The translations under genes were made by a program, and so were the position numbers. A stretch of DNA of 64,000 nt, taken from NCBI GenBank assembly GCA_030745875.1, contig JASLNT010000129.1, positions 1-64,000 of the forward strand. Direction: 5' to 3'. Within the stretch, counting starts at the first letter, position 1, and each line of letters opens with the position of its first letter. Under the pieces are notes generated by a model. The model worked only from the letters and a program-made list of their open reading frames with translations, did no database searches and was not told the DNA's origin. This stretch comes from Phycisphaerae bacterium. GTDB taxonomy: Bacteria > Planctomycetota > Phycisphaerae > SM23-33. Shown piece by piece: positions 1 through 64,000 of this stretch.

Positions 1-180
1 GGCCCTGTCGAGGATATTCACGCCGACGGACGGATCTCCGATCCGGAGATAAAGGAACTGATGATCAATGCCTCAGAGCATCTGGCCAAGCTCATGGCTA
101 TGAAGCGGGATTCGCAGGAGCAGTACGACCAGTTCATCCGCGACTACCACCGCAAGTTCTGCCTTCGGTGGGAACGATAG
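1..180 (+). CDS. C-terminal fragment of unidentified protein (cut by window edge)
   Basis: An open frame runs from the first base to a TAG at 178-180 and encodes 59 residues with no start inside the window, so only the C-terminus of a longer gene is visible. The fragment is charged and helical in character, with a KELMINASEHLAKLMAMKR stretch and an end in CLRWER. I do not recognise a family. It lies upstream of, and on the opposite strand to, the tyrosine recombinase at 452-1828, so it may be cargo of the same integrated element, but nothing in the sequence proves that. Confidence 0.5.
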   Translation, partial: GPVEDIHADGRISDPEIKELMINASEHLAKLMAMKRDSQEQYDQFIRDYHRKFCLRWER

Positions 181-451
181 GGTACAGCGATGTGTAGGGG
201 CATGTGATGAGTCGCCTCGCCCAATTAGACGTGCGTTCGCCGACGATTCGGACAAAGCGATTACATGAACACTGCGCCACCGCCGTACCTGACGCGTTGA
301 GTTCGTTCACAAACCACGGTGAGCCAACTATTCGCAAAAGTCTGCGCGTCGCCCTCATGCAGCCCGTCGCCAAATTGCCATCGCCGAAGTGACCGCACTG
401 GAGGCTGCCGTCCGGGCGCCCGCATTAGGTCAACTTTCCTCGGCCTGGGTT

Positions 452-1828
452 TCAGCTTTCTTTTCTTGGCTTCTTGGGCTTCTTCGACTTCTTAGGCTTC
501 TTAGGCTTCTTCGGTTTCTTCGGTTCTTCGGACGCATCAAGTTGCTTGGCGACTTTCATCGTTTCTTTGACCTCGTCGAGGAGGTAGATTTCGGTTGTGT
601 CAGTACTGACGTGTCCGAGCAGCAGTTTGGCGGCTTCCTTGCCAAGTTCTGACCTGACACGGGTCGCGGCGCTGCGTCGAAGGTCGTAGGAGGTAAATCG
701 TTCAACGCCCGATCGCTTGCAACCACGGGTGATCGCGTTGCGAAACGAGCCTATATTGTATTTCGTGCCGGGCTTGATCATCGGGTGCGCCTTGCGGTTA
801 GTCCCGGCTCGATTCCCCTGGCCTAAAGGCGTTTCCCGCCCCGCGAATCTGGCTTCGTACATTGCACGCACGGCTATAGCCGGCTGGAAAATGTGCTCCT
901 CCGAGTCAAAGCTCTTGATCCATCGCTTCAGGATCACTTGGGATCTTGAGGTCAGAGGGATCGCTCGGACTCTCTGATGGTGGGCAGTCTTATGGTCGCC
1001 CACCAGGCTTACGTCGCGACCAGGCACGTACAGCCAACAGCTGGAATCATCATGAAGTATGTCGAGCGGACGCATCCTGCAAACTTCACCCGGGCGCATG
1101 GCCGTATTCCACATGATTCGCAACATATCGGCCACAACTGGGTTTACGCTGGCTACGACCCTCTCGAACTCCTCCTCCGTGACCATCGCTCTCTTCTGCG
1201 TTTCGGGCGCCAACGTCTTTCCCACACGCAAAGGGCGCACCTCTTTGAGCCGCCTGGCCTGGGCCTCAGTCGTGATCTCCCGGCCTACGCCCCACAACCA
1301 CATCTTGTGCACAACATTAATCAGGTCGTTGATACTCGTTCGGACATACGCTCTGGGCTCATCATCATGATTCACCCTGAAATATCGATGATCCACCAGC
1401 GCTTGCTGGACGGCGGTGAGTTCACCTGGACCAAAATCGGATACAGGCCAGTCCCGATAGGACAGAATGAACGTGCCGATTCTTCTCGCCCGGCCAATGT
1501 CGGGAGACTCCCGGCCATCTCGCATAGTCGCCAATTGTCCTTCTAGCCACTCAACATACTTGTCATGGAGCTGCCCCAAGCTTACAATGCTCCGCGGATT
1601 GATGATGTTCGTGATTGCATCATACGGGCTACTGAAAGCGAGAACCTTGTGCGGATGTTGGTTGAAGAGATCAAGCCATTGGCCGAACGCAGCGTATATC
1701 TCGCCCTCGGACCGTTCTCCAACCGCCCCAAAACTGATCGTCGTCCGCTTGCCGTCGGGCTTGTAGATATCCGTGACGAAACAACCGCCTTTCTCACGAA
1801 GCTTCGGTCTTTTTCGTTTGCCAGCCAT
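452..1828 (-). CDS. Tyrosine recombinase / phage-type integrase
   Basis: This 458-residue protein has the layout of a tyrosine recombinase: an N-terminal arm- and core-binding part (about 1-210) followed by a catalytic domain (about 215-425). The active-site set can be read as R245 (AMRPGE), K280, R384 (SYDLRRSAATR), H406 (LLGH) and the nucleophile Y415 (EIYLL). The position that is usually the first histidine of the HxxR box is Y381 here, a known variant. The C-terminus (436-458) is a lysine-proline tail of PKK repeats encoded by nearly identical 9-base units. The start is supported by AAGGA nine bases upstream. The gene points away from the tRNA-Arg gene at 2037-2109, about 210 bases from its start. 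It probably mobilises an element lying to the left; the target site is not proven. Confidence 0.9.
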   Translation of the reverse strand: MAGKRKRPKLREKGGCFVTDIYKPDGKRTTISFGAVGERSEGEIYAAFGQWLDLFNQHPHKVLAFSSPYDAITNIINPRSIVSLGQLHDKYVEWLEGQLATMRDGRESPDIGRARRIGTFILSYRDWPVSDFGPGELTAVQQALVDHRYFRVNHDDEPRAYVRTSINDLINVVHKMWLWGVGREITTEAQARRLKEVRPLRVGKTLAPETQKRAMVTEEEFERVVASVNPVVADMLRIMWNTAMRPGEVCRMRPLDILHDDSSCWLYVPGRDVSLVGDHKTAHHQRVRAIPLTSRSQVILKRWIKSFDSEEHIFQPAIAVRAMYEARFAGRETPLGQGNRAGTNRKAHPMIKPGTKYNIGSFRNAITRGCKRSGVERFTSYDLRRSAATRVRSELGKEAAKLLLGHVSTDTTEIYLLDEVKETMKVAKQLDASEEPKKPKKPKKPKKSKKPKKPRKES

Positions 1829-1892
1829 GATGGGCTTCCTTATCTGACATCGAACTTGCGATCTGTTCTACCAAGAACCACCACAGTTTGCA

Positions 1893-1919
1893 AGAATCGC
1901 CGCAGAATCGCCGCAGAAT
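1893..1919. repeat. Tandem 11-bp direct repeat upstream of integrase
   Basis: The unit AGAATCGCCGC occurs twice back to back and is followed by a partial third copy, AGAAT. It sits between the recombinase start (1828) and the tRNA-Arg gene (2037). Short direct repeats in this position could be arm-type or directionality-factor binding sites, but they could equally be chance. Confidence 0.4.
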
Positions 1920-2036
1920 GGACCGATTATTGGGAGATTAGCCGAAGCCAAACGAAATTGTGCGAAAGAATACCGATGAATGGCCAGCATATAAGTAGTG
2001 TATATTCTGGTTGTTATGAATAAAACTACAACACAA

Positions 2037-2109
2037 GCGCCCGTAGCTCAATGGATAGAGTGCCTGCCTCCGGAGCAGGAAGTTGGAGGTTCGAATCCTC
2101 TCGGGCGTA
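2037..2109 (+). tRNA. tRNA-Arg (anticodon CCG)
   Basis: A full cloverleaf can be folded by hand. The 7-bp acceptor pairs 2037-2043 with 2102-2108 (one G-U pair), followed by TA and a D arm. The anticodon stem CCTGC/GCAGG closes the loop CTCCGGA with anticodon CCG. The T arm GGAGG/CCTCT carries loop TTCGAAT, and the discriminator base is A2109. No CCA is encoded. It reads the CGG arginine codon. The nearby recombinase makes it a candidate integration target, but I found no duplicated tRNA end in the window. Confidence 0.95.
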
Positions 2110-2112
2110 TTT

Positions 2113-3336
2113 TCACTTCACGATCGCCTCGTAAACCAGCGGTTTCACCAGTTGCTTGAGTTTCGACGAGAACGGTTTGTATTGCGACAGCGCGATCACG
2201 ACCAGATCGTCTTTCGGCGAGATCCAGAAATGGGTGCTGGCGGCTCCGCCCCATCCGTATTCGCCTGCGTGAGCAATGGCGCCGCGGTCCTTGAGCTGCA
2301 CGCTGAACCCCAGCCCGAATCCGGTCTCGGTTCCGCGCCGAACGTATACGCCTTCGGGCAGATTATTGACGGTCATCATTTCGACGGTTTTGGCTTTGAG
2401 TATCCGCTTGCCCTGAAACCGCCCTTTGTTGACGAGCATCTGGCAGAACCGCATGTAGTCCCGAGCGGTCGAGACCAACCCGCCGCCGCCCGACAACATT
2501 CCGCGCGGCGGGCGGGTGTAATGGCTCGTGCTGTACTTGTCTTCGACGCGCAGCCCCGGACGAAAGCATGACGAAAAACGCTCCACGCTGCTCTTGGGCA
2601 CCGAGAATCCCGTATCCTTCATGTCCAGCGGGCCGAAGATGTGCCTCTTGAAGAATGCGTCGAGGCTCGTTTTCGAGATGCGCTCGACCAGCGCGCCAAG
2701 CACGTCGCTCGATACGCTGTAATGCCACTGGCTTCCCGGCTCGAAACGAAGCGGGATCTTGCCCAGTTTGGTCACCATTTCCTTCAGATTGCGGCTGCCC
2801 AGGATATTGGCCTTGCGGTACATTTGATCCACCCGAGTGTTTCCGAACAGTCCGTAGGTGAACCCCGAAGTGTGACGCATTATGTCGCGGATTGTAACTT
2901 TACGCGCGGGCTCCGAGGTCTTGTCGCCGTTCTGGACTTTCAGCCCTTTCAGTTCGGGCAGATAGTTCTCCAGCGGGTCGTCCAGCTTGAACTTCCCCTG
3001 ATCGAACAGGATCATCGCCGCAACGGTCGTGATCGGCTTGGTCATTGAGTAGAACCGCATGATCGTATCTTTCTCGACGGGCTTTTTGGACTCAATGTCC
3101 CGCATTCCATAGGTCTCGAAATGAACGATCTTGCCTTTGCGAGCGACTATAGTAATCGCCCCGGCGATCTTCTTGTCATCAACCATTTTCCCAACAGCCG
3201 CACTGACCTTCGCCAATTTCGCCGAAGACATCCCGACGGACTCGGGCTTGGCCTGCGGAATCTCACCCGCCCACCCCGCCGAGACGAGAAGAAGAACCAA
3301 TACGATCGCCGTCGTCCATTTCTTAAGAATATTCAT
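2113..3336 (-). CDS. Secreted serine hydrolase (beta-lactamase / penicillin-binding family)
   Basis: The protein is a member of the serine beta-lactamase-like superfamily (class C beta-lactamase, esterase EstB, DD-peptidase). From the chosen start (ATG at 3336, GGAG six bases upstream) it is 407 residues and opens with a signal peptide ending near VSAGWAGE. The catalytic SxxK box is S97-M-T-K100, the tyrosine motif is WHYSVSS (Y206), and the third motif is HAGE near the C-terminus. It should act outside the cytoplasm; the substrate cannot be told and could be a peptidoglycan peptide, an ester or a lactam. It follows the PQQ-propeller gene by 58 bases on the same strand, so cotranscription with 3395-6652 is likely. 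An upstream in-frame ATG at 3387 would add 17 residues without signal character. Confidence 0.85.
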   Translation of the reverse strand: MNILKKWTTAIVLVLLLVSAGWAGEIPQAKPESVGMSSAKLAKVSAAVGKMVDDKKIAGAITIVARKGKIVHFETYGMRDIESKKPVEKDTIMRFYSMTKPITTVAAMILFDQGKFKLDDPLENYLPELKGLKVQNGDKTSEPARKVTIRDIMRHTSGFTYGLFGNTRVDQMYRKANILGSRNLKEMVTKLGKIPLRFEPGSQWHYSVSSDVLGALVERISKTSLDAFFKRHIFGPLDMKDTGFSVPKSSVERFSSCFRPGLRVEDKYSTSHYTRPPRGMLSGGGGLVSTARDYMRFCQMLVNKGRFQGKRILKAKTVEMMTVNNLPEGVYVRRGTETGFGLGFSVQLKDRGAIAHAGEYGWGGAASTHFWISPKDDLVVIALSQYKPFSSKLKQLVKPLVYEAIVK

Positions 3337-3394
3337 CACGATCTCCATGCTGTTTCCCGCGTTTGTCGACCCCCACGGCCATTCCACAATATCA

Positions 3395-6300
3395 CTACTT
3401 TCCGAAGCAGATTATGCTTCCATCGGTTGTCGCCAGGTAAAGACGATTCCGGGCGGCTGTCAGGCCGTCGAATATTGGAGTGGTTTTTAGTTTGATCTCG
3501 CTGATTCTACTGCCGTCCTTTGTCGAGAACTCACAGAAGCTGCTTCCGAGTCGTCCTTCGAATGCGGCGTATGGGTCCTTGGCGGGGACTTTGTTGGGTG
3601 GTCCTGCTACGAACAGTTTCCCGCCAGCCAACACCATCGACATCACGCGGACCTGGATGTCCTTCTTCCATTTCGCAGGATTCTTGCGCGAGTATCCCGA
3701 ACCTTTTTCGCGATCCGGGGCCTTCAGGATCGGTTCGTTCGAGTTGGCGTCAGCGAACAGTTCGTAGCCCATCTGCTCGGGAATGAAGAACGGGCTGTGC
3801 CCCCCGGCGTACCAGGCGCCTTGATGCTTGGTGAACACTTTCACGCCATAGGTGGTTCCCTTATCGAAGCTCAGTATCTGCCCCGATTTAGGGCCCAGAT
3901 TCGAAAAGTAGAACCCCGGCCAGATTTTGCTGTAGCTCCAATATGTGCGGTCGTACCACGTGTCGTCGACGAACCCCTTGGTCGACATCAGGTGCAGCCC
4001 CATCGGGCGAGCGCCAAGTTTGGTCGACCGCGGGGAGGCGTGGCGCGTCAGGTCCGGATTGAGTCGCACCTGGTACATGTACAGATCCTCGCCGTCGCTT
4101 GTGAGTATGTCCGACAAGGCTCCATCCATATCGAAAGGGCGCCCCGGATCTTTCGTTACGTCCGGACGCTTGTCGGAGACTACGGTCTTGTGCAGGAGTT
4201 CGCCCGTGGCGGCGTTCAGCCCGTAGACGCGAATCCCGCCGTCGAGGAAGCTCGACCGACCGGCCGCAAAGTAAACGATATCGTTCTGCACGAGCACGCT
4301 GCCGTGAACCGGCCAGGACGACTCCAACTGCTCAAACCCGACGATCTGACGTTCGATGGGCGCCGCGCGGAACTTCCACGCCAGTTTCCCGTCAGCTGCG
4401 CTCAAACAGTAGACCCAGCCGTCCCGGCATCCGAAAAGCAGACTGCCCCGATACGCCGTCGGAGCCGAATCAATCCGCCCGTCGGCGACGAAAGCCCACA
4501 TTGCTTTGCCCGTCTTGGCGTCGAGGCAGTGAATCGTGTGTGCATCCTTGTCGGCGACGAACAGTTTGCCCCTTGATACGATCGCCTGGGACAACTTCCG
4601 CCCAACCTTCACCCGCCAGAGCTGCTTTGCTTCAGATGGGATCTTCGTATCGCTGTTTCCGCTGCGGAATCGATCGCATCGATATGCGGGCCAGTCCATC
4701 GGATCGACGGGAGACGGTTTGCTCTTTGCGATGTTCTCATATGCAGGCCCGCGAACCAGCGGATTGGCGGTTTGGGCTTCCGTCGGCGGGTCGGTCGCAT
4801 TCAGCGCGTTAAACCCCTTCAGCACGACGCCCGGATAGCAGAAGCACTGGTGCGCCGGAACGTAAGTGATTCCGTTGGCTGGCATTACACCGTAAGCACA
4901 GACGCCTCGAATCCAGTCGTGTCGCATGTGATCGTCACCGGTCAGATCCAGAAATTCAGCTCCGCGTTTGGGCAGCATCAGATAGCGTTCGGTGGCCTTG
5001 GAAGGATAGCATCTAACGTGATGCCCCTGGCTGAGCAGATGCGAAACTTCGATTGTCTTTGCGACCTTGCCGGTCCTGGGATCGTATCCTTTGAACTTTA
5101 CGCCCGAGCCTCGTCTCCTCCCGACTCCGATCTGGAGGGCTCCGGGTTCAATCATGGGCCACACCGCACCCTGGGCCCCGAACAGCCCCGTCGACACAAA
5201 GCAGTTGCTCGGCGCGACCGACTGGACCATCGGTCCGGTCCAAAGTTTCTTGCCCGTTTCCAACGAAAACGCCTGCAAGCCTTCCCTGGACGAAAACAGC
5301 ACCGAGCCCTGGTAGATGACCAGTATGCCCGTGTTGCCTTTGCGGAATATCGCCCCGCCGCCCGGAGCGCGAGGTTTGGTCTTCTCCGCGCTCGGCGAGC
5401 GCCACAACTCCTTACCGGTCTTCTGGTCGAGGCAAACGATCTCGGTGTAGTTGTTGTAGCAAACCCTGCCCCTGGACGCCGCAAGCGTAAGCGGGACCAG
5501 CACATGGTTTGTCTTGTGCTTCCAGAGCGTCTTGCCCGTGGCGGTGTCGACGGCCATCACGTACTCGGGCACGTCGAGCCATTTTCGCTGAACGGTTGTG
5601 TCCGCGTTGTCTCGAACACGGAGGATAAGCATCCCGTTGTCAGCAATGATCTCGTGTGCGTCGGCGGTTTCTTCGTATACTTCAAGTGTCTTTCCGCTGG
5701 CCGCATCCAGGGCCGAAACCGGTCCGCGATAGGAAAGTGTAACGTACAGGCGGTCCTTAATCGCCACCAACCGCCGCGGCAGGACCAGCGGATTCGAGCG
5801 GAACCCATAGTTGCCCCAGGCTCCAGGGCTCCAATCCTTCATCGGGCGGCGCCAGAGCTTGATCCCGTTGAACGCCCCGCGCGCCACCAGCGCCCAGCGC
5901 GGCGGGAAACGTTTGTTCTTGTCGTATATCTGGATGATGCCCCGCAGGCCCTGATCCATGATGTAGAACATGCGTCCGTTGGCGGAGACCATCGCAGCCA
6001 TGCTGGAATTGTATTCGTGACTTCGACACCACATTGGCGCCGACTTCCACTGCATGCTATTGGGCGGGCGGACCTTCGTGTCGCGGGCGACGGCGTTGTT
6101 GTCCGGCCCGTGAAGGTAGTGAGACCACTGGTCGATCTCCTTCGGCCAGGGCTTGACGGACCTCACGTAACCGCCCGAAATGCTCTCCACGGGCTTGGGG
6201 AGCTTGGATAACCACGCCTTGGCGCAAGCCTCTTTGACCACCGCAACTCCATTGGGCGCAAGAACCCTGAGAATCTCGTCCGCCGCACCGGGAAAATCAC

Positions 6301-6652
6301 AGTCGACGAGCACCATATCCACCAGACCGTCAGCATACGGCAGAGGTCCGCGACGCCACTGACGAACGGACATTTTGCCATATAAACCCTTGCTGTGTAT
6401 ACCCTTACGTGCCTTCGTGATATTTCCAGCATCAGGATCAAGCCCATTAACCACATAACGGTCATCGGGTCGCAAACGCACCGTCCTCTTCCCGTCACCG
6501 CAACCGACGTGCACGATAAGTCCGCCGTGCACGCGAGCGTCTTTCAGGATATCCGCCTCCTGCTGAGCCCATGCAACCTGCACACCCAAAACAACTGAAA
6601 AACAAGCCGAAAACAATACCCAGACGTTGCAACTCCAGCCATTCCTCATCAT
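3395..6652 (-). CDS. Secreted methyltransferase-like / PQQ-type beta-propeller fusion protein
   Basis: This 1085-residue protein has a signal peptide (to about residue 29, WAQQ). Next comes a class I S-adenosylmethionine-dependent methyltransferase-like fold (about 30-165) with the glycine-rich motif VHVGCGDG and downstream VDMVLVDCDFPG. The remaining 900 residues repeat the PQQ-like propeller blade signature, for example DAASGKTLEVY, DTATGKTLWKH, DQKTGKELWRS, DAKTGKAMWAF and NAATGELLHKT. Such propellers occur in quinoprotein dehydrogenases and in BamB-like scaffolds; cofactor binding cannot be judged here. A methyltransferase domain behind an export signal is odd, since SAM is not expected outside the cytoplasm, so that domain may serve as a binding module. 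The start has GGAG upstream, and either of two adjacent ATG codons fits. It lies 40 bases after pgi. Confidence 0.75.
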   Translation of the reverse strand: MMRNGWSCNVWVLFSACFSVVLGVQVAWAQQEADILKDARVHGGLIVHVGCGDGKRTVRLRPDDRYVVNGLDPDAGNITKARKGIHSKGLYGKMSVRQWRRGPLPYADGLVDMVLVDCDFPGAADEILRVLAPNGVAVVKEACAKAWLSKLPKPVESISGGYVRSVKPWPKEIDQWSHYLHGPDNNAVARDTKVRPPNSMQWKSAPMWCRSHEYNSSMAAMVSANGRMFYIMDQGLRGIIQIYDKNKRFPPRWALVARGAFNGIKLWRRPMKDWSPGAWGNYGFRSNPLVLPRRLVAIKDRLYVTLSYRGPVSALDAASGKTLEVYEETADAHEIIADNGMLILRVRDNADTTVQRKWLDVPEYVMAVDTATGKTLWKHKTNHVLVPLTLAASRGRVCYNNYTEIVCLDQKTGKELWRSPSAEKTKPRAPGGGAIFRKGNTGILVIYQGSVLFSSREGLQAFSLETGKKLWTGPMVQSVAPSNCFVSTGLFGAQGAVWPMIEPGALQIGVGRRRGSGVKFKGYDPRTGKVAKTIEVSHLLSQGHHVRCYPSKATERYLMLPKRGAEFLDLTGDDHMRHDWIRGVCAYGVMPANGITYVPAHQCFCYPGVVLKGFNALNATDPPTEAQTANPLVRGPAYENIAKSKPSPVDPMDWPAYRCDRFRSGNSDTKIPSEAKQLWRVKVGRKLSQAIVSRGKLFVADKDAHTIHCLDAKTGKAMWAFVADGRIDSAPTAYRGSLLFGCRDGWVYCLSAADGKLAWKFRAAPIERQIVGFEQLESSWPVHGSVLVQNDIVYFAAGRSSFLDGGIRVYGLNAATGELLHKTVVSDKRPDVTKDPGRPFDMDGALSDILTSDGEDLYMYQVRLNPDLTRHASPRSTKLGARPMGLHLMSTKGFVDDTWYDRTYWSYSKIWPGFYFSNLGPKSGQILSFDKGTTYGVKVFTKHQGAWYAGGHSPFFIPEQMGYELFADANSNEPILKAPDREKGSGYSRKNPAKWKKDIQVRVMSMVLAGGKLFVAGPPNKVPAKDPYAAFEGRLGSSFCEFSTKDGSRISEIKLKTTPIFDGLTAARNRLYLATTDGSIICFGK

Positions 6653-6692
6653 CGTATCTCCATTCGACCCGCCGATCGCCAGTCGCCTGTCA

Positions 6693-8099
6693 TCAAGCCA
6701 GATATCGGCTGTCGACGCGCGTGAACGACTTCATTTCCTTAGCGAGATCTTCGTATCCCTCACGTCCAAGCAGGGCGAAGGTCGCCTTCTTGCCCAGTTC
6801 AACGGCCGGCTGGTCGTAGGCGTTTATGTTCAGCAGCTCACCGGCCAGACTGGTCGTAAACTCGTACAGGTAGATGAATTCGCCCACCGACTGCGGGGTG
6901 ATCGAGTTGAACTGTATCGTAACGGTCGGACGCTCGGATTTGGCCATCGCGTATTCGGTGGCGCGCTTCTCAGCCACGAGTATCTTCGCCAACTGCGTCT
7001 TCCGCAGATACGTCAGTCCGGGCACGTCTTCGAAGACGTCCGGAACGCGAACCTTGCCCGGATGCTTGGCTACGTCCAGGAAGATCGTGAGTTTATCGTT
7101 GGGCCCTTCGCGGTAGAGCTGCACCTGGGAGTGCTGGTCGGTGGTTCCGAGCGCCTTGATAGGTGTCGGGCCGGTGAATACTTCGTTCCCCTGGCGATCG
7201 ACGCGTTTGCCCAGCGATTCAGCCCAAAGCTGTCGATACCAGTCGGCCATTAAGTACAGGCGGTTGGAGTACGGCATCATAACGTGCATGGGCTTGTTCT
7301 TCTCGGTGAACATCAAATGCTTGATCGCCGTCAGCACGCACGCCGGATTCGACCGCCAGTCAGCCCCGCACTCTTCTACTCGCTGCTTCATCGCCCCCGC
7401 GCCCGCAAGCAGCGCTTCGATATCGATCCCGCACATCCCCGCCGAAAACAATCCCACCGGCGACAGCACGCTGAACCGCCCGCCAACGTCTCCCGGAACC
7501 GCAAGCATATCGTATCCGTCGGCCTTGGCGATCTCGTGGAGCGTGCCTTTTTCAGTGTCGGTGGTGGCTATGATGTGCTTGGCGAAATCGGCGCCAAGCT
7601 TCTTCCGCAATGCTTCGCGGAATATCATGAACTGGCTGGCGGTTTCAGCGGTCTCGCCGCTCTTTGATATCACGTTGATCAGCGTGGTTTTCAGGCGACG
7701 TCCGAGGAATTTCAGCGTATCGCCCACCAGCGCGGGGTCAACGTTGTCCAGCACGAACAGACGCGGGCCCTTGCGTTTCTTGTCGGTCAGTAGGTTGTAA
7801 GTAACCGGATTCAGCGCCGATTGAATCGCCAGGTTGCCCAGCGCGCTTCCGCCGATGCCCAGCACAACCAGGTCGGTGGTCGCCGATCGGTGTTTGTTGA
7901 CCAGTTCGTTTACATCTGCAACGTATTGGGTGTTGCCCGGCAGGGCGGAGTAGCCCAACCGGCCGCTGCGGCAGCTTTCTACGACTGTGTTGTGAGCGGC
8001 GCGGATGGCTGGCTCGATACCATCCAGATCGGCGCGCGTCACTCCATGGGCGGGCCCGACGATCTTGTCAGTTGCATTCTTCCAGTAAAGCTGAAGCAT
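6693..8099 (-). CDS. pgi: Glucose-6-phosphate isomerase
   Basis: The enzyme interconverts glucose 6-phosphate and fructose 6-phosphate in glycolysis and gluconeogenesis, in the cytoplasm. The 468-residue protein has the paired SIS domains of the family. VVLGIGGSALGNLAIQSAL binds sugar phosphate, INVISKSGETAETASQF is the second phosphate-binding loop, and GGRFSVLSPVGLF is a conserved family segment. The length and the AHNTVVESCRSG start are of the shorter bacterial type (about 450 residues) rather than the 550-residue enterobacterial type. The start is preceded by GAGGA. In this window it would link fructose released by the 28-43 kb glycan cluster to central metabolism, which is inference. It heads a minus-strand run that continues into the propeller gene 40 bases downstream. 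Confidence 0.93.
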   Translation of the reverse strand: MLQLYWKNATDKIVGPAHGVTRADLDGIEPAIRAAHNTVVESCRSGRLGYSALPGNTQYVADVNELVNKHRSATTDLVVLGIGGSALGNLAIQSALNPVTYNLLTDKKRKGPRLFVLDNVDPALVGDTLKFLGRRLKTTLINVISKSGETAETASQFMIFREALRKKLGADFAKHIIATTDTEKGTLHEIAKADGYDMLAVPGDVGGRFSVLSPVGLFSAGMCGIDIEALLAGAGAMKQRVEECGADWRSNPACVLTAIKHLMFTEKNKPMHVMMPYSNRLYLMADWYRQLWAESLGKRVDRQGNEVFTGPTPIKALGTTDQHSQVQLYREGPNDKLTIFLDVAKHPGKVRVPDVFEDVPGLTYLRKTQLAKILVAEKRATEYAMAKSERPTVTIQFNSITPQSVGEFIYLYEFTTSLAGELLNINAYDQPAVELGKKATFALLGREGYEDLAKEMKSFTRVDSRYLA

Positions 8100-8224
8100 T
8101 TTCCATATTCCTCAGTGTTCTATGTTCATTGTTCAATGACTCGACGTCGCAGCATCTGAGGCCAACGCCAAGGCCGAAAGCCTATCACGCCGCCCGGGAG
8201 AATTCCAGTCCGACCCGCGCCGTC

Positions 8225-8252
8225 TTGACCCTGTCCGGCGGAGACATATAAT
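8225..8252 (+). promoter_or_regulatory. Putative sigma-70 promoter of the YbjQ/PrsW operon
   Basis: TTGACC (8225-8230) and a perfect TATAAT (8247-8252) are separated by 16 bases. The start codon of the first gene lies 41 bases further on. The same TTGACC-16-TATAAT arrangement occurs at 9955-9982. Confidence 0.75.
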
Positions 8253-8293
8253 CAGGTATACGTTTTTCTACACGTACAGAAAGGATGTGGGCG

Positions 8294-8632
8294 ATGGCGG
8301 TTTACCTTAGCAATACCGAGCAAGTACCCGGGTATCGAGTAGCAAAACAGATCGGACTGGTCTCAGGCAACACGATTCGCGCCAAACACGTCGGTCGAGA
8401 CCTGATGGCCGGGCTCAAGACCATAGTCGGCGGAGAGATAAAGGGTTACACCGAACTGCTGACCGAAGCCCGCAACGAAGCGATCACCCGAATGAGCGAC
8501 CAGGCCGAGCGACTCGGAGCCAACGCCGTAATCAACGTGCGTTTGAGCACCTCGGCGGTGATGTCGGGAGCGGCTGAGCTGTTCGCGTACGGAACGGCGG
8601 TGGTCCTGGAGCCTGAAGGAATCCAACAATAA
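8294..8632 (+). CDS. YbjQ family (UPF0145) protein
   Basis: This 112-residue protein belongs to the YbjQ/UPF0145 family of small oligomeric cytoplasmic proteins, sometimes called heavy-metal-binding domain proteins, whose role is not established. Family features are the opening strand (TEQVPGYRVAKQIGLVSGNTIRAKHVGRD), the RNEAITRMSDQAERLGANAVINVR helix-strand unit and the end AELFAYGTAVVLEP. The ATG at 8294 is chosen because AAGGA lies eight bases upstream, whereas the ATG at 8285 touches that ribosome-binding site. It is the first gene of an operon: its stop overlaps the start of the next gene, a second YbjQ-type protein with a membrane anchor. Confidence 0.85.
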   Translation: MAVYLSNTEQVPGYRVAKQIGLVSGNTIRAKHVGRDLMAGLKTIVGGEIKGYTELLTEARNEAITRMSDQAERLGANAVINVRLSTSAVMSGAAELFAYGTAVVLEPEGIQQ

Positions 8633-9108
8633 TGGATACATTTGACATCATCCTGATATTCAGTCCGGTACTCCTGATTGTTCTGGGTTTTCTGACTGGT
8701 AAGATCATCGAAGCCAGCCACTTCCGCAGCCTGGCCAGACGCGAGGCCCTCGGCGGACCGATGCTTAGCAACCTCAAGCGCATCCCCGATGATCGCACGC
8801 CGCTGGCGACGCAGTTCTGCGTCGGCGGAGTCGTTATCGCCAGCGACTACTTCAAGACTTTCGGCGCCAGACTCAAGAGTCTTGTTGGCGGACGACTCAG
8901 GACGCTGGAGACGATGCTCGATCGCGGACGCAGGGAGGCCATGCTCCGCCTGCGGGATAAGGCTGCGCAATTCGGGGCCGACGTGGTGATAAGCGTACGC
9001 CTCGAAACGGCAGTAATCATGAAGAGCAAAGGGGGCAAAACCTACCCCGCCGCCGAGGTGATCGCTTATGGAACTGCCGTCAGGACCGCCGCCAACACTA
9101 ATATATGA
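8632..9108 (+). CDS. Membrane-anchored YbjQ-like protein
   Basis: The protein has 158 residues. An N-terminal transmembrane helix (about 5-25, IILIFSPVLLIVLGFLTGKII) is followed by a YbjQ-like domain. The RREAMLRLRDKAAQFGADVVISVRLETAVIM unit and the end VIAYGTAV closely parallel its upstream neighbour, so the pair probably arose by duplication with gain of an anchor. Its ATG overlaps the stop of the first gene by one base (TAATGG), indicating translational coupling, and the PrsW-like gene begins inside its 3' end. No function is established for this architecture. A membrane-bound partner of the soluble YbjQ protein is a reasonable guess from the operon, no more. Confidence 0.75.
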   Translation: MDTFDIILIFSPVLLIVLGFLTGKIIEASHFRSLARREALGGPMLSNLKRIPDDRTPLATQFCVGGVVIASDYFKTFGARLKSLVGGRLRTLETMLDRGRREAMLRLRDKAAQFGADVVISVRLETAVIMKSKGGKTYPAAEVIAYGTAVRTAANTNI

Positions 9109-9658
9109 TCCGCCAAAACGACTGTCTCGACGTCCGGCGGCGGTCGTGGTGTGGTTCATCGCGATTATAGGCAGCGTCTGCGGAACAGGTGCGGCGATAT
9201 TTGAAAACTCCATGGCGATGTTTAATCCGCTGCTATGGATATTCCTGGCTGTCGCGGTGGCTCCGGCGGTCGAGGAGATCTGCAAACCGCTTGCGATTGT
9301 GTTCCTCCTGGACAAACGCCCCCACTGGTTTCGCAGCCGGAAGGAAATCGTCATCCTGGCCGCATTATCGGCGCTCGTGTTTGCGTCGCTCGAAAACCTG
9401 CTGTACATATTCGTCAACAATCCGGGCGGTTCGGCGAATTACGTGATATATCGCCTGACAGTATGCACCGCGCTGCACATGACCGCATCGACAGTGTTCG
9501 GATTCGGACTGGCGAAAATGTGGCGACACATACAGGACAAAGGCGGACAGTTCAATATCGACGTATGCTTCAAATACTACGCAGCAGCAGCAATAATACA
9601 CGGACTCTACAACGGCTCGGCTATGCTGATGATGTGGTCGGGTGTCCTGGAATTCTAG
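9068..9658 (+). CDS. PrsW-like intramembrane metalloprotease
   Basis: This 196-residue multi-helix membrane protein carries the PrsW/CAAX-protease type signature: E69-E70 followed by K73 (AVEEICKPLA), E109 (FASLENLLY), H137 (ALHMTAS) and H178 (AIIHGLYN), all placed in or next to predicted membrane helices. PrsW of Bacillus cleaves the anti-sigma factor RsiW at site 1; other relatives process lipid-modified or membrane substrates. The ATG lies 41 bases inside the preceding YbjQ-like gene, so expression is probably coupled. No sigma or anti-sigma pair lies beside it, so the substrate is unknown; the anchored YbjQ-like protein made from the same mRNA is the nearest candidate partner. Confidence 0.8.
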   Translation: MELPSGPPPTLIYDPPKRLSRRPAAVVVWFIAIIGSVCGTGAAIFENSMAMFNPLLWIFLAVAVAPAVEEICKPLAIVFLLDKRPHWFRSRKEIVILAALSALVFASLENLLYIFVNNPGGSANYVIYRLTVCTALHMTASTVFGFGLAKMWRHIQDKGGQFNIDVCFKYYAAAAIIHGLYNGSAMLMMWSGVLEF

Positions 9659-9679
9659 AAACTGAGGGGGATAAACATC

Positions 9680-9862
9680 ATGTCGTCAAGACGCGGGTAT
9701 AATCTGTTCTGGACACTGGCGATCGTACTGGCGGCCGGATCACATGCACTCTCACAACACAAACATAGCGACAGCGAACACTCGTCGCTTCACGCTGCAG
9801 AAAGACGATCCCGAGGCGCCTTGATGTTCATCGCAATTCGTCACGCAACGCCGGCCGCATGA
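9680..9862 (+). CDS. Possible small exported peptide
   Basis: A 60-codon frame follows the PrsW gene by 21 bases, with a GAGGGGG ribosome-binding site eight bases before the ATG. The N-terminus looks like a signal peptide (LFWTLAIVLAAGSHALSQ). The second half has weak coding character. A frame shifted by one reads a more natural end (RRFTLQKDDPEAP, stop at 9822-9824), so the gene could be a broken or wrongly read copy. In the frame given, the stop falls inside the loop of a 14-bp hairpin (9846-9876). I do not recognise it. It is either a real small secreted peptide, a decayed gene or a spurious frame. Confidence 0.35.
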   Translation: MSSRRGYNLFWTLAIVLAAGSHALSQHKHSDSEHSSLHAAERRSRGALMFIAIRHATPAA

Positions 9863-9876
9863 TGCGGCCGGCGTTG
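9846..9876 (+). terminator. Perfect 14-bp hairpin, possible terminator of the PrsW operon
   Basis: A 14-base arm beginning CAACGCCGG (9846-9859) pairs perfectly with 9863-9876 around a three-base loop, TGA. No T-run follows directly; the nearest is about 30 bases on (9905-9911). It probably ends or stabilises the upstream transcript, but a classical intrinsic terminator is not shown. Confidence 0.5.
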
Positions 9877-9954
9877 GATATTGAGTGCGGCTTGTGAATT
9901 CTCTCTTTTTTCGCCGCCGCCGTCAGGATGTATTTCCCTACGCCTCTGAGTTGC

Positions 9955-9982
9955 TTGACCGGTGACATCAAGGCCTTATAAT
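9955..9982 (+). promoter_or_regulatory. Putative sigma-70 promoter for the 10021 gene
   Basis: TTGACC (9955-9960) and TATAAT (9977-9982) are 16 bases apart, followed 39 bases later by the start codon. The boxes and spacing are identical to those of the promoter at 8225-8252. Confidence 0.75.
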
Positions 9983-10020
9983 CGAAATACACGGTTCCAA
10001 GAACCGGGGAGAACTCCGCA

Positions 10021-11574
10021 ATGAGTAAGGGACGGAATAAGATACTACTCCTGATCATCCCGGCCGCAGTTCTGTTAATCGTCGGCTATCTGTATGTCCG
10101 AGCAATGCGCCAATTACCGGTGGGCCCCATCCGGACAACAATCTCGAAAGAGACCACGCACATTCTCGGACCGGTCAATGAGGACGGCACGGTCAACTAC
10201 ATGGCTTACCTGAACGCCAAACACTCCAAAGGCGTCACAAGAGAAAACAACGCCGCAATCCCAATGATCGATATCTTCGGGCCGGATTGGCTACGGAAGG
10301 ACACCGGCGGGAAAATCTACAAGATACTGAATATCTCTCCTCCCTCAGCAGGCCAGAAGCATTTAACCTCCCTGGAGGACCACGTCAGCGAGACACTCAG
10401 CAAGGAAGACAGATCCACCTTCTGGGACAAAAACAGTAAACTGCCGATACACGAAACCAAACTCTGGAACGCCAAACAGTATCCCCTGGTGGCTGGATGG
10501 TTGGAGGACAACAAAGGCGCCTTGGATGCAATTCTGGTCGCCATGGAACGACCCCGATACTACATACCCGCAGTTTCGTACGATGAGGATGAGTGCATAG
10601 CAACTTTGGTCAGGCCGGACGTGCATCCGCCCATGAGTGCAAGCAGGGCTCTGACCGCACGGGCAATGTTGAAAGTCGAATCCGGCGACATGACAGGCGC
10701 GTGGGCCGACTTGACGGCGGCAAGGCGTCTGGCCAGACGGGTCGCCAGCGGATACACGGCCATCGAGAACTTACTCGGCGTATGGATGGAGAGAAAAGCC
10801 TTCTCCGCCATCCGTGAGATGGCGGGCTCAGGAAAACTCACGAGCGAGCAGGCGCAAGCGTTCCTAACCGACATGCAGAGCCTGGAGCCCATGCCGGATC
10901 TGCTGGACAATGTCAACGAGTGCGAACGATTCATGATGCTCGACATGGTGATGTTAATCGCCCGTACAACCCACCAAGAGGGGCTCGGAGAAGCGATGGG
11001 GGACATACAGTCAGGAGAACAGAAGCTGCAGTCGAACACGAGGTCCCTGGAATGGGACAGAATACTGGTAAGAATAAATCCCTGGTATGACAATGTAGCG
11101 GCCGCCGCCCGCCATAAAGTATTCAAAGACCGTTCAGTCGCCCTGGCCGACCACGATCGCCGCCTTACTGAATTGAGCGAAGAGCTCTATGAATCCAACA
11201 CGTCTCTGACGACTGTATGGAATCATCTCTTCGACCCGACTGAAGCGATCGGTAATCTCCTGATCGGTGTGTTCATGAATTCTCACGCCAGCGGGATCCT
11301 ACAACGTGATATGGCTAGGGCCGAGGGAGACTTGTCTGTAGTTACGATGGCGTTGGCGGCGTATCGGGCGGAGAAGAAGGTTTATCCTGACAAACTCTCG
11401 CAGTTGTCGCCAGGGTATCTCAAGAAGGTCCCCGATGATCTGTTTATCGACAAGCCGTTTTTCTACGAGCGGACAGGCAAGGGATATCTGCTCTACAGCG
11501 TCGGTGGAAATATGAAGTTCGAGGGCAAGAAAGAAGATCAATGGACTGGCGACATTGTCGTGCGGGTGGAGTAA
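10021..11574 (+). CDS. Membrane-anchored protein of unknown function with pseudopilin-like C-terminus
   Basis: This 517-residue protein starts with one hydrophobic helix (about 8-27) that should leave the rest outside the cytoplasmic membrane. The middle is mostly helical and unrecognised (for example NNAAIPMIDIFGPDWL and the ARAMLKVESGDMTGAWADLTAARRLAR helix). The last 70 residues follow the pattern of the C-terminus of major pseudopilins (GspG): an AAYRAEKKVYPDKLSQL helix, then PDDLFIDKPFFYERTGKGYLLYSVG and a closing DIVVRVE strand. I believe such proteins are common in planctomycetes, but I know no assigned role. It is a single gene under its own promoter, and mfd follows. Confidence 0.7.
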   Translation: MSKGRNKILLLIIPAAVLLIVGYLYVRAMRQLPVGPIRTTISKETTHILGPVNEDGTVNYMAYLNAKHSKGVTRENNAAIPMIDIFGPDWLRKDTGGKIYKILNISPPSAGQKHLTSLEDHVSETLSKEDRSTFWDKNSKLPIHETKLWNAKQYPLVAGWLEDNKGALDAILVAMERPRYYIPAVSYDEDECIATLVRPDVHPPMSASRALTARAMLKVESGDMTGAWADLTAARRLARRVASGYTAIENLLGVWMERKAFSAIREMAGSGKLTSEQAQAFLTDMQSLEPMPDLLDNVNECERFMMLDMVMLIARTTHQEGLGEAMGDIQSGEQKLQSNTRSLEWDRILVRINPWYDNVAAAARHKVFKDRSVALADHDRRLTELSEELYESNTSLTTVWNHLFDPTEAIGNLLIGVFMNSHASGILQRDMARAEGDLSVVTMALAAYRAEKKVYPDKLSQLSPGYLKKVPDDLFIDKPFFYERTGKGYLLYSVGGNMKFEGKKEDQWTGDIVVRVE

Positions 11575-11733
11575 AAGCGCAGGCGGGTCGATATAATATG
11601 TTAGCGCCGCCGAGCGATGCTGTTGGGCGGTGAAAACTTGAATGGACGGATGCACACGGGCGGTTTTTTCGAATTGCCCGGGTGTGCTTCTGCGCGCACA
11701 GACAGGATTAGGCGCGCAACTGCAGTAATAACG

Positions 11734-14700
11734 ATGCTTAAACGAATACTTAAGAACGAGAAACTACGGGCGGCGGCTGAGAGGCTGGCGCCGGGGCGGA
11801 CTGTGCGCTTTGGGGGCGTTTGGGGTTCGGCGGCGGCGATGATCGGCGGGGCTTTGGGGCGGATATCGGGCAAACCGATACTGTTTGTTACTACTCATCT
11901 CGACGACGCCGATGCGCTGGCTGACGATATCGAGCTTTTCACCGGCGCCGCGGCGCAGATATTCCCGGCCTGGGAGCTCGAGGTCGGCTCGGAGCATGTC
12001 AGCGACGATATCATCGGCGAGCGGATGCGGATATGCACGCTGCTGGCTGAACCGCCCGAGGTGCGGGACGAACCGCTGGATATTCTGATCGCGCCGGTGA
12101 TGGCGCTCCTCCAGCCGGTTCCGACGCCTCAGGCATTGGCTGAGGCGAAGTTGCCCCTGCGTCTGGGGGCGGAAACGCCGCCCGAGGAGATTGTCGGCTG
12201 GCTCGTCGATTCGGGGTTCGAGCATGTCGACCAGGTCGATAAGCCAAACGAATTCGCCCGGCGCGGCGGGATAATCGACGTGTTCCCAACCGGTGTCGGG
12301 CAGGCGGTGCGCGTGGAGTTCTTCGGCGACCAGATCGAATCGATCCGCAAGTTCGACCTCGACACGCAACGCAGCACGGAAAAGATCCAGGCGTTCGATC
12401 TTACCGGCACGGCCGCCGGCAGGCGCACCGACCCCAACCAGACAACCCACCTGGTCGACTACCTCGACAGTCAAACGATAGTATGCACGGTCGAGCCGCA
12501 GGCGGTGTTCGAATTGGCGTGCGACGTCTATCGACGCCTGGGCGAAAAGGCCCACGATGACCGACAGATGGTCTCGCGACGCATGGGAATCGAAAGCGGA
12601 GAGCCGGGCCTCGATATGTTCGAGCCGAAGAAGGTGTTTGATTCGCTCAAGTCTCTGGCGGCCGCCGAGATGTACACATTCGGTTCAGTTGGCGACGACA
12701 CGACGCCAATGCGCATTGGCAGCATAGAAAAACTCGCCCTGAACACTCAAGAAGCGTTGGCGGAACTGGAAGAACTCTCGCAGGTCGCAGATGTGTGGGT
12801 CTACTGCGAGAATCCCGCCGAACGCGACAGGTTCAGCGAACTGCTTGCGGTTTCGCATCCGGAGTTGAGCGAGCGTGTAAACACGGGAATCGGACATTTG
12901 GCGGGCGGTTTCTATTGGCCTGAAGAGCGTCTTGTTGCGGTCGGGCACCACGAGGTATTCCACCGCTTCGCCAAGGTCCGCCGCATTCGCCGCATGCGCA
13001 CAGGACGCCCCATCGACTCCCTGCTGGACCTCAAAGCAGGCGATTACGTGGTGCACATTTCACACGGGATAGCGAAGTTCGAAGGCCTGCGTCACATCGA
13101 CCGCGACGGGGTTTCCGAAGAGTATCTGTCGCTGAAATTCGCCGACAACGCGACTATGCACGTGCCTACAGCGCATATCAATCTCGTGCAGAAGTATGTC
13201 GGCACGCGCCAAAGTAAGCCGACGCTGAGCAAACTCGGCGGACGATTATGGACCAGGCAGAAGGACCGGGCGATGGCGGCGGTCCGCGATTTGGCGGCCG
13301 ACATGATCCGTGTCCAGGCGATGCGACAGGCGATTGAGGGCTTTTCGTATCCTGCGGCCAGCGCTTGGCAGCAGCAGTTTACCGACGAATTCCTCTACAC
13401 GGAAACCGAAGACCAGATCACCACGATGCAGCAGATCGACGCGGACCTTCTGGCGCCTCGGCCGATGGACCGCCTGGTCTGCGGTGATGTGGGATATGGA
13501 AAGACGGAACTGGCGATGCGGGCGGCGTTCAAGGTCGCAGAAGCCGGTCGGCAGGTTGCGGTGCTCGTACCGACGACCGTTCTAGCCGATCAGCATTTCC
13601 GAACGTTCACCGAACGTTTCGCCGATTATCCGTTCGAGATCGACGTGATTTCCCGTTTCCGCACCGCTGGCCAGCAGGCCAAACTGCTCAAACGCCTCGT
13701 GCTGGGCAACCTGGACATCCTCATCGGAACTCACCGGATGCTCAGCGAGGATGTGCGATTTGCGAATCTCGGGTTGGTGGTTATCGATGAGGAGCAGCGT
13801 TTCGGCGTGGAGCACAAGGAACGTCTCAAGTCCATGCGGGCCAGCGTAGACGTTATGACACTGACGGCGACGCCCATCCCGCGCACGCTGCACATGGCGT
13901 TGCTGGGCCTGAGAGACATCAGTTCGCTGACGACTCCGCCGATGGACAGACGATCGATCCACACCGAGGTCTGCCAGTACGACCCGTCGCTTATCCGCTG
14001 GGCGATTCAGCGCGAACTGGCTCGCGGCGGGCAGGTGTTCTTCGTACACAATCGCGTGGGCAATATCCACGCAGTTGCCGATCGCGTCCGCGACCTGGCT
14101 CCGGAGGCCCGCGTTGACATTGGGCACGGACAGATGCGAGAGCACGAAATGGAGCGGGCCATGCTGCGTTTCGTAGCACACGAAACCGACGTACTGGTCT
14201 GTACGACGATAATCGAATCGGGTCTGGATATACCGTCCGCCAACACGATGATCATCTGCGACTGCGACCGGTTCGGACTGTCTGCGCTGCACCAGTTGCG
14301 CGGGCGGGTCGGACGCTACAAGCATCGGGCCTACTGCTATATGCTGCTGGGTGAGAATCGCAGCGTCTCGCCGATAGCGGCTAAGAGATTGAAAGCCATT
14401 GAGGAGTTCTCCGATCTCGGAGCCGGTTTCCAGATAGCGATGCGCGATCTGGAGATTCGCGGCGCGGGCAATATTCTCGGACAGGAACAGAGCGGTCACA
14501 TCGCAGCGATAGGGTACGAACTTTACTGTCAACTGCTCGAAGGCGCCGTAGCGGATCTGCGCGGCGAGAGCAAGGCCGCCGCTCCGAGCCAACCGGCCCA
14601 CATAGAATTGGGGATAGGAACGTATATTCCACGCGGGTACATTCCGTCTCAGCGTCAGCGGATGGAGGCGTACCGACGCCTGGCCGGATGCGATCGCAGC

Positions 14701-15024
14701 AAGGATCTCCAACAGATACGCAGCGATTTGGCGGACGTCTACGGACCCGTGCCGGACGAAGTTGAAAAACTGCTCGACATGACCGAGGCGCGCACTCTCG
14801 CCGGCAGGCTGGGAATCGAGAGCCTCATTCTGATAAAGGGCGATCTGGTGTTCACGGTGCGCGACATGAGCGCCGCCAAACGAGTGTTCGACGGCGCTTC
14901 GGGTACGGTCAGAATGCCCGACAACAACACCGTCCACTGGCGCCTACGTCCGCCCTGGCTTCAAATGCCCACCCTACTGCGTATCATACTAAAGCAATTG
15001 CGGCAGGCCGCGGGAGAGGTATAA
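11734..15024 (+). CDS. mfd: Transcription-repair coupling factor
   Basis: Mfd removes stalled RNA polymerase at DNA lesions and recruits UvrA. The 1096-residue protein shows the expected order: UvrB-like N-terminal domain (including FARRGGIIDVFP), CarD-like RNA polymerase interaction domain (LDLKAGDYVVHISHGIAKFEGL), then a RecG-like helicase with Walker A (GDVGYGKTELAMR), a DEEQ box (VVIDEEQRFGVEHKE), TATPIPRT and the QLRGRVGRYKHRAYCYML motif VI, then the C-terminal TRCF domain. I chose the ATG at 11734 because MLKRILKNEKLRAAAERL looks like a normal start. An ATG at 11617 would add 39 atypical residues; it lies 19 bases past a TATAAT at 11592-11597, and neither site has a clear ribosome-binding site. 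A uvrC gene lies at 48 kb. Confidence 0.95.
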   Translation: MLKRILKNEKLRAAAERLAPGRTVRFGGVWGSAAAMIGGALGRISGKPILFVTTHLDDADALADDIELFTGAAAQIFPAWELEVGSEHVSDDIIGERMRICTLLAEPPEVRDEPLDILIAPVMALLQPVPTPQALAEAKLPLRLGAETPPEEIVGWLVDSGFEHVDQVDKPNEFARRGGIIDVFPTGVGQAVRVEFFGDQIESIRKFDLDTQRSTEKIQAFDLTGTAAGRRTDPNQTTHLVDYLDSQTIVCTVEPQAVFELACDVYRRLGEKAHDDRQMVSRRMGIESGEPGLDMFEPKKVFDSLKSLAAAEMYTFGSVGDDTTPMRIGSIEKLALNTQEALAELEELSQVADVWVYCENPAERDRFSELLAVSHPELSERVNTGIGHLAGGFYWPEERLVAVGHHEVFHRFAKVRRIRRMRTGRPIDSLLDLKAGDYVVHISHGIAKFEGLRHIDRDGVSEEYLSLKFADNATMHVPTAHINLVQKYVGTRQSKPTLSKLGGRLWTRQKDRAMAAVRDLAADMIRVQAMRQAIEGFSYPAASAWQQQFTDEFLYTETEDQITTMQQIDADLLAPRPMDRLVCGDVGYGKTELAMRAAFKVAEAGRQVAVLVPTTVLADQHFRTFTERFADYPFEIDVISRFRTAGQQAKLLKRLVLGNLDILIGTHRMLSEDVRFANLGLVVIDEEQRFGVEHKERLKSMRASVDVMTLTATPIPRTLHMALLGLRDISSLTTPPMDRRSIHTEVCQYDPSLIRWAIQRELARGGQVFFVHNRVGNIHAVADRVRDLAPEARVDIGHGQMREHEMERAMLRFVAHETDVLVCTTIIESGLDIPSANTMIICDCDRFGLSALHQLRGRVGRYKHRAYCYMLLGENRSVSPIAAKRLKAIEEFSDLGAGFQIAMRDLEIRGAGNILGQEQSGHIAAIGYELYCQLLEGAVADLRGESKAAAPSQPAHIELGIGTYIPRGYIPSQRQRMEAYRRLAGCDRSKDLQQIRSDLADVYGPVPDEVEKLLDMTEARTLAGRLGIESLILIKGDLVFTVRDMSAAKRVFDGASGTVRMPDNNTVHWRLRPPWLQMPTLLRIILKQLRQAAGEV

Positions 15025-15025
15025 T
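14998..15025 (+). promoter_or_regulatory. Putative sigma-70 promoter for the peptidyl-prolyl isomerase gene
   Basis: TTGCGG (14998-15003) and TATAAT (15020-15025) are 16 bases apart. The promoter overlaps the 3' end of mfd and lies 36 bases before the next start codon. Confidence 0.65.
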
Positions 15026-15061
15026 AAGAGCGTCGTCACCAAACCAACGCGATCTTGAACC

Positions 15062-16411
15062 ATGAATACAATGCGAATCATCACGACAGTAGTAATGGGA
15101 ACTCTCGCCGCAGGACTGGGCGGTTGCTCTTGGGGAGACGCCCGGTTTGACTGGCCCTGGAGCCGTCAATCCACGCCCGTGGCGAAACCGGAGTGGTCTT
15201 CCAATGAAGCCTGGCCCGAGCGCCCGGCCGATCAGCTAACCACCCCCGCGCCGATAGACCCAAACAATCCGACCGCTGTGCGCCCGAATCCCTCCAAGGT
15301 AACCACAGTCCCGCCGATTTCAACAAGACCAGCCGCCGCTCAGGAAGAACCTCTCAAGATCGGAGAGACCCGCGAGATCACCACCTCCGTGCTGCCGATA
15401 AAGGGAAAGTTCATAACCGTCCAGGAGATCCTCCACGAATCCAAAGACAGGCTGTCGGCGATAGAATCCGACGGCAGGTTCGACAGTCGCGTGAGGGATA
15501 TCATCAATAGAGCCGTCGCCCGCCGTATCAACAACGAACTGATCTTCTCAGAAGCCGACGACAGATTGAGCAAGGGTCAAAAGGAACACGTCAACACGCA
15601 GGTAGCCGAACTCTTGCGCGGTCTGATCGCAGACGCCGGCGGAAGCAAAGCCAGACTCGAGAAGCTACTGGCCGAGGATGGTCTGACCATCCAGGAATTG
15701 CAGGAGGAGCATCGGCGCGGGATTACCGTGCGACTGTACCAGCGAATTAAGTTCCTGCCGGCGATATCAATAACACGCCAAATGCTGCTGGGATACTACA
15801 ACAAGCACCAGGACGACTTCCGTGTTGAGAAAAAGGTCGCCATGCAGCTTATTGCAGTTCAGTTGACCGACGGATTCCTTCCAAAAGACGTCGGAAACGA
15901 TCCAACCCCTCAGGAACTCGCCAAGGCGCGAGCGGCGGCGAGGGAACGCATAGGCAAAGCCGACAAACTCCTGAAATCCGGGGAAGACTATACCGCCGTA
16001 GCCAAAGAATTTTCGAGCATCAAGCCCAAGACCGGCGGGAAGCTTCCTCTCTGGCCGGAAGGAAGTCTGAGGCAGAAGAAAGTCGAAGAAACCGCCTTCT
16101 CCCTCAAACTAGGCCAGAGAAGCAAGGTCGTGGAAACCCCTCTGGTTAAGGACAAGGCCGGGGACATAGTAAACTATGGAGGCTTCTACATAGTCAAGGC
16201 CTATGAAATCCAGGAAGGAAAGACCACCAGCTTCGAGGACGCACAGGAGAAGATTGAGAACATCCTGCGGACGAAGCAACTCGACGCCATGTCCATGAAA
16301 TTCTCTGAGCGACTGTCCAAAACAGCCAGGATTCCCCAAACCGAAGAATTCATAGAAACCACTGTAAACGAGGCAATCAAACGTTACTGGAAGCCGCCGA
16401 CGCGTTCCTGA
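15062..16411 (+). CDS. Lipoprotein peptidyl-prolyl isomerase (SurA/PrsA-like parvulin)
   Basis: The 449-residue protein has a lipoprotein signal peptide with lipobox LGGC (Cys22), then a proline-rich linker (to about 95) and a SurA/PrsA-like N-terminal helical chaperone region. A parvulin-type (rotamase) domain lies in about 265-390, with AKEFSSIKPKTGGKLPLWPEGSL, EETAFSLKLGQRSKVVETPL and GGFYIVKAYE. A C-terminal helix completes it. It should sit in the periplasm on a lipid anchor and help fold exported or outer-membrane proteins, which fits the convergent bam/skp/lpx operon next door. The gene has its own promoter and no clear Shine-Dalgarno site. Confidence 0.85.
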   Translation: MNTMRIITTVVMGTLAAGLGGCSWGDARFDWPWSRQSTPVAKPEWSSNEAWPERPADQLTTPAPIDPNNPTAVRPNPSKVTTVPPISTRPAAAQEEPLKIGETREITTSVLPIKGKFITVQEILHESKDRLSAIESDGRFDSRVRDIINRAVARRINNELIFSEADDRLSKGQKEHVNTQVAELLRGLIADAGGSKARLEKLLAEDGLTIQELQEEHRRGITVRLYQRIKFLPAISITRQMLLGYYNKHQDDFRVEKKVAMQLIAVQLTDGFLPKDVGNDPTPQELAKARAAARERIGKADKLLKSGEDYTAVAKEFSSIKPKTGGKLPLWPEGSLRQKKVEETAFSLKLGQRSKVVETPLVKDKAGDIVNYGGFYIVKAYEIQEGKTTSFEDAQEKIENILRTKQLDAMSMKFSERLSKTARIPQTEEFIETTVNEAIKRYWKPPTRS

Positions 16412-16440
16412 CCGCAGACGACCGACAGACCCTCAGGCGT

Positions 16441-17496
16441 TTACTCGTCGTCCTTCTGGATCTGATCGAGCCCTTTCCGCCCGAACATCTTACCGTCCCA
16501 ACGGTAGTTCCTGATGGCCTTGACGATGTCATTTGCGACCTGAACCGCAGCAAGCCCCGCCTCAGCCGACACTACGGGCGGTTCCCCGTCGACAACTGTT
16601 CTTCGGAAAGCCCCGGCTTGGCGTGTAAGCGGGTCCAGCGAGTCATCGATAATGAGATCTTCAGCGTTCACGAGTTCTTTGTAATCCACATTCCCGGCAA
16701 GTTCCGCCAGATCGTCGACCTCCATCTCGCAAGCCATCTGGATCAGGTCGAGATTTTTGGACTTCTGGATCACCACGCCGACCTTCTTACCGTAGTCCAG
16801 CGACAGGTAAGCGTTCTCTGAGAACACTCGCATTTTTCGTTCGGTTTTGATCGCCAAGCGGCTGGCGCTGATCGACGCACAGCAACCGTTGTCGAAGACG
16901 AGCCTGACGCTGCAGATATCCTCATGTTCGCCCAGTACATTGATGCCGACCGCGTGCAAGCTTTCTACGTTGCCTCCAGCCAGCATGAGCGTGAGGTCAA
17001 GATCGTGGATCATCATATCCAGCACAACGCCAATATCCGCCGACCGGAATGTAAACGGGCTGATGCGATGAGCCTCGATGAACTTGGCGTGAATATCGTA
17101 CTTCTGCATAGCCACCACGAGCGGGTTGAACCGTTCAGTATGCCCGACCTGGAGGCTGGCGCCGGTCTTTTCGGCAAGGCGGATTAGTTTCTTACCGGCC
17201 TTGACGTCATCGGTGAAAGGTTTTTCGATCAGCACTGACTTTCCGGCCTCGATAAACGGTCTGGCCGCGTCCAGGTGATGAAGAGTCGGCACGGCGATGA
17301 TCGCGGCATCCACAAGATCCACCGCCTCATTAACGTCGGTCATGGCTTGACAGTCTCTTTGGCGCGCCACGTCGTTGGCACAGGCCTCATCGCAATCGAC
17401 GACACAGACCAGTTCGGCGTCTTCCATTTGCGACAGCACGCGAGCGTGCAACTTGCCCATTCGACCTGTCCCAACCACCGCTACACGAAAACTCAT
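16441..17496 (-). CDS. Gfo/Idh/MocA family oxidoreductase, last gene of lipid A operon
   Basis: This 351-residue NAD(P)-dependent sugar dehydrogenase-like protein has a Rossmann start (VAVVGTGRMGKLHARVL), the EKPF motif (VLIEKPFTDD) with its lysine, and DMMIHDLDLTL, holding the usual catalytic-region histidine. It follows lpxC/fabZ by 28 bases. Genes of this family at the end of lpx operons occur in several phyla. Where studied (GnnA), the enzyme oxidises UDP-GlcNAc at C3 so that a partner aminotransferase (GnnB) can make the diamino sugar of lipid A. No aminotransferase is present here, so a GnnA role is only a possibility. Confidence 0.85.
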   Translation of the reverse strand: MSFRVAVVGTGRMGKLHARVLSQMEDAELVCVVDCDEACANDVARQRDCQAMTDVNEAVDLVDAAIIAVPTLHHLDAARPFIEAGKSVLIEKPFTDDVKAGKKLIRLAEKTGASLQVGHTERFNPLVVAMQKYDIHAKFIEAHRISPFTFRSADIGVVLDMMIHDLDLTLMLAGGNVESLHAVGINVLGEHEDICSVRLVFDNGCCASISASRLAIKTERKMRVFSENAYLSLDYGKKVGVVIQKSKNLDLIQMACEMEVDDLAELAGNVDYKELVNAEDLIIDDSLDPLTRQAGAFRRTVVDGEPPVVSAEAGLAAVQVANDIVKAIRNYRWDGKMFGRKGLDQIQKDDE

Positions 17497-17524
17497 CTTT
17501 CTTTAATCTCCGAAATAATCATCT

Positions 17525-18874
17525 CTATCTTGTGTCCGACTGGCGGACCTTTTCGGCGTCGACCAGCATGAATTTGATCTCAGCTTCAGTTGTCACTTCA
17601 CCATCGACACGAGCCGTGCATCTGCAATGTCCAATCCTGGGACGCACTCGCAGCGACTCGGCCTCAAGGACCAGGCGATCTCCAGGGCGAACGGGCTTGC
17701 GCATTCTTACGTTATCAATGGCCAGCAGAATAGCAACTTTGCCCGTCTTGGCCAGATCGCGACCCAACAGTATGCCCGAGAGCTGCGCCAAAGCCTCTAC
17801 AATCAACACACCAGGCATGATCGGATGGTTCGGATAGTGGCCTTGGAAGAAAGGTTCGTTTATGGTGACGTTTTTGACGGCGACGGCTCTCTGGTTGCCC
17901 TGTATCTCCAGCACGCGATCGATCATGAGGAACGGATAGCGATGCGGGAGGACGCCAATGATGTCATCAATGTCCATAGTTTCGGCAACCGCCCGGGCCG
18001 GAGGAGCCGCGCCAGCGAGTCTGTCGGCTAGCACGCTGACCAATTGATGATTCAGGTCATGACCGCTGCGTGAAGCCACAATGCGCCCGGTGATTCTCCT
18101 ACCCAACAACGAAAGATCGCCGATCAGATCGCAAACTTTGTGTCGCACCGGTTCGTCGGGCGTGATGAGTTTTCCGCCCATGAGTTCACCGGTGGGAGTG
18201 AAAACAAGTATTTCATTCTCAGTCAGGTGGCTCCCTACGCCAAGAGAACGCATGTGTTCGGCTTCGGCCTGGAGCAGGAAAGTTCTGGCCGGTGCGATCT
18301 CGGCCGCGTAGTCGTCAACGCCCAAATCAAACCGCAGCGTTTGTCGTCCGATACCGGGATTCTGGGCGTAATCCAGGTCGTAGATAATCTCCAACCTGTC
18401 GCCGGCTCCCGGCAACGCCGACAGCATCGACTGTCCGTTGGTTACAACGATCGGCTCGGCGATGGCGTATATGGCGGCTTCGGAAGCCTGTTCCTGGAGC
18501 CCGGCCTGTGCGATCGCATCGGTGAACACCTTGGCCGATCCGTCGGTATTGGGCGGTTCGGGGGTGTCGGTTTCGATCGTCAGGTTGTCGATCCCCATTC
18601 CCCAAACCGCCGAGAGAACGTGTTCGACGGTCTCTATGGCGACTTGCCCTTCAGCCAGGGACGTCCGTCGGTCTCTCTGGGCTGACTTACCGATATCGGC
18701 GGGTATTCGCACAGGCGGGTCGACGTCCGTCCGCAGGAACGCAACCCCGCTGTCGGGTTGAGCCGGGACGAACCGCATGGCACAGTCCTGCCCACTGAAC
18801 AGGCCCGGGCCCTCGACCGTTGCGGTCTTCTTAATTGTCTTCTGTTTGGACAAGTGATTCGAGCCTCGCTTCAA
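17525..18874 (-). CDS. lpxC/fabZ: Bifunctional UDP-3-O-acyl-GlcNAc deacetylase / 3-hydroxyacyl-ACP dehydratase
   Basis: The protein fuses two enzymes in 449 residues. The LpxC part (about 10-295) deacetylates UDP-3-O-acyl-GlcNAc, the committed step of lipid A synthesis. It has the zinc histidine H85 in VEHVLSA, the HKVCD motif (HKxxD) and SGHDLNH. The FabZ part (about 305-449) dehydrates 3-hydroxyacyl-ACP in fatty acid elongation and carries LPHRYPFLMID and PGVLIVEALAQLSG with the catalytic His and Glu. This fusion occurs in Bacteroidetes, Chlorobi and planctomycetes. The start overlaps the 3' end of lpxD by 44 bases; a TTG seven codons in (giving MSKQKTIKKT) is an equally plausible start. 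Both active sites look intact. Confidence 0.93.
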   Translation of the reverse strand: MKRGSNHLSKQKTIKKTATVEGPGLFSGQDCAMRFVPAQPDSGVAFLRTDVDPPVRIPADIGKSAQRDRRTSLAEGQVAIETVEHVLSAVWGMGIDNLTIETDTPEPPNTDGSAKVFTDAIAQAGLQEQASEAAIYAIAEPIVVTNGQSMLSALPGAGDRLEIIYDLDYAQNPGIGRQTLRFDLGVDDYAAEIAPARTFLLQAEAEHMRSLGVGSHLTENEILVFTPTGELMGGKLITPDEPVRHKVCDLIGDLSLLGRRITGRIVASRSGHDLNHQLVSVLADRLAGAAPPARAVAETMDIDDIIGVLPHRYPFLMIDRVLEIQGNQRAVAVKNVTINEPFFQGHYPNHPIMPGVLIVEALAQLSGILLGRDLAKTGKVAILLAIDNVRMRKPVRPGDRLVLEAESLRVRPRIGHCRCTARVDGEVTTEAEIKFMLVDAEKVRQSDTR

Positions 18875-19874
18875 TCGTCCGTACTTGCTTGATTAGTTCC
18901 GGCAGATCTCTCAGAGCACGTAGTTCGCGTAACGTTCGCCTGCGGTCGTGTGCGGGAATTCCGGCGACGTTTTCACCGTCATCGAGATTCGAAGCAACCG
19001 CCGCAAACGCCGAACACTGCACTTCATTACCAACAACTATATTGTCGCGAAAACCGGCATGTCCTCCGGCGACGACATAATTGCCCAGTTTCACACTGCC
19101 TGCAACTCCGACCTGGGCGCACAGAAGACAACCTTCACCCACTTGCACGTTGTGGGCTACCTGGACGAGATTGTCGATTTTAGATCCCGCCCCGACAATT
19201 GTGGACCCGAACTTCGCTCGGTCTACACAACTGCAGGCTCCAATCTCGACTTCGTCTTCGATAATCACGTTGCCTATGTGCGGTATCTTTTGATGGACTC
19301 CTTCAACGGTATCGTATCCGAATCCGTCGGCCCCGATAACGCTGTTTGGCCCTATGATCACCCGATTCCCTATTACGCACCTGTCGAGAACCACGACACC
19401 TTGCTGAAGCGTGCTTTCCGAACCGATGGTGACGTTTCCTGCGATACAAACATTAGCGTGTAGAACTACGCCGGGACCTATCTTTGTCCCGGGTCCTATC
19501 GTCACACCCGGACCGACGGACACATCGTCAGCCAATTCAGCCTGGGGGGACACCTGTGCCGACGCGTCAACTCCGACAACCGGACCACTGTACTCCGGGG
19601 CCATGGCTCCAAGGACCTTGGCCACAGCGAGCTTAACGTTGTCGACAAGCAACAGGCACATGGGCGCATCGCTAACCGGATCGCTTACGATGGCGCATCC
19701 GGCGCGGCTGTCGACAAGACGGGATGCGAATCGCTTGTCGACAGCAAATGTGATATCTGAGGGTCCGGCCTGATCCAGGGCCGCCATTGAATCTATCTGC
19801 ACCTCGTCGGACCCCAGGACCTCGGCGCCCAATAGCTGGGCAATGTATCGAACTGTCAGTGTCTTTTCGCTCAT
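18831..19874 (-). CDS. lpxD: UDP-3-O-acylglucosamine N-acyltransferase
   Basis: LpxD adds the second hydroxyacyl chain to UDP-3-O-acyl-glucosamine in lipid A synthesis. The 347-residue protein has the N-terminal uridine-binding domain (LTVRYIAQLLGAEVLG, DITFAVD), then a left-handed beta-helix of hexapeptide repeats (such as VTIGPGTKIGPGVVLHANVCI) and a C-terminal helix. The catalytic histidine lies in the NLVQVAHNVQVG segment, followed by GGHAGFRDN. The ATG at 19874 (MSEKTLTV) is preferred over one nine codons upstream by comparison with the family. Its end overlaps lpxC/fabZ, so the two are probably translationally coupled. A gap of 113 bases separates it from skp. Confidence 0.93.
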   Translation of the reverse strand: MSEKTLTVRYIAQLLGAEVLGSDEVQIDSMAALDQAGPSDITFAVDKRFASRLVDSRAGCAIVSDPVSDAPMCLLLVDNVKLAVAKVLGAMAPEYSGPVVGVDASAQVSPQAELADDVSVGPGVTIGPGTKIGPGVVLHANVCIAGNVTIGSESTLQQGVVVLDRCVIGNRVIIGPNSVIGADGFGYDTVEGVHQKIPHIGNVIIEDEVEIGACSCVDRAKFGSTIVGAGSKIDNLVQVAHNVQVGEGCLLCAQVGVAGSVKLGNYVVAGGHAGFRDNIVVGNEVQCSAFAAVASNLDDGENVAGIPAHDRRRTLRELRALRDLPELIKQVRTIEARLESLVQTEDN

Positions 19875-19987
19875 GTCGTTTGACGCAATACTAACAAACA
19901 CAAAGGGCGTGCTTCAAGATCGCCTCAAAAGCATCACCGCAGTTGCCGCCTTTCTCGGAGCGAATCGCCATAGATCGCCTGTTCGGG

Positions 19988-20590
19988 TCAGGGCTTGGCT
20001 CGATATGACGCATTCAAACTCGAAAGTACGCTGGCGGTTATGTCGACCGAGTCGTCGCTGTAGACAACTTGTCTCTGCGAGATTTCCGCACGCATATCAG
20101 TAGTGCTGGCGGCCCGCAACTTACCCCGGTGCTGGTGAAGAACTACTTTGAAACCGCGACTCTTGGCAACGATACCGATGGCCTTTTGCACTTCGACGTA
20201 CATCTCCCGCGTCAACTTCTGGTGCCTGCGCATGGCCTTGCTCTGTTCGAACTTCAACCACGCCTCGCGATTGATCACAAGACGCTGGCTTTCGGCGAAG
20301 CGCTGTTCGAATTCCTCTGAACCAACGGTCAGGAGTTTGAGCTCCTTGTTCAGATTATCGATGGCTTCGGTGCGCTTGTTGGCTTCGCTCTCAATCCGAC
20401 CTCGCTCTTTGTTGAGTTCGGCGGTGAGGTCTTTGGCTTTCTGGCAGTTATTGAGGATTTCCACGACATTGCACACCGCAACGGGTCCTCCGCCCGCCCG
20501 GGCACCGGGCTGAGCGTCAAGGTGAGTTGCTGCAATGAGACCGGCGATTACGGTAAGACCTACGATGAGTATAAGCTGTGATGACTTCAT
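19988..20590 (-). CDS. Skp/OmpH family periplasmic chaperone
   Basis: The 200-residue protein has a signal peptide (SSQLILIVGLTVIAGLIAATHLDAQ) and then the Skp pattern. A short strand AVCNVVEILNNC is followed by a long charged coiled coil (about 55-150, including KDLTAELNKERGRIESEANKRTEAI) and a return to AIGIVAKSRGFKVVLH. Skp holds unfolded outer-membrane proteins in the periplasm on their way to BamA, whose gene ends 13 bases upstream. The start at 20590 is backed by GGAGAG a few bases upstream; a longer frame reaching into bamA lacks that support. The end (ITASVLSSLNASYRAKP) is usual for the planctomycete form. Confidence 0.85.
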   Translation of the reverse strand: MKSSQLILIVGLTVIAGLIAATHLDAQPGARAGGGPVAVCNVVEILNNCQKAKDLTAELNKERGRIESEANKRTEAIDNLNKELKLLTVGSEEFEQRFAESQRLVINREAWLKFEQSKAMRRHQKLTREMYVEVQKAIGIVAKSRGFKVVLHQHRGKLRAASTTDMRAEISQRQVVYSDDSVDITASVLSSLNASYRAKP

Positions 20591-20603
20591 ATTTGTCTCT
20601 CCA

Positions 20604-22892
20604 TCAGAACATCCATCCCAGCGAGAACGAGAAGACCTGCAGATCATCCTGCTGATCTTTCGCCAGTGGGATTGCAAAATCGAAACTCATGGGCATGGGA
20701 CCGAAAATCGGAACAATCCAACGAATACCAACACCGACAGAAGCGCGATAAGTTGTCAGGCTGAAATCTGTCTCAACCGTTCCACTGTCCAGGAACACCA
20801 CGCCGCGGACATCTCTGCCGAAAACCGGGAAGGAGTATTCTCCGCCCAGAAACACCATGACATCACCGCCGACGGGATCGGCTTTAACACCGTTCCGCGG
20901 GCTGATTCCGCGATAGTCAAAGCCTCTGATCGATCCCATTCCACCACCGTAGAATCGCTCGAAAACAGGCGCGTCACCGGCGATGGCGCCGACAGAGGAT
21001 CTGGCGGCCAGTATGTGTTTGCGGTCCTGGGAGTCCACCAGCAGCGTGTGGTAACGGCTGTACGCGGCCCGAAAGACGGTGAAGTTGAAATCGCCGCCGA
21101 CCTGTTCAACACTGAAACGCAACCGGTCTCCGGAAGACGGAAGCCAGCGGCTGTCGGTGCGGTCTCGAACGAGCGAACCTTTGAGTCCGGCGATCAGATG
21201 CGTTCCGTTGACCGACATGAACTCGGGAGGCGCCAATGTGTCTACATCGCTGATCTTAACGCCCTCGACACGTGCAGCCAACTCACCGTACCAGCGATTC
21301 TTGAATCTGTGTCCGACGCTGACAACGGCTCCGAGGCGGGATTCATCATAATCCTCCCGATTTCGCGAAAACGCGAACGCCTTTGCTCCGGCGGAATACG
21401 GCAGATCGAAGAGCATCGGGTCGAACCACTCTACGTGATATCGCATCAGTTCAACGCCCGGCTGGGCGACAACCGAGAAGGTTTGCCCCGCGCCCTTCCA
21501 GCCTTGGGCGGTCATAAACTCGCGCCAACTTTTGGGCCAGTTGAGAATATCAAAGTTCCTCTGCCTGAACGAGACATTTCCCAGCAGTCCGTGGTTGGAG
21601 CTGATCCCGGCTCCGATCAGGAACTCAGCGGTCTTGCCCTCTGTGATTTCGACCAGAGCGTTTCTTCGCCCGGGCTCGCGCCCCACAGGCGTTATTTCCA
21701 CCGAATCGAACAACCCAAGTTCCTTCAGGCGGTGCTTGGATTGCTCTATGGCCACCGTGTTGAACAGTTGTTCCGGGAACACCTTCATCTGACGCCGGAT
21801 AACCCGATCCTGGGTGACGTTATTGCCCCGGATGATCACCTCGCCGACGCGATACTGATCAGACTCGCTGATGTTGTATATCACGTCCACCAGACCGGGC
21901 TTGACCTTGAACCTCTTGGCTGGAGACACCGCCGCGCCAATGTATCCGACACGTCCGTATTTCTCCTTAAGGCGCCGCGTATCAAAATCCTGATCCTCGG
22001 AGGTGTAGAAGGCCCCGCTGCGCAGCTTGAGATTCTTGACCAATTCCTTATCGTCAAATATCTTGCTGCCTTTGAAAGTGACCTTGTTGACCCGATATCG
22101 CTGATTCTGGCGAATCACGTACGTCAGCGTTATTCGGGACTTGTCGTCGGAATACTCGAGCTGGCGTAGGACTTCGGCGTCGAGGAACCCGTCTGCAACA
22201 TACAGGTTGCGAAGCGTGATAATGTCGCGATCGACCTTTTCCTTGTCGTAATATCCCGCCACAAAAGGCCACATTTTCCGCCACGTCTCGATCTTGAATT
22301 TCAGTTTCATCGACGAGAAGTGCGTGTTGCCCTTGAACTTGATCCTGCGGATGGTGACCCTGGGTCCTTCAACGATCTTGTAAACGACTTTCCCGTCGCC
22401 CTTGACAACAGTAACGCGGGCTCGAGCGAAGCCTTCGGTGTTGTACTTAGCCTCAATGGCCTTGAGCCCCTCGTCAATCTTGGTTCCATCCAACGCGTCG
22501 TTCTGCCGGAAGGTAAGCTCCTTCTGGAGTTCCCCGGCGCCTATCGACTTGTTGCCGACAAACACCAGCGCCGTCACCAGCGGAAGTTCCTGGACCGCGT
22601 ACTTGACGATGTAACCCTTATTGGTTTCGGTGATTGTAGCCTTGACAGAAGCAAACTGCCCGGTCTTCAGAAGCCTTTGCTTGTCCTGACGAACAGTATC
22701 CTCTTCATATGCGGCGCCGACCCTGGTCTGGATGTGTATTCTTATCGCACCATCCGGAACCTGTTTGTTGCCCGCAATCTCAACCTTAATAACCGTGTTC
22801 GGCGTCGGTGCGGCTTGGACCGGTATAGTCCCGGCAAGCGTTGCTGCGACGAGAACCGCCAATATCCATAAAACTCTTGTATTCCTTTTCAC
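20604..22892 (-). CDS. bamA: Outer membrane protein assembly factor BamA
   Basis: BamA is the core of the machine that inserts beta-barrels into the outer membrane. The 762-residue protein has a signal peptide (to about residue 27) and a series of POTRA domains (about 30-420), for example NKGYIVKYAVQELPLVTALVFVGN and the later GEVIIRGNNVTQDRVIRRQM. A C-terminal 16-strand barrel (about 430-762) includes GRDVRGVVFLDSGTV, GVGIRWIVPIFGPMPMSFDFAIP and an aromatic final residue (SLGWMF), as the barrel signal requires. The start is GTG with AGGAG eight bases upstream. It opens the operon bamA-skp-lpxD-lpxC/fabZ-oxidoreductase and has a good promoter at 22972-23000. Confidence 0.95.
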   Translation of the reverse strand: MKRNTRVLWILAVLVAATLAGTIPVQAAPTPNTVIKVEIAGNKQVPDGAIRIHIQTRVGAAYEEDTVRQDKQRLLKTGQFASVKATITETNKGYIVKYAVQELPLVTALVFVGNKSIGAGELQKELTFRQNDALDGTKIDEGLKAIEAKYNTEGFARARVTVVKGDGKVVYKIVEGPRVTIRRIKFKGNTHFSSMKLKFKIETWRKMWPFVAGYYDKEKVDRDIITLRNLYVADGFLDAEVLRQLEYSDDKSRITLTYVIRQNQRYRVNKVTFKGSKIFDDKELVKNLKLRSGAFYTSEDQDFDTRRLKEKYGRVGYIGAAVSPAKRFKVKPGLVDVIYNISESDQYRVGEVIIRGNNVTQDRVIRRQMKVFPEQLFNTVAIEQSKHRLKELGLFDSVEITPVGREPGRRNALVEITEGKTAEFLIGAGISSNHGLLGNVSFRQRNFDILNWPKSWREFMTAQGWKGAGQTFSVVAQPGVELMRYHVEWFDPMLFDLPYSAGAKAFAFSRNREDYDESRLGAVVSVGHRFKNRWYGELAARVEGVKISDVDTLAPPEFMSVNGTHLIAGLKGSLVRDRTDSRWLPSSGDRLRFSVEQVGGDFNFTVFRAAYSRYHTLLVDSQDRKHILAARSSVGAIAGDAPVFERFYGGGMGSIRGFDYRGISPRNGVKADPVGGDVMVFLGGEYSFPVFGRDVRGVVFLDSGTVETDFSLTTYRASVGVGIRWIVPIFGPMPMSFDFAIPLAKDQQDDLQVFSFSLGWMF

Positions 22893-22915
22893 AGCCTGCT
22901 CCTGCAGTTATCCTG

Positions 22916-22938
22916 TCAGACGCCCCGCCGAGCGACGC
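22916..22938 (-). promoter_or_regulatory. Recurrent leader element GCGTCGCTCG...GGCGTCTGA (copy 1, bamA)
   Basis: In the sense of the bamA mRNA the leader reads GCGTCGCTCG, a few bases, then GGCGTCTGA, ending 23 bases before the GTG start codon. The same two blocks occur at 58615-58635, and the second block also at 27179-27202. Here AGACGC just upstream could pair with GCGTCT to form a 6-bp stem. The function is unknown. Confidence 0.35.
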
Positions 22939-22971
22939 GTCTTCGGCCGAAAGGGTTTTACCACCAGCAGA

Positions 22972-23000
22972 ACCATACTTCGGGCCAACCTGATTGTCAA
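22972..23000 (-). promoter_or_regulatory. Putative sigma-70 promoter of the bamA-skp-lpx operon
   Basis: On the minus strand a perfect TTGACA (22995-23000) is followed after 17 bases by TATGGT (22972-22977). The bamA GTG codon lies about 80 bases downstream. The leader carries the GGCGTCTGA element also found before two other transcription units. Confidence 0.7.
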
Positions 23001-23136
23001 TCTAAAAACAACCCCGCAGCCCTTGACAACCGTCGCCTCGGGCATGTAGGCTTGGAGACACAAACATTTCTCCAACAAGGTTCAAGTGCATGAGTGAAAA
23101 AACGTTAGGCGTTATAGATATCGGGAGCAGCTGAAC

Positions 23137-24249
23137 ATGTCGGAAGAACCATTGCAGGTGGCCGTAATCGGGTTGGGCGGTTTTGGACGCCAGGCTCTCG
23201 AAGCAATAGCCTGCAGCGAGTCCGTGCAACTTGTCGGTGTCGCCGATCGGGAGCAATTCGCCGCCGAGCAGGCCGCGTCCATAGGGGGCGCTCCGGCCTA
23301 TAGTGATTACCGATCATGCCTAGCCGAGACCAGGCCCGCAGCGGTATGCCTGGACGTGTCGCCAAAAGCCGCCTGCGAACTGATCCCCGCGTGCGCCCAG
23401 AGGGGTGTCCATGTGTGGAAAAGCGTTCCCCTGGCGCGTAATCTCGAAGACGCCGTCCTGATGGTGAGAACCATGTCAGACGCATCACTGAAACTCACCG
23501 TCGGAACGCGGAGACGATTTGACGACTGCTACTGCAGGGCCTGGAAGATGCGACAAAGGGTCGGTGAGGCCTTCCTGGCGAGGGCCCACTACCTGTTTAA
23601 CTGGGGACCTGAACTGGGATGGAGAGGCGATAAGGAATCGGCCGGAGGAGGCGCGCTGCTGGAATTGGGCTATCATCCGGCTGACCTGCTTGTCTGGATG
23701 CTTGGGCTGCCAGAAGAAGTCTACGGATTCTCCGCAAGCATCAGCACGCCCCCGGACGACAATCAACTTCAGGCGGTCTACGACACCGACGACACCGCGG
23801 CGGCTATACTCCGGTTCGCTAGCGGGTGCATGGCGTCTGTCGTGACTACTCGACGCAGCGGACCTATGAGCGAAGCCCTCTGCCTCCACGGTCTGGACGG
23901 ATCAATGGAGGTAAGCGCCGACAGTTGTCTTGTCCGAGATCCCGACGGGAACGTAATCGATCGGACCGAATGCTCAAGCCCCCCGCTGGAGGCGTCTGTA
24001 AGACAGTTGGAGGCGTTCGTTCAGTCCGTTCGAGATGAAGCGGACACCTACCCCTGCTCGGGATGGGAGAACCTTCTGACCATGGCGGTAATGGAAGCGA
24101 TCTATCTGTCGGATCGCACCGGACAGCCCGAGAGTCCCGCACGCCTGCTGGAAAGTCATAATCTCAAACTCGAAGACTGCATGCAGTGCACGCGGCCGGA
24201 CGCAGAGGAAACGCCTAAAGGCGAATCGCCCGATGTAACAGATGAGTAG
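23137..24249 (+). CDS. Gfo/Idh/MocA family oxidoreductase
   Basis: The 370-residue cytoplasmic protein shows an N-terminal NAD(P)-binding Rossmann fold (VAVIGLGGFGRQALEAIA) and the family C-terminal sheet domain. The usual EKP segment reads VWKSVPLARNLEDAV, so the motif lysine may be shifted or missing. The substrate-side region has ALLELGYHPADLLVWMLG, with a histidine in the expected place. The substrate is not identifiable; sugars, inositols and their derivatives are usual. A GGGAG sequence precedes the ATG. It is a single gene, convergent with surE after only 6 bases, and is distinct from the lpx-linked relative at 16441 and the Tat-exported one at 59136. Confidence 0.8.
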   Translation: MSEEPLQVAVIGLGGFGRQALEAIACSESVQLVGVADREQFAAEQAASIGGAPAYSDYRSCLAETRPAAVCLDVSPKAACELIPACAQRGVHVWKSVPLARNLEDAVLMVRTMSDASLKLTVGTRRRFDDCYCRAWKMRQRVGEAFLARAHYLFNWGPELGWRGDKESAGGGALLELGYHPADLLVWMLGLPEEVYGFSASISTPPDDNQLQAVYDTDDTAAAILRFASGCMASVVTTRRSGPMSEALCLHGLDGSMEVSADSCLVRDPDGNVIDRTECSSPPLEASVRQLEAFVQSVRDEADTYPCSGWENLLTMAVMEAIYLSDRTGQPESPARLLESHNLKLEDCMQCTRPDAEETPKGESPDVTDE

Positions 24250-24255
24250 AACCCC

Positions 24256-25026
24256 CTAACTCACGTCGCTCCAGTCAAGTTCCGCAAGCTCGGCCAGGCG
24301 GTCGTCCCTGGTCATATCGATTCGAAGCGGCGTGACAGTGATATTGCCTTCGTGCAGACAGCCCACGTCGGAGTCTTCGTGGTGATCCGGGCCATATGAG
24401 TAATCGTCACTGAGCCTCCAGGTCTCCCGCCCGTCTGGCCCTACCTGACGAATGTAAGTGTCGTGTATCTCACCGTCCGACTGATGAACAACGCTCAAAC
24501 CGCACGGACGCCCCGGAGTGTGAAGGTCGGGGATATTGACGTTCGTAAGATCGCCCGGCGACATGCCCGCGTCGAGCAGATGGTCTAGCACTTTGCGACA
24601 AAGAACCGCTGCGCGGACGAAATCAGGCGGGCGGTCTTTACCAACGGCGGAAAATGCGACAGCCGGTATTCCCATCATCGCCGCCTCAGCCGCCGCAGCA
24701 ACCGTTCCGGAATAGAACAGGTTGACCCCTACATTAGAGTTATCGTTAATTCCGGTCACCACCAGATCGGGACGCTCGTCGAGCAATTCGCGAATCGCCA
24801 GACGCACACAGTCCGCCGGGCGACCGTCGACGCTAATGCCCGCGAACTCCGCGAGTTCGACGTGCCCAACCGCCATCGCCGTCTGCAAAGTTATCGCATG
24901 CGCCGACGCCGATTGGGGCCCGTGCGGGGCGACAACCGAAACATCTCCCATATCCGCCACCGCCGAATGAAGCGCCGCAAGCCCCGGGGCCAGTATGCCG
25001 TCGTCATTGCTTATCAGAATCCGCAT
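24256..25026 (-). CDS. surE: 5'/3'-nucleotidase SurE
   Basis: SurE is a metal-dependent phosphatase acting on nucleoside 5'- and 3'-monophosphates. The 256-residue protein has the signature start MRILISNDDGILAPGL with the metal-binding NDDG, the PHGPQSASAHAITL segment, the VTGINDNSNVG loop and SGTVAAAAEAAMMGIPAVAFS. The start at 25026 is chosen because it matches the universal MRILxxNDDG opening; an ATG eight codons earlier has no support. It follows the LTxxQ protein genes by 45 bases on the same strand and may be transcribed with them. It converges on the oxidoreductase at 23137-24249. Confidence 0.93.
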   Translation of the reverse strand: MRILISNDDGILAPGLAALHSAVADMGDVSVVAPHGPQSASAHAITLQTAMAVGHVELAEFAGISVDGRPADCVRLAIRELLDERPDLVVTGINDNSNVGVNLFYSGTVAAAAEAAMMGIPAVAFSAVGKDRPPDFVRAAVLCRKVLDHLLDAGMSPGDLTNVNIPDLHTPGRPCGLSVVHQSDGEIHDTYIRQVGPDGRETWRLSDDYSYGPDHHEDSDVGCLHEGNITVTPLRIDMTRDDRLAELAELDWSDVS

Positions 25027-25071
25027 AATAGTATCAGCGAAGCCTCCCACGGGCCTCGGGGAACTCTGTCC

Positions 25072-26088
25072 TTAGTTGGGAGTCTTGGTCCGGGAGGCCT
25101 TGGGCGGAGTCGGGCTGGATTTTCTGGACGATGTTCCGCTCGAACGTCTGGAAGACTTCGAAGACCTGTAGCGCGACGATCTTGAACTGTTGGCCTTGCG
25201 TTGCTCGTCGGTCAACACCTTTTCGGACACTTCAGCACGTAACTTGCGGGCGTACTCGCTTGTACTGTACTTGTACATCGCCTTTCTGATGGAGTCGCGA
25301 TCCTTGTCGAGCTGTCTGTATTTGGCGTACAGTTCGCTCTTGCGTTTCGTGGCCTGGTTGCACAGTTCGCGGATCTGCTCCTTTTGAGCGTCGGTGAGTT
25401 TGACTCGGTAGAATGATCTGACCGTACTGTCGGCCAGGTACTGGGTCTCCCCTCTTTGGCGCGTTTCGGGAGTAAGGAGTTCCTGAACGCTCTTCTGCAG
25501 TTCTCTCCTTACAGTTGAAAGCACGTTGTCGGATTCTTCAGGTTTGGCCTGGACAACTTTCAAAGCCGCCGCTTCAAACTGCGCCGTCAAGTCGGCCTGC
25601 TGGGCCTTGGTCAGCCCGCCCCAGTAGCGATAGGTCGTCAAGCTCTTGAGATATTTAATGACGCTGGCTGTTCGCTGTTCGTCCGTGAACACGTTGTTCA
25701 GTTCGGCCTTGTGATCTAAGAGCAGTTCGGTGCGTTTATCGGTGTAAACGGCCTTCTGCTTATTGAGTGCGGCGATCTCTTTCTGCAGTACGGCGATTTT
25801 GTCGTCGACGACCTTTGTTTTCGGTGCGTAGACTTTGTCGTGGTCCATGAGATCCTTGTACTGTGCGATAAGGACCTTCTCTAGTTTGGCTTTCTGCTCG
25901 GGTCCGGGTTTGTACTGGTAGATATACCTCGACAGCGTACGCGATATCGCGGCCTTGGCGCGGGTCATCCAGTCATCCTCGCCTGTTTTCGCGGACGGCT
26001 CGGCGGCGGGCTGGGCCAAGGCGAACGTCGCGCAGAAAGTTGCAGAGACGACTAGTGCGGCTGCTATCCATTTAGCATTCCTGTTCAT
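25072..26088 (-). CDS. Secreted helical protein with repeated LTxxQ-like motifs (paralogue 2)
   Basis: This 338-residue exported protein has a signal peptide (AALVVSATFCATFALAQ). The mature part is highly charged and helical, with six spaced motifs of the LTxxQ type: KPGPEQK, FTDEQR, LTKAQQ, LTPETRQ, LTDAQK and LTDEQR. Such motifs characterise the periplasmic Spy/CpxP stress proteins, though this protein is much longer. The last 40 residues are a serine-arginine-lysine tail (SSRYRSSKSSRRSS), which may bind acidic polymers. The ATG at 26088 has AGGAG seven bases upstream. The next gene upstream is a clear paralogue. A chaperone-like or envelope-binding role is a guess. Confidence 0.7.
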   Translation of the reverse strand: MNRNAKWIAAALVVSATFCATFALAQPAAEPSAKTGEDDWMTRAKAAISRTLSRYIYQYKPGPEQKAKLEKVLIAQYKDLMDHDKVYAPKTKVVDDKIAVLQKEIAALNKQKAVYTDKRTELLLDHKAELNNVFTDEQRTASVIKYLKSLTTYRYWGGLTKAQQADLTAQFEAAALKVVQAKPEESDNVLSTVRRELQKSVQELLTPETRQRGETQYLADSTVRSFYRVKLTDAQKEQIRELCNQATKRKSELYAKYRQLDKDRDSIRKAMYKYSTSEYARKLRAEVSEKVLTDEQRKANSSRSSRYRSSKSSRRSSGTSSRKSSPTPPKASRTKTPN

Positions 26089-26207
26089 GGTGGTGCTCCT
26101 GAATTCTGACAACACAGCACATCGCCGAGCCGAGCCGATCCGCCCGGACCGATGCTGATGTCCGACATCATATTATCCCCTCGAAGTCCGTCCCATGCAA
26201 CATATCG

Positions 26208-27155
26208 CTACAGCTTCTTGCTCGAGTTCGATGATTTGCGCTTGAAGTGGCCTTGTTTCAACTGTTCGTCGGTAAGCACCTTGTTGACGACATCTTCGCG
26301 AATCTTGTAGTAATAGGACGATGAAGTCATTCCGCTCATCGTGCGTCTGATGGCGTCGCGATCCTTGGCGACCTGCGCGTATTTGGCATACACCTCGATC
26401 TTGCGTTTGGCGGCTTGTTCGCACATATCGCGAATCGTAGCCTTCTGGCTGTCGGTGAGTTTGATTCTCACGAACTTGCGCATCGTGCTGCTCAGAAGGT
26501 ATTCGGTGTCTCCGGCCTGACGAAGTTCCGGAGTGAGCACTTTCTTGGAGTCTTCTCGGATGGCTCTGTATGCGGCCTGGACGGCCCCGGAATCATCGCC
26601 TTTATTGTCTTGAATGAGCTTCGCGGCCGCGGCGTCGCACTGGGCTTGTATCCTGGTCTGCGTTTCCTTGGGAAGAACAGTCCAGTATTGGGAATAAATC
26701 GCATAGCCCCTTATGTGTCTTGACAGGCGAGTGATTCTCTGTTCGTCTGTAAACACATTGCCGATCTCGGCCTTGTGATCCAACAGCAATTCATTACGTG
26801 CTGAGGCGTGTACGGCTTTGCGTTTCTCAATGGCTGCGACTTCTTTCTGCAGTTCGGCTATTTTCTTGTTGACCACGGCAAGTTCATCGTCCAGGGCCTT
26901 GAGCTTCGGTCCGCGGACCCGGTCGTGATCGGCAAGGTCCTTGTATTGGGCGATCAGGACATCCTTGAGCTTGGTCTTCTGGTCTTCGGTGGGTTTGAAG
27001 TAGTAGATGAGCTGTCCCAGCTTCTCTTTAGTGGCCGCTTCGGCGCGCGCTCTGAATTCGTCGGTTTTGGGCGCGGCGGTCTGGGCCAGTGCGAAACTTC
27101 CGCAAAGAATGCCAACCAAAACAAGGGTGATCACAGTGTGTTTTGTATTTCTCAT
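26208..27155 (-). CDS. Secreted helical protein with repeated LTxxQ-like motifs (paralogue 1)
   Basis: The 315-residue protein matches its downstream neighbour along its whole length. Shared segments include LIAQYKDLxDHD, ELLLDHKAEIxNVFTDEQR, LTPExRQ, KLTDxQK and RDxIR, so the two are a tandem duplication. It has a signal peptide ending FALAQ, a helical coiled-coil-like middle (LAVVNKKIAELQKEVAAIEKRKAV) and six LTxxQ-type motifs. It lacks the long serine-arginine tail and ends in FKRKSSNSSKKL. The ATG at 27155 is preferred over one two codons earlier because AGGGA is then eight bases away. The leader carries the GGCGTCTGA element at 27179-27202. The function is unknown. Confidence 0.7.
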   Translation of the reverse strand: MRNTKHTVITLVLVGILCGSFALAQTAAPKTDEFRARAEAATKEKLGQLIYYFKPTEDQKTKLKDVLIAQYKDLADHDRVRGPKLKALDDELAVVNKKIAELQKEVAAIEKRKAVHASARNELLLDHKAEIGNVFTDEQRITRLSRHIRGYAIYSQYWTVLPKETQTRIQAQCDAAAAKLIQDNKGDDSGAVQAAYRAIREDSKKVLTPELRQAGDTEYLLSSTMRKFVRIKLTDSQKATIRDMCEQAAKRKIEVYAKYAQVAKDRDAIRRTMSGMTSSSYYYKIREDVVNKVLTDEQLKQGHFKRKSSNSSKKL

Positions 27156-27178
27156 TTTCATTTTCCCTGTCCTTACTT

Positions 27179-27202
27179 TCAGACGCCCACAGGCCGTCGG
27201 GG
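27179..27202 (-). promoter_or_regulatory. Recurrent leader element GGCGTCTGA (copy 2, LTxxQ gene)
   Basis: The leader of the 26208-27155 gene holds GACGGCC, four bases, then GGGCGTCTGAAAG, 24 bases before the chosen ATG. GACG and CGTC can pair around the loop with one mismatch in the stem. It shares the GGCGTCTGA block with the leaders at 22916 and 58615. Confidence 0.3.
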
Positions 27203-27269
27203 TGGAATATGTCTCATCATTCATTATATTCTCTAAACGAACTGAGAGCGAGCAGATTGCGGGTGACTG

Positions 27270-28085
27270 TCAAGGCTTCTGACGCTTGACCAGGTCATCG
27301 TGATATATCTTCATCATCCAATCAACCGCTCTCGGCCAGATCGTCGACAGCGTTACGAGAAACTTCCCGCCCACCGAGAAGACCAGTTCCGGCTTGGACT
27401 TACCGACCGTAGCGGCGATTTTCCGACCGACCCTGGAAGCAGGCATCATCTTACCGGGCGATTCGTATTTCGACTGAGCCCGAGGAGCCATGCGGGAATG
27501 GTCGAAAAACTCAGTCGCAGTCAGCGTCGGACACACATTAGTCACCTTCACACCGTAAGGCTTCATCTCGACACGCATCGAATCGGTAAGCCCGCACACC
27601 GCGAACTTTGAGGCGCAATACGCGCCGTGAAATGGCGTTCCGCGCTTTCCGATCACCGACGACACGTTGAAAATGTGTCCGCTGCGCTGAGCTACCATAA
27701 TCGGAGCGACAGCCTGACAACCGTAGAGCACGCCGTAGAAGTTCACATCGAAGAGGTCTCGCACTTCCGATTCGGGCAGTTCGTGAACACGTCCGAACAT
27801 CCCGCCGCCGGCGTTGTTGACCATCACGTCGACGCGCCCGAACTTCTCGATCGTCCCGTCGACCAACCGTTCCACCGCTTTGCGATCACTCACATCGGTC
27901 ACCGCAACATCGGCCGCGGCGCCAGCGGATATCTCGCGACATCGTTGGGCCACCTGCTCCAGGCGATCTTCCCGCCTGGCGGCCAGCATGACCGCATACC
28001 CTCGCCGCACAAGTGCGAAGGCGGTTTCCATACCAATACCGCTGGACGCTCCGGTAATTATCGCGACTTTCAATTCAGGTTCCAT
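27270..28085 (-). CDS. Short-chain dehydrogenase/reductase
   Basis: The 271-residue protein is a classical SDR: VAIITGASSGIGMETA at residues 7-22 for NAD(P) binding, VDVMVNNAGGGMFGRV, a serine in NVSSVIGKRG and the catalytic YCASK. The C-terminus has an amphipathic or weakly hydrophobic stretch (SVGGKFLVTLSTIWPRAVDWMM), as in membrane-associated SDRs of the YqjQ/DltE type. The substrate is unknown. The start at 28085 (MEPELKVAIITG) is chosen because the frame upstream lacks family character and would run into the divergent small gene that begins at 28230. Confidence 0.85.
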   Translation of the reverse strand: MEPELKVAIITGASSGIGMETAFALVRRGYAVMLAARREDRLEQVAQRCREISAGAAADVAVTDVSDRKAVERLVDGTIEKFGRVDVMVNNAGGGMFGRVHELPESEVRDLFDVNFYGVLYGCQAVAPIMVAQRSGHIFNVSSVIGKRGTPFHGAYCASKFAVCGLTDSMRVEMKPYGVKVTNVCPTLTATEFFDHSRMAPRAQSKYESPGKMMPASRVGRKIAATVGKSKPELVFSVGGKFLVTLSTIWPRAVDWMMKIYHDDLVKRQKP

Positions 28086-28229
28086 TCTCGCGTACAATAG
28101 ACCATTGTCGGACACATAAATAAAAGCTTTTTTGAACATCCCGACCGGGAGGCTGGATAGAATCGTTCGACGGACCCACAGTGGGCGCGGGCCCGTCCCC
28201 TCTGGTCGATGCGGAAAGGACAAACTAAA

Positions 28230-28523
28230 GTGGCTGGCCTGGAAGAACATTGCGCAGATTGCCTCGCCGAATTGGGAGAAGCGTTCACTCAAGTACATGA
28301 GTGGCTGGATGAATTACAAGCCGACTACGGACCAATGCATCGACCGTTCCGACATCATACTGAAGGAGTTGAGCGAGTTCGATCAAGGTGGGGTGATCGA
28401 GCGGCCAAAGCGGCGGAGATCCACATTCGAAAGGATTGCGGCGGGATCATTCCGACACCCGACGAAATCCGTAACTATTGGGGCGTTCGGGTCGAGGATA
28501 TAGAACCGGACGAACTTGACTGA
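28230..28523 (+). CDS. Small DUF6915-like protein
   Basis: A 97-residue protein is encoded from a GTG at 28230, nine bases after AAAGGA. An ATG at 28209 in the same frame has no ribosome-binding site. The sequence resembles the DUF6915 pattern as I remember it: VHEWLDELQADYGPMHRPFRHHTEGVERV, then AAEIHIRKDCGGIIPTPDEI, with clustered histidines that could bind metal. It also has CADC near the N-terminus. No function is known for that family. It is divergent from the dehydrogenase at 28085, and the 144 bases between the two starts should hold both promoters. Confidence 0.55.
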   Translation: MAGLEEHCADCLAELGEAFTQVHEWLDELQADYGPMHRPFRHHTEGVERVRSRWGDRAAKAAEIHIRKDCGGIIPTPDEIRNYWGVRVEDIEPDELD

Positions 28524-28565
28524 CTAACCGCAAGCCGGATGCAGCGATCAGGCTGGCGCGGATTT

Positions 28566-30179
28566 CTATTTCGGCTTGGATGCCCTGTTTTCCTTGACCG
28601 TAGATTTCCAGCCAATAGCTTTCAGGGCGGGTGCTATTTCGGGGCTGGACATGAACACCTTCCACAGCAAGCCGCTGCGATAGTTCTCGATCATGACCAC
28701 GATTGGACCCTGATCAATCGCCAGGTAAGTTTTTGTGAACCAGTCACGCCCGGGATTAAACGCATCTCGGAATCCGAAAGGTCCCCAAAGTCGCTCGCCG
28801 TATGTGTGGTACAGATGCTTCATGGCGGCCAGGCACTCCTTGGGAGTGTACGGTATGGAACTGATACACGCGGTGGGAGCTATGGTCCCTGTGTCGTTCC
28901 GACCGGGAGCATGAGCCTTGTATCCGAATGGACCCACCGACGCAGTCAGCCCCCAGACGTTTGGACCGTACCCCTTGTGTTTCAAAGGATTAGCAATGCA
29001 ATACGCCCGGTGAATTAGCGTGATGTTTCGGTTATTGATGAAGTAGTTGCAGTATTTGTCCTGTTTGTCGCGCGGGTCAAATCCGAGGTACGAATAGTGC
29101 GTGAAGAACAACGGTCCGCCCATAGGACGCCCTACCGCCTGTGTGTAACCAAAGTATTGCTTACCGTTTACATAGCGAGCGGAATTGGAAGCCCAGCCGG
29201 TGTAATAACACTCCGCGGGAATCGGGTGAGTCGGAGATGCGATCGCCAACAGGTACGTCACCATACACTCGTTGAAGGCGCCTCCGATTTGTAGATTCTT
29301 CTTAAATGCGTACTTGGGCGACCAGTGCCACAACAGCGCCTTCTTGTCGGGCCTGCGAAGATACCAATCCCACTCCACCCCGCGCCAAAGTCGCGTCGCA
29401 CGCTTGCGAATATCGGTTTCCACGGAATCACCGCGGTTGAAATACTGACGAACCGTGAGAACGCCTTGCATCAGGAACGAAGTCTCGACCAGATCGCCCC
29501 CGTCATCGTACTTCGAGAACCGAACAGTCTTACCCGTAGTTCCGTTCAGCCAATGCGGCCAGGCTCCGTGGTAACGTTGGGCTTTTTCCTCCAGGAAAGT
29601 CAATATCTTCCTTACTCGCCACCCCGCGGCGGCTCGAGAGACAAAACCGCGCTCCGAACCGACGACTATCGCCATCAGTCCAAAACCCGTCGCCCCAGTG
29701 GTCACAATGTCGTTTCTGGCCGGATACTTCTCGCGCGCCAGCCCGCTTACGGGATGCCCCCAATCCCAAAAGTAGCGGAAGGTCGCTTCCTGAACGGACG
29801 TCAACAGTTGCAGGTCGGTCATCGCGCGGGATCGGGCCAGAACCGTCTCCGAGAGACGCGATTGGCCGTTATCCTCGTCCACTGCGGTAACGCGATAGTA
29901 GTACCAGAGTTTGTTGGCGCCGAGGAAATCGCTGTAAACGCTGGGTTGATACTTGTCAGGAGTGATCTGCTTGAAGGGTCCGGAAGCTTCTTCAGCACGG
30001 TAGACTCGGTAGCCGACGACATTCTTTGACTCCGAACCGATCCAGCGTAGATCGATACGACTGTCGTGCCCCACTGCAGTCAGACCGGACACCGGCGCGG
30101 GGCTCCCCGCCCGAGCGGAAACCGCACCAAAGAGCGTCATAGCGCAACCGATACACCAGAATCCAAAGCGATGGTTCAT
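28566..30179 (-). CDS. Secreted FN3-glucoamylase family protein (PF10091, GH144-like)
   Basis: The 537-residue protein has a signal peptide (to about 25), a fibronectin type III domain (about 28-120, APVSGLTAVGHDSRIDLRW with GYRVYRAEEASGPF) and an alpha/alpha-barrel glucoamylase-like domain (about 125-530). Family marks are TTGATGFGLMAIVVGSERGF, YDDGGDLVETSFLMQG, ECYYTGWASN and AIDQGPIVVMIENYRSGL. Characterised members include GH144 endo-beta-1,2-glucanases. It is the last of eight codirectional genes of the glycan cluster, 104 bases after the sulfatase. The linkage it cleaves cannot be read from the sequence. The start at 30179 gives the best signal peptide. Confidence 0.8.
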   Translation of the reverse strand: MNHRFGFWCIGCAMTLFGAVSARAGSPAPVSGLTAVGHDSRIDLRWIGSESKNVVGYRVYRAEEASGPFKQITPDKYQPSVYSDFLGANKLWYYYRVTAVDEDNGQSRLSETVLARSRAMTDLQLLTSVQEATFRYFWDWGHPVSGLAREKYPARNDIVTTGATGFGLMAIVVGSERGFVSRAAAGWRVRKILTFLEEKAQRYHGAWPHWLNGTTGKTVRFSKYDDGGDLVETSFLMQGVLTVRQYFNRGDSVETDIRKRATRLWRGVEWDWYLRRPDKKALLWHWSPKYAFKKNLQIGGAFNECMVTYLLAIASPTHPIPAECYYTGWASNSARYVNGKQYFGYTQAVGRPMGGPLFFTHYSYLGFDPRDKQDKYCNYFINNRNITLIHRAYCIANPLKHKGYGPNVWGLTASVGPFGYKAHAPGRNDTGTIAPTACISSIPYTPKECLAAMKHLYHTYGERLWGPFGFRDAFNPGRDWFTKTYLAIDQGPIVVMIENYRSGLLWKVFMSSPEIAPALKAIGWKSTVKENRASKPK

Positions 30180-30283
30180 TCCTAAACAAATCTCCACGGC
30201 GTTGACGAGCCGTCCGGAACGTATGCTCAAGACACCGCGGTGTCAGCGGCATCAAGCACTGTGGTTCGTCGGCGCCGACATTC

Positions 30284-31708
30284 TCATTTCTTCACTCGCA
30301 CCGATTCGTACCAAGCGGTGACTTTTTTCGTCAGCTCTTCGGCGACTTCAGGCTGGGATTCAGCGAGATTCTTGGTTTCGCCCGGATCGGTTATTACGTT
30401 GTACAACTGCACGCGGGTTCCGTCGTAGTCGCAGAGCAGCTTCCATTTGCCGTGTCGCATTGACAGGTCGGGCAGGTCGTTCAAACCGTAGAAGTTCTTG
30501 CGGTCCGGGGGACGGCTGAAGAATATCGGAGCCTTTCTCGACGCTTGGGATTTACCTAGCAGGACATCGAGCAAATCCTCGCCGTCATATTTGGCGCCGG
30601 CCTGCGGTTTTGCACCGGTGAGTTTGAGCAGAGACGGTGTCAGATCGATCGCGGCGAACACCGAATCTTTGTTTCGCGTTCCAGCCGCCCGCTTCGGTAT
30701 TAGCCCGGGCCCCCAGGCGACCAGGGATGAGCGGACACCGCCTTCAAACAGATGCGTCTTGTATCCTTTAAGATTAGCGGCCCGCCCGGCGCCCTTCTCC
30801 GGACCGTTATCCGAACAGATCAGGACAAGTGTATTGTCGCAAAGCTTCTCATCCTTCCGAACATAATCGAACAGCTTACCGAACTGCTGGTCCATCGCCT
30901 CCAGAACGGCGATGTACATCCCGCGTTTTCCCTTCTTCTTTGCGTCGTTGAACTTCTCCGCCGGCGGCCAGAATGGGCTGTGAACGTCATCGGGCCAAAG
31001 ATTCACGTAAAACGGCTTGCCCGCTTTGCGCGCCTTGTCCATGAACGGGATCGCGGCGTCTACAAACCCGCCAGTGATTTTAGAACGCTGCATCCAGGTT
31101 ACCGGGCCGCCGAGGATCGTCGCCCTTCCCCATATCTTGCCGACCTTGCCCTTACCATCCATTGTCAGCGGGAGAAGCTTGGGCCCCATCCCTTCAAAGT
31201 TGGTCAGAGATTCGTCAAAACCGTATTCCTTGATTTTCGGGGCGTCGGTGACGTCCCGTTGACCACCCATATGCCACTTGCCGAAATGTCCCGTCGCGTA
31301 ACCGGAAGCCTTAAGGCTGCGGGCGAGCATCGGAGCCTTCGGATCGAGCCAGTTGGCGATGCCTCGCTGCTTATTGTGATTTCGATTCGACAGGTACGAC
31401 GTGATATTCCATCGCTGGGGATACTGTCCGGTCGAGATCGCCACTCGCGACGGAGAGCAGATAGGCGAATTCACGTAGAACTGCTCGAAGGCGATTCCCT
31501 CACGGGCCATTCGGTCGATGTTGGGCGTCTTGGCGTCCTTGTTTCCGAAGCAGGAGAAATCCGCCCAACCCATGTCGTCGATGAACACCAAAATAATATT
31601 CGGTTTTCGAGAGGAGGCGGTTCTGGCAAGACCGGAACGTGAGAGTATAGCGCCTCCGGTGATTAAGGCGGCGCCGGTCAGAAATTCTCTGCGCGTTATG
31701 CGGGGCAT
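30284..31708 (-). CDS. Tat-exported sulfatase (formylglycine type)
   Basis: The 474-residue protein is a type I sulfatase. A twin-arginine signal (RRITRREFLTGAAL region; RR at 6-7) precedes the metal site D44-D45 in VFIDDMGWADF. The maturation motif C84-S-P-S-R88 holds the cysteine converted to formylglycine. Later marks are TGHFGKWHMGG (His/Lys of the active site) and CSDNGPEKGAG. It hydrolyses a sulfate ester outside the cytoplasm. The start has AAGGA eight bases upstream. Its place between a GH32-family gene and a glucoamylase-family gene suggests the cluster target carries sulfate. No formylglycine-generating enzyme is in the window. Confidence 0.92.
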   Translation of the reverse strand: MPRITRREFLTGAALITGGAILSRSGLARTASSRKPNIILVFIDDMGWADFSCFGNKDAKTPNIDRMAREGIAFEQFYVNSPICSPSRVAISTGQYPQRWNITSYLSNRNHNKQRGIANWLDPKAPMLARSLKASGYATGHFGKWHMGGQRDVTDAPKIKEYGFDESLTNFEGMGPKLLPLTMDGKGKVGKIWGRATILGGPVTWMQRSKITGGFVDAAIPFMDKARKAGKPFYVNLWPDDVHSPFWPPAEKFNDAKKKGKRGMYIAVLEAMDQQFGKLFDYVRKDEKLCDNTLVLICSDNGPEKGAGRAANLKGYKTHLFEGGVRSSLVAWGPGLIPKRAAGTRNKDSVFAAIDLTPSLLKLTGAKPQAGAKYDGEDLLDVLLGKSQASRKAPIFFSRPPDRKNFYGLNDLPDLSMRHGKWKLLCDYDGTRVQLYNVITDPGETKNLAESQPEVAEELTKKVTAWYESVRVKK

Positions 31709-31797
31709 GTCAATAATCCTTCCGTATTCCAAACGTCTCCGAACGCCTGATTGTTGCGATATCGCTCATTCACCCGAATTCCCACAACTCAGGTGAT

Positions 31798-33528
31798 TCA
31801 CTCCCATGCGGATTTCAATTCGTGTACGCGGAGAGATCGTACTTTGACCTCACCGGTGTCGCAAGTCGCGGTTAGAGAGAGGTTGTCGTCTTTGGTGGTG
31901 ATGCAGCGAGGGATGTAAATGCGCCCGTCGTTGGCGTACACTTCGATCGATGTGCGATCCAACAGGATTCTCAGACGGATGAGCCCCTTGTCGGGTTTCA
32001 GCGGGGAACGCACATTTTCGCTGGATAACGTCGCGGTCTTTGCATCGTAGATTACTTTTTGTCCGCGCAGGTCGAAGACTGTCTGGGTCTCTGCGGTCGG
32101 AGCAAACTCCACTTCAACGTCAAACAGATCGCCCTTGATGTCCGCCAGTGGGTTGGCGTCGGGCTTGAGTGTCAGACCGTTCCACTTGTGCGTCTTTTTG
32201 CGCAGCGTCTCCAACTCTTTGATTGGATTCATTCGCAAACGAGGACCCTCAGATGTCGAATGGAGGGTCAGTTGCGAAGGAACAGTGAACTGCTGATTGA
32301 ACGGCATGCCGGGATACCTGCCGCCCCGCATCCAAGTGATCTGAACTCGTCGATCATCAGGCATATTGTGCCAGCTCTGCGTCGCGTAGAAGTTCCCGAA
32401 CTTCACCAATGATCTGATGCGGTCGGAAGTTTCCGCCGGCTTGCCTTCCAGCGTATGGAACTTGTGCCCGTCAAAGGTACCGACGATATAACTGCCCTCG
32501 ATCATAATCATGACCCATTTTTTGTTTTTCGGGTCGCCGTCAACAGGCAACTGGAAGAAGTCGACGCAGCCGCAGAGCTCGTCGCCCCACTTCTTCTGCT
32601 CGACGCGACTCTCGTATTTCCAGGTCTTCAGATCAGCCGAACTGTAGAACCCAACGGCCCGCATCTTCTTGCCTTCCTTGTTGACGAAGTGGTCGTAGGT
32701 CGGCGCGATCCATCGCTTGGTGGGCTCGTACCAGAACGGCCTGGGCGTGTCAATGCGTGCGCCCTTGTGACTCAACACGGGATTGCCTTTGTAGTCGACA
32801 AACGTCATCCCCGCATCGTTCGAATACGCCATACACAAACCGATCTTAGTGCGCAGATAGAACGCCGCCACCACATCTTCCTCGCCGCTTTTTGCGCCAA
32901 GCAGGTTCTTTCGATCGATGAACGCCGCCCCCGAGAAGCACGTGCCCTTGGAGTCGGGAAACAAGACGGCAGCCTGCTCGGTCCAATGGATCAGATCCTT
33001 GCTGACCGCGTGACCCCAAGTCATGTTGCCCCAATTGGTGCTCACTGGATTGTACTGGTAGTACATGTGGTAAAGGCCTTTGTAGTAAATCAGGCCATTG
33101 GGATCGTTAATCCATCCGCGACGCGTGGAGAAATGGAACTGGGGTCGATACTTCTCGGCGTACATCGGGGCCTTGCCTGGAATCTTGTCGGCTACCTTGA
33201 TCAGGTCGATGCCCGCGACCTCGCCGCCGGTGAGTTTGATCGAGGCGGTCTTGCCCGAGTACTGACTCACGTCGAAGAACGACCACCACAGAACACCTTC
33301 AGCCTTGGGGGCGACCCGCAGAGCGTATTGATACACGGGCTTGCCGTCGATTACGACTTGCAGCCAATTGGCGCGAGCTTTTGTCCTGACGCCGATGGGA
33401 ATCAGCAGATACTTGCCCGAGAGTTTAAGTTCACGAGTTTTCTCAGCAGCACACGCGGCACGCGGCGCCGACAACAGCCCGAAAAGAAAAAGCCCGACCA
33501 ATATTATAGACGCAGAACGGTAACGCAT
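31798..33528 (-). CDS. GH32-family protein A (diverged active site)
   Basis: The 576-residue protein has a signal peptide (to about 27), an N-terminal beta domain of the type found in exo-levanases (about 30-110), a five-bladed GH32 propeller (about 125-420) and a C-terminal beta sandwich ending LDRTSIEVYAND. The nucleophile motif is intact: WINDPNG, D142. The other two are not. Where RDP is expected it reads IDTPRPFWYE, and where EC is expected it reads CGCVDFF, so the acid/base Glu seems lost or moved to the ELC just upstream. It may cleave poorly, act on another linkage, or bind only. It lies between the decarboxylase-like gene (29 bases) and the sulfatase (89 bases). Confidence 0.85.
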   Translation of the reverse strand: MRYRSASIILVGLFLFGLLSAPRAACAAEKTRELKLSGKYLLIPIGVRTKARANWLQVVIDGKPVYQYALRVAPKAEGVLWWSFFDVSQYSGKTASIKLTGGEVAGIDLIKVADKIPGKAPMYAEKYRPQFHFSTRRGWINDPNGLIYYKGLYHMYYQYNPVSTNWGNMTWGHAVSKDLIHWTEQAAVLFPDSKGTCFSGAAFIDRKNLLGAKSGEEDVVAAFYLRTKIGLCMAYSNDAGMTFVDYKGNPVLSHKGARIDTPRPFWYEPTKRWIAPTYDHFVNKEGKKMRAVGFYSSADLKTWKYESRVEQKKWGDELCGCVDFFQLPVDGDPKNKKWVMIMIEGSYIVGTFDGHKFHTLEGKPAETSDRIRSLVKFGNFYATQSWHNMPDDRRVQITWMRGGRYPGMPFNQQFTVPSQLTLHSTSEGPRLRMNPIKELETLRKKTHKWNGLTLKPDANPLADIKGDLFDVEVEFAPTAETQTVFDLRGQKVIYDAKTATLSSENVRSPLKPDKGLIRLRILLDRTSIEVYANDGRIYIPRCITTKDDNLSLTATCDTGEVKVRSLRVHELKSAWE

Positions 33529-33557
33529 GGTTCGATTCTCCTAATCTGTTCGATGTC

Positions 33558-34808
33558 CTATTGCAGTCCGCGTGCGGTTTGGAACATCGCGATAATATTC
33601 TCCGGCGGGACGTCGGCCAGTATGTTGTGGACTTGCTGGAAAACAAATCCGCCGCCTGACGACCAGATCGAAACAAGTTCTCGAACGTTCCGTGCAACCT
33701 CATCAGGCGTTCCGTACGGCAGCACTCGGCGCGTATCGCAACCCCCGCCCCAGAATGTAAAACGATCGCCATAAGTCGCCTTGAGATGCTCCGGGGCCAT
33801 ACCGTAGCAGGTTACCTGAACCGGATTGGACGATTCGAGACCAGCGTCGATCAGATCATCCATCAACGGTTCAATCCCGCCGCAGCAGTGCAGGTGAATG
33901 TTAACGTGCGGCGCCAACTCCTTGGCGCGTTTCCACAGTTTTGCATGCCACGGCTTGTAGTAAGTTCGATACATTTCGGCCGACATCAGCGGACCGTTCT
34001 GACCGCCCAGATCGTCGCCGAACAGCATAATGTCAATATACGGACCGACCGCACCCAGCCATTTTTCCATGCGAGGCAGGTAGAAATCGCACAGAGCCTC
34101 GCTCAGACGCACACACGCTTCGGGACAGAAGCCCATGTGCGTGAGGTATTTGTCTATGCGGTAGAGGAACTGTGGAACTTCGAACAGATTGCCTCCGAAT
34201 ATGCCCAGGATCGCACGATCGGTCGATTCGCGAAGGCGTTTAGCGCCGCTCGCCAGTTCGGCAAGCCCTTCGTCGGTCAGCGGAATATGCCCCCCGGGCG
34301 TGGGGATACCGGTCCACATGGTGTACTTGAGCGCTTCTTCGATATCTGAATTAGAAAAACCCTGCCGGTCGGGATTGCGGTCCGCCCACGGCCAGTGAAT
34401 CTGCTCGAAGTAGAGGAAGTCCTCTTTCAGGATCGCCAGATCGACTCCGTCGTCGGAGACCAGAAACGAATCTGTCCCGCGCTTCTCGACGTTAATGTAA
34501 GCGGGAATCTTGCACGGCGTCCCGTCGGGCAGTGTCCAATCGCACCAGGCAGCGTCGTCGAGCATGAAGCCCCGCCCCATCTCGACCACGTCGGCGCCGA
34601 CTGCGTCCAGCACGTCCGGTTCGACGATCGCAAGCTGCTGGACCATGTCGTATACGTATATGTCGCCCGAGTCGATCCCGAGCGCCCGCTTGAGTTTCGC
34701 GTACGCTATCGCCGCGATTCCTGAGGATCTGTGCCCGCCAAAGTCGATCGCAACGCGATCCGGTTGGGTGTGATTGAGCACCGCCGCTATCCTCTGGCGT
34801 GAGGTCAT
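33558..34808 (-). CDS. Uroporphyrinogen decarboxylase-family (URO-D/MtaA-like) protein
   Basis: The 416-residue soluble protein has the URO-D TIM-barrel character: MTSRQRIAAVLNHTQPDRVAIDFG at the start, GDDLGGQNGPLMSAEMYRTYYKPWHAKL, VNIHLHCCGGIEPLMDDLIDAGLESSNPVQ and the end GGGFVFQQVHNILADVPPENI. Members of this superfamily include heme-pathway decarboxylases and corrinoid-linked methyltransferases (MtaA, CmuA). Divergent copies beside sugar genes are common in planctomycetes and have no assigned role, to my knowledge. HxCxG here reads HLHCCGG, a possible zinc site as in MtaA-like methyltransferases. Its ATG overlaps the symporter stop (ATGA), so its translation depends on that gene. Confidence 0.8.
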   Translation of the reverse strand: MTSRQRIAAVLNHTQPDRVAIDFGGHRSSGIAAIAYAKLKRALGIDSGDIYVYDMVQQLAIVEPDVLDAVGADVVEMGRGFMLDDAAWCDWTLPDGTPCKIPAYINVEKRGTDSFLVSDDGVDLAILKEDFLYFEQIHWPWADRNPDRQGFSNSDIEEALKYTMWTGIPTPGGHIPLTDEGLAELASGAKRLRESTDRAILGIFGGNLFEVPQFLYRIDKYLTHMGFCPEACVRLSEALCDFYLPRMEKWLGAVGPYIDIMLFGDDLGGQNGPLMSAEMYRTYYKPWHAKLWKRAKELAPHVNIHLHCCGGIEPLMDDLIDAGLESSNPVQVTCYGMAPEHLKATYGDRFTFWGGGCDTRRVLPYGTPDEVARNVRELVSIWSSGGGFVFQQVHNILADVPPENIIAMFQTARGLQ

Positions 34809-36614
34809 GATTCGCTCCCGACCGCTTCAATTTCTTCTGGCGGCAGCCTGCGGTACCAAGTGAAGTACAGCACGACCGACGCAACGATCAACACCCCGAA
34901 CCACATGCAGGATTCATAGTACCAGTGCCCAATGAGGTACATGGGACTCAAGTAAAGCCCCGTAACTCCACAGCAGGCGATCGCCGTATTTCCAATCGTG
35001 CGCCACGCCGACTCGCCCGGATCGGCAAGCTCGCTGTCAGACAGTCCGCAGGTCTTGCGAACCGGACCCCAGGCCCCGAACGGACGAACGGTTCGGTAGA
35101 ATTTCCGCAGCGTCTCATCCCCCGCTGGTGCGGTAAGCAGCGACACGACAAGGCACGCGACCAGCGAACCGACCGAAATGATCGGAAACTGCACATACAT
35201 CGGCATTTTCGGGAAGAACAGGATCGTCAACGCCAGCGTGATACCGCCCAGCGTACCGGCGGCGTAACCCCAACCGTTTATCCGCCACCAGTGCCATCGC
35301 AATACGTTTGGCACAATCACCGCCCCCCCCCAGAGCCATCATTATCCAGCCCCAGATGGATCTGATCGATTCGGCGTTCAGACCGACAACAATCCCCGCC
35401 AGTATCACTCCGATCGTGGCGATGTAACTGTAACGTACGAGATGATGCTCGTCGGCGTTGGGCTTGAACAGCGGTTGCCATATGTCGCGAACGACGTATG
35501 AGGCTCCGCTGTTGGCGGTGGAACTGAACGTCGACATGAACGCCGACAGCAGACCAGCGATAACGAGACCCTTGATCCCGACGGGAAGGTACTTCTGCAG
35601 CACCATGGGCATGACCAGTTCCGGATCGGTAACTTCGCCGATGCCGCTCATCGCCAACAAGACTATCGCGGCGACCATCATCCAGCGAACGACCAGGAAG
35701 AAAGGCCACGATGCCGCAACCTTCGCCGCATCGCGAGGACTGCGGGCCGCAAGATAACGTTGAAAATCGTACAGTTGCCCCGGCCCGCCGGCGTTTAGAA
35801 GGAACCCCTTCATGATCCAGGCGATGGTCAGGAATCCGAACATCTCGTACATACCGTTGTCCGTACCCTTGAGTTCGGGTATCCGCCATACCGGACGCAG
35901 CGACTCCCACCCGGCTGGAACAGACTCGGCGACCATCTCCGGAGACAACTGGGTGAATGCGACCCAAGCGATCAGAAGACATGCAAACGACAGGACGACC
36001 GTCTGGATAATATCGGTGATGATCACGCCAAACAGACCGCCCAGCACGACATACAGCGTAGTAATAGCAAGGACAGCGATAGCGATGGTCTGGGCTTTGT
36101 AAGTCACCAGCAGCGTCTGGGTGGACGGGTACATCTCCACCAACCACCCGGTTTCCACGTAGATCGTCGCAAACTTGCCGATGCCCTGGAACGCATACCC
36201 GATAAAACTGACGCAGGTAACGACCGCCACCAGCGCATAAGCCATACGAGCGGCCTTGCCGCTGAGCCCATCGCCGAAGCGCGTGAGCATCCATTCGGCC
36301 CCGGTTATGACATTCGACCTGCGGACCCACTTGGCGACGTATACAAGACCGAACGCCGGCAACATAACGCCCCACATCCAGTGATGCCACCAGGATTTCA
36401 TGCCCAGTAGATACAGCACTGTGACCATCCACATCGTACCGGTTATGTCAAAGTTCGACACCGCCCCCGACGCTCCCAACGCCCACCAGGGAATCTTCTT
36501 GCCGCCAAGGAAATAGGAGTCCAGATTCCTGGACGCAAGCTTGCGAAGATAAATCCCAAGCACGGTAACGATGATCAGATAAGCCGCGACTACGCAATAG
36601 TCGACCGTCGCCAT
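34805..36614 (-). pseudogene. Sodium:solute symporter, frameshifted at a C9 run
   Basis: The sequence encodes a symporter of the SSS family split over two frames. The first frame (from 36614) gives 12 or so membrane helices through IWGWIMMALGGG. The second frame continues AVIVPNVLRWHWWRINGWGYA and runs to a stop at 34805. The break lies in nine consecutive Cs (35323-35331; G on the coding strand). With eight, the text reads MALGGAVIVPNVLRW, as family members do, and the total becomes 603 codons. It is a genuine single-base defect, a slippage switch or a sequencing error. The intact protein would import a sugar with sodium for the surrounding cluster. The stop overlaps the next gene by ATGA. 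Confidence 0.85.
35323..35331. repeat. Homopolymer of nine C (slippage site)
   Basis: Nine consecutive Cs (nine Gs in the symporter mRNA) coincide exactly with the point where the symporter reading frame breaks. One base fewer restores the frame. Confidence 0.9.
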
Positions 36615-36674
36615 ATCAAGTCTCCCGGCGCGATTTCGTTAACTACTCATAAGACTCGAATCCCCCCGCGTCAA

Positions 36675-38714
36675 TCATTCCCCGCCCGCCCAGGACGATT
36701 TCAGTTCGTTGACGACGAGTGAGTTTATCTTTATGTCCTTGGCGGCGGAAACTGACAGGTTGCGATTGGCTGCATCCGGAACGGCATAAGACGTTCCGAC
36801 CGCGGCGCCTTCGTTAACAAACAATTCTATCGACGTGCGGTCAAGCAGCAGGCGGAGTTCTATCTTGCCATCGATCACATCAGCCGGAACCATGCAGTCG
36901 CCAACTGCAATGCTCTTTACCTCCTGCATACCGTCTCTGGTGCGATACTTCTTGATCTTGCCGTACACAACCTTCAAACCGCGTACGTTGAATTCGACAA
37001 GTTCGTTTTCACCCGGCGCGAACTGAACTGACATGTCGATCAGTTCCGGTTTGATCTCCTTCAGGACCTTATTGGCCGATGCGATGTTGAGGTCTTTAAA
37101 TGACTCGCTTTTTACGTAGAGCTTCTCGATTTCCTTCACCGGCCACCGAAACAGGCGAACGCCTTTCGGCGTCTTTCGCAAGCTCAGATCGCACGGAAAC
37201 GACATCTGCTGGTTGAAGGGCATCTTGTTGGCGAGAAAGACATTGTCCGGGCGTTTGTCTTTCATCCATCCGATCTGGACGACTCGCCCGTCGGGTCCGT
37301 TGTTGAACACCTGGGCCGCATAGAAACAGCGCGGGCCCCAATCGCCCTGATGAGTCTCGCCGCTCGACTTGAAAACCTTCCCGTCAAATTCGCCGATCTC
37401 ATAATCGTAACTCGCGTCAGCGATCACCCATTTGGTCTTCCCATTAAAGAGCAATGGGAATAGATCAATACACTCGGCCGCCCACTTGCGGTTGATGTCG
37501 CCGATCTTCTCCCAAGCGAGCATATCGTCTGAACCGAAGAAGCGAATCACGCGCTCCTTACCGCCGAGGATCAGCACCATGATCCATTTCTTGTTCTGCG
37601 CGTCCCAAAACACTTTCGGATCACGCTCGCCGTGCGAGAAGCCCTGATTCGGTACGACCGCCAAACCCTTGTTAAGCAGAGTGAAAGTCCGACCACGATC
37701 AGTACTGTACGCGGCGGCCTGGATAAAGTGCTTGGGTTTTGGCTGGGTCTTGGTGAAATACGCCACGATTGTCTTGGTGTCTCCTTTTTGCTTACCGAGA
37801 CTGTTGTTGTGATCGACAACCGCAGTGCCCGACCAGATAGCTCCATCACCATAGGGCAGGATCGCGTGGGGAAGCTGCTTCCACCGCACGATATCCGTAC
37901 TTATCGCATGCCCCCACGATTTCGGTCCGGGGCCCAGACCCAAGGCGTGATGCTGGAAGTACATGTGCCACTCGCCATCGTAGTAGACCATTCCATTCGG
38001 ATCGTTTAGCCAGTTCTTCAGGGAAGTAAAGTGGAACTGCGGGCGGTATTTCTGATCGTACCCCACATCTTTGTATGATGCGAAAGTGCGGTGATTCTGC
38101 GGCGGGCGGTTCTTGCGCGGCGTCCGGCCGGGGGGTCTCTTGGGGCGGACTTTTGGCGCGGGCTTGTCGCTTGCCCGGAAGTCGTCTGCGTTGATATGTC
38201 CCCAGTTACTGTCGGCCTGGTCGGAGATCACTAGCTGAATCTCCTTGGCGACGAAAGCCCTGGCGTCAAAAGAGACCCGCACCATCTGCTCGGTGTTGAA
38301 ACCCGAGCCGATATGCGTCTGCTTGCCGTCGTGCAGAATCCGCACGCCAACCTTTGCTGCGTTGGCTCCGCCTCCGACAAGAAATGTAATGTAGCGTTTA
38401 GTCAGCTTGAACGACTTTGAAGTAAGCGTGCCGGTCGGCTTGTCTCCGCGCCTCAAACCGGGCTTGCCCGTCTTGCCGTCGTACTTTTCAAACGTACCGA
38501 TCCAGAACTTGCCCTGAAGCCCCGCGGGTTCCTTCTTCCGGATCATGCTGTTGTCGCCCTTGGTCGGCTGGGCGGTGAACGCATCGCCTTCGGCGATCCA
38601 ATTAGTCAGGTCGCCCTTCTCGAAATCGCTGTTTTCGAAGAGCAGGTCATCGGCCTGCGCAGGGGCGCATAACGACACCAAGACCGCCAACAATGTCAGT
38701 ACGCTTAATCTCAT
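36675..38714 (-). CDS. GH32-family glycosidase B (canonical fructan hydrolase motifs)
   Basis: The 679-residue protein has a signal peptide (to about 21), an N-terminal jelly-roll-like domain (about 23-185, FENSDFEKGDLTNWIAEGDAF), a proline-arginine linker (about 185-205), a GH32 propeller (about 222-520) and a C-terminal sandwich (LDRTSIELFVNEG). All three catalytic motifs are present: nucleophile D238 in WLNDPNG, D365 in RDP and acid/base E414 in AECIDLF. This is the only one of the three GH32 proteins here with the full set, so it is the best candidate for a working exo- or endo-fructanase. It follows GH32 C by 9 bases and precedes the symporter by 60. Confidence 0.92.
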   Translation of the reverse strand: MRLSVLTLLAVLVSLCAPAQADDLLFENSDFEKGDLTNWIAEGDAFTAQPTKGDNSMIRKKEPAGLQGKFWIGTFEKYDGKTGKPGLRRGDKPTGTLTSKSFKLTKRYITFLVGGGANAAKVGVRILHDGKQTHIGSGFNTEQMVRVSFDARAFVAKEIQLVISDQADSNWGHINADDFRASDKPAPKVRPKRPPGRTPRKNRPPQNHRTFASYKDVGYDQKYRPQFHFTSLKNWLNDPNGMVYYDGEWHMYFQHHALGLGPGPKSWGHAISTDIVRWKQLPHAILPYGDGAIWSGTAVVDHNNSLGKQKGDTKTIVAYFTKTQPKPKHFIQAAAYSTDRGRTFTLLNKGLAVVPNQGFSHGERDPKVFWDAQNKKWIMVLILGGKERVIRFFGSDDMLAWEKIGDINRKWAAECIDLFPLLFNGKTKWVIADASYDYEIGEFDGKVFKSSGETHQGDWGPRCFYAAQVFNNGPDGRVVQIGWMKDKRPDNVFLANKMPFNQQMSFPCDLSLRKTPKGVRLFRWPVKEIEKLYVKSESFKDLNIASANKVLKEIKPELIDMSVQFAPGENELVEFNVRGLKVVYGKIKKYRTRDGMQEVKSIAVGDCMVPADVIDGKIELRLLLDRTSIELFVNEGAAVGTSYAVPDAANRNLSVSAAKDIKINSLVVNELKSSWAGGE

Positions 38715-38723
38715 GTCTCGCTC

Positions 38724-40844
38724 CTATTTCTTGATCTCGTCGGCCCTGACAGTTGAGCCTTCATACGCCGACTTCATCCGCCATGCGGTGATCTTGTCCA
38801 TAACCATGTCTCGGGCGGCGGAGAACAGGACTACTCGATCGTTGATCTTCGCACCCGCGTTGCGCTTCTTGTCGGTGATAACGGCCTGGACGTCGTTGGC
38901 GAACACTTCCACGATCGTGCTGTCGACGAACACCCGCAATGTCAGCGGTTGGTCGGCTTTGAGAACGAACGGAGCCTTCTCAGTTCCGACTTCCAGCAGA
39001 TTCTTCGTGCGATTCACCGTAATCCTGACACCTCCGGCGCCCCTGTCGTCGCACAGGACAGCAACTCCGAAGTTCTTCTTTCCGGTCTCTTTGACTTCAA
39101 GCTTAAGTTCCAGGTGATCGCCTTTGATCTTCTTCAGCACCAGGTCCGTATCTGCCTTGACGGCGATCCTCGCCTGACTCTGCTCGTCGCAGCGCAGCGT
39201 TTCCAACTCTTTCAGCGGTTTGATTCGCAGCACGTTGTCATCGGGCAGTTCCAGTTCTCTGGGCAGCGATTGGACGCCCTTGGTCTGTCCGCCGAAGAAC
39301 CAGGCCCACATGACCCGACGCCCGTCTTTGGTCACCAGAGATTCCGGAGCGAAGAACCGCTTGGACATGCCTCCCATCAGCGCGTGCTGCTCGGGCAGAT
39401 ATTGCCCGTTTTTGAACTCGCCGATGAAGTAGCGACAGCCCAATCGGTGACTTATGCAGACCAGCACCCACTTCTTGCCGAGTTTGAACATGTTCGGACA
39501 CGAGATATCTTCGCCCTTGGAGACACCGAGTTTCTTCTCGTCGAAGTCCGGGTGCAGCAGCGGGCCGGTTTGCGTCCAGTTCTTCAGATCCTTGGACTGC
39601 ATAATCAACGGCGGAGTGCGGCTGCTGTGGCCGTTCAAACCGTAATACGTGTCGCCATCCAGCCAGATGTCCGGATCGAAGTACGGCGCCTTGTCCAGCA
39701 GCTTGCCGTCTTTGTCCTTCGGCAGCATGGTGTGTTCGTCGCCCCATTTGTTCAATTCGTCGTCCAGACCGTAACGGATCCAGTTGCGGTTCGAACCCCA
39801 GCCGCAGTAGACCATCGCCGGCTTGCCTTCCTTGGTGAAGAAGCCCGTCCCGCTGAACATTCCGTGCCCGGTTGTCGGCGGGGCCAAGACTGTCGGGTGC
39901 CATTTCCAGCGCACCATGTCGGTGCTGGAGACATGGGCGAACGCAAAACCGCAACTGGGGCGGTAGATGTAGTGCATGTGGTAGCGGCCTTTGTAGTAGA
40001 AGGCGGGATTCGGGTCGAACGGCGAGCCCCCGCTGGCGGTGGGATGGGCAAGGTGATAGATCGCCCAATTGTCCGGCGGATTCTTCGGCCAGGATGGAGT
40101 CTCCGGTACGTACGGACCGACAAACTTCGGAGCCCCGTGACGGGCCGGAGCAGCCGAAGCCGCGGATTTGGTCCTGGCTGCAATCAGCACCGCCATCTTG
40201 CCCAAAACCAAACTCCCCGAGTCCAGCTTCGCTCCGCCCGATAGTTTGCTGTGCGGATACCGCTCCGCGCGGTCGACAACTTTGTCCCCTTCGAAATCCC
40301 ACCAGGCGTATGGCTTGATCGACGAGGCCTTGTTCGGCGCCAGCGCTTTGATTTGATCAACAGTAAGAGCCTGACCGTAGATACGGGCGTCTTCGATCGA
40401 CCCGCCGATGGACCCGCTCCCTCCGCCGATATGACGCAACCCGAACACCACGAAGTTGCTCTTGGCGCCAAGTAGGTCAATGTTCTTCGCCTTGTAGGAT
40501 GCGTACGCAACCCCGTTACGGTAGATGGAAATTTGATCGCCTTTGTAGACGATCGCCATCTGTACAAGCGTCTTGGCGTCAGCGTTCTCAACCGCCCAAT
40601 CGCCCTGTTCTTTGTTCGTACGCCGGAATATATCGCTGCCGGCCATCCACTTGCCCGCCGCCAGTTCGGCAAAGACAATCCCGTCGAACCGCGGGCCGTC
40701 CTGAACGGTGAGTATCGACCCGGCCGTGACTTTCTTATCCGACAACCTGACCCATGACACCAGCGTCTTATCACTACCGGCCGCCCGAAGCTCACCGGCC
40801 ACCGCAGTAACCACCACTGCAACAACGATAAAGAACTTTCTCAT
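38724..40844 (-). CDS. GH32-like protein C with LamG domain (diverged active site)
   Basis: From the ATG at 40844 (AAAGGG eight bases upstream) the protein has 706 residues. It has a signal peptide (to about 17), a LamG/concanavalin-like domain (about 25-200, MAIVYKGDQISIYRNGVAYASY, GGSIEDARIYGQALT), a GH32-like propeller (about 260-560) and a C-terminal sandwich (RVFVDSTIVEVFAND). The aspartates seem kept in SPFDPNPAFYY (D277) and YFDPDIW, but the EC motif reads GEDISCPNMF, with Ser where Glu is expected; the Glu three residues earlier may substitute. A longer frame to 41126 adds a region without protein character. It is probably a divergent glycosidase or lectin-like protein of the same cluster. 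Confidence 0.8.
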   Translation of the reverse strand: MRKFFIVVAVVVTAVAGELRAAGSDKTLVSWVRLSDKKVTAGSILTVQDGPRFDGIVFAELAAGKWMAGSDIFRRTNKEQGDWAVENADAKTLVQMAIVYKGDQISIYRNGVAYASYKAKNIDLLGAKSNFVVFGLRHIGGGSGSIGGSIEDARIYGQALTVDQIKALAPNKASSIKPYAWWDFEGDKVVDRAERYPHSKLSGGAKLDSGSLVLGKMAVLIAARTKSAASAAPARHGAPKFVGPYVPETPSWPKNPPDNWAIYHLAHPTASGGSPFDPNPAFYYKGRYHMHYIYRPSCGFAFAHVSSTDMVRWKWHPTVLAPPTTGHGMFSGTGFFTKEGKPAMVYCGWGSNRNWIRYGLDDELNKWGDEHTMLPKDKDGKLLDKAPYFDPDIWLDGDTYYGLNGHSSRTPPLIMQSKDLKNWTQTGPLLHPDFDEKKLGVSKGEDISCPNMFKLGKKWVLVCISHRLGCRYFIGEFKNGQYLPEQHALMGGMSKRFFAPESLVTKDGRRVMWAWFFGGQTKGVQSLPRELELPDDNVLRIKPLKELETLRCDEQSQARIAVKADTDLVLKKIKGDHLELKLEVKETGKKNFGVAVLCDDRGAGGVRITVNRTKNLLEVGTEKAPFVLKADQPLTLRVFVDSTIVEVFANDVQAVITDKKRNAGAKINDRVVLFSAARDMVMDKITAWRMKSAYEGSTVRADEIKK

Positions 40845-40896
40845 TTCACTCACCCTTTCTTTGTGTCCTTGGTATTGCTGAAATCTCTGCAACGTT

Positions 40897-42702
40897 CTAC
40901 GGTTTGGAGGTCCTCGCCAATCCTGTCTGCCATTCCTTGCCTTTCCTGCCCGCATAAAGCATCCACCATGTCTCGCCGATTTTGATAATCTGGCCGGTGA
41001 GCACGCTCTGGCTGTCAAACGCCTTCGGATCGGGCGACGGGGAGAAAACGGGATTGTGGGGGTTAGCTTCAAACGTGCGGAAGTCGCGCGTGCGGACATG
41101 CCCGATCCGCCAGACCTTACCGTCAAACCCGCCGTACAGGATATGGAAGTACTTCGGACCCTTGAACAGTTCGGTTTCGCGGACGCAACGGGAGTCCCAC
41201 TTGGCTCCGCTGCCTTTGAAAACAGGATTGTCCGGATTCTTGGTCACCTTCGCCGGGTTGCTGATCGGCGCAGTCGCATGACACATAGTCAGCCCGTCGT
41301 GATACGACCGGGTGGCTTTTCCGGTGTAGACGATATGGATCGTCTTTCCATCGATAGCCACGGACGGATGCGTGGCGCCGTCGGCCTCGTGTTTGGTGTT
41401 GGCGAGGATCACCGGTTTGGCTCCCGCGCGTTTCCACTTGCCCATATCGCCATCACAGACCAGCAAGCCGGTCTGCTCCGGGACGCCCTTTCCCTTGCCG
41501 CGGTAGTACATGTAATACTTGTTGTCCGCGGGATTCAGGAATGGGAACGGGTATTCGACCGCCTGATCGTCGAAGCCTTTCTTCGAGGGGCTCACGATCG
41601 GGTTGCGCAAGTTCTGCTTGATATCGGTGGGATCACTGACAGGAGCGGTCGCATGCATCAGCAACCATCGCCTGTCGATCTCGCGTTTGCACCAGTAGTA
41701 GTGAATCGTATCGTCGACAACAATCGCATGGGTCGCCGCCGCCCATAGCGGCGGCTTGAGGGCGATTAGCGGATCACCCTTCCCGATTCTCTTGAAACTC
41801 GCGAAGAACTCAAACGGGATCTCGCCGGCGATTGGATCCTGGCAAGACTTGAGCTTCTGGGCGAAGAACCAGTCCATGAAGCCCTTGGTGAAGTATGCGA
41901 AATCGTCTATCACGTGGCCCTGTTTCTTATATTCATGATACTTGACGTCGCGGGCCTGGGCCTGTTTTAGCATCTTGAAGCTCAACCGCGATCCTCCGAC
42001 GCCCCGGTCGCCATCGCCGTTGAATATCCAGATTGGAATATGCTTGATAGCTTCAGCCTGCGTAACATCCTGAGGCCCGTGGGAAAAGCCCGACAGCGGA
42101 GCGGCGGCCGCGAATTTATGCGGATATGTCTTGATGTAATTCCATGTGCCCATACCGCCCTGGGAGAAACCGGTCAGATAGAGTCGGCATGGGTCGATGT
42201 TGGGCGTCTTCTGATTACCGTTGAACTCCTTGACCAGATCGTCCAGAGCCTCGATCACCATTGCCCGAAACTTGGGCTGAACCCACATGTCCTTGAACGT
42301 TCGATACCGCGGTACGAATAGGATGTGCGCATGGTCCTTTTGCACAAGCGGAAGGGACCACACGCCTTTTGGGAACCCCTTGTGTGTGTCGATCGTCAGG
42401 TCCGAATATCCGTGCAGGAAGGTCACCAGCGGATACTTGCAGCCCGGCTTCAAGTTCATGGGAACGTATATATGGTAGGGAAGCCCATTCTTATGCGTGC
42501 GGTCCGTGTAGAGCTTGCTGAGCTTGGTTATCGATCCGTAGGAATTGCGAACGGCTTTGAGTTTTTTGGTTTGCTCCTGAGAGATGACTTTGTACGCAAA
42601 TTTATCGAGGCTTTTCGCCGCCGGCAGTTCAGCCGCCAGCCAGCCAGCCTCCAAGCATATCAAGACCAAGCCCACGACATAACATCCATAACCGTATTTC
42701 AT
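40897..42702 (-). CDS. Secreted esterase fused to a five-bladed propeller glycosidase-like domain
   Basis: The 601-residue protein joins two units behind a signal peptide (to about 24). Residues about 60-290 form an alpha/beta hydrolase of the PHB-depolymerase or feruloyl-esterase type, with nucleophile S180 in GFSQGG, acid D230 or D232 (FNGDGDRG) and H263 (KQGHVID). Residues about 310-600 are repeats of a GH43/GH32-type propeller (VVDDTIHYYWCKREIDRRWLLMHATA, YYMYYRGKGKG, IHIVYTGKATRSYHDGLTMCHATA, WWMLYAGRKG). The ATG at 42702 has AAGGA seven bases upstream. It is the first gene of the eight-gene glycan cluster. Removing an acyl group and then cleaving the glycan is a plausible joint role. 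Confidence 0.8.
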   Translation of the reverse strand: MKYGYGCYVVGLVLICLEAGWLAAELPAAKSLDKFAYKVISQEQTKKLKAVRNSYGSITKLSKLYTDRTHKNGLPYHIYVPMNLKPGCKYPLVTFLHGYSDLTIDTHKGFPKGVWSLPLVQKDHAHILFVPRYRTFKDMWVQPKFRAMVIEALDDLVKEFNGNQKTPNIDPCRLYLTGFSQGGMGTWNYIKTYPHKFAAAAPLSGFSHGPQDVTQAEAIKHIPIWIFNGDGDRGVGGSRLSFKMLKQAQARDVKYHEYKKQGHVIDDFAYFTKGFMDWFFAQKLKSCQDPIAGEIPFEFFASFKRIGKGDPLIALKPPLWAAATHAIVVDDTIHYYWCKREIDRRWLLMHATAPVSDPTDIKQNLRNPIVSPSKKGFDDQAVEYPFPFLNPADNKYYMYYRGKGKGVPEQTGLLVCDGDMGKWKRAGAKPVILANTKHEADGATHPSVAIDGKTIHIVYTGKATRSYHDGLTMCHATAPISNPAKVTKNPDNPVFKGSGAKWDSRCVRETELFKGPKYFHILYGGFDGKVWRIGHVRTRDFRTFEANPHNPVFSPSPDPKAFDSQSVLTGQIIKIGETWWMLYAGRKGKEWQTGLARTSKP

Positions 42703-42987
42703 CTTACTGTCCTTACTTATGCATATCACAATTGCAATACTATAAACAACCGTCATCCCCTTGGCGAGTCCGTTCATCTGCAGCCCGATCGATCAGCAGA
42801 TTCAGGCCTAACGTCGGAAGCTGCTTAACGGCCGCTCTGAATCACTCAGTCGAAACGGCGTCTGCAAAGGTCTACCGCCCCTGCGCGGGCTTGTCCGCCC
42901 GCCACGAAGTTCGCATTGGAATCACCTTCAGGTCCAATACGAGGGGACGTTCCGGGTGAAAACATCGAACAAACCCGCCGCTCGGTA
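42703..42987. other. Intergenic region between glycan cluster and purL
   Basis: The 348 bases between the divergent esterase and purL starts hold no convincing gene. The purL promoter sits at 42988-43016. ATTGGA and TCCAAT can pair around 42916-42939. I see no riboswitch-like block here and no clear promoter for the esterase side, although AT-rich sequence lies just upstream of that gene. Confidence 0.5.
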
Positions 42988-43016
42988 TTGTCCGATGCTG
43001 CGCCAACGTATACAAT
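42988..43016 (+). promoter_or_regulatory. Putative sigma-70 promoter of purL-purQ
   Basis: TTGTCC (42988-42993) and TACAAT (43011-43016) are 17 bases apart, and the purL ATG follows 34 bases later. Confidence 0.7.
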
Positions 43017-43050
43017 GTCGCTTTCTTATGCTAATCAAGGACGATAACAC

Positions 43051-45918
43051 ATGATCTATCGCGTTGAAATTCGCTCAAAAAACAGCTTCGGTGACCCGCA
43101 TGCGGATATGGTGCATCACCAGATCGGCGAACTCGGAATGGAGTCGGTGATCGGTGTCCGATCGGCAAGGCTGTTCTTTCTTATCGGACAACTCACCGAA
43201 GTAGACGCCGAGCGCATCGCCGACGAACTGCTGACCGACCCGGTGATCGAAGAGTATAGCGTGGGTTCGAGCGGCCAGCCCGAAGATGCGGCGCTGATCG
43301 AAGTGCACCTGAAAGCCGGCGTGATGGATCCGGTGGCGGCGTCTGCGGTGAAGGCTGTAACTGACATGGGCCTGCCGATCGAAGGCATACGCACGGCCAG
43401 ACGATACGAACTGCTGGGCGATGTGAACGACGAGCAAAAGCGAAAAGTCGCCGTCAAGCTACTGGCCAACGCGGTGATCGAAGACATGTATTTCGAAGAC
43501 CACACGCCTCTGGAGATGTCGGCTCACTCGTACGACTTCGAAGTAATCGAAGTACCAATCCGCGACTTGGACGACGAGGCGCTGATGAAGCTGTCGGTCG
43601 ACGGGGATATGTTCCTGAACATTACGGAAATGAAGGCGATTCAGGACTACTTCAAGTCGCTGGGGCGCGAGGCTCGCGACGTCGAACTGGAGATGATCGC
43701 CCAGACCTGGTCCGAACACTGCGGGCACAAGACGTTCCGCTCGGACGTTGTGGTGCGAAACAACGCGGGCGAGATAGTCGAAGAGATCCCGAATCTGCTG
43801 AAAAACACGGTGTTCGGCTCGACCAATGAGCTAAACAAACCCTGGTGCCTGAACGTATTTGAAGACAACGCGGGTGTGATCGAATTCGACGAAACACACG
43901 CTGTATGCTTCAAGGTCGAAACGCACAATCATCCGTCGGCGATCGAGCCTTACGGTGGAGCGGCGACGGGAATCGGCGGGGTGGTCCGCGACCCGATGGG
44001 AACCGGCCTGGGCGCAAGCCCGGTTGCAAACACAGACGTATTCTGCTTCGGCCCGACCGACATGCCTCTGGATGATGTGCCAAAGGGCGTGCTGCATCCG
44101 CGGCGTGTGATGCGTCGCGTCGTGGCAGGCGTTCGCGACTACGGAAACCGCATGGGAATCCCCACGGTCAACGGAGCGGTCTACTTCGATAAGCGATACC
44201 TGGGCAATCCGCTGGTCTACTGCGGGACGATTGGAATGCTGCCCGCAGACAAATGCACCAAACGCCAGCCCGCCCCGGGCGATGCGATAATCTGTGTAGG
44301 CGGACGGACCGGGCGTGACGGCATACACGGAGCCACCTTCTCCAGCGGAGAGTTGACCCACGAACACGAAACTGAATTCTCACACGCCGTGCAGATCGGA
44401 AACGCAATCACCGAGAAGAAAGTGCTCGATACGATAATGCAAGCACGCGACCTGGACCTGTACTCATCGATAACCGACTGCGGCGCCGGGGGGCTTTCCA
44501 GCGCCGTAGGCGAAATGGGCGAACAGATCGGGGCCGAAGTGCACATCGACCGCGTCCCGCTGAAATACGACGGGTTGACCTACTCGGAGATATGGATCTC
44601 CGAGGCCCAGGAACGAATGGTGCTGGCGGTCCCACCCGAAAACGTCGAGCGGATCCTGAAGATATTCGCTGATGAAGACGTCGACGCAACCGTAATCGGC
44701 ACGTACGGAACAGAGAATCGCAAACTGCGTCTGTTCTACGACAGCACTGAAGTACTCGAGCTGGATATGGAGTTCCTGCATGACGGGCTGCCCCGCCCGA
44801 CAAAGGAAGCGATCTACGAAAAAGTGGATACGCCCTCGCCCACGCCCCCGCAACGCGACGATTACACCCAGACATTGCTGAACATTCTCGCAAGCCCTAA
44901 CGTTGCATCAAAGGAATGGATCATCCGCCAGTACGATCACGAGGTCCAGGGCGGAAGCGTGATCAAGCCTCTAGTCGGGGTGACGGAAGACGGACCCGGC
45001 GACGCGGCCGTCGTGCGACCCGTGCTCGAAAGCAGTAAAGGCGTGGTAATCTCATGCGGAATGAACCCACACCTGGGCGATCTGGACCCCTACCAAAGCG
45101 CACTGCACGCCGTAGACGAAGCGCTGCGAAACTCGATCGCCGTAGGCGGAAATCTCGAGCGGACCGCGATTCTCGACAATTTCTGCTGGGGCAACTGCAA
45201 CAAACCCGACCGCATGGGCACGTTCGTACAGGCCGCAAAAGCTTGCTACGACGCGGCGATGGCGTACCAGACTCCGTTCGTATCGGGCAAAGACTCGCTG
45301 AATAATGAGTTCCAGACCGACACGGGTGAGACTATCGCCATACCATCAACGCTGCTGATCTCGGCGATGAGCGTTGTAGACGACGCAGCGAAATGCGTAA
45401 CCGCAGATGCCAAGGAAGCAGGCAACAGCATGTTCCTGCTGGGAGAAACCAGCGGAAAACTCGGCGGGTCCCACTACCTGCTGGTCGAAGGACTCGAAAC
45501 AGGCAACGACGTGCCGGAGGTCGACCCGACCGCAAATCGTAAGCTGATGCTGACGCTCCAAAAAGCTATCGAAGACGGGATCGTGCGAAGCTGCCACGAC
45601 CTGTCTGAAGGCGGCCTGGCGGCAGCGGCGGCGGAGATGGCTTTCTCGGGCGGGATGGGCGTCGAACTTCAGCTCGACAACAACACAACCGCAAGCGAGC
45701 AGGCCCAACTGTTCGGCGAAGACGCCGGACGATTCCTCGTGGAAGTCACCGCGGAAAACCGCGACGCATTCGCAGAAGCAGTGAAAGATCTGCCCGCAGC
45801 CGAGATCGGAAAAGTAACCGACACCGGGCAAGTAGTAATCAGAGGCGACAGCGGCACACTAATAAACACGCCAATCGAGGCAGCCAAAGAAGCATGGCAA
45901 GGCACTTTTGATTGGTAG
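43051..45918 (+). CDS. purL: Phosphoribosylformylglycinamidine synthase, PurS-like repeats fused to PurL
   Basis: The enzyme makes FGAM from FGAR, glutamine and ATP in purine synthesis. The 955-residue protein has an N-terminal extension of two PurS-like domains (about 1-80 and 86-165: MIYRVEIRSKNSFGDPHADMV, then ALIEVHLKAGVMDPVAASAVKA with IEGIRTARRYEL). The PurL body follows: MIAQTWSEHCGHKTF, KVETHNHPSAIEPYGGAATGIGG, TDCGAGGLSSAVGEMGEQIG and HDLSEGGLAAAAAEMAF. Many bacteria encode PurS separately; here it is built in and doubled. The glutaminase PurQ is the next gene, 46 bases on, so the complex is made from one transcript. All nucleotide-binding motifs look intact. Confidence 0.93.
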   Translation: MIYRVEIRSKNSFGDPHADMVHHQIGELGMESVIGVRSARLFFLIGQLTEVDAERIADELLTDPVIEEYSVGSSGQPEDAALIEVHLKAGVMDPVAASAVKAVTDMGLPIEGIRTARRYELLGDVNDEQKRKVAVKLLANAVIEDMYFEDHTPLEMSAHSYDFEVIEVPIRDLDDEALMKLSVDGDMFLNITEMKAIQDYFKSLGREARDVELEMIAQTWSEHCGHKTFRSDVVVRNNAGEIVEEIPNLLKNTVFGSTNELNKPWCLNVFEDNAGVIEFDETHAVCFKVETHNHPSAIEPYGGAATGIGGVVRDPMGTGLGASPVANTDVFCFGPTDMPLDDVPKGVLHPRRVMRRVVAGVRDYGNRMGIPTVNGAVYFDKRYLGNPLVYCGTIGMLPADKCTKRQPAPGDAIICVGGRTGRDGIHGATFSSGELTHEHETEFSHAVQIGNAITEKKVLDTIMQARDLDLYSSITDCGAGGLSSAVGEMGEQIGAEVHIDRVPLKYDGLTYSEIWISEAQERMVLAVPPENVERILKIFADEDVDATVIGTYGTENRKLRLFYDSTEVLELDMEFLHDGLPRPTKEAIYEKVDTPSPTPPQRDDYTQTLLNILASPNVASKEWIIRQYDHEVQGGSVIKPLVGVTEDGPGDAAVVRPVLESSKGVVISCGMNPHLGDLDPYQSALHAVDEALRNSIAVGGNLERTAILDNFCWGNCNKPDRMGTFVQAAKACYDAAMAYQTPFVSGKDSLNNEFQTDTGETIAIPSTLLISAMSVVDDAAKCVTADAKEAGNSMFLLGETSGKLGGSHYLLVEGLETGNDVPEVDPTANRKLMLTLQKAIEDGIVRSCHDLSEGGLAAAAAEMAFSGGMGVELQLDNNTTASEQAQLFGEDAGRFLVEVTAENRDAFAEAVKDLPAAEIGKVTDTGQVVIRGDSGTLINTPIEAAKEAWQGTFDW

Positions 45919-45964
45919 ATAACGGTACGGCAAGAGCTCTTACCGCAAAGGACCTGACAGGAAC

Positions 45965-46744
45965 ATGGCTATACCTAAGGCGTTGGTATTGAGGACGGCG
46001 GGGACTAATTGTGATCGTGAGACGGAGTATGCGCTCACGCAGGCGGGTTTCGAGGCCGAGCGTATTCATGTCGCCCGACTGATAGAGAACCCCGCCGCAA
46101 TCGCCAATTTCCAGTTCATGGTTATCCCGGGCGGTTTCAGTTACGGCGACGACGTGGCGGCTGGGAAGATTCTAGCTAACCAGATCCTGCACCATCTGGG
46201 TGACGCGGTCAACGAGTTCATCTCGAACGACAAACTTGTACTGGGCATCTGCAACGGTTTCCAGGTCATGATCAAAGCCGGCCTGCTGCCCTGGGCCAAT
46301 GTCTCTCCCGACCAAGCCAATCGCGACGCAACGCTTGCGTGGAACGATTGCGGTAAGTTCGAGGACCGGTGGATTCACCTCCGCTGTGACAGCGACAAAT
46401 GCGTTTTCCTCCCCAAGGGCGAAATCATCGCCCTTCCGATCGCCCACGGAGAAGGCAAATTCGTTCCGCGAGACGATGCGGTGATGCAGCGCCTGCTCGA
46501 CGGCGACCAGGCGGCGCTGCGCTACGTAGATGCGGAGGGAAATCCCGGATCGTATCCTGTGAATCCCAACGGCAGCATCGACGATATCGCTGGAATATGT
46601 GATCCCAGCGGGCGTTTGATGGGCCTCATGCCGCACCCCGAACGCTTCATAGAAGTGACCCATCACCCCCAATGGACACGTGGTAATGTTCAGAAAGCAG
46701 ACGGTATGATCATGTTCCAGAGGGCTTTTGAGTATCTTAAATGA
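45965..46744 (+). CDS. purQ: Phosphoribosylformylglycinamidine synthase, glutaminase subunit PurQ
   Basis: PurQ supplies ammonia from glutamine to PurL. The 259-residue class I amidotransferase has the oxyanion segment MVIPGGFSYGDDVAAGKI, the nucleophile Cys in LGICNGFQVMIKAGLLP and the His-Glu pair in MGLMPHPERFIE. It is somewhat longer than the 220-230 residues usual for PurQ partners of small PurL, as in other planctomycete and archaeal forms. It lies 46 bases after purL; the gap holds the near-palindrome CGGCAAGAGCTCTTACCG and AGGAACATG at the start. Confidence 0.95.
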   Translation: MAIPKALVLRTAGTNCDRETEYALTQAGFEAERIHVARLIENPAAIANFQFMVIPGGFSYGDDVAAGKILANQILHHLGDAVNEFISNDKLVLGICNGFQVMIKAGLLPWANVSPDQANRDATLAWNDCGKFEDRWIHLRCDSDKCVFLPKGEIIALPIAHGEGKFVPRDDAVMQRLLDGDQAALRYVDAEGNPGSYPVNPNGSIDDIAGICDPSGRLMGLMPHPERFIEVTHHPQWTRGNVQKADGMIMFQRAFEYLK

Positions 46745-46776
46745 GTATTATCCTCAAATAATGCGTGCATAACGGC

Positions 46777-46802
46777 CGATTAGTACGATAATTCGATTAG
46801 TA
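46777..46802. repeat. 9-bp direct repeat CGATTAGTA
   Basis: CGATTAGTA occurs at 46777-46785 and again at 46794-46802, 17 bases apart, between purQ and the lipoprotein gene. It could bind a regulator of the 46854 gene, or be chance. Confidence 0.3.
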
Positions 46803-46853
46803 TATTCCGAGCTCGACATTAACAAGGTAGTTTCTTTTATTGGGAGCAGCATG

Positions 46854-48071
46854 ATGCGTTTGGCCATACGCAAAACCGCGTGGCTGTGTATAGCAGTCGC
46901 ACTGATAGCCGGTTGCAAACAGGTGGACGAGAACCCGCACTGGAACCCTCGCTCGGACTATCCGGCGTGGGCGTACGATTCTCCGGTATACTTCCGTCCG
47001 TCGGCTGAAGCTAAACCGGTTGAAACAGTCGGTAAGGGAATAGACGTCTTCTATTCGCGGGGCGATCACTTCTTCGTACGTCATCCCGGAGGATCTCAAC
47101 TCACCGGTGCGGCGCGCGTAGCTGTGTGGTTTTCCACCGACGAAGGCAAGAACTGGGAAACCGCAGGATACTTCGGTGTGGAGCAGACGCACTTCCTCTT
47201 CCAGGCCGAACAGGACGCCAGGCACTGGGTTCGCTTCGTCGGGCCCGGCCAGGATAATGTCGCCAAAGGACCGGTGCCCCTGCCCCACCGCATTCACGTT
47301 GTCGATCGCAAGGCTCCGGAGATAGCAATCGCCGTGCGGCCCAGCCCGTGGGACGACAAAGAAAAGAAAGTCCCGCACATATACAAGGTTGGTGACGAGG
47401 TGTCAGTGGGATGGGCGGTGCGGGACATTAATCTCGCGAAAGATTCGATCAGACTCGAATCCTGCATTGGAGACGTCCCGTTCCAACTGGCTTGGGGACG
47501 ATTCCGCGGAGCCCTTCCGAAAACCGGACGCAGGATCGTCAAGATACCGCCTGAAGCCGCACGGGAAGGCGCGATCCGCTTCCGCATAGAGGCCGAAGAC
47601 AAGGCTGGAAATGTAGCTGCCGTGATGACAACCGGACTACATGTTAAACGATCAAAGAAGTCGACAGGCAAGCAGCCTACGGCTCGACCGGCCGGTGACT
47701 TCAACGCTGACGCGCCGCACAAACCCGCACGTCCGGGCTGGCCGGATGCGGGCTCATTGATCAGGTGCGAGAAGAAACAAAAACTGGAATGGTTGCCCGA
47801 AGCAGCCCGAAATTACAATAACATCGCCCTGCAGATAACCACCAACAACGGATTGTCGTGGAAAACTGTTGCAGAGAAGGTCGAACCAGGCACACCGGTG
47901 ATCTGGACGTCTCCGAAACAGTCCAGCCGCTTCTGCCGCCTCAGACTCATCGCAACCGATGGCGACGGGCAGATGATCCTGCTGGCCCAGAGCGGAATGT
48001 TCAGGGTTTCTTCGCCGCGTAAGCCCACAAAGATCGGACCGGAGAAGATCAGAGACTTCGACGGACACTAA
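46854..48071 (+). CDS. Lipoprotein of unknown function
   Basis: The protein of about 405 residues has a lipoprotein signal with lipobox LIAGC, so it should be anchored on the periplasmic side or the outer membrane. Two regions look like beta-sandwich (Ig- or FN3-like) domains: RVAVWFSTDEGKNWETAGYFG with HWVRFVGPGQ, and NIALQITTNNGLSWKTVAEKV with SSRFCRLRLIATDGDG. A third (VSVGWAVRDINLAKDSIRLE, IRFRIEAEDKAGNVA) reads like a Big/FN3 strand pattern. No enzyme motif is seen. Two adjacent ATGs (46851 and 46854) follow GGGAG; the second has the better spacing. It is monocistronic and ends at a strong terminator. Confidence 0.7.
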   Translation: MRLAIRKTAWLCIAVALIAGCKQVDENPHWNPRSDYPAWAYDSPVYFRPSAEAKPVETVGKGIDVFYSRGDHFFVRHPGGSQLTGAARVAVWFSTDEGKNWETAGYFGVEQTHFLFQAEQDARHWVRFVGPGQDNVAKGPVPLPHRIHVVDRKAPEIAIAVRPSPWDDKEKKVPHIYKVGDEVSVGWAVRDINLAKDSIRLESCIGDVPFQLAWGRFRGALPKTGRRIVKIPPEAAREGAIRFRIEAEDKAGNVAAVMTTGLHVKRSKKSTGKQPTARPAGDFNADAPHKPARPGWPDAGSLIRCEKKQKLEWLPEAARNYNNIALQITTNNGLSWKTVAEKVEPGTPVIWTSPKQSSRFCRLRLIATDGDGQMILLAQSGMFRVSSPRKPTKIGPEKIRDFDGH

Positions 48072-48095
48072 TCGCTATCCTCTGAAAAACACATT

Positions 48096-48130
48096 AGCCC
48101 GGACGACTTCGGTTGTCCGGGCTTTTCTTT
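48096..48130. terminator. Strong intrinsic terminator with UUCG tetraloop
   Basis: A 12-bp stem (48096-48107 with 48112-48123, one G-T pair) closes the tetraloop TTCG and is followed by TTTTCTTTTG. It lies between the convergent lipoprotein gene and uvrC. AT-rich sequence on the other side (AATGTGTTTTT on the minus strand) suggests it may serve both. Confidence 0.92.
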
Positions 48131-48158
48131 TGTTTGATCTGATTGGGGGCGTTGATGT

Positions 48159-49520
48159 CTATCGGCGGGGCTTGGGTTTGGGATCTCCGAGCGTAGCCTT
48201 GCGGCGAAGAATATGGTGATAGTGCTGGACAAATCGATGCGACTCGTCGCGAACCGACTGCAGCACCCGCAACGCCGGATCCCTTCGGGGAAGCTTCAGC
48301 GGTTCGTCACGCCCGTGAACGAACACTGTTTCCTCCTTCTTCGCAAGCGACAGCAAGACCGGGGGAGTAAACTCCATGTCGTCAAAAGCCCCGTAAGCCG
48401 CCGACAACTGCCCCTTGCCCCCGTCGATCAGCACGATATCGGGAAAAAGTTCGGCGTTCATGCCCGCATGCTTGTACCGGCGCCAGACAACTTCGCGAAT
48501 AGACGCGAAATCATCGTTGCCCGCCACCGTCCGGATCTTGTATCTCCGATAGGCGTCCTTAAACGGTTTACCGTCGATAAAACAGACCATCGCCCCGCAC
48601 AACTCCCCGCCATCGAGGTGGGCGATGTCTATGCCTTCAATCGATCGCGGCGGCGTGGTCATGTCCAGCAGCTTCGCCAGTCGCGCAAGACCCTCGGCGG
48701 GGTCTACGAAGAACACTTCCGGCTGGATGTCCTCACTGCTAAGCCCGCGACGCTGGAGGGCGTCGAGAGCCTTAAGTTCGTCTCGCAGTTCCGCCGCCCG
48801 CTCGAACAAATGCTCGGCGGCAGCCTCCTTCATCCGACAGGTAAGCTCCTTTCTCAACGCCGTTCCCTTCGACTCAAGAAACTTGCGCAAGTGTGCGATT
48901 TGGAGTTTGTAGCTTTCGCGCGTCACCTTCGCCGCACACGGAGCGGTACACTGCTTTATGTTGTGAAGTATGCACGGGCGAAATCTATGGCGTGACTCGT
49001 CGTCGGCGTTTATGTCGAGCTTACACGTACGAAATTTGAAGACCCTCTGCATAAGCGGCAGTGCGGCGCGGAGTTCTTTGACCGAAACGAACGGGCCGTA
49101 GAGTTTCACGCCCCGCGATTGCGGTTGGCGGGTTATTGAGATTCGCGGAAAGTCCTCGCGTGTGGTGATCTGCAAGAACGGGAACGACTTGCCGTCCTTC
49201 AGGCGATCGTTAAACCGCGGTTGGATGTCTTTTATCAGGCGATTTTCCCGCAGCAGCGCGTCGACCTCCGAGTCGCACTCAAGAATCGACACATCGGTCA
49301 CCAAGTCGCTTATCATGTGGCGGATTTCCGGACCGCGTGTCGAAAGCAGGTCGGCGCCCGGCTGGAAGTAGCTGGCGACGCGGGATCTCAGCGATTTGGC
49401 CTTACCGACGTACAGAACCACGTCAGCGGCGTTCTTGAACAGGTACACGCCCGGACCGGTGGGCAGATCGGTAATCTGCTCGCGAAGCCCATCCAAGACA
49501 GTTTGTCGCTTACCAGCCAT
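48159..49520 (-). CDS. uvrC: Excinuclease UvrC, short form without C-terminal HhH
   Basis: UvrC makes the two incisions of nucleotide excision repair. The 453-residue protein has the GIY-YIG nuclease (about 20-100, GPGVYLFKNAADVVLYVGKAKSLRSRVASYF with E in LLRENRLIKDIQP), a UVR motif (about 210-245) and the RNase H-like nuclease (IEGIDIAHLDGGELCGAMV, DIVLIDGGKGQLSAA, RDESHRFVQ). It ends right after the last segment, so the tandem helix-hairpin-helix of about 600-residue UvrC proteins is missing. The ATG at 49520 is chosen because a TATAAT lies only six bases upstream (minus strand), implying a leaderless mRNA, and the protein starts there in usual fashion. Confidence 0.92.
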   Translation of the reverse strand: MAGKRQTVLDGLREQITDLPTGPGVYLFKNAADVVLYVGKAKSLRSRVASYFQPGADLLSTRGPEIRHMISDLVTDVSILECDSEVDALLRENRLIKDIQPRFNDRLKDGKSFPFLQITTREDFPRISITRQPQSRGVKLYGPFVSVKELRAALPLMQRVFKFRTCKLDINADDESRHRFRPCILHNIKQCTAPCAAKVTRESYKLQIAHLRKFLESKGTALRKELTCRMKEAAAEHLFERAAELRDELKALDALQRRGLSSEDIQPEVFFVDPAEGLARLAKLLDMTTPPRSIEGIDIAHLDGGELCGAMVCFIDGKPFKDAYRRYKIRTVAGNDDFASIREVVWRRYKHAGMNAELFPDIVLIDGGKGQLSAAYGAFDDMEFTPPVLLSLAKKEETVFVHGRDEPLKLPRRDPALRVLQSVRDESHRFVQHYHHILRRKATLGDPKPKPRR

Positions 49521-49526
49521 CGATTC

Positions 49527-49532
49527 ATTATA
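49527..49532 (-). promoter_or_regulatory. -10 box of uvrC, leaderless start likely
   Basis: On the minus strand TATAAT ends six bases before the uvrC ATG, so transcription should begin at or next to the start codon. No good -35 box was found. Confidence 0.5.
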
Positions 49533-49578
49533 CTCCAAATCGAACGCATTGGGACGTATCCCGTAATGGGGCAAGCAA

Positions 49579-50868
49579 ATGGACGCCGTCGAGCGACATA
49601 CCGATCCGCCGAACGACGCAATCGCCTGCCTGATCCGTATCCAGCAGGTGATGCTGGCCAAGGGGTATATCTACATCGCCGGTGACCGCAAGGCCTGGCC
49701 TGATACTCCGGTGCAGATGACCAAGGAGCAGGCGACGATTCTCGTAGTCCCGTATTACGCCGGTACAGTCGAAGAAGTGCTCAACGCCTGGAATCACGAC
49801 AAAGAATCGACCGGACTGCTGCTGGTGGGAGAAGTCGAGACCCAGGCCCGGGAAATAGATCGCCTGCTGGCCCACAAGAGATACACAGGCAGCAGGCTTG
49901 CTTACATCGATGCCGTGCGAAGAGAGTTCAGGACGCAGGTGCGTTTTGGATCGCTAACGAACCCAGGCAAAGAAGCCCTGGACGCCAAGCACATTGAGGC
50001 GTACCTCGACCCGAGTAAATTCAAATCATCACGCGGGATAGATTGCACTCCGAGACTCGCCGAACACATAGCCCAGAAGTATCAAAGAGAACTGTTCGAA
50101 GAGGCAATGCTGGAAGCCGCGGGAACGAAATGGCCGGTGTTTACGCTGGTAGTAACCGCCACGATGGCGGCAATGTGGATCATGGTGTTCAATGCAGCCG
50201 GATGTCATCTGATGCATGATATAGGAGACCCGGAACTGATGAGATTCGGAGCCTTGCATGGCCCGCTTGCCCGAGACGGTCAGCAGTGGCGGATGCTGTC
50301 TTACTCGATCCTACACAGAAGCGCCAGCCACTTCGCATTCAGCATCATAGTTGTCGCAGTCTCAGGGTGGTGGCTTGAGATGCATCAAGGCGCGTGGCGA
50401 GCACTCGTATCTTTTGTGGCGGGAGCATTTGGAGCGGCAATCGGAAGTTTGTGGATAGCCCCTGAGGCTATCATTGTAAGTTCAGCAGGCGGAATGCTCG
50501 GTATGGCCGGAGCGATCGTGGCTGTTCAGATGCGGTTTTGGGGACAGTTTCCCAAGGGACATTGGAAAGCTACGGCGGCGGTATTGCTGAGCATACTGCC
50601 TCCCGGGTTCTTAGCGGTGGCTCTCGGCAATATGGGATTCATAGCCGGATTGAGTCTCGCCATCGGCGGGTTTGTCGGAGGGCTGGCTTTCGGATTTGTC
50701 GTAGCTCGCCCACCAACAAACAGGTCCAAACCAAGACGCTGGATCTGGCCAGCGCTGCTAGGTCTGGTTGCCCTGTCACTCATCCTCGCCAATCACGCAA
50801 TCAACCGAATTCCTCAGACCAAGACCCCACAGACTGACGAGACGGTGGCTTCGATTACACGCAAATGA
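49579..50868 (+). CDS. Rhomboid-like membrane protein, probable pseudoprotease
   Basis: The 429-residue protein has a soluble N-terminal half (1-185) without a recognised domain, followed by a rhomboid-type bundle of at least six helices. Family marks are QQWRMLSYSILHRSASHFAFS (237-255), the GxxxG helix AGGMLGMAGA and the last helix AIGGFVGGLAFGF. The catalytic residues appear lost. The GxSG serine motif reads S301-S-A-G304, with Ala303 in the serine position, and the His before the last GG is Ala361. It is therefore probably an inactive rhomboid that binds or routes membrane proteins; a shifted alignment using S302 as nucleophile cannot be excluded. It is divergent from uvrC, and its stop overlaps the deacetylase start (ATGA). 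Confidence 0.75.
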   Translation: MDAVERHTDPPNDAIACLIRIQQVMLAKGYIYIAGDRKAWPDTPVQMTKEQATILVVPYYAGTVEEVLNAWNHDKESTGLLLVGEVETQAREIDRLLAHKRYTGSRLAYIDAVRREFRTQVRFGSLTNPGKEALDAKHIEAYLDPSKFKSSRGIDCTPRLAEHIAQKYQRELFEEAMLEAAGTKWPVFTLVVTATMAAMWIMVFNAAGCHLMHDIGDPELMRFGALHGPLARDGQQWRMLSYSILHRSASHFAFSIIVVAVSGWWLEMHQGAWRALVSFVAGAFGAAIGSLWIAPEAIIVSSAGGMLGMAGAIVAVQMRFWGQFPKGHWKATAAVLLSILPPGFLAVALGNMGFIAGLSLAIGGFVGGLAFGFVVARPPTNRSKPRRWIWPALLGLVALSLILANHAINRIPQTKTPQTDETVASITRK

Positions 50869-52019
50869 AAGAAAAAACTATGAGCAAGAGAAACATATTG
50901 CCTCGTTTGAAACCGCTGCGACTGCTGCTTGTATCGCTCGTGTTCGTGGGCGTGTGGGTGGGATTCTGTTGCGTGGTTCCGTCTTCGATGCGGCAGGTTA
51001 AGGCGCCCCGCCGCGGCAGAGCGTATAATGATCGCGTGGCGATTGTTTACAGCAAACATTACCAGATGTCCTTGGGCGGGCTCGAGAAGCTCCACAGCTT
51101 CGATATCCGCAAGTATGCGCGGATATACCTGAAGCTCAACACCGAGGGGCTCCTCCGGCCGGAAGATGTCTTCGTGCCCGAGGCGGTCAGCAAGAATGAA
51201 ATCCTGCTGGTCCATACGCCCGAGTTCCTCGAAAGCCTCAAGGATTCGCCGACCGTGGCGAGATACCTCGAGGCCCCGTTCGCAGCGACCGTGCCCAACG
51301 CCCTGGTGGATGCGGCGATACTCAACGCGTTCCGTTACTCCACCGGCGGGACGGTTCTAGCCGGTCGACTTGCACTCAAGCACGGGATCGCGATTAACAT
51401 CGGAGGCGGGTATCACCACGCTAAACCCATCGCTGGCGAGGGGTTCTGCATCTATGCCGACATGCCAATCGCCATCCGCGTGTTACAGAAAGAAAAGCTG
51501 ATCGGCCGCGCTATGGTGATCGATCTCGACGTTCACCAGGGCAACGGGACGGCGGTCTGTTTCGCGACCGACGACAGCGTATTTACCTTCTCGATGCACC
51601 AGGGAAACATCTACCCTATCCCCAAGGCCGTAAGCGATCTGGACATAGAACTCAAAACCGGCACGAACGACGAGGAATTCCTGTCGATCCTGGACAAGAA
51701 TCTCGGCAGCGCGATCGATCGCGCCGACCCTGATATAGTGTTCTTACAAGCCGGCTGCGACACGCTTAAGGGCGATCCGCTGGCGAATCTGAACATGAGC
51801 CTGGAGGGAATTGTGAAGCGCGACGCAATGGTGATCGACGAATGCGTCAAGCGCAGGATTCCGATCGTGATGGTCCTCGGCGGCGGATACAGCAAGCGGG
51901 CCTGGAAAGTGCAATACGCCTCGATCGCAAGAACACTCAAGAAATACGGGATCACTGCCAATCGCCACCCTCACAAACGCCGCGAACTCACGGGCAAAGA
52001 GAAGTTATACACGAAATAG
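50865..52019 (+). CDS. Histone deacetylase-family protein with N-terminal membrane anchor
   Basis: The 384-residue protein has one hydrophobic helix (about 18-38) followed by a full deacetylase fold of the HDAC/AcuC/acetylpolyamine amidohydrolase superfamily. The active site is intact: H184-H185 in GGGYHHAKP, zinc ligands D222 and H224 in DLDVHQGNGT, D299 in AGCDTLKGD and the tyrosine of GGGYSKRAW. Such enzymes deacetylate lysines, polyamines or other amides. The anchor would place the domain outside the cytoplasmic membrane if it is a signal anchor, which is unusual for the family. The ATG overlaps the rhomboid-like stop; a second ATG five codons on is an alternative. It converges on thiC. 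Confidence 0.85.
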   Translation: MKEKTMSKRNILPRLKPLRLLLVSLVFVGVWVGFCCVVPSSMRQVKAPRRGRAYNDRVAIVYSKHYQMSLGGLEKLHSFDIRKYARIYLKLNTEGLLRPEDVFVPEAVSKNEILLVHTPEFLESLKDSPTVARYLEAPFAATVPNALVDAAILNAFRYSTGGTVLAGRLALKHGIAINIGGGYHHAKPIAGEGFCIYADMPIAIRVLQKEKLIGRAMVIDLDVHQGNGTAVCFATDDSVFTFSMHQGNIYPIPKAVSDLDIELKTGTNDEEFLSILDKNLGSAIDRADPDIVFLQAGCDTLKGDPLANLNMSLEGIVKRDAMVIDECVKRRIPIVMVLGGGYSKRAWKVQYASIARTLKKYGITANRHPHKRRELTGKEKLYTK

Positions 52020-52030
52020 CAATTGCTATT
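52015..52030. repeat. 16-bp palindrome spanning two convergent stop codons
   Basis: AATAGCAATTGCTATT is a perfect palindrome containing the TAG stop of the deacetylase gene on the plus strand and the TAG stop of thiC on the minus strand. It may be a weak bidirectional terminator or a by-product of the two stops. Confidence 0.6.
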
Positions 52031-53333
52031 GCCCGGTTTCAAGGCTCTCTTTGAGTTCGTTGCTGATCCGCATGGCACACCAATCATGTCCGCACATACT
52101 GCAGTAGTCAATATCGGTGTCGAGATCCCGTGTACGAATCTCGCGTGCGGTTTCGGAATCGAAAGCAAGTTCAAACTGCCTTTCCCACTCGAAATTCGCC
52201 CGAGCGTCGGACATCTTGTCGTCCCAGTCTCTGGCTCCAGGAATTCCGCGCGCCACGTCTCCGGCGTGTGCGGCTATTTTGTATGCGATGCAGCCGGCTT
52301 TTACGTCTTCGGGGGTCGGCAGGGACAGGTGCTCGCTGGGGGTGACGTAGCACAGGAAACTGGCTCCTGCGGATGCGGCGGCGGTGGCGCCGATGGTCGA
52401 GGTGATGTGGTCGTATCCGGGAAATACGTCGCTGACGATCGGACCGAGCACGTAAAACGGCGCCCCGTGACAGACTTCCTGCTGGCGTTGTATGTTCATT
52501 TCGATCTGATCAAACGGAACGTGTCCGGGTCCTTCGACCATGACCTGCACCCCAGCGTCGCGAGCACGCAGAACCAATTCGCCAAGCACGTCGAGTTCGG
52601 CAAACTGGGCTTCGTCAGATGCATCAGCCAGACAGCCCGGACGCAACCCATCGCCCAGCGAATACGTGATATCGTATTCCAGCATGATGGCGTTGATCTC
52701 GTCGAACAGTTCGTACATGGGATTCTCGCGACCGTGATAGTCCATCCATTTGGCCAGCAGGCTCCCGCCCCGCGAGACGATGCCCATCTTTCGCTTACAC
52801 GCAAGCGGAATGTGGTTTCTCAGCAGACCGGCGTGGATGGTGAAGAAGTCGACGCCCTGAGCGGCCTGTGTTGCTATTGTCGCCAGGATGTCGTCGCTGG
52901 TGAGTTCTTCAACGGGCTTGTCAATGATCATCGAGTAGATCGGAACCGTACCCAGCGGGATCGAAGAGTTCGCGATAAGATGCGTTCTAATCTCATCCAA
53001 ATCTCCGCCGGTCGACAGATCCATGACGGCGTCAGCCCCATATCGCACAGCCCAACTCAGTTTCTGTAGTTCGGCATCCTTGCAGGAACTGTCGGGCGAA
53101 GAGCCGATGTTGGCGTTTATCTTCGTGGTCACCGCCCGCCCTATCCCACATGGGTCCAGGGATGTAGCGGCGCTGTCGGCCGGGCTCAGGTGAACGCGAT
53201 TGGCGGGAATTATGAGTCGCCCGGCTGCGATTTCATCGCGAATGACGTCAACCGAGGTGTTCTCTCTGTTCGCAACACGACGCATCTGGTCGGTTACATG
53301 CCCGTCGCGTGCTTCGAGGTACTGTGTTGTCAT
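52026..53333 (-). CDS. thiC: Phosphomethylpyrimidine synthase ThiC
   Basis: ThiC is a radical SAM enzyme that rearranges aminoimidazole ribotide to the hydroxymethylpyrimidine phosphate of thiamine. The 435-residue protein has the core fold (INANIGSSPDSSC, AVRYGADAVMDLSTGG, GTVPIYSM, FFTIHAGLLRNHI, VEGPGHVPFDQIEMN) and the C-terminal cluster motif CSMCGHDWC (CxxCxxxxC). It is the short form without the N-terminal ThiC-associated domain. The ATG at 53333 has GGAG six bases away; a longer frame would run into the leader hairpin. A TPP riboswitch upstream (53413-53513) places it under thiamine pyrophosphate control. No other thiamine gene is in the window. Confidence 0.96.
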   Translation of the reverse strand: MTTQYLEARDGHVTDQMRRVANRENTSVDVIRDEIAAGRLIIPANRVHLSPADSAATSLDPCGIGRAVTTKINANIGSSPDSSCKDAELQKLSWAVRYGADAVMDLSTGGDLDEIRTHLIANSSIPLGTVPIYSMIIDKPVEELTSDDILATIATQAAQGVDFFTIHAGLLRNHIPLACKRKMGIVSRGGSLLAKWMDYHGRENPMYELFDEINAIMLEYDITYSLGDGLRPGCLADASDEAQFAELDVLGELVLRARDAGVQVMVEGPGHVPFDQIEMNIQRQQEVCHGAPFYVLGPIVSDVFPGYDHITSTIGATAAASAGASFLCYVTPSEHLSLPTPEDVKAGCIAYKIAAHAGDVARGIPGARDWDDKMSDARANFEWERQFELAFDSETAREIRTRDLDTDIDYCSMCGHDWCAMRISNELKESLETGQ

Positions 53334-53366
53334 ACTCGTCTCCGTCGGCGTCTGTGCGCACAAGAT

Positions 53367-53390
53367 CGGCCGCCAGTAATCCGGCGGCCG
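53367..53390 (-). promoter_or_regulatory. Hairpin in the thiC leader, probable expression platform
   Basis: CGGCCGCC and GGCGGCCG pair perfectly around an 8-base loop, 34 bases before the thiC ATG and downstream of the TPP aptamer. No T-run follows, so a switch acting on translation or through Rho is likelier than an intrinsic terminator. Confidence 0.5.
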
Positions 53391-53412
53391 AAACAACTAA
53401 CGCACCCGCGGT

Positions 53413-53513
53413 CGTTTCGGTCCACTTCCCTACGCAGTTCACCCGGCCGCAGCCGAGTTCAATGATCAGGTTCCAAGGGTCTTCTCAGTTCAGGTCCACA
53501 CCAAGACCAAACG
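53413..53513 (-). promoter_or_regulatory. TPP riboswitch (thi box) controlling thiC
   Basis: On the minus strand the conserved blocks of the TPP aptamer appear in order: P1 CGTTTGGTC (53505-53513), CTGAGAAGACC, TTGGAACCTGATCA and GCGTAGGGAAGTGG. They are closed by GACCGAAACG (53413-53422), which pairs with the 5' arm with one bulged G. The P5 region is longer than usual and contains an extra 6-bp hairpin closing TGCG. The aptamer ends 79 bases before the thiC ATG. It should reduce thiC expression when thiamine pyrophosphate is abundant. Confidence 0.95.
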
Positions 53514-53532
53514 CCCCTAGCGAACTGTAACG

Positions 53533-53561
53533 ATACTATCACAAGGCGTTGGTTGGGGCAA
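53533..53561 (-). promoter_or_regulatory. Putative promoter of the thiC riboswitch transcript
   Basis: On the minus strand TTGCCC (53556-53561), 17 bases, then TAGTAT (53533-53538). Transcription would start close to 53526, just before the aptamer. Confidence 0.55.
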
Positions 53562-53601
53562 GTCTTGGGGGAGCATATACGAGGGGACTCTAGCGGACCG
53601 G

Positions 53602-54375
53602 TCAGGTTTTGGCGTTTGAGCGGTCGTCAGTGGCTCGGGCGATACGGTCGCGAAGGTCGGCGGCCTCCTCGTAGCGTTCATCCGAAATGGCCTGGTCCAG
53701 CGCATCGCGGAGTTCCTGGACCGGATCCTTGGGGATTCCGCTTTCGATCTCGCCAGCCAGAGCGCGGAGCATGACCAGTTCGGTGGACTCATCAGCCATG
53801 TCGGGATGGTCGAACCGCTCGAAGAATTCTTTTATTTTTGCGATGCCCTCTTCGATCAGGCTCAGGGCGGCTTTGGGGCGCTGGTCGCGAACCAGAAGCT
53901 GCGCCTCAGCGCGAGTGTTCATCATGAGGACATACGGGCGATACTGTTCCAAGACGTACCTGTCCGAAGCGTCATGGGCGTATTTGGCGCAAAAGTCCAT
54001 AAGCACTAGATTACGCTCAGTATCGCGAGCGACTGACGAATAATCCTCAAGCACAAACTCAGCGAGATAGCGATGATAGTACAGCACCGCTTCGCTCCGC
54101 AAAAGTTCGCAGGCGCGCTCGTCGAGAGTGAATCCTTCATCGCTACCGGAGTCTGCGACCTGACTTGCAAGTTCCTGACGATAGTAATCCAGCAGGCTCT
54201 CGCAATCGTGAGGGCGCTGACCGTCAGGCCTCCCTTGCGAATTCATCTGCAGAATGCCCAGATCGAGGCGAAGTTGTATCTTCTCAACGCCATCGGACCC
54301 ATTGATCCTCCGAGCGGTTATCTGCCCAGGCCGGTAAGGCCACTCATCCATTATGTCGCCGATATCCAGATTCAT
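53602..54375 (-). CDS. UVR-motif protein of unknown function
   Basis: The 257-residue soluble protein opens MNLDIGDIMDEWPYRPGQ and continues VEKIQLRLDLGILQMNSQGRPDGQRPHDCESLLDYY. As I recall, this arrangement is shared by a conserved family seen mainly in planctomycetes. The middle is helical and may form TPR-like pairs (YVLMMNTRAEAQLLVRDQRPKAALSLIEEGIAKI). The C-terminus (about 220-250) is a UVR motif (QELRDALDQAISDERYEEAADLRDRI), the helical pair by which UvrB and UvrC interact and which also occurs in McsA. Its binding partner is unknown. The start at 54375 fits the family; a longer frame to 54426 has no ribosome-binding site. Confidence 0.75.
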   Translation of the reverse strand: MNLDIGDIMDEWPYRPGQITARRINGSDGVEKIQLRLDLGILQMNSQGRPDGQRPHDCESLLDYYRQELASQVADSGSDEGFTLDERACELLRSEAVLYYHRYLAEFVLEDYSSVARDTERNLVLMDFCAKYAHDASDRYVLEQYRPYVLMMNTRAEAQLLVRDQRPKAALSLIEEGIAKIKEFFERFDHPDMADESTELVMLRALAGEIESGIPKDPVQELRDALDQAISDERYEEAADLRDRIARATDDRSNAKT

Positions 54376-54559
54376 TGCGCTCTTTTCGGGCAGTCCAGAC
54401 CAGCTAATGGTCTTTCCGTCCACCATTGAATTCTAGCAGTTTCCGATCGGAACGTCCAAGAAATCATCCCGTTTGAAACACGAATATAGAAAGCCTGCCC
54501 GATGGAAATCACACTCCACCGGGCAGGCGTAATCAGGTTTCACGTGAAGCTCGTCAGGC

Positions 54560-56479
54560 TCAGAGGTACTTTCCTCTGGCCGTGTAGCTGGTGTGCAAGA
54601 GCTTGTGGCTGATGTGTCCGCAGGGACCATCGGTCAGGAATTTTTCGTAGAGTTCCCAGACAACCGGGTTTTCGTGAGATTTCCTAACACCGTAAGCTTC
54701 ATCTTCGGCGTAGATCGCCTCGGCGCGTGCAGCCCGAATTTCCGGGGTGGTCGGAATCGGCTGACCGCCGCCGCCCAGGCATCCGCCCGGACAGGCCATG
54801 AATTCGATAAAGTGACACTCGCTGAACGGACCTCCGTTCTTGATATCTTCCAGAACTTTCTTGGCGTTGGCCGTTCCGTGGCAGACGCCGACCTTCAGTG
54901 TCGCGCCCTTCAGCCAATCCCAATTGGGAACCAGATCTTTGAGGACGTCCGGAACGGGACCGACATTTTCGATCGGCAGTTCAACCATGCGAGCTCCTTC
55001 AAACCCGCGTATCGGCATGATGTTGGCGTGCTCGAAGAGGTCTTCGACCTTCACCCCGCAAACCAATTCGATAACGGTTCGCAGCGCCGCTTCCATCACT
55101 CCGCCGGTGGCGCCGAAAATCACGCCCGAACCGGTGGCTGTTCCAAACGGAGAGTCAAAATCCGTTTTGGGCATATCCGGCAGGTGGATGCCCGCTTCGG
55201 AAATCATCTTGGCCAGTTCGCGGGTCGTCAGACCGTAGTCCACGTCCTTGAAACCGCTGTCCGTCATTTCCGGGCGATTGCACTCGAACTTCTTGGCCGA
55301 ACAGGGCATCAGGGCGACCGACACGACATCTGCGGGGTCGATCCCGTGGTGCTCGGCGTAGAACGTCTTGATAAGCGCCCCGAACATCTGCTGGGGACTC
55401 TTGGCCGACGACATATTCGGCAGCAGTTCCGGATAGAAGTGCTCGATGAACTTAACCCATCCGGGGCTGCAGGAGGTGAACTGCGGCAGAGCGACGGTCT
55501 CGTCCTTCTCAACCAGCGCCTTGTAGAGACGAAGCAACAGTTCCGTGCCTTCTTCGATGATCGTCAGGTCGGCGGTGAAGTTGGTGTCGAACACCTTGTC
55601 AAACCCGCATCGCCGCACCGCCGTGTTCATTTCGAAAGTCATCGGCGTTCCAGGTTCCAGCCCGAAGCACTCGCCGATACCGGCACGCGGGCTCGGCGCT
55701 GTCTGCAGCGTGACGTGTTTTGTCGGATCGTCGATAGCGGCCCACACTTCGTCCGTAGGATCGTTCGCCGTCAGCGCGCCGGTTGGGCAACGGTTGATGC
55801 ACTGCCCGCAGTTAATGCAAACCACTTCGCCCAGAGGCCTGTCCTGGAAAGTCTCGATCGTGGTTTCGGTGCTTCGGTGGGCTGCTTCCAGCACTCCGAC
55901 TTCCTGGAGATCGATGCAGGTGCGGACGCATCGGCGGCAGAGAACGCACTTGTTCATATCGCGCGCCACGGAGTGGCTTGAGTTGTCCTTTTCGTACATG
56001 GGCTTTTCGGGGTGCCCAAAACGGAAGAAGTCCACGCCGTATTCCTTAGCCAGCGACTGCAGTTCGCAGTTATTGTTGCGGAAACACGCATAACACTCGC
56101 CGTAATGCTTGCTGAGCAGCAGATCGATAATGTGCCTGCGTGCGTGTCTGACTTGGGGCGTGTGCGTCTTAATGTTCAGCGGCGAGGTAATCGGGTAGGC
56201 GCACGAAGCCTGGAGAGCTCGCTGGTTTTCAACTTCGACAACACAGACGCGGCAAACACCGGCGACGCACAGGTCGTCGTGGTGGCAGAGCGTGGGAATA
56301 TGGATGCCGAATTTCTTGGCGGCTTCCAAGATCGTAGTGCCCATTGGAACTTTGATTTTGTTGTCGTCGATGGTGATTGTGATCTGCGCGCCGATCGCAT
56401 TAACTTCACCAGGCTTATCCACCACCTGGCCCCGCTGTGCCTTGGGGGCGCGATCAGTGTCTTTGATATTGTCTGTCAT
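54560..56479 (-). CDS. hydA: NAD-linked [FeFe] hydrogenase catalytic subunit
   Basis: The 639-residue protein is the H2-forming subunit of a trimeric hydrogenase of the HydABC/HndABCD type, which can bifurcate electrons between NADH and ferredoxin. Domain order: [2Fe-2S] ferredoxin (about 30-110, CHHDDLCVAGVCRVCVV), His-Cys segment (HYGECYACFRNNNC), two [4Fe-4S] clusters (CVLCRRCVRTC, CINCGQCINRC), then the H-cluster domain with TSCSPGW, MPCSAKKFECNRPE and EFMACPGGCLGGGGQP, and the small C-terminal HydA domain (ending HISHKLLHTSYTARGKY). The first H-cluster motif has Ser in place of the second Cys, a variant that, from memory, occurs in related HydA proteins. It is the last gene of the operon. 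The maturases HydE, HydF and HydG are not in the window. Confidence 0.95.
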   Translation of the reverse strand: MTDNIKDTDRAPKAQRGQVVDKPGEVNAIGAQITITIDDNKIKVPMGTTILEAAKKFGIHIPTLCHHDDLCVAGVCRVCVVEVENQRALQASCAYPITSPLNIKTHTPQVRHARRHIIDLLLSKHYGECYACFRNNNCELQSLAKEYGVDFFRFGHPEKPMYEKDNSSHSVARDMNKCVLCRRCVRTCIDLQEVGVLEAAHRSTETTIETFQDRPLGEVVCINCGQCINRCPTGALTANDPTDEVWAAIDDPTKHVTLQTAPSPRAGIGECFGLEPGTPMTFEMNTAVRRCGFDKVFDTNFTADLTIIEEGTELLLRLYKALVEKDETVALPQFTSCSPGWVKFIEHFYPELLPNMSSAKSPQQMFGALIKTFYAEHHGIDPADVVSVALMPCSAKKFECNRPEMTDSGFKDVDYGLTTRELAKMISEAGIHLPDMPKTDFDSPFGTATGSGVIFGATGGVMEAALRTVIELVCGVKVEDLFEHANIMPIRGFEGARMVELPIENVGPVPDVLKDLVPNWDWLKGATLKVGVCHGTANAKKVLEDIKNGGPFSECHFIEFMACPGGCLGGGGQPIPTTPEIRAARAEAIYAEDEAYGVRKSHENPVVWELYEKFLTDGPCGHISHKLLHTSYTARGKYL

Positions 56480-56500
56480 TATTCGTTCCTTAGTCCGTAA

Positions 56501-57682
56501 TCAGGCGACTGCCCCTTCGAGGCGACCGAGTATTTCGTGAGAGAAATGCTCGACAACCGACAGAAAAGCGTTCGGGCTCGACTGCCCCAATCCGCACTTT
56601 GAGGCCACCTGCATAGTCTTGCCAAGCGAGCAAAGTTCGTTGAGGTATTTCACCGAGCACGTGCCTACAGCGAGCATCCTTACGCCTTCAAGCAGTTTCT
56701 CATTGCCTTCACGACAGGGAGTGCATTGCCCACAGGATTCCTCCACGAAGAATTCCATGAAGTTCTCTACGACATCAAGCATGTCCCGATCGGGTCCGAA
56801 GATGATTACCGACCCGCCGGTTGCCACATCCTCAAAAGCAATTTTACGATCGAACTGTTCCGCCGGTATGCACTGGCCCGACGCCCCGCCGATCTGAACG
56901 GCCTTGCTGTCTTCGGCTCCAGTCGCCTGGAGGACATCGTTGATGCTGACACCCAAGGGAAACTCATATACGCCCGGATTCGCGCAATCGCCCGATATGC
57001 TCAGGAGTTTCGGACCGACCGACTGTTCCGTGCCGATACTTTGGAACCACTCGGCTCCCTTGGCGAAAATGCACGCCGCCCAAGCCAGCGTTTCAACATT
57101 ATTGACAACTGTTGGCCTTCCGCGATATCCGGTGTCCACCGGGAACGGCGGGCGATTTCTCGGTTCGCCGCGGTGGCCTTCGAGCGACTCGATAAGCGCC
57201 GTCTCCTCACCGCACACGTACGCCCCGCTGCCCATGCGGATCTCGATATCAAAATCGAATCCGTCCCTGCCGGCGGCGCCCTGTCCGAGCATTCCGTCGT
57301 CTCGGCGTCTGGCCAGAGCGTCCTCGAGGTCCTTCATCAGGTAGATGTACTCACCACGAAGATAGAGAATGCCCTTCTGTGCTCCGACGGCAATGGCGGC
57401 AATGGTCATGCCGTCAAACACCAGATCGACGTACTCACTGAGGATCACGCGATCTTTGAACGTTCCAGGCTCGCCTTCATCTGCGTTGCAGACGATGAAT
57501 TTGTCGGGTCCGACAGCCGCAGCGGCCAGGTTCCACTTGGCGGAAACCGGGAATCCCGCTCCGCCTCGCCCCCTCATCTTGGCGACCTGCATTGCGGCCA
57601 GGATGTCGGCTCGCCCGCCGGAGGCGGCGGCTTTTAAGCCCGCGTAGGCTTCTACTTGACGGAATGTCAGTTCAGTATTCAT
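56501..57682 (-). CDS. hydB: NADH-binding flavoprotein subunit of hydrogenase (NuoF/HydB-like)
   Basis: The 393-residue protein is related to NuoF. It has the FMN/NADH-binding core (GRGGAGFPVSAKWNLA, NADEGEPGTFKDR, GAYVCGEETALIESLEG with RPPFPVDTGYRGRPTVVNNVET), the SLBB region (GVYEFPLGVSIND) and the C-terminal [4Fe-4S] motif EESCGQCTPCREG followed by a distal Cys. Typical HydB proteins carry an added N-terminal thioredoxin-like domain and C-terminal ferredoxin; both are missing, so this is the compact form. The ATG overlaps the stop of the preceding subunit (ATGA), and hydA follows after 21 bases. It passes electrons between NADH and the hydrogenase. Confidence 0.93.
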   Translation of the reverse strand: MNTELTFRQVEAYAGLKAAASGGRADILAAMQVAKMRGRGGAGFPVSAKWNLAAAAVGPDKFIVCNADEGEPGTFKDRVILSEYVDLVFDGMTIAAIAVGAQKGILYLRGEYIYLMKDLEDALARRRDDGMLGQGAAGRDGFDFDIEIRMGSGAYVCGEETALIESLEGHRGEPRNRPPFPVDTGYRGRPTVVNNVETLAWAACIFAKGAEWFQSIGTEQSVGPKLLSISGDCANPGVYEFPLGVSINDVLQATGAEDSKAVQIGGASGQCIPAEQFDRKIAFEDVATGGSVIIFGPDRDMLDVVENFMEFFVEESCGQCTPCREGNEKLLEGVRMLAVGTCSVKYLNELCSLGKTMQVASKCGLGQSSPNAFLSVVEHFSHEILGRLEGAVA

Positions 57683-58200
57683 ACCAGGTGCTCCTCCTCG
57701 CCCTGAATCGCATGCGGTGACAAGCGAGAGCGGCATTCTTCAAGGATTTCCAGAACGCTTTGCGGTGTGACCTTCGTCCAGAGGATATCGTTAACCAGGA
57801 GCGCCGGTCCCTGGTCGCACAGGCCTATGCAATTGGCCCATTCCAGAGTGAACGTTCCGTCAGTCGTAGTCTCACCAAACTTGATTCCCAGCTCGTTCTC
57901 GAGTTGAGCGGCGATACGGTCCTTACCGGCCATGTCGCAACTGATCGTTTGGCACAAACGAATAACAAACCGCCCGAGCGGCTTTTCGCTCAGGAAGCTG
58001 TAGAAAGTAACCACGCCGTGGACCTCGACAGGATGGATGTCCAGAGCGTCTGCAATCTTCTGCATCGCAAAGTCCCTGACGAAACCGTACTTCCTCTGAA
58101 CGGCCTGCAGTATCGGCATGAGCGCGGCTTTATCGGTCCCGCACTTGTCGATCAGGACCTGCAACTCCTGATCCAGTCTATTCCTGTTGGTTACCAACAT
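57679..58200 (-). CDS. hydC: [2Fe-2S] thioredoxin-like hydrogenase subunit (NuoE/HydC-like)
   Basis: The 173-residue protein is related to NuoE: an N-terminal helical bundle (LMPILQAVQRKYGFV, EVHGVVTFYSFL) and a thioredoxin-like [2Fe-2S] domain. The cluster ligands are CQTISC and, further on, CIGLCDQGPALLVND. It is the third subunit of the NAD-linked [FeFe] hydrogenase. The ATG at 58200 has AGGAG eight bases upstream; a GTG two codons earlier is less likely. It overlaps hydB by four bases and follows the response regulator by 24. Confidence 0.93.
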   Translation of the reverse strand: MLVTNRNRLDQELQVLIDKCGTDKAALMPILQAVQRKYGFVRDFAMQKIADALDIHPVEVHGVVTFYSFLSEKPLGRFVIRLCQTISCDMAGKDRIAAQLENELGIKFGETTTDGTFTLEWANCIGLCDQGPALLVNDILWTKVTPQSVLEILEECRSRLSPHAIQGEEEHLV

Positions 58201-58224
58201 CGACACATCTCCTGTTCAGGGCCT

Positions 58225-58602
58225 TTAGTTGCTATCGTTCAACACCGCGCTGACCTTATCTATCAAAACACGGGGGTCTACGGGCTTTTCAATGAATTCG
58301 TCAACGGGCAAGACTTCGTCGTCTCTGTCGAAATCCTGACCGAGCACCTTGCCAATGCTGCTCAGCATCAATATCGGAGCGGAGAAACCCTGGCTTCTCA
58401 GCTCGCGGGCCATCACCATACCGTCGTCAACGGCCTCCATCATGCAATCGAGAATCAACAGTTCCGGACCGAATTCCTGAACCTTCTGCATCCCCGTGCT
58501 GCGACTGGACGCGGTTGCAATGTCGTGCCCCTCCTTCTTCAAGAACATTTCCGCGGCATCCACTACATCGGGGTCGTCGTCAACGATTAGAATCTTAGCC
58601 AT
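58225..58602 (-). CDS. Single-domain response regulator, first gene of hydrogenase operon
   Basis: The 125-residue CheY-like receiver has the acidic pocket D8-D10 (LIVDDDPD), phosphoacceptor D52 (LLILDCMM), S81 in the T/S position (ILMLSS) and K106 followed by P107 (FIEKP). There is no output domain, so it acts through another protein or as a phosphate relay. It lies 24 bases upstream of hydC behind an AAAGGAG site, and a hydrogenase operon led by a receiver suggests a signalling link between redox state and a histidine kinase encoded elsewhere. The operon has a Rex- or CRP-like palindrome at 58766-58781. Confidence 0.92.
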   Translation of the reverse strand: MAKILIVDDDPDVVDAAEMFLKKEGHDIATASSRSTGMQKVQEFGPELLILDCMMEAVDDGMVMARELRSQGFSAPILMLSSIGKVLGQDFDRDDEVLPVDEFIEKPVDPRVLIDKVSAVLNDSN

Positions 58603-58614
58603 CAGCTTCTCCTT

Positions 58615-58635
58615 TCAGACGCCATCGAGCGACGC
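58615..58635 (-). promoter_or_regulatory. Recurrent leader element GCGTCGCTCG...GGCGTCTGA (copy 3, hydrogenase operon)
   Basis: The leader reads GCGTCGCTCG, two bases, GGCGTCTGA and then AAGGAG, the ribosome-binding site of the response regulator. Both blocks match the bamA leader (22916-22938). The function is unknown; a site for a shared regulator or an RNA element is possible. Confidence 0.35.
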
Positions 58636-59055
58636 CCTTGGAATTCCATTCACACCACATTGTTGATTCTATACAACCACGGTACTGCTGTTCGTCCGGC
58701 TCAGTCGGCTTATTGTATTCTGCATTCGCCTGATCTATTCTTCTTTCGGCTGGATCACCCCCTGCTGTGAATTAATTCACAAAGGTAAGAATTGTATTTT
58801 CCATGATTACGGGAGAATCGCAAGCGCTTTTCTCGTTTTCCGGGCAGAAATTTCCCAAAAGAACACTCGTTTTCGGCCTCTTGTCGATGTAACAGATTAT
58901 TTGTACGGCCTTTACATCGACACTTAATTCCCGCAGAAATTCGCCGCGAGCACAATAAGCAGCAGGGCTAATACCAAACTCCCCCCGTCGCAAACTAATC
59001 CGTCGGAACCCGCCGACAAATCACAAACCTCGAAGCAATCGGCGCGGATTGCACC
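58636..59055. other. Intergenic region between hydrogenase operon and oxidoreductase
   Basis: About 530 bases separate the two divergent start codons. They hold the palindrome at 58766-58781, possible -10 boxes on the minus strand (TACAAT at 58791-58796 and near 58713) and the plus-strand promoter at 59056-59083. Two short frames on the minus strand (58755-58993) lack ribosome-binding sites and protein character, so I do not call them genes. Confidence 0.6.
58766..58781. promoter_or_regulatory. Rex-like (or CRP-like) operator palindrome
   Basis: TGTGAATTAATTCACA is a perfect 16-bp palindrome 164 bases upstream of the response regulator ATG. With its flanks it differs by one base from the Rex consensus TTGTGAANNNNTTCACAA. 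It also fits the CRP pattern TGTGA-6-TCACA. A TACAAT on the minus strand (58791-58796) would put the transcription start right at the palindrome, as for a repressor. Rex senses NADH/NAD+, which suits a hydrogenase that uses NADH. Confidence 0.7.
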
Positions 59056-59083
59056 TTGCCTCAGGGGGACATTCAGATACAAT
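59056..59083 (+). promoter_or_regulatory. Putative sigma-70 promoter of the oxidoreductase/pectate lyase operon
   Basis: TTGCCT (59056-59061) and TACAAT (59078-59083) are 16 bases apart; the start codon lies 53 bases downstream of the -10 box. Confidence 0.65.
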
Positions 59084-59135
59084 TATGGTGAACTCGTCGC
59101 AACTCAGGCCCCCTGAAAGAATAGGAGAATCAAGT

Positions 59136-60488
59136 ATGGCTACCGACGCAACACGACGCGATTTCCTTAAAACAGGACTGGCGGTGACATCTTTAGCGGC
59201 TGCATCATCTCTCTCGATCACAACGGACGCCCTGGCCGCCAAGTCACCGAATTCAAAGCTGGGCGTGGCTGTCGTCGGAGCCGGGGGCATGGGCGGATAC
59301 AGCGTAAGCATGGCGCTCAGAGAGAATCTCGTCGCACTGGTCGACATAGACGACAACAGAGTCGCTGACGTGATGAAACGCATCAGCAGGAACGGTAAAG
59401 CCAAATCGCCGAACGTCAAAACTTATTTCGACTACCGCAAGATGCTCGACCAATGCCACAAGGACATCGACGTGGTTCTGGTGGCGACCCCGGACCATCA
59501 TCACGCTCCCGCCTGTATTCGGGCAATACGGATGGGCAAGGCGGCTTTCTCCCAGAAACCGCTGGCCCACAATATCGCCGAGTGCTACGCCATGGCGGCC
59601 GCTGCGAAAAAGCACAAGGTTTTGACCCAAATGGGCAACCAAGGCCATTGCAGCGAACACATACGCCGCGTATGCGAATACATATGGGCCGGGGCCGTGG
59701 GCAATGTCCTGGAAGCACACGCCATCCTCGGTCGCAACTTCGGAGGAAGCGACGGGCGACCCAAATCCGAACCCGCGCCCAAAGGCGTACACTGGGACGA
59801 GTGGATCGGTCCGGCGCCGTATCGGGATTACCACAAGGGCCTCCACCCGTTCAGTTGGCGATCATGGAGGAAATTCGGAACGGGCACGATTGGGGACATG
59901 GCGTGTCACAATCTCGACGCGTTGTTCTGGGCTCTGCGGTTGGCCGATGCAAAGCAGTTCACCATCGAGTGCGTCTCCCAGACAAAGGGAAGCGACGAGA
60001 AATATCCCACGGACAACGTCATCCGCTGGGAGTTCCCTGCGAGGGGCAAAATGCCCCCGGTGAAGGTTTTCTCGTACGACCACAAGAAGATCAGACCTGA
60101 TGTCATGACTGAGACCGAGAAGAAGCACAACCGTAGATTCGGGGAGTTTACGCTGTTCGTGGGCGACAAGGCGATGATCGGAACTGACGGGCGGATCATC
60201 CCCGAAGAGAAACACAAGGCGTTCACCCCTCCGCCGAAGACCATTCCTCGCGCCCACGGAGGTCCGATCGAGGATCTCTTCTACGCCATAAAGAACGGAG
60301 GCTCCCCCTGCTCGAACTTCATCGATTCAGCCGCCCCGCTCACTGCATTTGCATTGACCGGGCACCTTGCGATGTTCGCGGGCGTCGGAAAAAAACTCCA
60401 ATGGGACGTTGAGAAAATGAAGGTGACCAATGCTCCAGAGATCAACAAGTACGTGGGACGCGAATACAGAAAAGGCTGGGAAATATAA
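59136..60488 (+). CDS. Tat-exported Gfo/Idh/MocA family oxidoreductase
   Basis: The 450-residue protein has a twin-arginine signal (TRRDFLKTGLAVTSLAAASSLSI) and then the NAD(P)-binding Rossmann fold (VAVVGAGGMGGYSVSMAL), VLVATPDHHHAPACI, the EKP-like segment FSQKPLAHNIAECYAM and the HWDEWIGPAPYR with SWRSWRKFGTGTIGDMACHNLDALFWAL segments. The last are hallmarks of the large secreted planctomycete/Bacteroidetes branch. It should act outside the cytoplasm with a tightly bound cofactor exported in folded form. The ATG at 59136 has AGGAG eight bases upstream. It is followed after 16 bases by a pectate-lyase-like gene, which suggests a role with uronate- or pectin-type sugars. Confidence 0.9.
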   Translation: MATDATRRDFLKTGLAVTSLAAASSLSITTDALAAKSPNSKLGVAVVGAGGMGGYSVSMALRENLVALVDIDDNRVADVMKRISRNGKAKSPNVKTYFDYRKMLDQCHKDIDVVLVATPDHHHAPACIRAIRMGKAAFSQKPLAHNIAECYAMAAAAKKHKVLTQMGNQGHCSEHIRRVCEYIWAGAVGNVLEAHAILGRNFGGSDGRPKSEPAPKGVHWDEWIGPAPYRDYHKGLHPFSWRSWRKFGTGTIGDMACHNLDALFWALRLADAKQFTIECVSQTKGSDEKYPTDNVIRWEFPARGKMPPVKVFSYDHKKIRPDVMTETEKKHNRRFGEFTLFVGDKAMIGTDGRIIPEEKHKAFTPPPKTIPRAHGGPIEDLFYAIKNGGSPCSNFIDSAAPLTAFALTGHLAMFAGVGKKLQWDVEKMKVTNAPEINKYVGREYRKGWEI

Positions 60489-60504
60489 CGCAGGGACGGC
60501 TGGG

Positions 60505-61887
60505 ATGAGACATGCGATGACTGTGTGCGTCGCGATGGCGCTGGTGTGCGTCGCGGGATCGGCTTGCGGACAGGCAAAGAAAACTCTTCCCGCGTTTCCT
60601 GGAGCCGAAGGTTTCGGAGCCATCGCCGTCGGCGGGCGCGGTGGGCGAATCATTAAGGTCTCCAATCTCAAGACCAGCGGACCGGGCAGTCTGCAGGCCG
60701 CCTGCCAAACCAAAGGGGCTCGAACAGTTGTCTTTGACGTCAGCGGAGTGATACCGGGCGGGGTGACGATAACGTCAGGAAAGTTGACTATCGCCGGCCA
60801 GACCGCGCCCGGCGCCGGGATCACAATAGAGGGCCTCCTCGCTACAGAATACCGCATTGAACCGCCCTGCAACGACATTATCATCCGTTTCCTGCGCGTG
60901 CGCCCCCGACCGCCAAGACGCAAGACTGTTTCTGGAGACTGCCTGCAGTTAACGAGAGTCGACCGCCTGATGATCGATCACGTTTCGTGTTCGTGGGGTT
61001 GCGACGAGAACATGGACCTTTGCGGTTCGTCCAACGTCACCGTCCAGTGGTCGGCCATCGAGGAATCCGACCCCCGCGGACACGTCAAGGGCCAGCACAA
61101 CTACGGGATGATCATCGGCTATACCGACCGTGGCGACGTGACTATTCACCACAATCTCTTCGCCCACCACCAGAAGCGCGCACCCCTGATCGGCTGCGAT
61201 ATCGTCGACCATCGCAATAACGTGATCTACAACATGCTGCTTCCGTTCATATTGCACCCCATGGACATGAACCGCCGCCGCCCGGGCAAACCTTTCCGGT
61301 TCAACCTGGTGGCTAACACGTTCCTGTCCGGCCCGAACGTCAAGAACCACATGAAGGGACGCCCGCTGGACAAGCTGATATGGAATCGCCCCAACACGCA
61401 CCTGCACGCCCTATGCAACACATGCTCGTGGATCGCTGGTGAGGGACGGGCAAAATCGACCGCCAAGCCGCTGTCCGAAAAACCCTGGCCCGCTCCACCG
61501 GTCAAAACGCAGTCAGCCCCCGCGGCCTGCAAACTGGTCCTGGCCCGGGCCGGATGCCTCCCGCGAGACACAGTCAGCAAGCGCACCGTCAAAGAGGTCC
61601 GCACAGCGACCGGCTCCTGGGGCCGACACGAACCGCGCGGAGGTCTGATGGAAGGGCTTAAGGTCGCCAGACCCCCCGCCGACACCGATGCCGACGGTAT
61701 GTCCGACAAATGGGAACGCGCCCACAATCTCGACCCCTCCGACCCGGCCGACGCAAGCAAAACCGTCCCCGCCGGCGCATCGCCTAGAGACCGCCACAAA
61801 GGCTACACATGGATAGAATTCTACATAAACGACCTGGCTGACAAACTCATAGCGGCGCAGGAGCCTGTGGTGAAAGAATCTACTTAA
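60505..61887 (+). CDS. Secreted pectate lyase-like protein (PL1-type beta helix)
   Basis: The 460-residue protein has a signal peptide (to about residue 20) and then a right-handed parallel beta-helix of the polysaccharide lyase 1 type. The fold starts LPAFPGAEGFGAIAVGGRGG with GSLQAACQTKGARTVVFDVSGVI and continues with stacked LTIAGQTAPG, RLMIDHVSCSWGCDENMDL, VTVQWSAIEES, VTIHHNLFAHHQKRAPLI and DIVDHRNNVIYNM. DHVSCSWGCDE corresponds to the conserved WIDHCSFSW region. Near the C-terminus a calcium-type repeat, DTDADGMSDKWERAHNLDPSDP, resembles thrombospondin type 3 or dockerin motifs. Substrate is not proven. It overlaps the end of the convergent DUF1080 gene by 8 bases. Confidence 0.85.
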   Translation: MRHAMTVCVAMALVCVAGSACGQAKKTLPAFPGAEGFGAIAVGGRGGRIIKVSNLKTSGPGSLQAACQTKGARTVVFDVSGVIPGGVTITSGKLTIAGQTAPGAGITIEGLLATEYRIEPPCNDIIIRFLRVRPRPPRRKTVSGDCLQLTRVDRLMIDHVSCSWGCDENMDLCGSSNVTVQWSAIEESDPRGHVKGQHNYGMIIGYTDRGDVTIHHNLFAHHQKRAPLIGCDIVDHRNNVIYNMLLPFILHPMDMNRRRPGKPFRFNLVANTFLSGPNVKNHMKGRPLDKLIWNRPNTHLHALCNTCSWIAGEGRAKSTAKPLSEKPWPAPPVKTQSAPAACKLVLARAGCLPRDTVSKRTVKEVRTATGSWGRHEPRGGLMEGLKVARPPADTDADGMSDKWERAHNLDPSDPADASKTVPAGASPRDRHKGYTWIEFYINDLADKLIAAQEPVVKEST

Positions 61888-63454
61888 GTCGTTTGATGTA
61901 GATGTTTCTGAACTGCACCAGGCTCGACGCGGGATTAAATTTTCCCGTCTTGCCGATCGGTCCGCCGTGGTGCTGGAGAACTATCGGGCCTTCATCCGGT
62001 ATTCCGGGCATCTGGGAGTTCTCAAGCACCGTCTTACCGTTCAGAACGGCCGTTACGCGATCGCCCTTCACTGTTATGTCGAACGCATTCCATTGTCCGA
62101 CAGGGTTGTCGGCTTTTACTTTCGGGACGGCTCCGGCGCGAACCTCCGCCGACAGCTTCCTATCCAGTCGAATGCCGTACATTTCGCCCGAACCGCAATC
62201 CCAGCACCAGAGGTTCATCTGGGCCTTACCGTAACCTCGCGGGAATATGCCCGAGTCGGCGTTGGGTTTGAGCGTCTTGACGACCTTTCCGTTTGCATCC
62301 TTCTTGTATGAACCGTCAGGCAGGATCGTCGGCATGGAGAACAATCCGGTTGCCCGCTTGAAACGCCACTCGATATGCAACGAGTAATTGGCGTACTTCT
62401 CTTTGGACACCAGATTCTTGCTGCCCTTGGCCTCGGAGGAAGCGTCGTAGTCGATCACGCCATCGAGGACTTTCCAGTGGCCATTATCGCCTTTGGGCAC
62501 GATCCAGCCGGACATGTCCTTGCCGTTGAACATGCTGACGTAACCGTCGGCGAGCAGTTTCTTCGGATCGACCATCACGGAACCGGCCGATTTCAGCGGA
62601 CCACTGGGCGTGGTGTCCGCCTCCAGATCGCCGAGTGCAAACTGGATTCCGTCCAGGTAGAACCGCAGCAGATTGGCGTCCATGAAGCTCTTGGGATTAT
62701 GACCAAGCGAAGAGTAGAACACTTTGCCCTTTCCGAACTTCCGGACCCATGCGATCGCGTTGTCATTGTCGGCGCGTTTGCCTCGTTTCTTCACGATGTC
62801 CATATCCAGCGTCAGCAGGATGCGAAGCTTCTCCCGCGTATAGATCTTTGCGAACTGGTATATCTCGTCGTTAACCGGAAACCCCTTCCCCCCGAAGACC
62901 TTCGTCAACTTATGATCGGGATCGTCTATTTTCACCGCAACGTTGCCGGACCAGGGATGTCCGGTGAAGAACCCGCCAAAGACTTCGCCGAACTTGTTGT
63001 CGGTGGCTGCGTGGAATCCGATCAATCCGCCGCCGGCGGACACGTAATCGCCGAGGTTCTCGACCAGTGTCTTTCCGTTGGCGGCTTTGCCTCCCCCACC
63101 AGTGGAATTGTTCACGCAGACCGCATCAAACTCTTTGAGTTTCTCCGGGACGAGGATTTCGGCCATCGCCTTAGTGTCGTATATGAATGTGAGTTCGAAC
63201 GCCTTGGTTTGCCCAGCCATGAGTTGAAGGGCCTTCTCGCCAGCCAGTCGCCCCTGGTCGTGACTCTGGTACGACAGTACAAGAATTTTCCGCGGCTTCT
63301 TCGGCTTGACTGTCGCCTTTTTTGGCATGGCAGCCTTCATTATCGCCACCTGCTCGTCCGAAGGTCCCCGCCGTTTCCGAGCCGCGTGCGTACTGTCAAC
63401 CGGAACAAGAGCAAACCCCAACGCCGCGATAATCGATAGTGCGATGTTTTTCAT
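61880..63454 (-). CDS. Secreted ThuA-DUF1080 fusion protein
   Basis: The 524-residue protein has a signal peptide (to about 24), a lysine-rich linker and a ThuA domain (about 55-280). ThuA marks are ILVLSYQSHDQGR, VCVNNSTGGGG, GGGLIGFHAATDN, FFTGHPWSGNVAVKIDDPDHKLTKVFGGKGF and GKVFYSSLGHNPKSFMD. A DUF1080 (3-keto-disaccharide hydrolase-like) jelly roll follows (about 300-524, YVSMFNGKDMSGWIVPKGDNGHWKVLDGVIDY, ending FRNIYIKRL). Characterised relatives process 3-keto-sugars made by Gfo/Idh-type oxidoreductases, which fits the Tat-exported oxidoreductase nearby, although that gene is convergent and not cotranscribed. Signal and domains are complete. Confidence 0.9.
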   Translation of the reverse strand: MKNIALSIIAALGFALVPVDSTHAARKRRGPSDEQVAIMKAAMPKKATVKPKKPRKILVLSYQSHDQGRLAGEKALQLMAGQTKAFELTFIYDTKAMAEILVPEKLKEFDAVCVNNSTGGGGKAANGKTLVENLGDYVSAGGGLIGFHAATDNKFGEVFGGFFTGHPWSGNVAVKIDDPDHKLTKVFGGKGFPVNDEIYQFAKIYTREKLRILLTLDMDIVKKRGKRADNDNAIAWVRKFGKGKVFYSSLGHNPKSFMDANLLRFYLDGIQFALGDLEADTTPSGPLKSAGSVMVDPKKLLADGYVSMFNGKDMSGWIVPKGDNGHWKVLDGVIDYDASSEAKGSKNLVSKEKYANYSLHIEWRFKRATGLFSMPTILPDGSYKKDANGKVVKTLKPNADSGIFPRGYGKAQMNLWCWDCGSGEMYGIRLDRKLSAEVRAGAVPKVKADNPVGQWNAFDITVKGDRVTAVLNGKTVLENSQMPGIPDEGPIVLQHHGGPIGKTGKFNPASSLVQFRNIYIKRLK

Positions 63455-63512
63455 AGTACGTGTCCTTTCACCTCAAATCATAAACACCCGCCGCCGGAGA
63501 ATCCACCGCCCC

Positions 63513-63540
63513 TTGATTGTTTTCGAGCCGAGTACATAAT
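63513..63540 (+). promoter_or_regulatory. Putative sigma-70 promoter of the 63563 gene
   Basis: TTGATT (63513-63518) and CATAAT (63535-63540) are 16 bases apart, 22 bases before the ATG. Confidence 0.55.
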
Positions 63541-63562
63541 GAACGGTAACAAGGAGACCAAC

Positions 63563-64000
63563 ATGAAACGTCTGAAACTAACTGTTACGTGTGCTTTCAT
63601 CATCTCTCTAATGGCTTCCGGCTCGATAAGCCAGGGTGTCGAAGCTGAGTTTGCGATCAACCTCCCTGCGTTTGCTTCGCTGAAGGCCAGGCTGAACATT
63701 TTTGACGAAAAACTGCCCGATCCGGACAAGCTGGGCATGCGAAAGACAATCGCCTACGAAGAGAATGAGCGATTCACTTACATGATGGGGCGCACGGGCG
63801 TTTCGCTGCGGCGGATATTCTTCATCAAACCGGCTACGCTCATCGTAAGCGACACTCTGGACAAGACGCCCGACAAGCCGGCGACGTGGTATGCCGGCGT
63901 CGATAAAACCCCTGAACTCAACGGCCGCAAGTTCTCATTCGGCGCGGGAGTATGCGAAACGATCCTGCCGATAGAAGCCGAACTCAAGCTCGCCAAGAAA
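63563..64000 (+). CDS. Secreted protein, N-terminal part (cut by window edge)
   Basis: The frame is open from an ATG preceded by AAGGAG (six bases) to the last base, giving the first 146 residues. It begins with a signal peptide (LTVTCAFIISLMASGSISQG). The visible mature part includes RFTYMMGRTGVSLRRIFFIKPATLIVSDTLD, which recalls the sandwich-domain text of heparinase II/III-like proteins (R..FF.KP..LIV.D). That is too little for an assignment, and the position so near the N-terminus would be unusual for that domain. It is divergent from the ThuA-DUF1080 gene. Confidence 0.7.
   Translation, partial: MKRLKLTVTCAFIISLMASGSISQGVEAEFAINLPAFASLKARLNIFDEKLPDPDKLGMRKTIAYEENERFTYMMGRTGVSLRRIFFIKPATLIVSDTLDKTPDKPATWYAGVDKTPELNGRKFSFGAGVCETILPIEAELKLAKK

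Follow-up and report, generated by a model that had tools for sequence, protein, structure and literature searches.

The window, a stretch of 64,000 nucleotides from a Phycisphaerae bacterium (contig JASLNT010000129.1), contains three overlapping genes that encode a soluble YbjQ protein, a second YbjQ protein anchored in the membrane, and a PrsW-type intramembrane protease. The features of this locus, all on the forward strand, are these:

8225-8252, + strand: sigma-70-like promoter TTGACC-N16-TATAAT, 11/12 matches
8280-8285, + strand: Shine-Dalgarno-like sequence AAAGGA, before the ATG at 8294
8294-8632, + strand: soluble YbjQ, 112 aa (PF01906 YbjQ_1, 5.1e-38, 130.3 bits)
8632-9108, + strand: membrane-anchored YbjQ, 158 aa (PF01906, 2.3e-21, 76.7 bits, residues 46-151)
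8638-8748, + strand: residues 3-39 of the anchored copy, predicted as membrane helix plus cytosolic juxtamembrane helix; they contain G19xxxG23, E27, H30, L34, R37 and E38
8767-9084, + strand: YbjQ domain of the anchored copy (PF01906 match)
9068-9658, + strand: PrsW-type intramembrane protease, 196 aa (PF13367, 3.9e-22, 79.2 bits)
9095-9115, + strand: TLIYDPP in the predicted cytosolic N-terminal tail of PrsW, by comparison a degenerate single copy of the tail motif that fails the strict pattern
9272-9286, + strand: EExxK active-site motif (E69, E70, K73), identical in 68/68 aligned PrsWs
9392-9394, + strand: E109 (ENxxY), conserved in 68/68 PrsWs
9476-9478, + strand: H137, conserved in 68/68 PrsWs
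9599-9613, + strand: HxxxN motif (H178, N182), conserved in 68/68 PrsWs
9955-9982, + strand: second TTGACC-N16-TATAAT, preceding the next gene (10021)

The original prediction described an overlapping three-gene cassette under one strong promoter, with a membrane-tethered second YbjQ, and the cassette is confirmed. The genes overlap by exactly 1 and 41 bases, and all three score above the curated Pfam cut-offs (23 bits for PF01906 and 23.5 bits for PF13367); a single sigma-70-like promoter stands ahead of them; and both hydropathy and the structural model place one membrane helix at the N-terminus of the second YbjQ. In two relatives (L112 and L113), the Shine-Dalgarno sequence, extended to GAAAGGA, and the promoter hexamers are largely kept upstream. 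The next gene has its own promoter, which suggests that the trio stands apart as a unit. That gene (10021-11574) encodes a protein of 517 aa, predicted to have a single membrane helix at the N-terminus and with a C-terminus weakly resembling type II secretion pseudopilins, and lies directly 3' of prsW in the related genome G002 as well. The genome that contains the window (6.2 Mb, 131 contigs) encodes three YbjQ domains, two of them in the trio, and a single PrsW, the trio's own. The third YbjQ (L002, G000:C1:119108-119413) is a 186-aa protein whose domain is preceded by two predicted membrane helices, and similar proteins of 184-185 aa are found at four other loci (L022-L024 and L027).

The trio is by no means peculiar to this genome, so the absence of co-occurrence elsewhere, which the original prediction named as a refutation, does not hold. 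Among 76 loci picked from public genomes on the PrsW sequence alone, 68 (three of these called by eye because the open frame was over-extended) encode soluble YbjQ, anchored YbjQ and PrsW in this order; the remaining eight comprise one anchored YbjQ-PrsW pair at a contig end and seven loci with PrsW only. Among the carriers are cultured strains, namely Adhaeretor mobilis HG15A2 (L181) and the isolate Kiritimatiellaeota bacterium B1221 (L203); the trio also appears in records titled Verrucomicrobia, Sumerlaeota and Acidobacteria. One record (L206, that is, G057:C1, JANQQE010000024.1) is titled 'Alphaproteobacteria bacterium', a title that looks wrong, its genome being placed in the window's class. 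Searches of 80 relatives for each family recovered YbjQ in 23 and PrsW in 14, with the complete trio in five (G002, G022, G046, G057 and G058) besides the window's genome. In a sample of 199 genomes of the phylum, YbjQ is present in 73, PrsW in 61 and a tandem YbjQ pair in 18; PrsW lies directly 3' of the pair in 13 of these and 5' in one (G104), an M48 metallopeptidase is the neighbor in one (G240), two pairs have no protease (G124 and G178), and one is cut (G219). YbjQ as a family occurs in 10 of 14 control genomes.

Gene order and overlaps are conserved in many Planctomycetota families and also in other phyla, the intergenic gaps within the unit being mostly between -41 and +62 bases, and the flanks are not conserved: among 22 loci compared, only the YbjQ and PrsW clusters recur in more than three. 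The 10021-11574 gene and mfd travel with the unit in the window's genus (G002) and nowhere else among these loci. Chance neighborhood and lineage hitchhiking are ruled out, since the unit stays constant while its flanks differ, and the proposal that the three genes form a functional trio is strongly supported. The window's soluble copy shares 57-90% identity with those of 19 other pairs, and a soluble copy is never absent where an anchored copy is complete in its context.

The two YbjQ proteins appear to be the fixed part of this module, and the protease the replaceable one. A tandem YbjQ pair was found in 53 genomes, in 46 of which a membrane protease is adjacent (27 PrsW and 19 M48 metallopeptidases), the other seven being five pairs with no adjacent protease and two cut by contig ends; this tally includes two non-independent genomes, the query genome itself and G277, a search center reached through a PrsW hit, without which the 51 pairs divide into 25 with PrsW, 19 with M48, five with none and two cut. 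Around single ybjQ genes, by comparison, neither PrsW nor M48 occurs within 1.5 kb at any of 35 control loci (the control took in 60 loci, 25 of them pairs, and some loci share a genome). The five genomes with protease-less pairs have no PF13367 match anywhere, and their M48 proteins are only general relatives. Among the 154 genomes of G240's class, 15 loci encode an anchored copy, followed by an HExxH protein in 13 (G240 included) and by PrsW in two; in the phylum of strain B1221 (145 genomes), 17 pairs are accompanied by PrsW in seven cases, M48 in six and neither in three, and one is cut by a contig end, PrsW being found in that genome at the start of another contig. Thus, the soluble and anchored YbjQs form an obligate pair that is nearly always encoded with a membrane protease.

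The HExxH partners match the M48 family of Pfam (PF01435) in five of five scanned, with 97.6-108.3 bits against a cut-off of 20.3, and the two histidines and the glutamate of the motif are invariant in 11 aligned sequences. They have a single membrane span after a tail of 23-29 residues with 3-8 lysines or arginines, a charge distribution that puts the catalytic domain probably in the periplasm and the conserved tail in the cytosol. These tails share a MKFVPRxL-type motif distinct from that of PrsW. An EP motif common to both kinds of tail was considered, because MVEFEPREL of the G240 protein looked alike, and was rejected given that the other M48 partners have MKFVPRxL or similar. In a quick tree built from 114 anchored copies, with weak support for 41 of 110 inner branches, the M48 label requires one change, inside the PrsW-type copies, which rules out many independent swaps and implies that the exchange of PrsW for M48 was one event. 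Two pairs without a protease (L129 and L130) are sisters of the M48 clade, and M48-type anchored copies have a common two-residue deletion (18 of 19 copies at one column and 17 at the other).

The AlphaFold2 model of the anchored copy (pLDDT 90.7, pTM 0.82) consists of a helix (residues 3-39) that passes through the membrane and a YbjQ domain, and its best matches in the PDB, 1y2i_A (E 2.5e-5, TMt 0.74) and 1vr4, both belong to the YbjQ family; RcsF (2y1b) is a weak ninth match (E 0.075). The 18 residues after G23 contain on average 4.7 lysines or arginines, so the YbjQ domain should be cytosolic, and the predicted topology is N-out/C-in. Conserved positions among the 114 anchored copies are H30 (111), G23 (110), E38 (99), E27 (96), R37 (94) and G19 (86), and the alignments show only a few residues ahead of the membrane helix, leaving almost no extracytoplasmic part. 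The Pfam title of PF01906 refers to heavy-metal binding; no cysteine is found among the 32 invariant columns of 20 aligned soluble copies. Neither YbjQ of the trio has a Pfam match to the SPFH/Band-7 domain at E values up to 1. Structures of YbjQ proteins are described, in passages of PMC4092069, as pentamers with the RcsF/DUF1471 fold. Because the soluble copy always accompanies the anchored one where the context is complete, the two likely act as a hetero-oligomer.

The original prediction offered the tethered copy as either a substrate or a regulator of the protease. The first of these options would be regulated intramembrane proteolysis: PrsW would cut the membrane helix, and the freed YbjQ domain would join the soluble copy as a signal. 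The adjacency and overlap of the genes are compatible with such a scenario, the conserved GxxxG in or near the helix could make it cleavable, and PrsW of Bacillus subtilis cuts a single-span protein, the anti-sigma factor RsiW, as described in passages of PMC4602095. However, the anchored copy offers no ectodomain for a site-1 cut, the partner can be an M48 peptidase instead, with its catalytic domain predicted to be periplasmic, the most conserved residues lie in the domain and in the juxtamembrane stretch on the cytosolic side, and the tail motif of PrsW described below would be left unexplained. We therefore favor the regulator, given the M48 swap, the scant extracytoplasmic part and the predicted cytosolic location of the conserved elements, and consider cleavage of the anchored YbjQ possible but unlikely.

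Five membrane helices are predicted for the PrsW of the window, with the N-terminus inside. Lysine and arginine number on average 2.0 before helix 1, and 2.7 and 3.8 in the loops presumed cytosolic, against 0.16-0.37 in the loops presumed outside, placing the N-terminal tail on the positively charged side. All of the predicted catalytic residues (E69, E70, K73, E109, H137, H178 and N182) are kept, identical in 68 of 68 aligned PrsWs, with asparagine replacing the aspartate of HxxxD. Against the PrsW equivalog model NF033739, the window protein scores 26.1 bits, below the cut-off of 225. Its AlphaFold2 model (pLDDT 91.0, pTM 0.85) has no Foldseek match in the PDB under E 0.001; a second fold comparison gave APH-1 as the best match (5a63_C, Z 9.2, rmsd 4.3, 158 aligned residues), below the level trusted for helical bundles, and Rce1 is absent among the PDB matches listed, so that the likeness of the modelled structure to the APH-1/CAAX fold is suggestive only.

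The module's PrsWs are marked by a motif in the predicted cytosolic tail, (D/E)xSV(W/F)(D/N)EP(H/A)L with H, Q or D in position x, which occurs in one to three copies at a spacing of often about 36-42 residues. The strict pattern, which was formulated from a reading of 10 tails, is found in 59 of 70 scored tails, in 85 copies against 0.53 expected from shuffled tails, although copies in homologous tails are not independent of one another; in none of 35 non-module PrsWs of the sampled Planctomycetota genomes is it present. When nine scan loci judged to be copies of places fetched earlier are left aside, the strict motif is seen in 50 of 61 tails, and a relaxed pattern in 60 of 61, with 113 copies in all against 12.3 expected. 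Six of the 76 tails (L150, L212, L213, L214, L215 and L217) could not be scored as no EExxK/R was placed, in L150 because the active-site motif reads ED, the tail itself containing SVWDEPAL; the start of L218 is mis-called. The motif is a repeated, module-specific element of the cytosolic tail. Moreover, it predicts the YbjQ pair where the genes are unlinked: both PrsW-only loci that have the motif (L155 and L173) lie in genomes with a pair elsewhere, the L212 locus is a contig break whose other contig ends in a YbjQ pair and a motif-bearing tail, and the four PrsW-only loci that lack it (L213, L214, L215 and L217) lie in genomes with no anchored copy and only one, different YbjQ. The motif is not indispensable, however, as it is absent from the PrsWs of L120 and L123, and the window protein and its nearest kin (L112 and L113) have a degenerate YDP or YEP or nothing, without a proper copy.

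The motif-less lineages, together with the protease-less pairs, would fit a scenario in which the three proteins share a pathway, such as envelope or metal homeostasis, and are expressed together with no contact between them, the tail motif binding something else. Yet, the protease swap and the one-to-one link between motif and pair in unlinked genomes are hard to reconcile with mere co-expression, and the aligned soluble copies have no conserved set of cysteines or histidines typical of a metal site. We regard this scenario as improbable.

YbjQ also occurs in other settings. A second conserved operon consists of genes for an ECF sigma factor, a two-span protein and a soluble YbjQ, which abut or overlap by a few bases (L098, L110, L111, L250, L252, L254, L255, L258, L259, L261 and L262). 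Same-strand ECF sigma genes accompany 19 of 63 single-YbjQ loci, mostly from one family and partly from a search in that class, and in 10 of the 19 the two-span protein lies between the sigma gene and ybjQ. This protein has conserved EPxD and C-terminal DPYxKxxR stretches, and we read it as anti-sigma-like; the Pfam evidence is a sub-threshold zf-HC2 match in one. In the genome G532, an ECF sigma gene (L296, 136-690) lies directly 5' of a YbjQ pair that has no adjacent protease. Three genomes (G041, G050 and G067) contain two adjacent multi-YbjQ genes (L141, 3745-6709; L143, 3925-6974; also L142), preceded by a gene for a 128-129-aa protein of unknown kind. In both neighborhoods run against Pfam (G050 and G041), a PspA/IM30 gene comes next after them (PF04012; 104 bits in L141 and 95 bits in L143), another link of YbjQ to envelope stress. 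The ECF and PspA contexts both point to the cell envelope. In the family f6 (L007, L009, L010 and L012), the gene after a single soluble YbjQ encodes a small protein with one or two spans and a conserved YYNPxTGxRDYxPE-like C-terminus, with no Pfam match in the two examined.

The sigma operons, and the pair of G532 that directly follows an ECF sigma gene, lend some plausibility to a further scenario, in which the module would make the site-1 cut in ECF anti-sigma factors whose genes lie elsewhere, with YbjQ as a stress sensor; RsiW, the known substrate of PrsW, is an anti-sigma factor (PMC4602095, in the passages on its cleavage). Against this idea, no ECF sigma or anti-sigma gene recurs beside the trio: only 8 of 132 scanned pair loci, a count that takes overlapping fetches of one place separately, have any such hit in their flanks, G532, seen in two of them, is the only adjacent case, and the sigma operons are mostly in other genomes, in one family. 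A role in anti-sigma cleavage thus seems rather unlikely.

Taken together, a replaceable protease, an irreplaceable pair and a tail motif tied to that pair fit a membrane-tethered docking adaptor, and we give a little better than an even chance to the reading that the YbjQ pair serves as a membrane-tethered adaptor or regulator on the cytosolic side, docking an envelope protease. Under this scheme, the anchored and soluble copies would assemble into a tethered cytosolic oligomer, like the pentamers of crystallized YbjQs, which would bind the tail of the protease, in the case of PrsW through the (D/E)xSV(W/F)(D/N)EP(H/A)L motifs; the tail motif and the juxtamembrane stretch of the anchored copy are both predicted to be cytosolic. 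The oligomer could then control the assembly, location or substrate access of the protease in envelope quality control or stress signalling. A broader generalization, which we put forward tentatively and hold to be possible but doubtful, is that YbjQs serve in the cytosol as receptors that recognize short linear motifs in membrane-protein tails: a mixed ring of soluble and anchored copies would dock and gate the envelope protease, PrsW via SVWDEPHL-type repeats and M48 via the MKFVPRxL tail, and other YbjQs would do likewise with the two-span anti-sigma-like proteins of the ECF sigma operons, via the DPYxKxxR C-terminal tail. If true, this would define a new family of protease adaptors or peptide-docking modules and a function for the widespread YbjQ family.

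Known families supply the parts of the module; what appears new is how they are arranged, and the tail motif. In the literature searched, which lies outside subscription papers and preprints, we found no description of a module of a YbjQ pair and a protease, no co-mention of YbjQ with M48, and nothing on 'intramembrane protease' with Planctomycetota; YbjQ and PrsW were found together only in a list of predicted functions in Corynebacterium, in passages of PMC7456259. For the widespread YbjQ family, structures have been solved but no function is settled, and the conserved, exclusive link of the pair to membrane proteases of two unrelated classes, along with the tail motif, suggests that YbjQ may act as a partner of envelope proteases, a role open to testing. 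The module adds a candidate protease adaptor to the poorly charted envelope biology of Planctomycetota and their relatives, and PrsW-type proteases gain what is, within the literature searched, their first candidate partner outside sigma-factor control.

Among known systems, Rce1 and Ste24, the CAAX proteases, belong to a PrsW-like and an M48 family, respectively, whose jobs are interchangeable, much as the two types are interchangeable as partners of the YbjQ pair. The module differs in having no known CAAX box or prenylation, and its M48 protein has one membrane span. The likeness between PrsW and the CAAX fold is noted in passages of PMC4602095, and M48 CAAX proteases are listed in PMC9263693. 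With PrsW of B. subtilis, the site-1 protease for RsiW, the module's protease shares EExxK and the conserved histidine in a later helix, with HxxxN where HxxxD stands; unlike it, the module's PrsW has about five membrane helices, compared with eight in most representatives (as given in part of PMC3482391), has in most cases the repeated cytosolic tail motif, and has no anti-sigma gene alongside. Both YbjQ copies match the model of the YbjQ/UPF0145 family (PF01906; PDB 1y2i, 1vr4 and 2gtc), whose known structures, however, are soluble single-domain proteins with no assigned function, whereas the module has, next to a protease, a paralogue that is anchored in the membrane and is an obligate partner. 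RcsF and the DUF1471/BhsA envelope-stress proteins have the same fold as YbjQ (according to passages of PMC4092069), but are periplasmic or in the outer membrane, whereas the YbjQ domains of the module are predicted to be cytosolic. An analogy in mode of action, although built of unrelated families, with neither an SPFH domain nor an AAA+ protease in the module, may be HflK/HflC with FtsH, and stomatin with NfeD, where a membrane-tethered oligomer of two related proteins is likewise encoded with a membrane protease and thought to control it (abstracts of PMC13220708 and PMC10153343).
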